The notes beneath the pieces are model-generated. The model was given only the letters and a program-made list of their open reading frames with translations. It was not told the origin of the DNA and did no database searches. From a virus, in IMG/VR virus record IMGVR_UViG_3300030331_000046, positions 453-25,848 of that record: DNA of 25,396 nucleotides. The stretch is one strand, 5' to 3'. A program made the position numbers and the translations under genes. Below, one piece after another: positions 1 to 25,396 of the stretch. Each line of letters opens with the position of its first letter. The first letter of the stretch is position 1.

Positions 1-939
1 TTTTCTCGTTCGACATAAAGGGCTATTACAATGACTTGCAATAGGTTGGTCATTACACTTATAAAAATAATCTTTTCTTTTAAGTTGCTTAGCAACTGTT
101 AAAACTTCTTGTGCACCTAAGGGTGGTTGCATATACTGTATATTTACGTCCTCTAATCTTTTCTCCCAATCATCTGCAAACTTCTTTCTTAAAAAGACAC
201 CAACATTAAATAACCCAGAGTTTCTTGTTCCTTTAGGAAAACCTTGTACAACTAAATGTTGTATACAAGGAGGTGCTTGGTCTAACCACTCTTGTTTTTC
301 TGTCAGTGGACTAGCTTCTAATGATTCTAGTTTTTTTGCACTTAGTTGTATTTCCTCTGTATACTTAATAAATTCTTCTGGTGTAAGTGCTTGTCCTTCT
401 TTGCCGTATGCATATCTTGTTGAGTTTTCTCCTCCAAAATAAGGCATATTTAAAGTGCTTCCTCTATCACCTCTATCTAATAATAGTTTTGTTTGTTTTG
501 GAAATATCTCTGCTTGACCGTATCCTATTGCTGCCGCAATCTCTCTTAATTTTCTTTGTAACATAGAGGCAGGGACAGTCTCTACTAAGAAGATAAATAT
601 ATGTGCACCACCGCTTTTACTTCTGCACAACACTAATGGGAGCTTTTGTTGTGCTAACTTGACTGCTAGATATTTTAAATCTAGTTGATATTCATCAACG
701 TCTATAGCCCCCCATACACACTCATTATCTTCATTAATAGGGACTATCCCTAAACTCTGATTACCTTGAAGATGTTTTTGCCATAAAGATATAACTTCCT
801 CATCATCTAACTTTTTAGATATAGTGATATTTTTACCACTAGCTTTTCCATCTTCTCTTGTTTCATTTGTAGAAGTAAACGTTCCGTATGCAGAGCGTAG
901 CCCCGCATAACGTTTTGCGAACGTTTCTGCTAGAGACAT
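1..939 (-). CDS. Archaeo-eukaryotic-type DNA primase, C-terminus beyond the left edge
   Basis: Partial gene: 313 codons from ATG at 939 run open to base 1. It probably makes primers for phage DNA replication. The N-terminal half shows primase-polymerase (AEP) motifs: AIDVDEY at residues 78-84 with the two metal-binding aspartates D80 and D82, then SKSGGAHIF at 107-115 with the nucleotide-binding histidine H113, then EIFPKQ at 144-149. The spacing and wording are like the primase domain of TOTE-type conflict systems and related phage primases. At residues 295-309 a C-x8-C-x4-C cluster (C295, H303, C304, C309) looks like a zinc-binding element common in phage primase-helicases, so a helicase domain may follow outside the window. 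The start lies 2 nt after the stop of the preceding gene. The call as an AEP primase is firm from motifs; the fate of the C-terminus is unknown. Confidence 0.8.
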   Translation of the reverse strand, partial: MSLAETFAKRYAGLRSAYGTFTSTNETREDGKASGKNITISKKLDDEEVISLWQKHLQGNQSLGIVPINEDNECVWGAIDVDEYQLDLKYLAVKLAQQKLPLVLCRSKSGGAHIFIFLVETVPASMLQRKLREIAAAIGYGQAEIFPKQTKLLLDRGDRGSTLNMPYFGGENSTRYAYGKEGQALTPEEFIKYTEEIQLSAKKLESLEASPLTEKQEWLDQAPPCIQHLVVQGFPKGTRNSGLFNVGVFLRKKFADDWEKRLEDVNIQYMQPPLGAQEVLTVAKQLKRKDYFYKCNDQPIASHCNSPLCRTRK

Positions 940-941
940 AG

Positions 942-1706
942 TTATAAAGTAACAGAGTCGTCTAGCTGTTCTTCTTTAACTTCTACTTCACCTGCTCTTG
1001 CTGCAGACATAAATGTCTTAGCCATAGTTGCATCTTCAATAGAGGTCTGTGCTCCTTGACTGACGCTAAAGCTATTCCATGTGCCTTTATCATTAGACAT
1101 GGTAGTAGTAGTTAAGTTATAAGTATAAGCAAACATTGGTGCCTCGACCTGTTTACCTGATGAAGTATGAACTCTAGCCATTCTCATCATCGTAAGCCAT
1201 TTACGAGCTACACTAAGTTGCGTAGATGTAAATGCAATAACTGCTTGTTGAGGCTCAGGGTCTAAGACTAACACATAAAATTGTGCGGTCTCGACTATCT
1301 CGTTACCTTCTTTTGTAAAAAATCTTCTTGTCTCAGGGTCTTTTTTACACTCGCTAAGTATCGATACATCATGGCTTGCATTAACCAAACCACCACCTTT
1401 CTCTCTAGGCACCCATTCAATATACTTTTTAGTATAGGCACACGGGACCACTACAATCCCTTTATCACCTGCATAAACACTGTTAGTCACAGTGTTATAC
1501 AAATCACCTGCACCCGCTCCTTCAACATATGCACCGTTTGCTTTATTAAGCTGTGGTGACATAGGTTGTAGTATTCTAATAAACGGTATAGCAAAATCTT
1601 CTACCGTTGTATCTTCTAGTCCAGTTCCCTCTGATAATAAAGTATCGTCAAAGGCAACCATGCTTGAAGTAGTCTGTTCAACTACTTCTTTGTTTTCGTC
1701 AACCAT
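942..1706 (-). CDS. Probable ssDNA-binding/replication-associated phage protein
   Basis: A 254-aa protein between the primase and a conserved unknown in the early replication block. It resembles a widespread phage family placed beside primase, helicase or recombination genes and often guessed to bind single-stranded DNA: an acidic N-terminus, then a stretch FAIPFIRILQPMSPQ (residues 38-52), a GDLYNT segment (67-72), a strand-rich core with KKYIEWVPRE (93-102), and a very acidic tail (EVEVKEEQLDDSVTL) that recalls the acidic tails of SSB proteins. No catalytic motif is visible. ATG 1706 has a good Shine-Dalgarno (AAGGAG) sitting in the last codons of the upstream gene. The family match is from memory and the ssDNA-binding role is an inference from position and acidic tail. 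Confidence 0.5.
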   Translation of the reverse strand: MVDENKEVVEQTTSSMVAFDDTLLSEGTGLEDTTVEDFAIPFIRILQPMSPQLNKANGAYVEGAGAGDLYNTVTNSVYAGDKGIVVVPCAYTKKYIEWVPREKGGGLVNASHDVSILSECKKDPETRRFFTKEGNEIVETAQFYVLVLDPEPQQAVIAFTSTQLSVARKWLTMMRMARVHTSSGKQVEAPMFAYTYNLTTTTMSNDKGTWNSFSVSQGAQTSIEDATMAKTFMSAARAGEVEVKEEQLDDSVTL

Positions 1707-1709
1707 GTT

Positions 1710-2285
1710 TTACTCCTTTTTAATATTAGCCTTAGTACCTATATAGATACCAAATGGCTCGGTTGGTATATCATTCCCCGTAGTCAACTGCTCTTTTACA
1801 AAAGCCTTTAACGTTGACGGATGAATGCTCTGTTTTACCTCTGGCGATAGACCTCTAGATTTTAAAGCCAATACAGTCTCATCGACTATCTGACTCTCAC
1901 CACGATTAAATTTTAAAGATACTTCGTTCTTTATAATTCCTTCATGACCGTTTTCTATAAGCCATTGGTATGCTTGTTGTTGGTTTGCTTTAGATATATG
2001 AGCACTATAGAACTCTGACAAAGATATTTTTTCTCCTGAAGATAAAACTATCTGTGTTAATCCTACTTCTGATAAAGCATCAGGTAGCTCTTGTTCTTGT
2101 ACCAAACGCAACTCTTCTTTTTTAGCCTTTAACATATCCTCTATCTGAGATACCTCATTAGATAGATTTATTTGTTTTTGAGCTAAACTAGAAACATTAG
2201 CTAATTCATCATTAGTAACATCACTGTCCCATTTATTTGGTTCAGAGTTACCAATAAGTTCTTCAAAGGTGGGTTTATCACTCAT
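1710..2285 (-). CDS. Conserved phage protein with coiled coil, replication block, function unknown
   Basis: A 191-aa protein. Residues about 30-70 form a predicted coiled coil (SSLAQKQINLSNEVSQIEDM onward, rich in heptads). The C-terminal half has the pattern of a family common in phage replication regions: AYQWLIENGHEGIIKNEV (residues about 105-122), then IHPSTLKAFVKEQLTTG (about 153-169). The family has no function I can name; its constant position beside ssDNA-binding-like and primase genes suggests a replication accessory role such as a loader or adaptor. The start at 2285 overlaps the stop of the upstream gene by 8 nt, and the stop is 3 nt before the next ATG, so the four early genes look translationally coupled. 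Confidence 0.6.
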   Translation of the reverse strand: MSDKPTFEELIGNSEPNKWDSDVTNDELANVSSLAQKQINLSNEVSQIEDMLKAKKEELRLVQEQELPDALSEVGLTQIVLSSGEKISLSEFYSAHISKANQQQAYQWLIENGHEGIIKNEVSLKFNRGESQIVDETVLALKSRGLSPEVKQSIHPSTLKAFVKEQLTTGNDIPTEPFGIYIGTKANIKKE

Positions 2286-2604
2286 CTAATTCTCCTTTCT
2301 GATGTATGTCTATTTCAACAGGGTAATACAAACCTTCTTGTTTATCCCATTTTAATATACTATATTTACCTCGATTAAAAAATGCAGCTAACGAACATGC
2401 TACACCAATAGCAGCAGGGTCGCCAATCAACAATAAGTAATCACCCTCTTTGTAATCTTGTAAGAGTCTTTTCATCCTACGAACAGAAGGTCCAGAGCTT
2501 AACATGATTTGAGCATTAGAAGGTAACAGAACTTCGAAATCACCATACTGTCTAGCACCTGCGATATTTCGTCCTGGAACTTCTTGCACAACATATACTG
2601 TCAT
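2278..2604 (-). CDS. Small conserved phage protein, first gene of the leftward early operon
   Basis: A 108-aa soluble protein of unknown function. Visible features are a central helix with RRMKRLLQDY, then YLLLIGDPAAIGVACSLAAF (residues about 56-75) and a C-terminal LKWDKQEGLYYPVEI strand region. Short proteins with this GDPxAIG...LKWD layout recur upstream of phage replication genes. It is the first gene downstream of the leftward promoter: ATG 2604 is preceded by AAGGAG six bases away, in the leader described under the promoter entry. Its first position suggests high expression soon after infection. I cannot assign a role. Confidence 0.55.
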   Translation of the reverse strand: MTVYVVQEVPGRNIAGARQYGDFEVLLPSNAQIMLSSGPSVRRMKRLLQDYKEGDYLLLIGDPAAIGVACSLAAFFNRGKYSILKWDKQEGLYYPVEIDIHQKGELDE

Positions 2605-2625
2605 TTTTTCTCCTTTCTTATTTCT

Positions 2626-2663
2626 AGGCTATTAATATATAGCCGAGTTTTACCAAAGTAAAG
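2626..2663 (-). promoter_or_regulatory. Leftward promoter for the early replication operon
   Basis: Reading the minus strand: CTTTACTTT at 2663-2655 contains a -35-like TTTACT (2662-2657), a 17-bp spacer follows, then TATATT at 2639-2634 as -10 (five of six consensus bases), then a TAGAAAT box beginning at 2626 where transcription should start. The same order of elements is found on the other strand ahead of the helicase gene, which strengthens both calls. The -10 lies inside the perfect inverted repeat GGCTAT-N6-ATAGCC. Confidence 0.5.
2627..2644. promoter_or_regulatory. Perfect 6-bp inverted repeat over the leftward -10 box
   Basis: GGCTAT (2627-2632), six bases, ATAGCC (2639-2644). It spans the -10 element of the leftward promoter, so it could be an operator half-site pair. 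It contains two of the few G/C pairs of this region. No repressor gene is recognised in the window. Confidence 0.3.
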
Positions 2664-2725
2664 TTATTAGTATTATTTATTTTAAAAATTTTTTTTATTA
2701 ACATAAAAATTTTTTAAGAATTACT

Positions 2726-2752
2726 AATATCTCTAATAATCTAATAGATATT
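2726..2752. promoter_or_regulatory. Inverted repeat AATATCT-N13-AGATATT
   Basis: A perfect 7-bp inverted repeat (2726-2732 and 2746-2752) midway between the two promoters. It could bind a dimeric regulator or be part of an origin. In DNA this AT-rich such repeats also arise by chance, so the call is weak. Confidence 0.25.
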
Positions 2753-2797
2753 CTGATAAATCCTCTTCTAAACGGCAAGTAAAATTATTATTTTGGT

Positions 2798-2846
2798 CTT
2801 TAATTTCTATTAGATATAGATATAATTATTACTAGAAATTAGAAAG
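2798..2846 (+). promoter_or_regulatory. Rightward promoter for the helicase gene, with flanking inverted repeat
   Basis: CTTTAATTT at 2798-2806 supplies a -35-like element, TATAAT at 2821-2826 is a perfect -10, and a TAGAAAT box begins at 2833. An inverted repeat AATTTCTA (2802-2809) / TAGAAATT (2833-2840) is centred on the -10, a layout expected of an operator. The downstream leader, with TAGAAAG at 2840-2846 and a weak Shine-Dalgarno, ends at ATG 2855 and matches the leader of the opposite operon in length and 21 of 25 bases. Confidence 0.55.
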
Positions 2847-2854
2847 TAGTAAAT

Positions 2855-4297
2855 ATGCAATATAAATTTAAGACTAAACCATACTCTCACCAATTAGAAG
2901 CGTTGGAAAAATCATGGCGTAAAAAAGAATATGCTTACTTTATGGAAATGGGAACTGGTAAATCAAAAGTTCTCATAGATAATATTGCTATCCTTTATGA
3001 TAAAGGAGCTATCAATTCTGCCGTTATTGTTGCACCTAAAGGTGTCTATAGAAACTGGTTAGAAAAAGAAATACCAAGCCATATGCCAGAACATATAGAA
3101 TTTAAAACTGCTATATGGACTCCTGCACCTAATAAAAAACAAAAGAAAGATTTAATCAATATCTTTGAACCAAGTTACGGATTAAAAATTTTAATAGTAA
3201 ACGTAGAAGCGTTTAGCACAAAAAAAGGTGTTACTTTTGTAAATAAGTTTGTATTATCGCACTTATGTCTTGTAGCTGTAGATGAATCTACTACTATTAA
3301 AAACCCTAAAGCACAAAGAACGAAAAACTTAATTAAAATAGCAACTAATTCTAAATATAGAAGAATATTAACAGGCTTTCCTGTGACACGCTCACCATTA
3401 GATTTATATAGTCAATGTGCTTTTCTTAATACACATCTATTAGGTTACGGTTCTTATTATTCTTTTCAAAATAGATACGCACAAATCATGAACAGACAAT
3501 TAGGTACACACAGTTTTAGACAAGTAGTTGGTTATCAAAACTTAGAAGAACTTACTAGCTCGTTAGATTCTTTCTCTTATAGGGTATTGAAAAAAGAATG
3601 TCTAGATTTACCTGATAAAATTTATACTAAAAGAGAAGTAGAACTGACATCAGAACAAAAGAAAGTTTATAAAGAACTAGCAAAATATGCAATAACAGAA
3701 CTTGAATCACACGAAACTGTTAGTGTAACATCAATACTAACACAAATATTAAGATTACATCAGGTTGTATGTGGTTTTGTTAAACACGATAAAGGTGAAG
3801 AAGTAGAAATAAAAAACAATAGAATAGATGAACTAATTAATGTTTTACAAGAAATACAAGGTAAAACTATTATATGGGCTAATTATCAATACGATATTAA
3901 GAGAATATTAAAAACTATTCAAGGTATAACAGGAACAGATAGTGTAGCTACTTATTTTGGTGATACACCTGATGAAGAAAGACAACAAATAATACGCAGA
4001 TTTCAAGACCCTAATACTGAATTACAGTATCTTATTAGTAATGTACAAACTGGTGGTTACGGTATAACTTTAACAGAAGCTAAAAATGTAATTTATTATA
4101 GTAATAACTATGATTTAGAAAAACGTTTACAATCAGAAGACCGTGCTCATCGTATAGGTCAAACTAACAAAGTAACCTACATTGATTTAGTAGCTAAAGG
4201 AACAGTAGACGAAAAAATAGTAAAAGCCTTGCGTAATAAATTAGATTTAGCACAAGAAGTTTTAGGTGATGAAAAATGGAAAGACTGGATTAATTAA
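2855..4297 (+). CDS. SNF2-type superfamily 2 DNA helicase/translocase
   Basis: A 480-aa ATP-dependent DNA translocase with a complete two-lobe core and almost nothing else. Lobe 1: SHQLEAL (residues 11-17, the ATP-contacting Q), Walker A GTGKS (33-37), Walker B as DEST (143-146, where SNF2 proteins have DEAH/DEST) and LTGFP (172-176, motif III). Lobe 2: KTIIWANY (337-344, motif IV), TGGYGITL (399-406, motif V) and EDRAHRIGQ (428-436, motif VI with the arginine finger). Compact phage SNF2 proteins of this size usually sit in replication modules and probably remodel or unwind DNA at forks. It is the only plus-strand gene, transcribed away from the primase operon, and its stop overlaps the stop of the convergent gene by 3 nt. 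Function as an SF2 motor is certain; the precise role is inferred. Confidence 0.9.
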   Translation: MQYKFKTKPYSHQLEALEKSWRKKEYAYFMEMGTGKSKVLIDNIAILYDKGAINSAVIVAPKGVYRNWLEKEIPSHMPEHIEFKTAIWTPAPNKKQKKDLINIFEPSYGLKILIVNVEAFSTKKGVTFVNKFVLSHLCLVAVDESTTIKNPKAQRTKNLIKIATNSKYRRILTGFPVTRSPLDLYSQCAFLNTHLLGYGSYYSFQNRYAQIMNRQLGTHSFRQVVGYQNLEELTSSLDSFSYRVLKKECLDLPDKIYTKREVELTSEQKKVYKELAKYAITELESHETVSVTSILTQILRLHQVVCGFVKHDKGEEVEIKNNRIDELINVLQEIQGKTIIWANYQYDIKRILKTIQGITGTDSVATYFGDTPDEERQQIIRRFQDPNTELQYLISNVQTGGYGITLTEAKNVIYYSNNYDLEKRLQSEDRAHRIGQTNKVTYIDLVAKGTVDEKIVKALRNKLDLAQEVLGDEKWKDWIN

Positions 4298-4857
4298 CTC
4301 ATCTTATAAGAGTTTACTCTATCTATAGCGTCTTGAATATCTCCACCTAAATTATACATAGGCATCATAGGTCCACCACCTGCCATATCTTTAACAGTTT
4401 TGCCAGTAATTTTTTCTACGACTTCTTTATTTTCTTTTGCAAGAGCTTTCAATCCAGGATTTAAATCATCTTTAGAAATTTCACTACCTTCAGCATATCT
4501 CATAAGCTCACCACCGCCAGCATAGTTCATAAGCTCACCACCATCAGCCATACCTATTTGTTGTAATACAACAGCTTTTGCTTTATCGAGTATATCTAAA
4601 GCTACTTGTGGATTACCTTGTGAACGACCTACAACAGCACTAGCAAGTTTTTGTGCATCGTCATCAGTATCTACCATGTTTTCCCTTTGCATAACTTCTG
4701 GTGCCATGTCTTGCATAAGAGCGGAGTCGTTATTCATAGCCATTGGTGCAGGTGCTCCGCCACCCATCGGCATACCGCCACCCATAGGTGAATTACCTTG
4801 TTGTTGCATCATACGTAATTGGTCTAATTTATCGACTCCCATAATACCGTTAGCCAT
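4294..4857 (-). CDS. Probable virion-associated protein, Gly/Met-rich, with YAxGG motifs
   Basis: A 187-aa low-complexity protein, last gene of the long leftward late operon. The N-terminus is Met/Gly/Gln/Pro rich (MGGGMPMGGGAPAP at residues about 25-38). The middle carries repeated short motifs: MADGGELMNYAGGG then ELMRYAEGSE (about 102-126), and the end has MAGGGPMMPMYNLGG. Proteins with HGG/YADGG motifs of this type are common among structural genes of marine podovirus-like phages, and the 260-aa protein at 11760-12542 has the same MYHGG...YADGG wording. No enzyme motif is visible. ATG 4857 has a clear AAGGAG. Its stop overlaps the convergent helicase stop. Virion role is inferred from company and motif. 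Confidence 0.5.
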   Translation of the reverse strand: MANGIMGVDKLDQLRMMQQQGNSPMGGGMPMGGGAPAPMAMNNDSALMQDMAPEVMQRENMVDTDDDAQKLASAVVGRSQGNPQVALDILDKAKAVVLQQIGMADGGELMNYAGGGELMRYAEGSEISKDDLNPGLKALAKENKEVVEKITGKTVKDMAGGGPMMPMYNLGGDIQDAIDRVNSYKMS

Positions 4858-4859
4858 TT

Positions 4860-5873
4860 TTATCTCCTTGGTCTAAATCCTTTTTGAAATATTTGTGTTG
4901 TCATTGTATCACCTTGTTGGCTTTGTGGCAACCTCATGATACCTTTATTTAATGCACCACCAAATCTTAAACCTGTAAGGTCATCATCTAAACGTTGTAT
5001 AGAGAAACCTCTACCGTCAGGTCTATTTGGTGGCGGTGTTATAGGTATTCGTGGTAATTTCACAATGGGTCTTGGTGGTCCAGGTGGGAACATTCCAGGA
5101 GCCATACCAAACGCTGCTGGGCTAATGTTTGTAGCAATACTAGGTACTCCACTTTCGTAGTTTCTAGAAGGTTGGTAAAACGGTCTTCTATTATCTGGCG
5201 GAGGCGGTGGCGTTGTTATGATAACATTATCGACTATGGTGTCATCAATTATAGTGTCATCAGGTATGTCAGGTCCTTGTATATTATCGAAATAATCTAT
5301 TACGTCTTGTCTATCAGGTCCATCAAAAATTCTATCAGGACTAAATCTATCAGGTCTTGTAGGAGGTATTATAGTATCGTCAAGCTCTCTTGGTGGTGTT
5401 ATTGGTAAGTTAATATCTATGACAGGATTATCAAAAACAAAATCCTCTCTGATGAAACGTGGTGGCGGTACTTGTATCTGTTCTGGCTGATTTATTACGT
5501 TTTCATATATGTTCTGAGGTGGGTCAATACCAATAGACAATTCATCACGTATCATATCTCTGTCTTCTATAAACCTAGGAGGTGGTATATTTATCATGTC
5601 TGTTGGGAACTCGGTAACTACAGGGGTATCTAAAAAAGAGTCCCCTCTAGACATAAAATTGTTTTCTAAATCAGTAGCTAAACTATCTTTAAAATCTGCA
5701 ACATCTGCTTCATATTGGTCTCTAGCATTGTTACGTGTCATATTTGCATCACGTCTCATGTCTAAAACAGAACCAATACCTATGTTTGGTATACTAAAAT
5801 CCATACCTCTGTTTGGTATACTAAAATCCATACCTCTGTTTGGTATTCTAAAATCTATGCTTCTGTTTATCAT
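4860..5873 (-). CDS. Proline/aspartate-rich structural-type protein with N-terminal 9-aa repeats
   Basis: A 337-aa protein I do not recognise. It opens with three copies of a 9-residue unit, N-R-[GS]-[MI]-D-F-[SR]-I-P (residues 3-29). A short helical, charged stretch follows (about 40-75), then a long region of low predicted order rich in Pro, Asp, Ile and Arg in which IPPPRFIEDRD (about 95-105) and VPPPRFIREDF (about 135-145) repeat, with a PPPPP run near residue 222. Such Pro-rich, repeat-bearing chains look like flexible linkers or scaffolds in a virion. ATG 5873 overlaps the upstream stop as ATGA. It lies between the large ejection-type protein and the Gly/Met-rich protein. Confidence 0.5.
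   Translation of the reverse strand: MINRSIDFRIPNRGMDFSIPNRGMDFSIPNIGIGSVLDMRRDANMTRNNARDQYEADVADFKDSLATDLENNFMSRGDSFLDTPVVTEFPTDMINIPPPRFIEDRDMIRDELSIGIDPPQNIYENVINQPEQIQVPPPRFIREDFVFDNPVIDINLPITPPRELDDTIIPPTRPDRFSPDRIFDGPDRQDVIDYFDNIQGPDIPDDTIIDDTIVDNVIITTPPPPPDNRRPFYQPSRNYESGVPSIATNISPAAFGMAPGMFPPGPPRPIVKLPRIPITPPPNRPDGRGFSIQRLDDDLTGLRFGGALNKGIMRLPQSQQGDTMTTQIFQKGFRPRR
5783..5870 (-). repeat. 27-nt in-frame tandem repeat
   Basis: Three units of 27 nt begin at 5783, 5810 and 5837 with a partial fourth at 5864. The first two are identical and the third differs at four positions. The period is a multiple of three, so copy number can change without breaking the reading frame; the units encode the 9-aa N-terminal repeats of the protein at 4860-5873. 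Confidence 0.9.
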
Positions 5874-8800
5874 CTATAATCCTCTACTAATTGATTAATT
5901 TTATCAATCATATCTTCATCTACTGTCTTTTTGTTATTTATTTTACTAACTTCATCGTAATATTTTAATTCATTAGCCATATCTAATGTATAAGTTGTTC
6001 CATAAGCACTTAAAAAACTAGCATATGTTTTTAAACTTATTTCACCATCATAAAACTGTATGGTTCTACGTGCTAATTCTGGGTCTGATAATAACCTACC
6101 CATAAAGTTTCTTGACCTTGCATTTAACCTGTTATCTAGTGCTGTGATTCTTCTACCTGTTTGTGTTAAGGGCGGTATTAACATTCTTTGTAGAAGTTTT
6201 GCACCTGGAAAAGCTATACCCATATCTCTTTTTGCTAAAGCTACTGTTACAGCATCACTTTGTGTCAACATTTCTCTACTAACTAAATTATTAACAAGTT
6301 GTAATTGTTCAGTAAAAACTTTTTTGTCTTTTCCTAATAGAGGACCAAAAACTTCTTCAAAACTTAATCTAGTTCCAGCAAGTTCTTCAGGTCCTAATCC
6401 TGAATAAAGCACTCTATTAAGTGCTGCATCATCAACTTCAAATATTCCATCAGCATTCCTAGTTAATTTTAATACATCACGTAAAAAATAATTTTTAGTT
6501 AATTGTCTTATTTGTTCTTCTAAAACATCATTACCTTTCACTGTGTTCATAAGAAACTGTATATCTGCATTAAGTGCACCAGTGCTTCTTGTTGCATCTG
6601 ATGCTCTGATTATGTTATTTACTATATCGTACACAGGATTTACTGAGTTTTGACCAACTCCAAATGTGTTTTGCAAAAGATTTATTTTTTGTTCTATCTC
6701 ATCTAATTCTTTACCAACTTTTTTTATACCATTAGCGTTAAATATAGTTTTATATTCATCACCATAAATAGCTTTTAGAGTGCCTTTATTTTGTTTATAG
6801 AAATCACTATAGTTTTTTATCTGTTGTGTAGGAGTACCTTCTGTAAAAAATCTTCGTTGTATATAATCGAACATTTCGTTTTGTATTTGTAAATATCCAT
6901 CATCACCAGCTGATTTTAAAACAGTTAAAAATTCAGATAGAGGTGTATTAATTGATGAATTAGCAACATTAGTGTTTAATATTGCTGGAATTATTTGTTC
7001 TGGTGATTCACTTTTAATAAGTTGTGTTAAAATTACATTCTTAACTTGACCATAAGCGTCTGACATATTTTTATATGCATCCATAATATCTATGCCGTAA
7101 TTATTTTCACTCATGTATTTTTCTATTTGGGCTTGTTGTCTGACACCATATTTTGCTTTACGAGTATTACCAAGTTTATTAACCCAAACATCATCATATA
7201 TAGCTTTATCTATAGCAAACCTAAGACCTTCTTCTAGTTCAGCTGCAAATCTTCTGACTGTTACATTATTAGATTCGTTTCTAACAGTATTCATTTCTAC
7301 TCTAATTTGTTCTAATTCATTTAACGTAAATTCTGGATTTGCAAATCGACTACCATCTTCTTTTTTACCCGCTAATCGTCTCAAAGTTGATTCATTAAGA
7401 ACTCCTTCTATCTCTTTGACTGCTTCTCTTTTTTTATAAACATTTAATAACTTATTAGCGTTGTTTCTAATTTTATTAAAATCATTAATTGTGTTTTTAG
7501 TAAAAGTAGCATTAGCTGTCAGGTCAGCATATTTTGGGTCTCGTAAGACGTTATTGTAAATATCAGTGTATTGTTTTAAATAATCATTCCTAACTTGTTC
7601 TAAATTAGTTTTAGTTTTAGGTAATATTTGTGGTGTATCTGGTGCTGTATTTCTACCTAATATGTTTGTTGTTGTTTTTGGTGCGTTATCACTAAATTCA
7701 TTTAATAAATTATTTACTATTTTGTTACCTGCAAAAATATAATCGTTTATAACATTTTCGGCTTGGTCTCTTACTGCCGCTGATACTTCAACACCTAAAG
7801 GTGGCACTGCTCCTTCGAACTCTAAACCTATTTGCCTAAAAACATTATTTATTACGTCTTGATTACCATCTTTAATTGCTTTGTACGTATTTTGTAAATC
7901 GGGGTCACTTGCGTTTTTTAAAAACAATATTTCTAAATCAGCGGCTTCTTGGTCTAATGGGTTATTACCTGCTAATGTAGGGTTATATTCTTTATATTGA
8001 GCCTGCATTTTTTCAGCTAATAGTTTTATTTCTTCGTTAATTTGTTTCGTTGTTGTTGGGTTTACTCCATATAAAACATTAGGTTGATTAGCTGAGCCTT
8101 GTTGTTGTTTTATAGCGTTTCTTTCTAATTGTTTTAATTTTTCCATAAACTCTGCAGGAACTGCAGTCCCTGCAAGTCCTTTATAAATAACTGGAAATAT
8201 TCTCATGACTGTATTAATAGCAGCAGTACCACCGAAAGCAAACAAACCAGTAGTACCCGCTTCTTTAAATATTTCATCCGCAGTTAAATTATTTCTACCT
8301 TGTGCTGCACCGAAAAGAAGTCTTGTCATATCACCTACTACTGCACCAGTAGATGAAGCACCTGCTAATTTAGTTATATTTAAAATACCTTGTGCTATAG
8401 ATTTACTACCACCTGCTGGTGCTGCACCTATAGTGAAAGCAATGTCTCCAGCTACAGCAGGTCCTTCTTGTATTATGGTTTTATAGACATCATCTGCAGT
8501 AAGTCTAGGATTACGAAGTATTTGGAAAGTATCAGACCCTTCAGGTTTAAACCTAAAACCTAATGATGGGTCATTAGGTTTGACAAATTCAAGTTTACCT
8601 TGTATATTATTTTTATCTAAAACAAATTTCATCTGTTCTTTACTAAGTTGTCTAGGGTTGAGAGCTAAATCTATATAAAAAGTTCTTCTAGTTTTATCGT
8701 CTGCAAATACATATGGGTTGTCAGGGTCTATACCATAACTAGCTATCTTTTGTCTTTTTTCAAAACCAATAGGGGGTTTAGTTTCAAACGGTGTGAAATC

Positions 8801-9160
8801 AGCAGGTAAATTACCTCTAAGACCTGCATCAATCTGTCTTTGTTGTTTTTCTTGTTTATCTAATATCATTCGTTCATAGATATCAGGCTCTCTTTCTTCT
8901 AAAGTGTATGGTATTGGTGGTATATTGTAAGTATTAATTCTTTCTTTAATTTTAGGAGCAATTACTTGTATCTCTTTAATTTGTTCAGCTGTTATTAAAC
9001 CGTCTTGTAATAATTGTGTTTGTAAGTTTGGGTTTGAAGATATAGCTAAAGTCTGAATAGCGTTAGGACTTAGAACACTACCATATGTTTGATTAGGGTT
9101 TTTAGGTAAAGCTGTATTATATAGAGCTTTTACAGGTTCTTCAAGATAAGGAGCTATCAT
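5870..9160 (-). CDS. Large internal virion (DNA ejection-type) protein
   Basis: At 1096 aa this is the largest protein in the window. No enzyme motif is visible. Residues about 234-325 are a Gly/Ala-rich, mostly uncharged zone with hydrophobic segments (AVAGDIAFTIGAAPAGG; STGAVVGDMTRLLFGAAQG; TTGLFAFGGTAAIN) that could insert in a membrane, and the remainder is mainly long charged helices (for instance residues 330-1000, many LEEI/NKLLN-type stretches). This design, a huge helical protein with a membrane-active patch beside tail and other injection genes, fits ejection proteins of podoviruses that form a channel across the host envelope. The start forms a TAATG junction with the upstream gene and the stop an ATGA junction with the next. 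The role is inferred from size, composition and position. Confidence 0.5.
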   Translation of the reverse strand: MIAPYLEEPVKALYNTALPKNPNQTYGSVLSPNAIQTLAISSNPNLQTQLLQDGLITAEQIKEIQVIAPKIKERINTYNIPPIPYTLEEREPDIYERMILDKQEKQQRQIDAGLRGNLPADFTPFETKPPIGFEKRQKIASYGIDPDNPYVFADDKTRRTFYIDLALNPRQLSKEQMKFVLDKNNIQGKLEFVKPNDPSLGFRFKPEGSDTFQILRNPRLTADDVYKTIIQEGPAVAGDIAFTIGAAPAGGSKSIAQGILNITKLAGASSTGAVVGDMTRLLFGAAQGRNNLTADEIFKEAGTTGLFAFGGTAAINTVMRIFPVIYKGLAGTAVPAEFMEKLKQLERNAIKQQQGSANQPNVLYGVNPTTTKQINEEIKLLAEKMQAQYKEYNPTLAGNNPLDQEAADLEILFLKNASDPDLQNTYKAIKDGNQDVINNVFRQIGLEFEGAVPPLGVEVSAAVRDQAENVINDYIFAGNKIVNNLLNEFSDNAPKTTTNILGRNTAPDTPQILPKTKTNLEQVRNDYLKQYTDIYNNVLRDPKYADLTANATFTKNTINDFNKIRNNANKLLNVYKKREAVKEIEGVLNESTLRRLAGKKEDGSRFANPEFTLNELEQIRVEMNTVRNESNNVTVRRFAAELEEGLRFAIDKAIYDDVWVNKLGNTRKAKYGVRQQAQIEKYMSENNYGIDIMDAYKNMSDAYGQVKNVILTQLIKSESPEQIIPAILNTNVANSSINTPLSEFLTVLKSAGDDGYLQIQNEMFDYIQRRFFTEGTPTQQIKNYSDFYKQNKGTLKAIYGDEYKTIFNANGIKKVGKELDEIEQKINLLQNTFGVGQNSVNPVYDIVNNIIRASDATRSTGALNADIQFLMNTVKGNDVLEEQIRQLTKNYFLRDVLKLTRNADGIFEVDDAALNRVLYSGLGPEELAGTRLSFEEVFGPLLGKDKKVFTEQLQLVNNLVSREMLTQSDAVTVALAKRDMGIAFPGAKLLQRMLIPPLTQTGRRITALDNRLNARSRNFMGRLLSDPELARRTIQFYDGEISLKTYASFLSAYGTTYTLDMANELKYYDEVSKINNKKTVDEDMIDKINQLVEDYR

Positions 9161-10782
9161 TATAAAAACTCATTACGAACGTTATCAATAACAGAATCTG
9201 CGTCTATCGTATTATTTATATTAGGTCTTATTACTTCTACGTCAAAATATCTATCAAGACCTAAATCAGGTCTTCTTTTTGCAAAATTTAAAAATTCATA
9301 ATCAGTAATAATATTAGAATAAACATTTTCGTTTACTGGTCTATAAAATGAATTTATATAGGTCTGTATAGCAGGGTCGTTCATATCATATCTAGGCAGG
9401 TTTTGTTGTATTTTTAATTTAATTGCATCATCAACTGAATTTATACTATCTTGAACAAAACTTTTCAAATTAGCAATCAAAACCTGAGGGTTTGTTGTTT
9501 GACCTAAACCAACGATTTGTAAATGATAAGCTAAGTCTTTATCAGATAATGTTCTACCTGTTTGACCATTGACAGCAGCTGCTGTATATGCAAGTTGTAA
9601 AAACTGAGACCTTAATCTGACATTGTTAAAAACTTGTTCACCTAAATAATCTCGCAGACTAACTCCATTTGTTTGTTGTGTAAATAATTTATCAAATTTA
9701 TCAGTAGCCGCATTAATTTTATCCTCATCACCTGATTGTATTGCGTTATATAATTCTTCAGCTAAAAGACCAGTCCCAGAGCCATCATATTTTAAAGATT
9801 TTGTACCACCTAAACCATTTTCTACATCTTCTGCAGTAGCAAACAATCTACCGCCGATACCAATAGTACCTAAACTTCTTAAACTGTTAACTTCTTGTAT
9901 ACCTCTATCTGCTAACCCTGCCAATGAAGCTACCATTGTTCCTGGAACAATATCACCAGGACCTAGAGCTTCAAGTCTATCTATTGTATTATTCGCCAAC
10001 CCTGCAAGTTGTACAGCAGAATGTTCTTTTTCGAAAATTTCTTTGAAATCTTCTTTCATAGCAGTTAATCGTGGGTTACCTTTAACACTAACATTTTGTG
10101 TACCCGTTTGTTTTATAAAATTAGGTCCTGCTTTTACATATTCAAAACTACCGTCTTCTTTAGTTTTTAAAAGTTCTAATTCACCAGTATCTTCATTTTC
10201 TCTTCCAGAGAGGTTAGAGTTTATACCGTACTCATCTGCATTTTTGTCTAATATGTTTACGTAATTATATTTAGGTGGTTTGAGAAATTCTTCTATTACT
10301 TCTCCCCTTTGTTGATTAATAAGTCTTTTTCTTTCGTTTTCTGCACTTCTAACGTTTATTGCAGAACGTACAAACTCAGGTGCTCCTCGTCCCATTTGAG
10401 AAGCTATCACTGCAGTAAGTAAATCTTGACCTTTGAAACCACCAACATCTTGTTGAGGACCGAATGCAGTAAAGGCTGCAATTTGTGCTTCATCTTCTTT
10501 TGTTAAGTTTTCAGGGTCAGCACCTATACTTTCAATATATTCGGGAACAGTCATCTGTGGCTGTCTACCACGGAAAAAATTAACACCACCTTGTAATAGT
10601 AAAGGTAAAATACCTGCTACTTTTTCTGTTGTAGTTGGTTCTGGTGCTCTACGAACAGGTCCTCTAGCCGAAGGAAACGCAGTTCTAACTTGTGGTATTT
10701 GTATAGGTGTTACTCCTAAACTTTTTTGACCACCAAAAGTTGGAAAAGCTAACCCTCTAATACCCCCTCTACCATTAGCCAT
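9160..10782 (-). CDS. Internal virion/ejection-type structural protein
   Basis: A 540-aa protein starting MANGRGGIRGLAFP. I chose ATG 10782 over a longer frame opening at 10818 because 10782 lies in an 8-nt overlap with the upstream stop, the same junction as the preceding gene pair, and the family-like start is conserved in style. The N-terminus is Gly/Pro/Arg rich, followed by a short hydrophobic helix (KVAGILPLLLQGGVNFF) and by a long mainly helical body. No catalytic motif is seen. It sits directly before the 1096-aa protein in a pair typical of podovirus ejection proteins. Identity as a virion protein is inferred from context. Confidence 0.5.
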   Translation of the reverse strand: MANGRGGIRGLAFPTFGGQKSLGVTPIQIPQVRTAFPSARGPVRRAPEPTTTEKVAGILPLLLQGGVNFFRGRQPQMTVPEYIESIGADPENLTKEDEAQIAAFTAFGPQQDVGGFKGQDLLTAVIASQMGRGAPEFVRSAINVRSAENERKRLINQQRGEVIEEFLKPPKYNYVNILDKNADEYGINSNLSGRENEDTGELELLKTKEDGSFEYVKAGPNFIKQTGTQNVSVKGNPRLTAMKEDFKEIFEKEHSAVQLAGLANNTIDRLEALGPGDIVPGTMVASLAGLADRGIQEVNSLRSLGTIGIGGRLFATAEDVENGLGGTKSLKYDGSGTGLLAEELYNAIQSGDEDKINAATDKFDKLFTQQTNGVSLRDYLGEQVFNNVRLRSQFLQLAYTAAAVNGQTGRTLSDKDLAYHLQIVGLGQTTNPQVLIANLKSFVQDSINSVDDAIKLKIQQNLPRYDMNDPAIQTYINSFYRPVNENVYSNIITDYEFLNFAKRRPDLGLDRYFDVEVIRPNINNTIDADSVIDNVRNEFL

Positions 10783-11767
10783 ACATTCCACCCATTCCAA
10801 ACTGATTAGAAAATGCACCTAAACCTTGTTGGAAAGGTAAAGTATTAGTGCCTATAGGACTACCCATCATATTAGCAGTTTGATTAGGTAGATAGTTTTG
10901 ATTAAAAGTAGGCGAAGCTCCTGCAAAACCAAAACCACCTGCTAGAGGTCCAAGAGATGCTGTCAATCCACCAAGATTTTGTATTAATTGCATAGGTAAG
11001 TTGTATTGACCTGTAAAGTTTGCGTAATCTAAGTCCATCAACGACTGACTTCTACCTCTACCTAAACCACCGAATTGTAAAGTACGGTTTATATCTGCAG
11101 ATTGTAACTGCGGGAACAATCCTGCTAATCCAGAAAACTGTCTACTTATACCGCCTAAACCTTGTCCAGCCATAAGATTTCTACGTTGTGCTTGTTCGAA
11201 TGCATTTTGTGCTTGTTGCGAAGCTAGACCAAAACCACGACTTCTTATATTACCAACTGCCTCACCTGCACCTCTACCTACTTGCCTAGCTAATTCTTCT
11301 TGTGCTATTCTGCCTCTAGACCCTCCAAAAGCACCTTGACTAACGGCTCTATCACGTAATCCCATATCTGCTTGAGAAAATCTTCTATCTATATCATCTA
11401 AAGTTTGTTGCACAACTGCATCTTCAAAAGGATTTTGAAACTGACTTATAGTATTAGGGTCAAACTGTCCCGTAGCCCCACGCGTTAAAGCACCTGCTTC
11501 ATTTAATAACTCAGCAGAGCTACCGAGAAAAGGTCTATAACTACCGATAGCACTATCAGATAATTGAAAAGCTAAACGTTCCCTTGGGTCAAAATCAGCA
11601 ACTCTTTGTCCTGTATATGTAAAAGGTGAGCTATCTTCTCTACCTAAATTAGCGAACTGGTCTCTAAAATATTGAGAGGCTGCAGGAAATATAGTTTGTG
11701 ATAATAAATCACCTATATATCCCGCGGGGGCTTGACTGGAAAATTCTTGTTCTTCTCTACTAGCCAT
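10775..11767 (-). CDS. Internal virion/injection-type protein with AFGGSR motif
   Basis: A 330-aa protein with strong phage-family features: NPFEDAVVQQTLDDIDRRF (residues about 111-129) and AVSQGAFGGSRGRIAQEEL (about 141-159), followed by a Gln/Ala/Gly-rich helical region with repeated A-Q-x-A patterns and a Gly/Met/Asn-rich tail ending MYG. The NP[FY]xDxVV...GAFGGSR layout recurs in phage proteins placed with tail and DNA-injection genes; I know no experimentally fixed function. The start overlaps the previous stop by 8 nt, and the gene's own end overlaps the next start by 8 nt with the same 13-nt sequence. Confidence 0.55.
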   Translation of the reverse strand: MASREEQEFSSQAPAGYIGDLLSQTIFPAASQYFRDQFANLGREDSSPFTYTGQRVADFDPRERLAFQLSDSAIGSYRPFLGSSAELLNEAGALTRGATGQFDPNTISQFQNPFEDAVVQQTLDDIDRRFSQADMGLRDRAVSQGAFGGSRGRIAQEELARQVGRGAGEAVGNIRSRGFGLASQQAQNAFEQAQRRNLMAGQGLGGISRQFSGLAGLFPQLQSADINRTLQFGGLGRGRSQSLMDLDYANFTGQYNLPMQLIQNLGGLTASLGPLAGGFGFAGASPTFNQNYLPNQTANMMGSPIGTNTLPFQQGLGAFSNQFGMGGMYG

Positions 11768-12542
11768 ACATTCTATTTCCTTTATTATTAATTCTATTTA
11801 GTTTTGCTATACCTTTACTATGATTACCGTTTCCTAACATATCTACAGTAGCCTTCGATAGCATAAATTCACCATCACTAGCCATAATAGGTATCAAATC
11901 ATCTTTGGGTCCTCCTGGACCGTCAAGTTCTCCGCCGCCTAACATAGGTTTGAACATTTTTCTATTTAAGACTCCACCGCCTTCCATACCTATAGGTTCA
12001 AACTGAAATCTTCTTCTATTTGCATTTCCTGCGGGTAATGTTCTAGTGCTAACTATACTGCCTTTAGGTTCCTCACGTTTTCTTATCAAAGCTAAAATAC
12101 CACTAGATAAACTATCGTCAATAATATCTTGAACTTCCTCAGATTGATTTTCATAAAAACTTTTTAAATCAAATATAGTGTCCATATTATCTAAAAGACC
12201 AAAACCAAATAAACCACCCGTAGCACCACCATCAGCGTAGTTTCGTACATTACCGCCATGATACATACCCATAATACCTTCTGGGTTTTGTTGTAGTAAT
12301 TGCATTAGTAACTCTTCGTCTGTATCAGATAAAGAACGACCTTCTTCACCTTTTGATGCTTCTTCTGGTGATTTCGCTGTACTGCCTATTATTTCTTGCA
12401 GTTCTAAAGGTACACCTGACTCTAAGCTAGGTGCCGTGCCACTACCTATAGCAGCTTTTTGTTCAGGTGCTCTTCTACGGTTTATCTCGCCTACCAAAGC
12501 ACCACCTAAAACGGACGCCGCCAAAGTTGCTAAAAAACTCAT
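11760..12542 (-). CDS. Virion-associated protein with GEF-type C-terminal motif
   Basis: A 260-aa protein. The N-terminus has a hydrophobic, glycine-zipper-like helix (LATLAASVLGGALVGEI, residues 4-20) that may associate with membrane. The middle carries MYHGGNVRNYADGG (about 93-106), and the C-terminus contains GPGGPKDDLIPIMASDGEFM (about 209-228) followed by LSKATVDMLG, a motif seen in many phage structural proteins (Gly-Pro-Gly, then SDGEF). It ends MYG, as does its downstream neighbour. Start ATG 12542 has AAGGAG. It is the first virion-type gene after the accessory cassette. Confidence 0.55.
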   Translation of the reverse strand: MSFLATLAASVLGGALVGEINRRRAPEQKAAIGSGTAPSLESGVPLELQEIIGSTAKSPEEASKGEEGRSLSDTDEELLMQLLQQNPEGIMGMYHGGNVRNYADGGATGGLFGFGLLDNMDTIFDLKSFYENQSEEVQDIIDDSLSSGILALIRKREEPKGSIVSTRTLPAGNANRRRFQFEPIGMEGGGVLNRKMFKPMLGGGELDGPGGPKDDLIPIMASDGEFMLSKATVDMLGNGNHSKGIAKLNRINNKGNRMYG

Positions 12543-12561
12543 AAGTATCTCCTTTTGACTG

Positions 12562-12591
12562 ATTATATATCAAACAGTGTATATTATTAAA
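12562..12591 (-). promoter_or_regulatory. Possible internal promoter after the cyclase gene
   Basis: On the minus strand TATAAT (12567-12562) is preceded after 18 bp by a poor -35, TTTAAT (12591-12586), inside the end of the cyclase gene. It would start transcripts for the virion genes independently of the accessory cassette. In AT-rich DNA such a match is common, so support is weak. Confidence 0.2.
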
Positions 12592-14303
12592 GGTTTTTCT
12601 TTACCTTTTACTTTTATAGGTTTTACTGATTTTAAGTGATGACCACAATATTTTTCAGTTTCTTCGCCTATAAGTATGTTTACACCTGCTTCTTTTGTAG
12701 CTGATTCTAATCTAGCAGCAGTATTTACAGCGTCTCCGATAGCACTATAATCGAACCTAGTATCGCTACCCATATTACCAATTACAGCTTCTCCTGTATT
12801 TACGCCAACACCTATAGCTACGCCTATATCAGCTTTTTCTATATTTTCTTGTATTTCTTTAGCACATTCTACAGCTATTTGTTCATGATGTGGTAAATCT
12901 AATGGTGCGTTAAATATAGCCATCATTGCATCACCGATATATTTATCTACCATACCGTTGTATTTTTTAACAGCCTCTGATTGTATCGTGAGTGCTTTGT
13001 TCATAATCTCTGTTACTTGCTCTGGTTCTAGTTTTTCGGATAATGCAGTAAAGCCTCGTACATCTGTAAATAAAAAAGTACATCTTCTTTTTTCGCCACC
13101 CAGCTTCAATAAATCAGGGTCTTTTTGTAAACGTTTTACTTGTCTTGGGTCTAGATAATGTTCAAACTGTTTTTTAATTTCAAGACGTAATTTATATTGT
13201 TCTCTAAACCTTAAATAAAAAGCTATACTACCTGATATAAATTGACTAATTAATGTCCATGTTACATCTATTAATATACCTACGTCTATCGTGTAAGCCC
13301 CGTATAAGCCCGTTAAACCCATAGTTAGTAAACCTAGAACTAAACCCCAAGTTATCCCTAAATAACTTATAAACGCCCATACGAGCCCTACAGATACTAT
13401 AAATAGTAATAGTTCTACAGCTAACGCATAATCAGGTATATAAGGACTATCTTGTATTAATATCGATTCTGCAAGTGCTGCTTGTATTTTATGTGGCTCA
13501 ACAAGTCCAATAGGCGTAGCGATTTGCGGCATCACACCATTAGCAGTAACACCAACGAATACAAACTTTCCGTTTACATTCATTTCTTGTAAATTTGTTT
13601 GTTCAGTTTCCACCCATGATATCCATTTACGACCAAAGCTATCTGTTTTTACAGGGGGTAGTCCTCGAACAGCTATTTCTTGAACACCGTTATCGTTAGT
13701 AGTAACTATGTAAGTAGGTGTGTTTGTTAATATTTTTAATACTTGGGTACCGAATGAAGCCGACCAACCGTCAGGCGTTTTTAATAAGAGAGGGATTCTC
13801 CTAACAAGTTGGTCAACTTCTGTAGGTGCTATAGCAACTCCTTGTGCTACATCATCATACTCATAATAATTTTCTTTAATACCAGATGACATTATACCAC
13901 CAACATCTGGTCCTTTAATAACAGTTCCTACAGTTTTAGGGTATACACCGCTGTTATTTTCAAAAGTAGCTAAAACACTAGGTGCATAAGTTAAAGAACT
14001 AGCAAACCTATTATCACCACCTAGCCTGTCTGCTTGCGGAAAAGATATAACCCAACCAACACCCATTGCTCCTGCACCTAATATTTCTAATTGTATATCA
14101 GCTAAACGTTCTCTTGGTAAAGGATAACCACCTTCTTTTTCTACGTCTTCTTCAGTAATATTTAATATAACAAAATTACCGCTAGGTTCGGGTGTTTTGA
14201 TAAATGTATCAAAAGTTTTTAGTTTTATGATTTCTGTAGGAGTGCTTTGAAATAATAAAGGTAAAGATAATAAAGGTAATAATATTAAAATAAGTTTTTT
14301 CAT
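12570..14303 (-). CDS. CHASE2-domain class III adenylate cyclase
   Basis: A 577-aa inner-membrane enzyme expected to make cAMP from ATP. An N-terminal signal anchor (residues 3-18) leads into a periplasmic CHASE2 sensor (about 25-285; NFVILNITEEDV and YPLPRERLADIQLEIL are typical). Three membrane helices follow (about 292-314, 317-337, 343-364) and then a cytoplasmic cyclase domain (about 405-577). Catalytic residues are all visible: metal-binding D414 (FTDVRGFT) and D458 (VDKYIGDAM), purine-binding K454 with S520 (FDYSAIGDAVN), N527 and transition-state R531 (NTAARLES). The K plus Ser/Thr pair fits an ATP-specific class IIIb enzyme. ATG 14303 forms a TAATG junction with the FecR gene. A complete receptor cyclase is very unusual in phage DNA; the ligand is unknown, and the secreted neighbours are the obvious candidates. 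Confidence 0.9.
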   Translation of the reverse strand: MKKLILILLPLLSLPLLFQSTPTEIIKLKTFDTFIKTPEPSGNFVILNITEEDVEKEGGYPLPRERLADIQLEILGAGAMGVGWVISFPQADRLGGDNRFASSLTYAPSVLATFENNSGVYPKTVGTVIKGPDVGGIMSSGIKENYYEYDDVAQGVAIAPTEVDQLVRRIPLLLKTPDGWSASFGTQVLKILTNTPTYIVTTNDNGVQEIAVRGLPPVKTDSFGRKWISWVETEQTNLQEMNVNGKFVFVGVTANGVMPQIATPIGLVEPHKIQAALAESILIQDSPYIPDYALAVELLLFIVSVGLVWAFISYLGITWGLVLGLLTMGLTGLYGAYTIDVGILIDVTWTLISQFISGSIAFYLRFREQYKLRLEIKKQFEHYLDPRQVKRLQKDPDLLKLGGEKRRCTFLFTDVRGFTALSEKLEPEQVTEIMNKALTIQSEAVKKYNGMVDKYIGDAMMAIFNAPLDLPHHEQIAVECAKEIQENIEKADIGVAIGVGVNTGEAVIGNMGSDTRFDYSAIGDAVNTAARLESATKEAGVNILIGEETEKYCGHHLKSVKPIKVKGKEKPLIIYTV

Positions 14304-15415
14304 TAACTACTTTGTCGTATAGTGATAGTCGAATCACCACCACCATTAATTTTAATTATATTAGAAACACCGTCTTGTATCAAAATAACTGTATAAGCAT
14401 TACCAGAATTTAAATCTACTTGAACAGACTCACTTACTTTTCTACGCAAACTTATAGTCTGTCCAGTTACTATAGTTGTAATTTGTGTTTCAGTATCTTG
14501 ACCTATTAATGTGCCTGATATGTTTACACCAGTTGCAATAGGTAATTGGTCTTCATCTTCTTCTATAGCTAAAGCGTCTAATACTTTTAATAAATCCTCT
14601 AAAAAATTTACGTCAAGATAATTTATATCTAGCTCTGTAAATTCAAGATTACTATCATCTAAAAAATCTTCATTAAGATAATCAATATCTAAATCGTTGA
14701 AATCTAAAAGAGTTACTGTCTTTGTGCTTGATGTTTCTTCTTGTGTAACGTTCTCCTCTTTAGGCGGAGATACTATCAACATATTATCGATAATATCTAA
14801 CGATAAATCTAAAACTACAGGTTTAGTTGGTGCGTTTTCATAAACGTTTACCGTTGTAGCTTCATAAGGTTTATTTAATAAGACACTACCTGTAGCAGTT
14901 ACGACCTCTATTTCTCCGCTAGATAAACCAAAAGCATCAGGAAGAAGTATGATTAATGAACGACCTAGTTCGTCTACTGTAGCTGTAAAATCAGTGCCAC
15001 GAATCGCAATATTTGCAGTAGGTGTTCTTAATTTTATATTTTGTTTATCTATCAGATTTAAGTTGCCAGATATAAACCTAGCAGTGCCTAGAGCAAAATT
15101 TAATGACATTTTTGACTGACTAGGGTCAGGGTCATAGATATACTCATCTATGAGAAGCTGTGAGTGTTCTGTAAGTCTTACTATTGATTTGTCTAAAAAT
15201 GTAATAGCCATTCGACCATTAGTCGTTATGGCTTCGTCATTACTGCGTATAGGAAAATCTAAATCAGCGTCGTAAGGTTTATCTCTTACAATTTGTGCAG
15301 AACCATTTAGTTCAGATATATCTCCAATATCAGCAGCTTGTACTTGTTCCGCCGTCGTTTTGAATGACGCAAACAGTACCACTATTACCGCTAGAAAGAA
15401 TCTTGAGCCAGTCAT
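14303..15415 (-). CDS. Secreted FecR-domain protein with curlin-like C-terminal strands
   Basis: A 370-aa exported protein. A signal peptide (FFLAVIVVLFASF at residues 6-18, cleavage likely near TTA-EQ or VQA-AD) is followed by a FecR domain (about 33-180): IGDISELNGSAQIVR, AITTNGRMAITFLDKSIVRL and TPTANIAIRGTDFTATVDE are hallmark segments. There is no cytoplasmic anti-sigma domain, so it is not the iron-signalling FecR itself. An acidic region (about 235-295) contains two copies of an 18-aa unit. The last 35 residues (ILIQDGVSNIIKINGGGDST then ITIRQSS) resemble curlin repeats. It sits between the curlin-like gene, which it overlaps by 86 nt, and the CHASE2 cyclase. FecR-domain and CHASE2-cyclase genes are neighbours in some bacteria (from memory), so it may pass a signal to the cyclase's periplasmic domain. 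Confidence 0.8.
   Translation of the reverse strand: MTGSRFFLAVIVVLFASFKTTAEQVQAADIGDISELNGSAQIVRDKPYDADLDFPIRSNDEAITTNGRMAITFLDKSIVRLTEHSQLLIDEYIYDPDPSQSKMSLNFALGTARFISGNLNLIDKQNIKLRTPTANIAIRGTDFTATVDELGRSLIILLPDAFGLSSGEIEVVTATGSVLLNKPYEATTVNVYENAPTKPVVLDLSLDIIDNMLIVSPPKEENVTQEETSSTKTVTLLDFNDLDIDYLNEDFLDDSNLEFTELDINYLDVNFLEDLLKVLDALAIEEDEDQLPIATGVNISGTLIGQDTETQITTIVTGQTISLRRKVSESVQVDLNSGNAYTVILIQDGVSNIIKINGGGDSTITIRQSS
14587..14692 (-). repeat. Two-copy 18-aa repeat in the acidic region of the FecR-domain gene
   Basis: Two units, LDIDYLNEDFLDDSNLEF and (after TE) LDINYLDVNFLEDLL, with consensus L-D-I-[DN]-Y-L-[DN]-x-[DN]-F-L-[DE]-D. DNA copies have diverged, so this is an old duplication. 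Confidence 0.7.
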
Positions 15416-16046
15416 TATCTAGTGTACTCGATTGTGTAATATTAAACGTTCTAGAATTACCAGTTTGGTCTAAATAAAAATAACCACCTGCATAACCAGA
15501 ACCTGTAAAATTAACTGTATTACTATCACCGTCTACATCGACATAACTTGTACCACCGTCATAATTTATATCGAAATCAAAAGTGTTACCATCACCTTGA
15601 ATTATCCAATCTAAATCTAAAGTTGCTGCTAATGCACTCGTTCCATGGTCTAAAGTAAACGTATTAGTGCTACCTGTAACGTCTACATTGTAGTTAGAGT
15701 TATCAATACCGTAAGTGTTTGTTGGGTCGCCTTGTATAGTAAAAGTATTACTATCACCATCAAACTCGAAGAATCCTGTAATAGTATCTCCTAATATATC
15801 CCCTAAAAATTTATTAGTATCACCTATTTGGTTTATATCTAAAGTCAATGTAAGACCGTCTAAGTCTAGAGCAGTTAAAGAACCTGCAGAAGAATTTAAC
15901 CCACCTATAATATTACCTGAACCTAGTTGTTCTAAATCTATATTTGCTGTAGCACCAGATTGGTCAACATATATTTCATTATCAGCCCCGTATATCAGCG
16001 ATGCACTCGTCATCACAATCAGGCTCATCAATTTTAATAGTTTCAT
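15330..16046 (-). CDS. Secreted curlin-like repeat protein (candidate curli-system substrate)
   Basis: A 238-aa exported protein. ATG 16046 is chosen over an upstream in-frame start at 16073 because GGGAGG lies seven bases before it and a clean signal peptide follows (MKLLKLMSLIVMTSASLIYG-A). The mature chain is built of degenerate curlin-type repeats of about 20-25 residues, beta-strand then Gly/Asp/Asn turn: VDQSGATANIDLEQLGSGN (27-45), INQIGDTN (71-78), FDGDSNTFTIQG (95-106), VTGSTNTFTLDHG (123-135), IQGDGNTFDFDI (149-160), VDGDSNTVNFTG (171-182), LDQTGNSRTFNITQ (192-205). Only some units keep the Gln residues of CsgA. It ends with a Cys pair (CVIQNDGGTSTSC). The gene overlaps CsgG by 65 nt and the FecR gene by 86 nt. 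It is the likely CsgG substrate; amyloid formation is inferred. Confidence 0.75.
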   Translation of the reverse strand: MKLLKLMSLIVMTSASLIYGADNEIYVDQSGATANIDLEQLGSGNIIGGLNSSAGSLTALDLDGLTLTLDINQIGDTNKFLGDILGDTITGFFEFDGDSNTFTIQGDPTNTYGIDNSNYNVDVTGSTNTFTLDHGTSALAATLDLDWIIQGDGNTFDFDINYDGGTSYVDVDGDSNTVNFTGSGYAGGYFYLDQTGNSRTFNITQSSTLDNDWLKILSSGNSGTVCVIQNDGGTSTSC

Positions 16047-16851
16047 TTTTTTCCTCCCAAAAACCTCTATCATAACCTATTTTGACGATTTGCAAAACAG
16101 ACTCCTCTATAGCTCTTTGTAAAGCAAGAGTAGTAGGTTCGTTTTCTGCGTCCCCCATTTCTATCTCTACTAACTCTGTACCAGCTTCAATAAATCTAAA
16201 AACATCTTGTGATTGACCGTAGCTAAAAACTTGTTTACTAACTAATACATCTATTAAAACTTCACCAGTGGCTATAGATACCATACGCAATGCTACTGTA
16301 ATATTATCTACTCTATATTGCTTGCTTGTTCCTATGCCTAAATATCTAGCACCTATACCACCGCTTTTAATATTTGTATCATACCCAAGAACAGCCCCCT
16401 CCATAAGAACACCTGCAAAAAGCAAAGGCATGATAGGTTTAGGTCCATCAGTTTTTTCGTTTTGTTCTCTTGCAGAACGTATTAGTTGTCTTTCTTTTGT
16501 AAGATTATCAAGACCAACTCTTTCAGCTACTCTAAAAAATTTACCATTTGATGTATGTTTTAAACTTCTAATAAGTAAATGACTTGGTGCTTGTGTTAGT
16601 GCTGTAGAAAATAATGCAAACTCACTATTGCTTTTACGTTGTCCTGTTTGGTCTGTAAAACTATTAGGATAAACAGCAACAACAATAGGAACTTTAGGTT
16701 GCGGAACATTTAGTAGTTGTTTAGATTGTATTTCTAATATATTTGGTAAACTTTTGCCTTGTATAAGACTTTCGTCTATAGGATTAATACTACAACTAGA
16801 AAGAAAAATCGCCAATAGGCAATTGTATCTCAGTAATATTTCCATCTGCAT
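15982..16851 (-). CDS. csgG: CsgG-type curli secretion channel lipoprotein
   Basis: A 289-aa homologue of CsgG, the outer-membrane lipoprotein that forms a ninefold pore exporting curlin subunits. A lipoprotein signal ends in IFLSSC with lipidated C20. The core aligns end to end with Escherichia coli CsgG from my memory of that protein: FTDQTGQRK (65-73), RVAERVGLDNLTKERQLIR (107-125), GYDTNIKSGGIGARYLGIG (156-174), ATGEVLIDVLVSKQV (194-208), DVFRFIEAGTELVE (216-229) and IGYDRGFWE (258-266). The periplasmic constriction loop differs: where E. coli has Tyr and Asn-Phe, this protein has a one-residue-longer loop with Leu-Phe. About 24 extra acidic residues follow GFW. ATG 16851 or ATG 16845 could be the start; both overlap CsgF by 50-56 nt and neither has a clear Shine-Dalgarno, so reinitiation is likely. 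Confidence 0.92.
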   Translation of the reverse strand: MQMEILLRYNCLLAIFLSSCSINPIDESLIQGKSLPNILEIQSKQLLNVPQPKVPIVVAVYPNSFTDQTGQRKSNSEFALFSTALTQAPSHLLIRSLKHTSNGKFFRVAERVGLDNLTKERQLIRSAREQNEKTDGPKPIMPLLFAGVLMEGAVLGYDTNIKSGGIGARYLGIGTSKQYRVDNITVALRMVSIATGEVLIDVLVSKQVFSYGQSQDVFRFIEAGTELVEIEMGDAENEPTTLALQRAIEESVLQIVKIGYDRGFWEEKNETIKIDEPDCDDECIADIRG

Positions 16852-17296
16852 CAGTAATTTTTAGAGTTATGATTCCGTTTTCTATACTATATTCTATAGT
16901 GTTTCCCTCTAAGCTCAAAGTACCCTCTGTACTAGGTGTTTCACCAAACAAATTTTCTACAAGCTGTCTTGATAGTTGTGCATAGATACGTGACTCAAGA
17001 TTTCTAATAAATCTTGCTAATGTAGTGTTTTCTTTATCTCTTTCTATCTGTTCTTGTATAGCTTTTATTTCTTCTTTTATACTTAATTTACGATTAAACT
17101 CTTGGTTTTCAATAGTCAAGTAATGCGATGATGTATTAATACCGTTAAACGATGGGTTTTTAAATTTATGAGTAATAGTATCTGCTTTTAAATTAATCGC
17201 AATAATTCCAACAAATAACACAAAACCTATAAAAACTAAACCTATTGTAAGCCTATATTTTTCTAATTCTTCTTTATTAATCTTTTCTTTGGTCAT
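16796..17296 (-). CDS. csgF: CsgF-type curli assembly protein
   Basis: A 166-aa homologue of CsgF, the secreted partner that plugs into the CsgG channel and links it to the growing fibre. A 15-residue charged lead and a hydrophobic segment (16-35) form a long signal peptide, likely cut after LKA at residue 38. The mature start DTITHKFKNPSFNG (39-52) matches the E. coli CsgF N-terminus that binds inside CsgG (FRNPNFGG type). FIRNLESRIYAQL (96-108) and the end GNTIEYSIENGIITLKITDA (131-150), with DGNITEIQLPIGDF, match the CsgF helix and C-terminal strands. A charged helical insert (about 71-92) is extra. ATG 17296 is preceded by AAGGCGG; a longer frame from TTG 17314 is less likely. It overlaps the upstream membrane-protein gene by 20 nt, so the cassette is read through from the phage late operon. 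Confidence 0.88.
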   Translation of the reverse strand: MTKEKINKEELEKYRLTIGLVFIGFVLFVGIIAINLKADTITHKFKNPSFNGINTSSHYLTIENQEFNRKLSIKEEIKAIQEQIERDKENTTLARFIRNLESRIYAQLSRQLVENLFGETPSTEGTLSLEGNTIEYSIENGIITLKITDADGNITEIQLPIGDFSF

Positions 17297-17627
17297 CTCT
17301 ATCCGCCTTTGCAATTTTATTACTATCTATTAAATTAGGCACACCTAATATTGTTTTAATTAAAGTGTCTTGTCTAATTATCTCATTATCTAAACTACGC
17401 ACTCTATCTATCAAAGCTACTAAAATTCCATGTTGTGTATCTAATTTAGTCCCTAATCTTTCTTCTATAGCGTTTATCTGTCCTGCTACTTTTTCGTCTA
17501 CAACATCTAGTTTTTGTTCCATACCGTCAACAATCCTGATAACAAGTTTATAAATAAACCAACCTAGACCTATAGCAGCAGCTATCGGGAAACCAACTTC
17601 TTGTATTAAAGTTACTGCTTGTTCCAT
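17277..17627 (-). CDS. Small membrane-anchored coiled-coil protein, possible holin-like
   Basis: A 116-aa protein with one N-terminal membrane helix (VGFPIAAAIGLGWFIYKLVI, residues 11-30) followed by a charged coiled coil (about 32-100) containing KLDVVDEKVAGQINAIEERL and GILVALIDRVRSLDNEII. Proteins with this EVGFPIAA...helix-coiled coil layout are frequent near lysis genes of marine phages and are sometimes called holins without proof. The lysozyme at 19616-20059 has no signal peptide and so needs a holin; this is one of two candidates. The start forms a TAATG junction with the nuclease gene, and its end overlaps csgF by 20 nt. Confidence 0.55.
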   Translation of the reverse strand: MEQAVTLIQEVGFPIAAAIGLGWFIYKLVIRIVDGMEQKLDVVDEKVAGQINAIEERLGTKLDTQHGILVALIDRVRSLDNEIIRQDTLIKTILGVPNLIDSNKIAKADRDDQRKD

Positions 17628-18007
17628 TAATAATCACCCCAGATTTTAGTTTTTTTACCTCCATCATAGTGGACTGCATGCCCTTCTTTTATTAAGACAT
17701 CACAAATATCTCTACCGTCTTCCGTATAAGGTATTCCAAGTATTCTGCCGTACTTACCTTTTCCTAAAGATTTAACTTGTATTTTACCAATACATAGTTC
17801 TTTTAATCTTTCTTTTGCAGCTAGACCGAGTTTCTTTTCTGCTAAATCTCTTGTTCTAGATTCAGGTGTATCTATACCCGCAAGTCTAACACGTTGTTTA
17901 TGTAATTTTACATCGAACCCTAAATCTAAAGTACAGTCAAAAGTATCGCCGTCAACTATACGTTCTAATGTTGCATTGTATACAAATGATTCTGGTGCTT
18001 TAGCCAT
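17627..18007 (-). CDS. Thermonuclease-type (SNase-like) nuclease
   Basis: A 126-aa single-domain staphylococcal-nuclease homologue that should cut DNA and RNA with calcium. All active-site residues of the family are in place: VDGDT with D21, RLAGIDTPE with R41, D46 and E49, and KYGR with R88; the closing helix (DVLIKEGHAVHY) is also normal. There is no signal peptide, so it should act in the host cytoplasm, perhaps degrading host nucleic acid for nucleotides, or in the virion. The start follows the upstream stop directly (TAAATG) and its stop overlaps the next ATG (TAATG). Confidence 0.88.
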   Translation of the reverse strand: MAKAPESFVYNATLERIVDGDTFDCTLDLGFDVKLHKQRVRLAGIDTPESRTRDLAEKKLGLAAKERLKELCIGKIQVKSLGKGKYGRILGIPYTEDGRDICDVLIKEGHAVHYDGGKKTKIWGDY

Positions 18008-18292
18008 TTAACACTTCCATCTTCTTCTAGCTTGTCTCAATCTTGAATTAGGGTTTTTTGCAGCTTTAGGAAATTTTTTCATTTGACCTGCGGAACGTGC
18101 ACAAAATGATTTACGTCTTTTTGCTGCTTTACTACCTTTTTTAACTTTACCTGTCACTGCTGTTTTCAACTTACTTCCAGGATTCATACGTCTATACGCT
18201 TTAACTCCTGCCGCAGTCATACCAGCACCTTTTTTAGTAGGTCTAAAATTCTTTTTATTTCTTTTAGGCATTTTAGCCTTTTTTCTTGGCAC
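18008..18292 (-). CDS. Small Lys/Arg-rich marine-virus protein (KLKTAVTGKVK family)
   Basis: A 94-aa very basic protein of unknown function. The segment AAGVKAYRRMNPGSKLKTAV (about residues 27-46) and the following GKVKKGSKAAKRRKSFCARS, ending in ARRRWKC, mark a small family I recognise from many marine phages and large viruses (possibly the one called DUF6321). Conserved cysteines (SFCARS and the terminal Cys) might bind zinc. Start: GTG 18292 has an excellent AAGGAG five bases upstream; ATG 18271 just after the upstream stop is an alternative that would remove seven residues. Likely nucleic-acid binding from charge alone. Confidence 0.7.
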   Translation of the reverse strand: MPRKKAKMPKRNKKNFRPTKKGAGMTAAGVKAYRRMNPGSKLKTAVTGKVKKGSKAAKRRKSFCARSAGQMKKFPKAAKNPNSRLRQARRRWKC

Positions 18293-18578
18293 CTTTGCTC
18301 CTTTTCTTTTTTGAAAAAGTTCTTACGTTTGTTGGTTTACCACCAGGATTTCCTGCTGCCCTTTTTCTTCTTACAGCACTCGCACGTTCTGCTGCTGTCA
18401 TACGTTTAGCTTTACTTCTTGGCACGCATTTTGGATAACCACGTTTACTGCCCCCTTTAGCTGACTTACGTCCACACTTCTGAAATTTACCTTTTTTCTT
18501 TGGTGCACCTATATCAACCCAATCACCTTTAGGACCTTTACCAAACCAAGCTGTTAATCCACCACTAGGTTTTGCCAC
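18273..18578 (-). CDS. Small basic marine-virus protein (GGLTAWF/YPKC family)
   Basis: A 101-aa protein, about one third Lys/Arg. Conserved landmarks are GGLTAWF (residues 6-12), DWVDIGAPKKKG, CGRKS and YPKCVPRSKAKRMTAAERA with two to three cysteines, then RKRAAGNPGGKPTNV; I recognise this family from marine phages and algal viruses but know no function. Cys residues near Lys/Arg stretches suggest a zinc-stabilised nucleic-acid-binding fold. The start is GTG at 18578, within a 14-nt overlap, with AGAGGAAG upstream; no ATG is available at the conserved N-terminus. Confidence 0.7.
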   Translation of the reverse strand: MAKPSGGLTAWFGKGPKGDWVDIGAPKKKGKFQKCGRKSAKGGSKRGYPKCVPRSKAKRMTAAERASAVRRKRAAGNPGGKPTNVRTFSKKKRSKGAKKKG

Positions 18579-18870
18579 GTTTCTTCCTCTTTTTTCTAAT
18601 AGCCTCTTTTCCTTTTTTAAATATACTGGCTACTAATTTTTTGCCCATCACTTTTGCCCTTTGTTCGCCGACAGTAAGTATTTGTATTTTTCTTGCAAAA
18701 GGTTTATTAATTTTTTTGACTTTTGAGACTGTTGCTCTAGCGTCTGAAGGAGTAGCGAATTTAATACGTACTGTGTCTTTCGGGTTTTCATCTGTATATA
18801 GTCTTCTCCCACTTCCTTTAGGTTTTTTACCAGTGCCTACTTTAGGGTCTTTTCTTTTTCTTTTTGGCAT
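18565..18870 (-). CDS. Small basic conserved phage protein (KDPKVGTGKKPKGSGRR family)
   Basis: A 101-aa protein of the basic cluster. The N-terminus MPKRKRKDPKVGTGKKPKGS and the middle RRLYTDENPKDTVRIKFATP, then FARKIQILTVGEQRAKVMGK, are well conserved in marine phages in my memory. Unlike its neighbours it seems to hold a folded alpha/beta core between basic ends. ATG 18870 is chosen (GAGG nine bases upstream) rather than the in-frame TTG at 18879. It overlaps both neighbours, by 29 and 14 nt. Confidence 0.7.
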   Translation of the reverse strand: MPKRKRKDPKVGTGKKPKGSGRRLYTDENPKDTVRIKFATPSDARATVSKVKKINKPFARKIQILTVGEQRAKVMGKKLVASIFKKGKEAIRKKRKKRGKT

Positions 18871-18961
18871 AAGGTGCAACCCTCTTTCCTTTTTTATTAT
18901 ACTTACCAGACTTCTTTTTTGCTATTGCTATAGCTGCCTGTTGTGCTCTACTTTTTGGCAC
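18842..18961 (-). CDS. Very small basic protein, 39 aa, GTG start
   Basis: Too short for routine gene finding. From GTG 18961 it reads VPKSRAQQAAIAIAKKKSGK and ends in a KKKKKRP tail; small proteins starting PKSRAQQAAIA recur among marine phage basic clusters. It overlaps the upstream 54-aa gene by 14 nt and the downstream gene by 29 nt. An AGGA lies ten bases before GTG. Support is the family-like N-terminus and the tight packing; without it about 77 nt would be unused in a region with no other gaps. Confidence 0.55.
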   Translation of the reverse strand: MPKSRAQQAAIAIAKKKSGKYNKKGKRVAPYAKKKKKRP

Positions 18962-19112
18962 GTCTTTTAGTTCCTGTTCTAGCTTTTCTTATTTGTGCTG
19001 CAGTGGGTGCACCTTTTGCACCTTTTTTTCGCATACGTTCACCAGAACCAGCTTTAATTCTTTTACGTTTAGCGTGAATATTAGCCCACAATCCTTTACG
19101 TTTTTTAGCCAT
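18948..19112 (-). CDS. Small basic conserved phage protein, 54 aa (GLWANIHAKRKRIK family)
   Basis: Starts at ATG 19112 in a TAATG junction and ends at TAG 18948. The sequence GLWANIHAKRKRIKAGSGER (residues 7-26) followed by MRKKGAKGAPTAAQIRKA is a strongly conserved short family of tailed marine phages, so the gene is real despite its size. Function unknown; charge suggests DNA or RNA binding. Confidence 0.7.
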   Translation of the reverse strand: MAKKRKGLWANIHAKRKRIKAGSGERMRKKGAKGAPTAAQIRKARTGTKRRAKK

Positions 19113-19309
19113 TATGCTTTTTTAGTTCTATATCCTCCGCCACGTTTTTTGTAAGTTCTTACTAACCATCCATTTGCATACGCACTTGGATAAACCTTAA
19201 ACTTACGTTTAGCTTCAGCTTTAACTCTTGCATAAAGTGCTGGATTAGTAGGTACTGCTTTTGATTTAGAAGACTTCTTTTTAGAAGACTTCTTTTTAGC
19301 TTTTGGCAT
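19112..19309 (-). CDS. Small Lys-rich protein with RVKAEAKRKFKVYPSAYANG domain
   Basis: A 65-aa protein with a Lys/Ser-rich N-terminus (KKKSSKKKSSKSK) and a short folded domain, RVKAEAKRKFKVYPSAYANG (about residues 29-48) then WLVRTYKKRGGGYR. This domain is widespread in marine phages and large eukaryotic viruses (perhaps related to DUF5872, from memory). ATG 19309 follows a good GGAG. The layout, a basic tail plus a small globular domain, is histone-like in a loose sense; DNA binding is a guess. Confidence 0.7.
   Translation of the reverse strand: MPKAKKKSSKKKSSKSKAVPTNPALYARVKAEAKRKFKVYPSAYANGWLVRTYKKRGGGYRTKKA
19268..19297 (-). repeat. 15-nt tandem duplication in the Lys/Ser-rich tail
   Basis: Two copies of a 15-nt unit, each containing the near-palindrome AGAAGACTTCT (19268-19278 and 19283-19293), encode the repeated KKKSS units. 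The repeat keeps frame. Confidence 0.75.
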
Positions 19310-19318
19310 GTTCTCTCC

Positions 19319-19531
19319 TTATTTACCGACTTTTTTCTGAGTTTCTTTATGAGCCTGTGTAAAAGATTTACCTTTTTTCATCATGTTTTTCATCATAGTC
19401 ATGTGTTTTTTAGTATGGTGCACACCATGTTTTTTCATGGTTTGTTGTTGTCTAGGTGTTAGACCTGCCATGCTTACGCCTTTGACTGTGATGTTTTTCA
19501 TGGCTTTTTTAGGTTTAGATTTCATCTTCAT
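19319..19531 (-). CDS. Small basic conserved phage protein, 70 aa (LTPRQQQTMKKH family)
   Basis: A Met/Lys/His-rich protein. AGLTPRQQQTMKKHGVHHTK (about residues 22-41) and GKSFTQAHKETQKKVGK at the end mark a short family common in cyanophages and other marine phages. ATG 19531 overlaps the previous stop as ATGA. The helix with clustered His and Met could bind metal or DNA; function unknown. Confidence 0.7.
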   Translation of the reverse strand: MKMKSKPKKAMKNITVKGVSMAGLTPRQQQTMKKHGVHHTKKHMTMMKNMMKKGKSFTQAHKETQKKVGK

Positions 19532-19614
19532 TTCTTTTTACCTTTTTTCATCATTTTCTTTTTACCTTTTTTCATAGGTTTAGATTTTTTCATTTTTCCA
19601 TAGTGACTTGGCAT
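19528..19614 (-). CDS. Tiny Lys/Met-rich protein, 28 aa
   Basis: From ATG 19614 (MPSHYGKMKKSKPM) to TGA 19528, ending in two copies of MKKGKKK that come from a 21-nt duplicated sequence. An ideal Shine-Dalgarno GGAGG sits in the last codons of the lysozyme gene, and an ATGA junction couples it to the next gene. Thirteen of 28 residues are Lys. MPSHYGKMKK starts are familiar from marine phages. Confidence 0.6.
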   Translation of the reverse strand: MPSHYGKMKKSKPMKKGKKKMMKKGKKK

Positions 19615-19615
19615 T

Positions 19616-20059
19616 TTATCCTCCTTTTAATACTCTGTCTCTTAATCTTATCGCACGGGGTCCAACTTGTGTAGCCCAACGACTATCCATCATTTCAACC
19701 GCAGCAGTTTCCCAATCATGTTCTTCTAATGCAGTTAAAAACTTTTTAAACTTTAGTAACCTAGTAATACCTAAATTAAAGCACATGTTAGCTAAAACTC
19801 TTTGTATATCTTCTGGTAAATGTAACCACCACTCTAAATTTCTATCTAGGTCTGCTGTAACATTATCGATATCTTTTTCGAAACACTCTTTTATTCTGTC
19901 TTCTGATACTGATGTATCTACTTCTTGACCATATTCAGGGTCTGATTCTAATATTAAATGTCCTATACCAAATGTAGGATATCCAAGATGGTCTGAATAT
20001 ATTTTGTCAACACAACCCTCATCAAATTTTAGTTCTTCCATTAACTTATCTATATTCAT
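19616..20059 (-). CDS. T4-type lysozyme (GH24 endolysin)
   Basis: A 147-aa muramidase cutting host peptidoglycan at lysis. The T4 lysozyme catalytic triad is present with constant offset: E14 (FDEG), D23 (YSDH) and T29 (YPTFGIGH), against E11, D20 and T26 in T4; the C-terminal lobe ends in SRWATQVGPRAIRLRDRVLK, as in the family. There is no signal peptide, so release needs a holin. ATG 20059 is chosen over an in-frame start 39 codons upstream because it forms an ATGA junction with the previous gene and matches the T4 N-terminus (MNI). Confidence 0.92.
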   Translation of the reverse strand: MNIDKLMEELKFDEGCVDKIYSDHLGYPTFGIGHLILESDPEYGQEVDTSVSEDRIKECFEKDIDNVTADLDRNLEWWLHLPEDIQRVLANMCFNLGITRLLKFKKFLTALEEHDWETAAVEMMDSRWATQVGPRAIRLRDRVLKGG

Positions 20060-20382
20060 AATATCTTTACTGTTGTAGACCCTCCAGTTGAAACTGAAAC
20101 TACGCCCAAGGACGCTATCGCTTCTAATCCTTTTTCTTGTCCTATGTATAAATCTACCCATTCTGTACCTGTCCATAATTGTAATTGTTCAGTGCTCAGA
20201 TTAAAAATTATATCACCTTTGTTAAATAAATTTAAATTTCTTTGAGTTTCATTGACAGACAAAGTAGAATCTACATCTACTGAATTTAAAGATAACTCTA
20301 ATACTCTACTTAATCTGTTAAAAGTCTCTGGGTTAACTTGTCCTTGTGCTGTTGGTAATTTAGTTTCTAAAAGTTTACTCAT
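20056..20382 (-). CDS. Small conserved tail/fibre-associated phage protein
   Basis: A 108-aa protein. LETKLPTAQGQVNPETFNRL (residues 5-24) and GDIIFNLSTEQLQLWTGTEW (about 56-75) form a pattern I recognise from marine phages, where it accompanies tail fibre and tail genes. The second segment resembles the short beta-rich module found in many fibre proteins. It sits between the gp10-like tail gene (TAATG junction) and the lysozyme (ATGA junction). No function is established. Confidence 0.6.
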   Translation of the reverse strand: MSKLLETKLPTAQGQVNPETFNRLSRVLELSLNSVDVDSTLSVNETQRNLNLFNKGDIIFNLSTEQLQLWTGTEWVDLYIGQEKGLEAIASLGVVSVSTGGSTTVKIL

Positions 20383-22274
20383 TATCTTTGTCCATCTGGT
20401 TTTACATCTAATCTAGTTGCACCTAATCTAAAACTCATACCTGTAATATTAGTATCATCGTCATTAGATTGAACTCTTAATACGACTTGTCTTCCACGTA
20501 ATCTAGTATCTAATTTTGTTGTGTTAGAAAAACAAGAAGCAGTAGTTACCGTAGTTAAATCTTCTCCTGGAAAGTTTCTTTTCTTCAAAACAAAATCTAG
20601 TTTTTGACCTGATGAACCTATTGAACCATCACCTATAAATTTTACATCAGGAATCACTCTACTAACATGTTGAAATAAATCACCCTCTCCTATATCAAAA
20701 TCACTAGACTCTATAAAAACATTTTGCATAGCAGAACCATCATCATCATGACCAACTTCGTGGTTAAACACACAATTCGTATTAGTGGATATTTCATGAG
20801 TAGCTATAGGTTTATCAAAAACACCTTCATCTAACCAAGCGTTTCTTGAGAGCTGTCCTATGGACCAAACATTTTCATCATAGTTATAAACTACATATCT
20901 GTCTATATTAGTTGCTCCTGATGAACAATAAAACCAACCAACCTCATCAAAAGCCTTATTAGAAAAACCAAATATTTGAAAACTTTGTGTTTCGTTTATA
21001 TCATTAAAAACATAATCTTGCACGCTACATGGTAAACTTTGTACTTGTCCAGTATATGCGTAAAAACCTTTTTTGTCCATCCAAAAAATACCCTTAGGCG
21101 TATTAACTGCAGCATTAGGACCAACTAGCCCCACACCCTCATTTACTAAATTAACACCGAAAGTAAAAGGTTGTCCTATAAAGCTCAAAGAATATAAAGA
21201 AGTATCTGTCCAAACCAATGTTTCTTGTCTTGCTCTAAGTGCACCTATAATTGAAGAACCTGCTGATAAACGTATAGAACCTGCAGTATTAGTAGGCAAA
21301 GGTTCCCACTCTGTAACGTTCTCTTGGTCGCTAAAAGCTATAAGCATTGGGTCTATAGTGCCTGACCTAGATGAACCTACAATAGGGTCAGCACCAAAAC
21401 AAATAACGTGTCTGTCTACATCACTAACTAAAACTTGTAGTGATACAGTGGGGGGTAAATTAGCACCTGCTAAATCAGATAATGCAACTGCTCTCGATGA
21501 GGTACCACTACTTGTGTCCCAATAAAAAACACCACCATTTCTAGCATTTAATATTAAATCTTCTCCAAAATTATCATGTGAGTATAGCCTTAATTGATTT
21601 GCAAAACCTAAAGACTCAGTCGAACCAAATGTGCCTTCACCCCAACCGTTTATACCCCACCCCGTTGAAGGAACATAAACATCTAACCCTACATTTATTT
21701 GATAAGCTCCTATAACAGAAGAACCACCATTACCACTATCACTGCTATTAGCTGTTACAGTAGCTCCAGAAGTATCTTTGGCTTCGATAGTATAACTATT
21801 AGCGTTAACTATGGTTGCGATTTGGTATTCTTGATTTAATACAGCAGCTGTTATGTTGCCACCCAAACTAGATGCACCGCTGAATGTAACGAAATCATTT
21901 TTTACTGCCCCATGTGAAGTATCAGTGACTGTTATTGTAGCATCGCTATTAGCAACTTTTGCAAAAGTAACATCGCCAGCAGATGTTGTAGACCTTATTG
22001 GCGTTATGTCATAATAATTAGTGCCTTCTAATATATAGTATTTTTGTGTTGCACCTATACCTATGTATTGGGTGCCACCAAGGGCTGTCCATGCATGTAA
22101 GGCTCTACCACGTGATATAAAACTTGATGATGTTCTTTTGACCCAGCCACCTATTTTTTCAGGTAACCCTTTTCTAAATCGAACTAAATTACTATCGAAC
22201 CATCCCCCCTCATTTGAGTAAGCGGTTAGTTCTTTGTTTATTCCAGGCTTGAAAATAAATTTTTGTAAAGGCAC
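20382..22274 (-). CDS. P22 gp10-like tail/packaged-DNA stabilisation protein
   Basis: A 630-aa beta-rich protein. The N-terminus (KFIFKPGINKELTAYSNEGG, then WFDSNLVRFRKGLPEKIGGW) and the C-terminus (LRGRQVVLRVQS, FRLGATRLDVKPDGQR) are like phage tail proteins of the P22 gp10 type, a beta-propeller that closes the portal and holds packaged DNA. WTDTSLYSLSFIGQPFTFGV (about 354-373) then GLVGPNAAV and GIFWMDKKGFYAY are typical propeller segments. Residues about 105-195 (ATITVTDTSHGAVKNDFVTF) look like an inserted Ig-like domain common in phage tail proteins. The start is GTG 22274 with AGGAG five bases upstream; the AG overlaps the previous stop TAG. The gp10 assignment is by resemblance, the structural role is firmer. 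Confidence 0.55.
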   Translation of the reverse strand: MPLQKFIFKPGINKELTAYSNEGGWFDSNLVRFRKGLPEKIGGWVKRTSSSFISRGRALHAWTALGGTQYIGIGATQKYYILEGTNYYDITPIRSTTSAGDVTFAKVANSDATITVTDTSHGAVKNDFVTFSGASSLGGNITAAVLNQEYQIATIVNANSYTIEAKDTSGATVTANSSDSGNGGSSVIGAYQINVGLDVYVPSTGWGINGWGEGTFGSTESLGFANQLRLYSHDNFGEDLILNARNGGVFYWDTSSGTSSRAVALSDLAGANLPPTVSLQVLVSDVDRHVICFGADPIVGSSRSGTIDPMLIAFSDQENVTEWEPLPTNTAGSIRLSAGSSIIGALRARQETLVWTDTSLYSLSFIGQPFTFGVNLVNEGVGLVGPNAAVNTPKGIFWMDKKGFYAYTGQVQSLPCSVQDYVFNDINETQSFQIFGFSNKAFDEVGWFYCSSGATNIDRYVVYNYDENVWSIGQLSRNAWLDEGVFDKPIATHEISTNTNCVFNHEVGHDDDGSAMQNVFIESSDFDIGEGDLFQHVSRVIPDVKFIGDGSIGSSGQKLDFVLKKRNFPGEDLTTVTTASCFSNTTKLDTRLRGRQVVLRVQSNDDDTNITGMSFRLGATRLDVKPDGQR

Positions 22275-22282
22275 TGTGACTC

Positions 22283-22465
22283 CTAAATAAAACTAGCAAA
22301 TACTATTGAGCCTAGTATAAATGGATAAACCCCCCATAACAACATTTCTAATCTTTTGAACTTAGCAGAGCCTTCATCTAAACGTTTTTCTATATACTCA
22401 TATCTAATAGTGCATTCACGTTCATGTGCGTTAAGTTCTACTAATGCATCTTTTACGATTTCCAT
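22283..22465 (-). CDS. Small single-span membrane protein, second holin candidate
   Basis: A 60-aa protein with a charged helical N-terminus (NAHERECTIRYEYIEKRLDE) and one C-terminal membrane helix (LLWGVYPFILGSIVFASFI, residues 42-60). Such E/R-rich helix plus tail-anchor proteins are frequent in phage late regions and sometimes act as holins or pinholins; I have no direct evidence here. ATG 22465 forms a TAATG junction with the previous gene. Confidence 0.55.
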   Translation of the reverse strand: MEIVKDALVELNAHERECTIRYEYIEKRLDEGSAKFKRLEMLLWGVYPFILGSIVFASFI

Positions 22466-22689
22466 TATTTATTTAAAACTTCCTCTGATTTTTCTTTAGT
22501 AGAAGCTATAAAATTATTTTGAAAAACATTTAAAGCAGCATCTACTTGGTCTAAATCAAACAACATTTGTTCTCTTTTTTGTCTTAAATTAGTTATTTGA
22601 TTAGCAAGATATTTTTGTTTATCTGTCATTTCTGACTCTAATATTTCTTTATCTCCTACCATAGCCTTATTTTCTTTTTTATCTGACAT
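22465..22689 (-). CDS. Small coiled-coil phage protein
   Basis: A 74-aa acidic-basic helical protein with a predicted coiled coil from residue 22 to 62 (KQKYLANQITNLRQKREQML followed by FDLDQVDAALNVFQNNF). No membrane segment. Similar short coiled-coil genes often follow phage tail fibres, but I know no role. It lies 2 nt after the previous stop. Confidence 0.55.
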   Translation of the reverse strand: MSDKKENKAMVGDKEILESEMTDKQKYLANQITNLRQKREQMLFDLDQVDAALNVFQNNFIASTKEKSEEVLNK

Positions 22690-22691
22690 AA

Positions 22692-22994
22692 TTAACTATT
22701 ATCAGTGATGTATTTTTTACCAGTAGTTATAGCTGCAACATGAGTAGTTTTTTTACTATCTGCTGCTCCTTTAACATTTGGGTCAGTATATTCTAAAATA
22801 ATTTCTAAATGGTCTACATTTTTTTGCACCACTTCGTTTATTTCAGCTTGTGACCAATCTGATGCTATAACATTTCCATCTTTATCAGTCATGCTTCCTA
22901 CGTGTTTTGATTTATTGCCCTTAGTATTAATATCGTTAATAAGATTAACGCTATCTGTTCCTGCTGCTAAACATTCTGTTACTGTCTGTGCCAT
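22692..22994 (-). CDS. Conserved small protein downstream of the tail fibre
   Basis: A 100-aa protein of unknown function directly after the tail fibre gene, with a good AAGGAG before ATG 22994. Visible features: an N-terminal helix (AQTVTECLAAGTDSVNLIND), a turn-rich centre with SMTDKDGNVIASDW and a helical stretch SQAEINEVVQKNVDHLEIIL. Its place suggests a fibre- or tail-associated protein or assembly factor. Confidence 0.5.
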   Translation of the reverse strand: MAQTVTECLAAGTDSVNLINDINTKGNKSKHVGSMTDKDGNVIASDWSQAEINEVVQKNVDHLEIILEYTDPNVKGAADSKKTTHVAAITTGKKYITDNS

Positions 22995-23005
22995 ATTATT
23001 CTCCT

Positions 23006-25396
23006 TTAACTTTCTAAGGTGGCGACCCTAGCTTCTAGTTCTTGTATTGCTTTTACTAATATTGGCACAAGTTTTTCGTATTTCATGCCATATTGTTTGC
23101 CGTCTCCTGATAAAGATATAGTTAAGTTAGTATTGTTATCTTTATCATATCCTGCTGCTTTTTCTAAAACTTCTACTTCTTGTGCTTTAAAACCTATATC
23201 TAATTGAGCTTCTTTATGAGTTCCATCATTAGTAATAGTATTTAAATCTGTATCAGGGTTAGCAGTCCAATCAACATAGTTAGACCTTTTATCCCATTTA
23301 TAAGTATATGGTTTCATTTGTTTTACAAAATCTAAACCTATATTCAAATCAGTAAAATCTGTTTTATCTCTTTCATCTGATGCAACTGTTAAAGAAACTT
23401 CACAATTTAATTCTTGAATATCTCCATTTCCCAAAACTACTCTATTATCATGGTTAGTAAATTGCCCACCAGGACTCCCTGATTTACCTGCTCCTTTACC
23501 TAATAATAAATTATTATCTCCAGTTGTAAGGTTAGCTCCTGCATTTGTTCCTACACAAGTATTATCAAATGCTGTTGTAGCATCTTCCATAGTGTCAACA
23601 CCAATAGCCGTATTATTACTAGCAGTTGTAATATTTTGACCTGCTCTTACTCCTACAAATGTATTAGTAGACCCAGTTGTTAAGTCTTGTCCTGCGGTTT
23701 GACCGACAGCTACATTTCCACCTCCTGAAGTAAGTTGTTTAAGTGAACTTCTACCTATACCAACATTATTATCCCCTGCACAATCTTGTAAGGCTTGATA
23801 ACCTATAGCAACATTATCTTCACCACCTGTACCTAGTTGCATGGCTTCTCTACCTATAGCTGTATTACCACTACCTGTTATACTTTGACCAGAGGTTTCT
23901 CCCATAGCAGTATTACTATGACCAGTTGTAGTAGATTCTAATGATTTACGACCAATCGCTGTATTGTTTGAAGCTGTTGTATTTGAATCTAAAGCTTGTG
24001 CTCCCATAGCCGTATTTTCTGCACCTGTAGTATTTGCTGTCATGCAGTCAAAACCAAAGGCAGTGTTATTATTAGCTGTTGTATTACTTGTTAAACTTGA
24101 ACGACCTACAGCAGTATTTCTTGTGCCAGTGGTATTAGCGGATAAACAAAAATTACCTACAGCAACAACATCATGTGCTGTGGTGTTAGCTCCTAATGCA
24201 GCATAGCCTATTCCTGTATTATCATCACCAGTGGTATTTGCATCGAGAGCTTGAAAACCAGCAGCAACATTTCTTACACCCTCCGTATTAAGAAGTAACG
24301 CTTGATAACCTATAGCAGTGTTGTCTTCTCCAGTTGTATTTGCTCCCAATACCTCTCTACCCATACCAGTATTGCGAAGACCAGTTGTATTGTTTTCGAG
24401 TGCTAAAACACCCATGGCTGTATTATCTGTGCCTGTAGTATTGTCAAATAACGCTTGATAGCCAACAGCTGTATTATTATTTGCTGTTGTATTGTTATAT
24501 AACGATGCGTTTCCTACTGCTGTGAGATTAGCACCAGTCGTATTAGTAAATAATGCCTCTCTTCCAATTGCTGTGTTGTTATCAGCAGTGGTGTTATTTG
24601 CTAAAGCACTTCTTCCTATAGCAGTGTTTACTGTCCCTGTTGTGTTATCTAGTAAAGCATCTTTACCTACTGCTGTGTTTCCATCTGCAGTGGTGTTAGC
24701 ACCCAGAGCATCATGCCCAATGGCTACATTATTTTTACCTGTTGTATTAGCATCTAATGCGTTTGAGCCTATAGCTACACTATTTCTACCAGAAGTTAAT
24801 GCAGCAAAAACATCATCACCTAAACCAACATTGTCACTAGCACTTGATAAAGTGCCTGTACTTGCGTTTTGACTTATTAAAATACTGTCAGTAAAGTTTG
24901 TAGCATCTGCTAAAATACTTACACCGTTAATGGTGCCGCTTAAATCAAGATTACCATTCATATCAATAGTTGTAGCATTTAGTTCTAATTCAGTATCAGA
25001 TACTAAATCTAAAACTCCGTCTGCTGATTGATGTATAAATGTACCAGAGTCACCAAACTGTAATTGTCTAGTGCTGTTTAATAAAATACCTGTGTCTGCT
25101 ACGTGAGTAAGGGTTGTGTCTGTATCTGCACCAAAACCTAAAACTGATGCGTCAGATAAAAGTGTTAGATCATCACCAACAAAAAAATCTCCAGCTACGT
25201 TTAAATCAGTAAACGCATCAACTATAGCTGCACCAGAACCAGCTCCGTCTGAATAAACTGCTTTTACATGACCGTTGGGTATGGTTACATTAGCACCACT
25301 ACCTTGTGAAATAATTATGTTTTGTGATCCAGATGTAGCATTTTCTATAAACCAAAGTTTAGATACAGTATTTGGTCCAAGTGTAATAGTACAAGC
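23006..25396 (-). CDS. Tail fibre with Hep/Hag-like repeats and S74 chaperone domain, N-terminus beyond the right edge
   Basis: Open from the window edge: 796 codons before TAA. The visible N-terminal part (about 25396-24840) has beta-rich fibre wording such as LLNSTRQLQFGDSGTFIHQS and LDLVSDTELELNATTIDMNG. A long array of 17-aa repeats follows (N-T-T-[GA]-x2-N-T-A-[IVM]-G-x2-A-L-x2), similar to YadA/Hep-Hag head repeats that form trimeric beta-rolls. The last 124 residues are an intramolecular chaperone of peptidase S74 type: SDERDK carries the Ser-Lys dyad used for self-cleavage, then KPYTYKW, DIGFKAQEVE and KLVPILVKAIQELEARV. The domain should drive trimerisation and then be released. A host-receptor role is expected. 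The true start and virion-binding domain lie outside the window. Confidence 0.85.
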   Translation of the reverse strand, partial: ACTITLGPNTVSKLWFIENATSGSQNIIISQGSGANVTIPNGHVKAVYSDGAGSGAAIVDAFTDLNVAGDFFVGDDLTLLSDASVLGFGADTDTTLTHVADTGILLNSTRQLQFGDSGTFIHQSADGVLDLVSDTELELNATTIDMNGNLDLSGTINGVSILADATNFTDSILISQNASTGTLSSASDNVGLGDDVFAALTSGRNSVAIGSNALDANTTGKNNVAIGHDALGANTTADGNTAVGKDALLDNTTGTVNTAIGRSALANNTTADNNTAIGREALFTNTTGANLTAVGNASLYNNTTANNNTAVGYQALFDNTTGTDNTAMGVLALENNTTGLRNTGMGREVLGANTTGEDNTAIGYQALLLNTEGVRNVAAGFQALDANTTGDDNTGIGYAALGANTTAHDVVAVGNFCLSANTTGTRNTAVGRSSLTSNTTANNNTAFGFDCMTANTTGAENTAMGAQALDSNTTASNNTAIGRKSLESTTTGHSNTAMGETSGQSITGSGNTAIGREAMQLGTGGEDNVAIGYQALQDCAGDNNVGIGRSSLKQLTSGGGNVAVGQTAGQDLTTGSTNTFVGVRAGQNITTASNNTAIGVDTMEDATTAFDNTCVGTNAGANLTTGDNNLLLGKGAGKSGSPGGQFTNHDNRVVLGNGDIQELNCEVSLTVASDERDKTDFTDLNIGLDFVKQMKPYTYKWDKRSNYVDWTANPDTDLNTITNDGTHKEAQLDIGFKAQEVEVLEKAAGYDKDNNTNLTISLSGDGKQYGMKYEKLVPILVKAIQELEARVATLES
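23465..24832 (-). repeat. Array of about 26 in-frame 51-nt (17-aa) repeats in the tail fibre
   Basis: Consensus unit N-T-T-[GA]-x-x-N-T-A-[IV]-G-x-x-A-L-x-x. Units at 23900-24780 are best preserved; those near both ends are degenerate or lose one residue. Position 4 alternates G and A in many consecutive units, giving a 34-aa higher-order period. DNA copies are diverged, so protein-level selection keeps the pattern. Confidence 0.85.

Follow-up and report, generated by a model that had tools for sequence, protein, structure and literature searches.

A phage cassette combining curli-type secretion genes with a FecR-domain protein and a CHASE2 adenylyl cyclase

Why would a phage carry, among its late genes, parts of a bacterial curli secretion apparatus together with a receptor adenylyl cyclase? 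The question is raised by a 25,396-nucleotide stretch of DNA (the window) that makes up most of a 25,848-bp IMG/VR virus record. On its minus strand, at positions 12570-17296, an ORF check placed five overlapping genes in the order CsgF, CsgG, curlin-like, FecR and CHASE2-cyclase (Table 1), as the original prediction had described them. That prediction, which took the five co-directional genes for a single unit inside a phage late operon, was also right about the setting: the neighbors are phage late genes encoding an endolysin, an S74 tail spike, an SNase and a DNA-ejection-like protein. A virion "stabilization" protein (phrog_3287, 33% identity to HTVC027P) is also encoded nearby, and the cassette lies between the endolysin gene and the late virion genes.

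Table 1. Genes of the cassette and its upstream neighbors in the window
Feature	Coordinates	Strand	Basis for assignment
SNase-like nuclease	17627..18007	-	PF00565 3.5e-14
TMcc, 116 aa	17277..17627	-	one N-terminal TM segment + coiled coil, conserved LIDRxRxLDN motif
CsgF	16796..17296	-	PF10614 6e-17
CsgG outer-membrane pore lipoprotein	15982..16851	-	PF03783 4e-47; lipobox LSSC
Curlin-like, predicted exported	15330..16046 (ORF to 16073)	-	PF07012 under cut-off
FecR-domain, predicted secreted	14303..15415	-	PF04773 8e-10; hydrophobic N-terminus
CHASE2 receptor adenylyl cyclase	12570..14303	-	PF05226 4e-22, PF00211 1.5e-20

The components of the cassette

In E. coli, the N-terminal stretch of CsgF plugs into CsgG. 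In the window, the start of CsgF was set at the ATG at the 17296 end, a TTG at 17314 being likewise open. The protein has a signal sequence followed by ADTITHKFKNPSFNG, which aligns with the N-terminal part of mature CsgF that binds CsgG; this segment gave a weak profile match to residues 6-44 of CsgF in PDB 6l7a (E = 0.15). Residues 13-271 of the window CsgG align to E. coli CsgG structures (2e-48). Judged by sequence, two elements of type VIII (curli) secretion are in place, a CsgG pore and a CsgF with a CsgG-binding N-terminus. CsgE (PF10627) had no match in 14 related phage records other than the window's own, the whole HTVC008M and Melnitz genomes among them, and CsgC and CsgD had none among the window proteins scanned. 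The window shares CsgG and CsgF homologues with the E. coli curli (csg) system, whereas its curlin repeats are degenerate and a FecR protein and a CHASE2 cyclase have been added.

The curlin-like protein scored 16.5 bits (E = 0.008) against Curlin_rpt PF07012, for which the curated cut-off is 20.7 bits. It contains two QxGxxN repeats, where shuffled sequences give 0.1; the repeat of the reference curlin subunit is Sx5QxGxxNxAx3Q. Its structure model is all-beta (pLDDT 83) and matches phage proteins annotated "Curlin associated" in BFVD (probability 1.00, TM 0.71), and for this reason we keep the label despite the sub-cut-off Pfam score. Against the PDB, the model gave nothing at E<=0.001, and the sequence profile gave no convincing match. 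Related myophages carry a second, better curlin gene (PA14 plus curlin in HTVC008M); since the window lacks it, fibre formation by the window lineage is doubtful.

The FecR-domain protein begins with a signal-like segment, is acidic in its middle region and carries, as originally predicted, a curlin-like element near its C-terminus. The latter is a QxGxxN repeat followed by a final Q, and QxGxxN occurs within the last 45 residues in 116 of 126 relatives. The structure model of this protein was poor (pLDDT 49), and its sequence profile had no convincing match in the PDB. In the alignment, the protein has just the signal-like segment at its N-terminus and nothing that would correspond to a cytoplasmic domain. 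No Pfam match to a sigma factor, the FecI-type partner, was obtained among the 20 window proteins, from the larger ORFs, that were scanned.

The cyclase is 36% identical to that of HTVC008M and 31% identical to that of Melnitz. Asp-414, Asp-458, Asp-524 and Arg-531 (D414, D458, D524, R531) are the same in all 133 sequences aligned. K454 is found in 132 of them, the remaining one being unreadable at this position, and N527 in 131, with N527S in the other two. The protein thus joins a CHASE2 domain to a class III catalytic domain that has its metal, substrate and transition-state residues.

Co-retention of the genes in phages

The original prediction had regarded the five-part set as unreported, which proved incorrect. 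In 2020, Zaragoza-Solas et al. (PMC7029224) had already described pelagimyophages with csgF/csgG and a cluster of genes associated with curli, and CsgF-CsgG-CsgA/B-FecR-adenylate cyclase modules were reported in SAR11 podo- and myophages by Wittmers et al. (2022, PMC9599517). The latter study found the module genes to be expressed in metatranscriptomes and of alphaproteobacterial origin, and described short "histidine kinases", either one or two, ahead of csgF. It took FecR, the histidine kinase and the cyclase to be additions not native to bacterial curli operons, did not name CHASE2 in its main text and made no mention of bacterial FecR-CHASE2 pairs. Its module, the pelagiphage T8SS, is without CsgE and has the order (HK)-CsgF-CsgG-CsgA/B-FecR-(second CsgA/B)-adenylate cyclase; the window order matches, although the window has no second CsgA/B. 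The HTVC008M record (NC_020484, gp011-gp019) resembles the window in holding two TMcc genes (described below), CsgF, CsgG, curlin-like, FecR, curlin 2 and cyclase; HTVC008M is a myophage and, unlike the window, has a PA14-curlin fusion gene (gp018). In Melnitz the five-gene order is as in the window. Because the set is already present in PMC9599517, HTVC008M and Melnitz, the window cassette is, on the sequence comparison, another member of it, distant from the isolates. What is new here is the practically complete co-retention of the genes, the recognition of TMcc as a sixth family, the curli-independent pairing of FecR and CHASE2 in bacteria, and the finding that putative SAR11 hosts are without a class III cyclase and nearly all without a cNMP-binding domain.

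Co-retention was followed in two sets of loci. In a close set of 158 loci, nearly all of them close IMG/VR relatives of the window lineage, the five genes had kept their neighbors wherever an adjacency could be tested (e.g., FecR to cyclase in 112/112 and CsgF to CsgG in 110/110). A distant set of 159 loci came from searches with the CsgG of HTVC008M and the cyclase of Melnitz. Among those with enough flanking sequence, all five genes were present at 29/29 CsgG loci and 25/25 cyclase loci, i.e., 54 testable loci, with contigs that may overlap between the two counts. The complete set was retained even where its order had changed: the cyclase gene comes first in two loci (L347, L354) and is strand-flipped in two others (L321, L443). 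One further count, of CsgG genes within 3 kb before the cyclase gene, was discarded, because a second curlin gene shifts the cyclase farther away.

As the genes remain together after shuffling, they are likely to have been selected as a set, and we consider it very probable that the five form one functional unit. The search across viral contigs that the original prediction proposed as a check on its single-unit idea thus came out in its favor. Many ocean phages whose hosts rank among the most abundant bacteria carry this cassette.

The set does not end at csgF. Directly before this gene lies a member of a family, TMcc, of about 80-120 aa with a single TM segment and a coiled coil, and TMcc adjoins CsgF in 93/93 testable close loci. 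There is mostly one copy in the window lineage and there are two before csgF in HTVC008M and Melnitz; in several rearranged loci TMcc is kept but relocated behind the cyclase gene. TMcc belongs to the cassette as a sixth family travelling with it. The membrane gene at 17277-17627 had been overlooked as a member of the set in the original prediction. Judging by position and copy number, TMcc probably corresponds to what Wittmers et al. (PMC9599517) called "HK". HisKA and HATPase domains had no match in 15 TMcc members, and a histidine-kinase reading of the gene before csgF was dropped on this ground.

FecR-CHASE2 pairs in bacteria and the fate of cAMP

A sample of 190 alphaproteobacterial genomes included 88 with CHASE2 genes. 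We examined 39 CHASE2 loci, 38 from this sample and one from a Neomarinimicrobiota MAG. A FecR-domain ORF was found near 23 of the 39 CHASE2 genes, about eleven times directly upstream and co-directional, and control DNA, 800 kb taken mostly from these genomes, had no match to the FecR profile. FecR was also the commonest Pfam family among 79 sampled CHASE2-neighbor ORFs (13, vs 2 for the next family). The outputs of the 39 CHASE2 proteins include cyclase, histidine kinase, SpoIIE and EAL domains. In a SAR11-family set of 99 genomes (the family of the MAG labelled Candidatus Pelagibacter), nine had a CHASE2 gene outside phage contigs, with FecR at seven of these loci and an outer-membrane-barrel-like protein at six; at the one locus scanned with Pfam, the effector was SpoIIE. 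A test for outer-membrane barrels by a C-terminal F or W picked out 6 of 107 CHASE2 neighbors and was not informative. The window has the FecR-CHASE2 arrangement too, with the gene for a predicted exported FecR protein next to that for the CHASE2 cyclase.

In Amylibacter and in three further alphaproteobacterial genomes of the sample, neither FecR nor CHASE2 matched near the csgFG genes. A scan of genome contigs says little about bacterial curli, because it returned mostly phage contigs binned into MAGs; the only bacterial-looking loci were from Amylibacter (L168) and Ascidiaceihabitans (L169), neither with FecR or CHASE2 nearby. The FecR-CHASE2 pairing is bacterial and independent of curli, and it seems to belong to CHASE2, as part of its input, rather than to curli. 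These independent pairings lend support to the link between FecR and CHASE2 that was part of the original prediction.

Published cases from two systems agree in broad terms. In S. meliloti, CHASE2 cyclases respond to the outer-membrane barrel NsrA, and CyaD1 (SMc02176) adjoins the FecR protein SMc02177 (PMC13001267, PMC5498481). Loss of SMc02177, however, was without effect on perception of the plant signal tested, which speaks against a sensing role of FecR. The window pair is like the CyaD1-SMc02177-NsrA system in having a CHASE2 cyclase beside a FecR gene, in that case tied to an outer-membrane barrel. It differs in that the S. meliloti pathway involves no curli and acts through Clr, a CRP-type receptor, whereas the putative SAR11 hosts are mostly without such a receptor. 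In Burkholderia, a LysM-FecR protein and a CHASE2 kinase are encoded in a biofilm operon (PMC5192318). That 2016 paper described the signals recognized by CHASE2 as unknown; the FecR-CHASE2 pairing offers CHASE2 a testable partner.

The original prediction had the state of the assembly reported as cAMP, and here it met a difficulty. No cNMP-binding domain was found in 95 of the 99 SAR11-family genomes or in any of 14 phage records, including the whole HTVC008M and Melnitz genomes. Two of the four exceptions have their matches in open frames 870-1000 aa long; in G006, the two stretches that were read completely are ABC transporters. A class III cyclase scored over the cut-off in only two of the 99 genomes; both were on phage contigs with the cassette, and the same two contigs gave the only CsgG matches. 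The label SAR11 rests on MAG labels, and the host of the window phage is putative. If the hosts are SAR11, the absence of cNMP-binding domains from 95/99 genomes and 14 phages would leave cAMP without a known reader and thus with no evident recipient. The phage may then add a second messenger to cells that otherwise make no use of cAMP.

A possible mechanism and its alternatives

The reading that we prefer, with a probability of about one half, is that of a curli-type export module in which FecR reports the assembly state to CHASE2. The module would have two parts, a reduced type VIII (curli-type) secretion system and, taken over from bacteria, a FecR-CHASE2 pair acting as the sensor. CsgG would form an outer-membrane pore capped by CsgF, presumably ungated, as no CsgE was found in the related records. 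The cargo would be the curlin-like protein, and FecR may be exported too. FecR would span or sample the periplasm, and its curlin-like tail would let it enter the curlin assembly or test it and so sense export or assembly state. In turn, FecR would control how much cAMP the CHASE2 cyclase of the inner membrane makes in the cytoplasm. As a gain for the phage, an altered cell surface late in infection, e.g., a block to superinfection, seems most plausible, and control of lysis would be another option. Clumping of infected cells, which the original prediction had also offered, was looked for with Melnitz and none was seen (PMC9004378). We infer cargo export, contact between FecR and curlin, control of CHASE2 by FecR and any benefit to the phage from the features described above.

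Two other readings retain the FecR-CHASE2 pair as a sensor. It is possible, on a tentative view, that FecR-CHASE2 pairs serve generally as a relay across the envelope, with FecR reading an outer-membrane barrel or pore and with interchangeable CHASE2 effectors (cyclase, kinase, SpoIIE phosphatase, EAL), and that the phage has wired one such pair to a curli-type exporter. As the hosts are without cyclase or CRP, a new cAMP target would have to exist; if true, this reading means that the phage adds a cAMP signal to such hosts. About equally tentative is the idea that two functional modules are merely co-located, curli export serving surface change while FecR-CHASE2 senses envelope stress or infection state. 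The bacterial FecR-CHASE2 pairs without curli speak for such a separation, as do the csgFG genes of Amylibacter and the three other alphaproteobacterial genomes, which have no FecR or CHASE2 match nearby. However, the two parts stayed together in the 54 testable distant phage loci, rearranged ones included, and FecR itself bears a curlin-like repeat.

Two further proposals give the pore a different role, and we regard both as improbable. A lysis-timing function, put forward for Melnitz (PMC9004378), would make CsgG/CsgF a gated secretin or pinholin-like pore with TMcc as a holin-like partner, cAMP or curlin being side products. It fits the placement of the block between the endolysin and late virion genes and the weak matches of single TMcc members to holin PHROGs (E = 1e-4 and 0.0056). 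However, it leaves unexplained the curlin gene, FecR and the catalytically intact cyclase in every testable distant locus, and CsgG is located in the outer membrane; moreover, the Melnitz paper reported no fibre genes, yet curlin repeat genes are annotated in Melnitz. Less probable still is that the CsgG/CsgF pore serves not for export but lets the infected cell take up nutrients or cofactors, as suggested in PMC7029224 and PMC9599517. While the failure to find the CsgE gate in 14 phage records is consistent with uptake, the curlin, FecR and cyclase genes have no place in it, and CsgF is conserved together with its CsgG-binding segment.

The export-and-sensing module that we favor probably does not include the SNase gene. 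Although this gene is not listed upstream of the TMcc position in HTVC008M, it is a frequent upstream neighbor, adjoining TMcc in 99 of 101 close loci.

Genes of the Cassette and the Surrounding Window

The family of TMcc, a 116-residue protein, is tied to the CsgF, CsgG, curlin-like, FecR and CHASE2 cassette, with one or two copies per cassette. No kinase domain was found in this family, which is probably the one that literature annotations call histidine kinase; its resemblance to holins is weak. The small, very basic proteins encoded ahead of the cassette are perhaps DNA-binding virion proteins. In phage HTVC008M (L159), gp018 is a candidate phage-encoded adhesin. The SNF2 helicase is the sole long plus-strand gene of the window.

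Coordinates of features in the window and compared loci
Feature	Position	Remark
TMcc, short TM + coiled-coil	window 17277-17627; L159:1845-2407; L160:2210-2848	
HTVC008M gp018, PA14 domain fused to curlin repeats	L159:5583-6908	annotated hypothetical protein
Several small, highly basic proteins encoded in a row	window 18008-18292, with neighbours up to 19531	one is DUF6321
AEP-type primase	window 1-939	related to TOTE
SNF2 helicase	window 2855-4297	
CHASE2 genes of SAR11-family genomes	L472-L480	G344, G106, G356, G376, G333, G310, G371, G336, G328

Cassette Genes Under Other Names

Cassette-bearing phage contigs sit inside MAG bins (loci L161-L167 and contigs G340:C11 and G006:C1) labelled Maricaulis, Neomarinimicrobiota, Flavobacteriaceae, Rhodobacteraceae and Pelagibacter, and such binning gives rise to erroneous claims about AMGs or hosts. 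A csgG homologue is also encoded in OR851715.1 (1,499 bp), titled "Salmonella phage S.Kent 1-2-1," a short fragment that is possibly bacterial chromosome.

CHASE2 in Bacterial Genomes

Nine genomes of the SAR11 family, so named from MAG labels, have their own CHASE2 gene, mostly adjoining genes for FecR and an outer-membrane-barrel-like protein; in the single locus scanned, the effector was SpoIIE. Among the scanned bacterial CHASE2 proteins (set A11), one CHASE2-locus protein carried a caspase-like (Peptidase_C14) domain.
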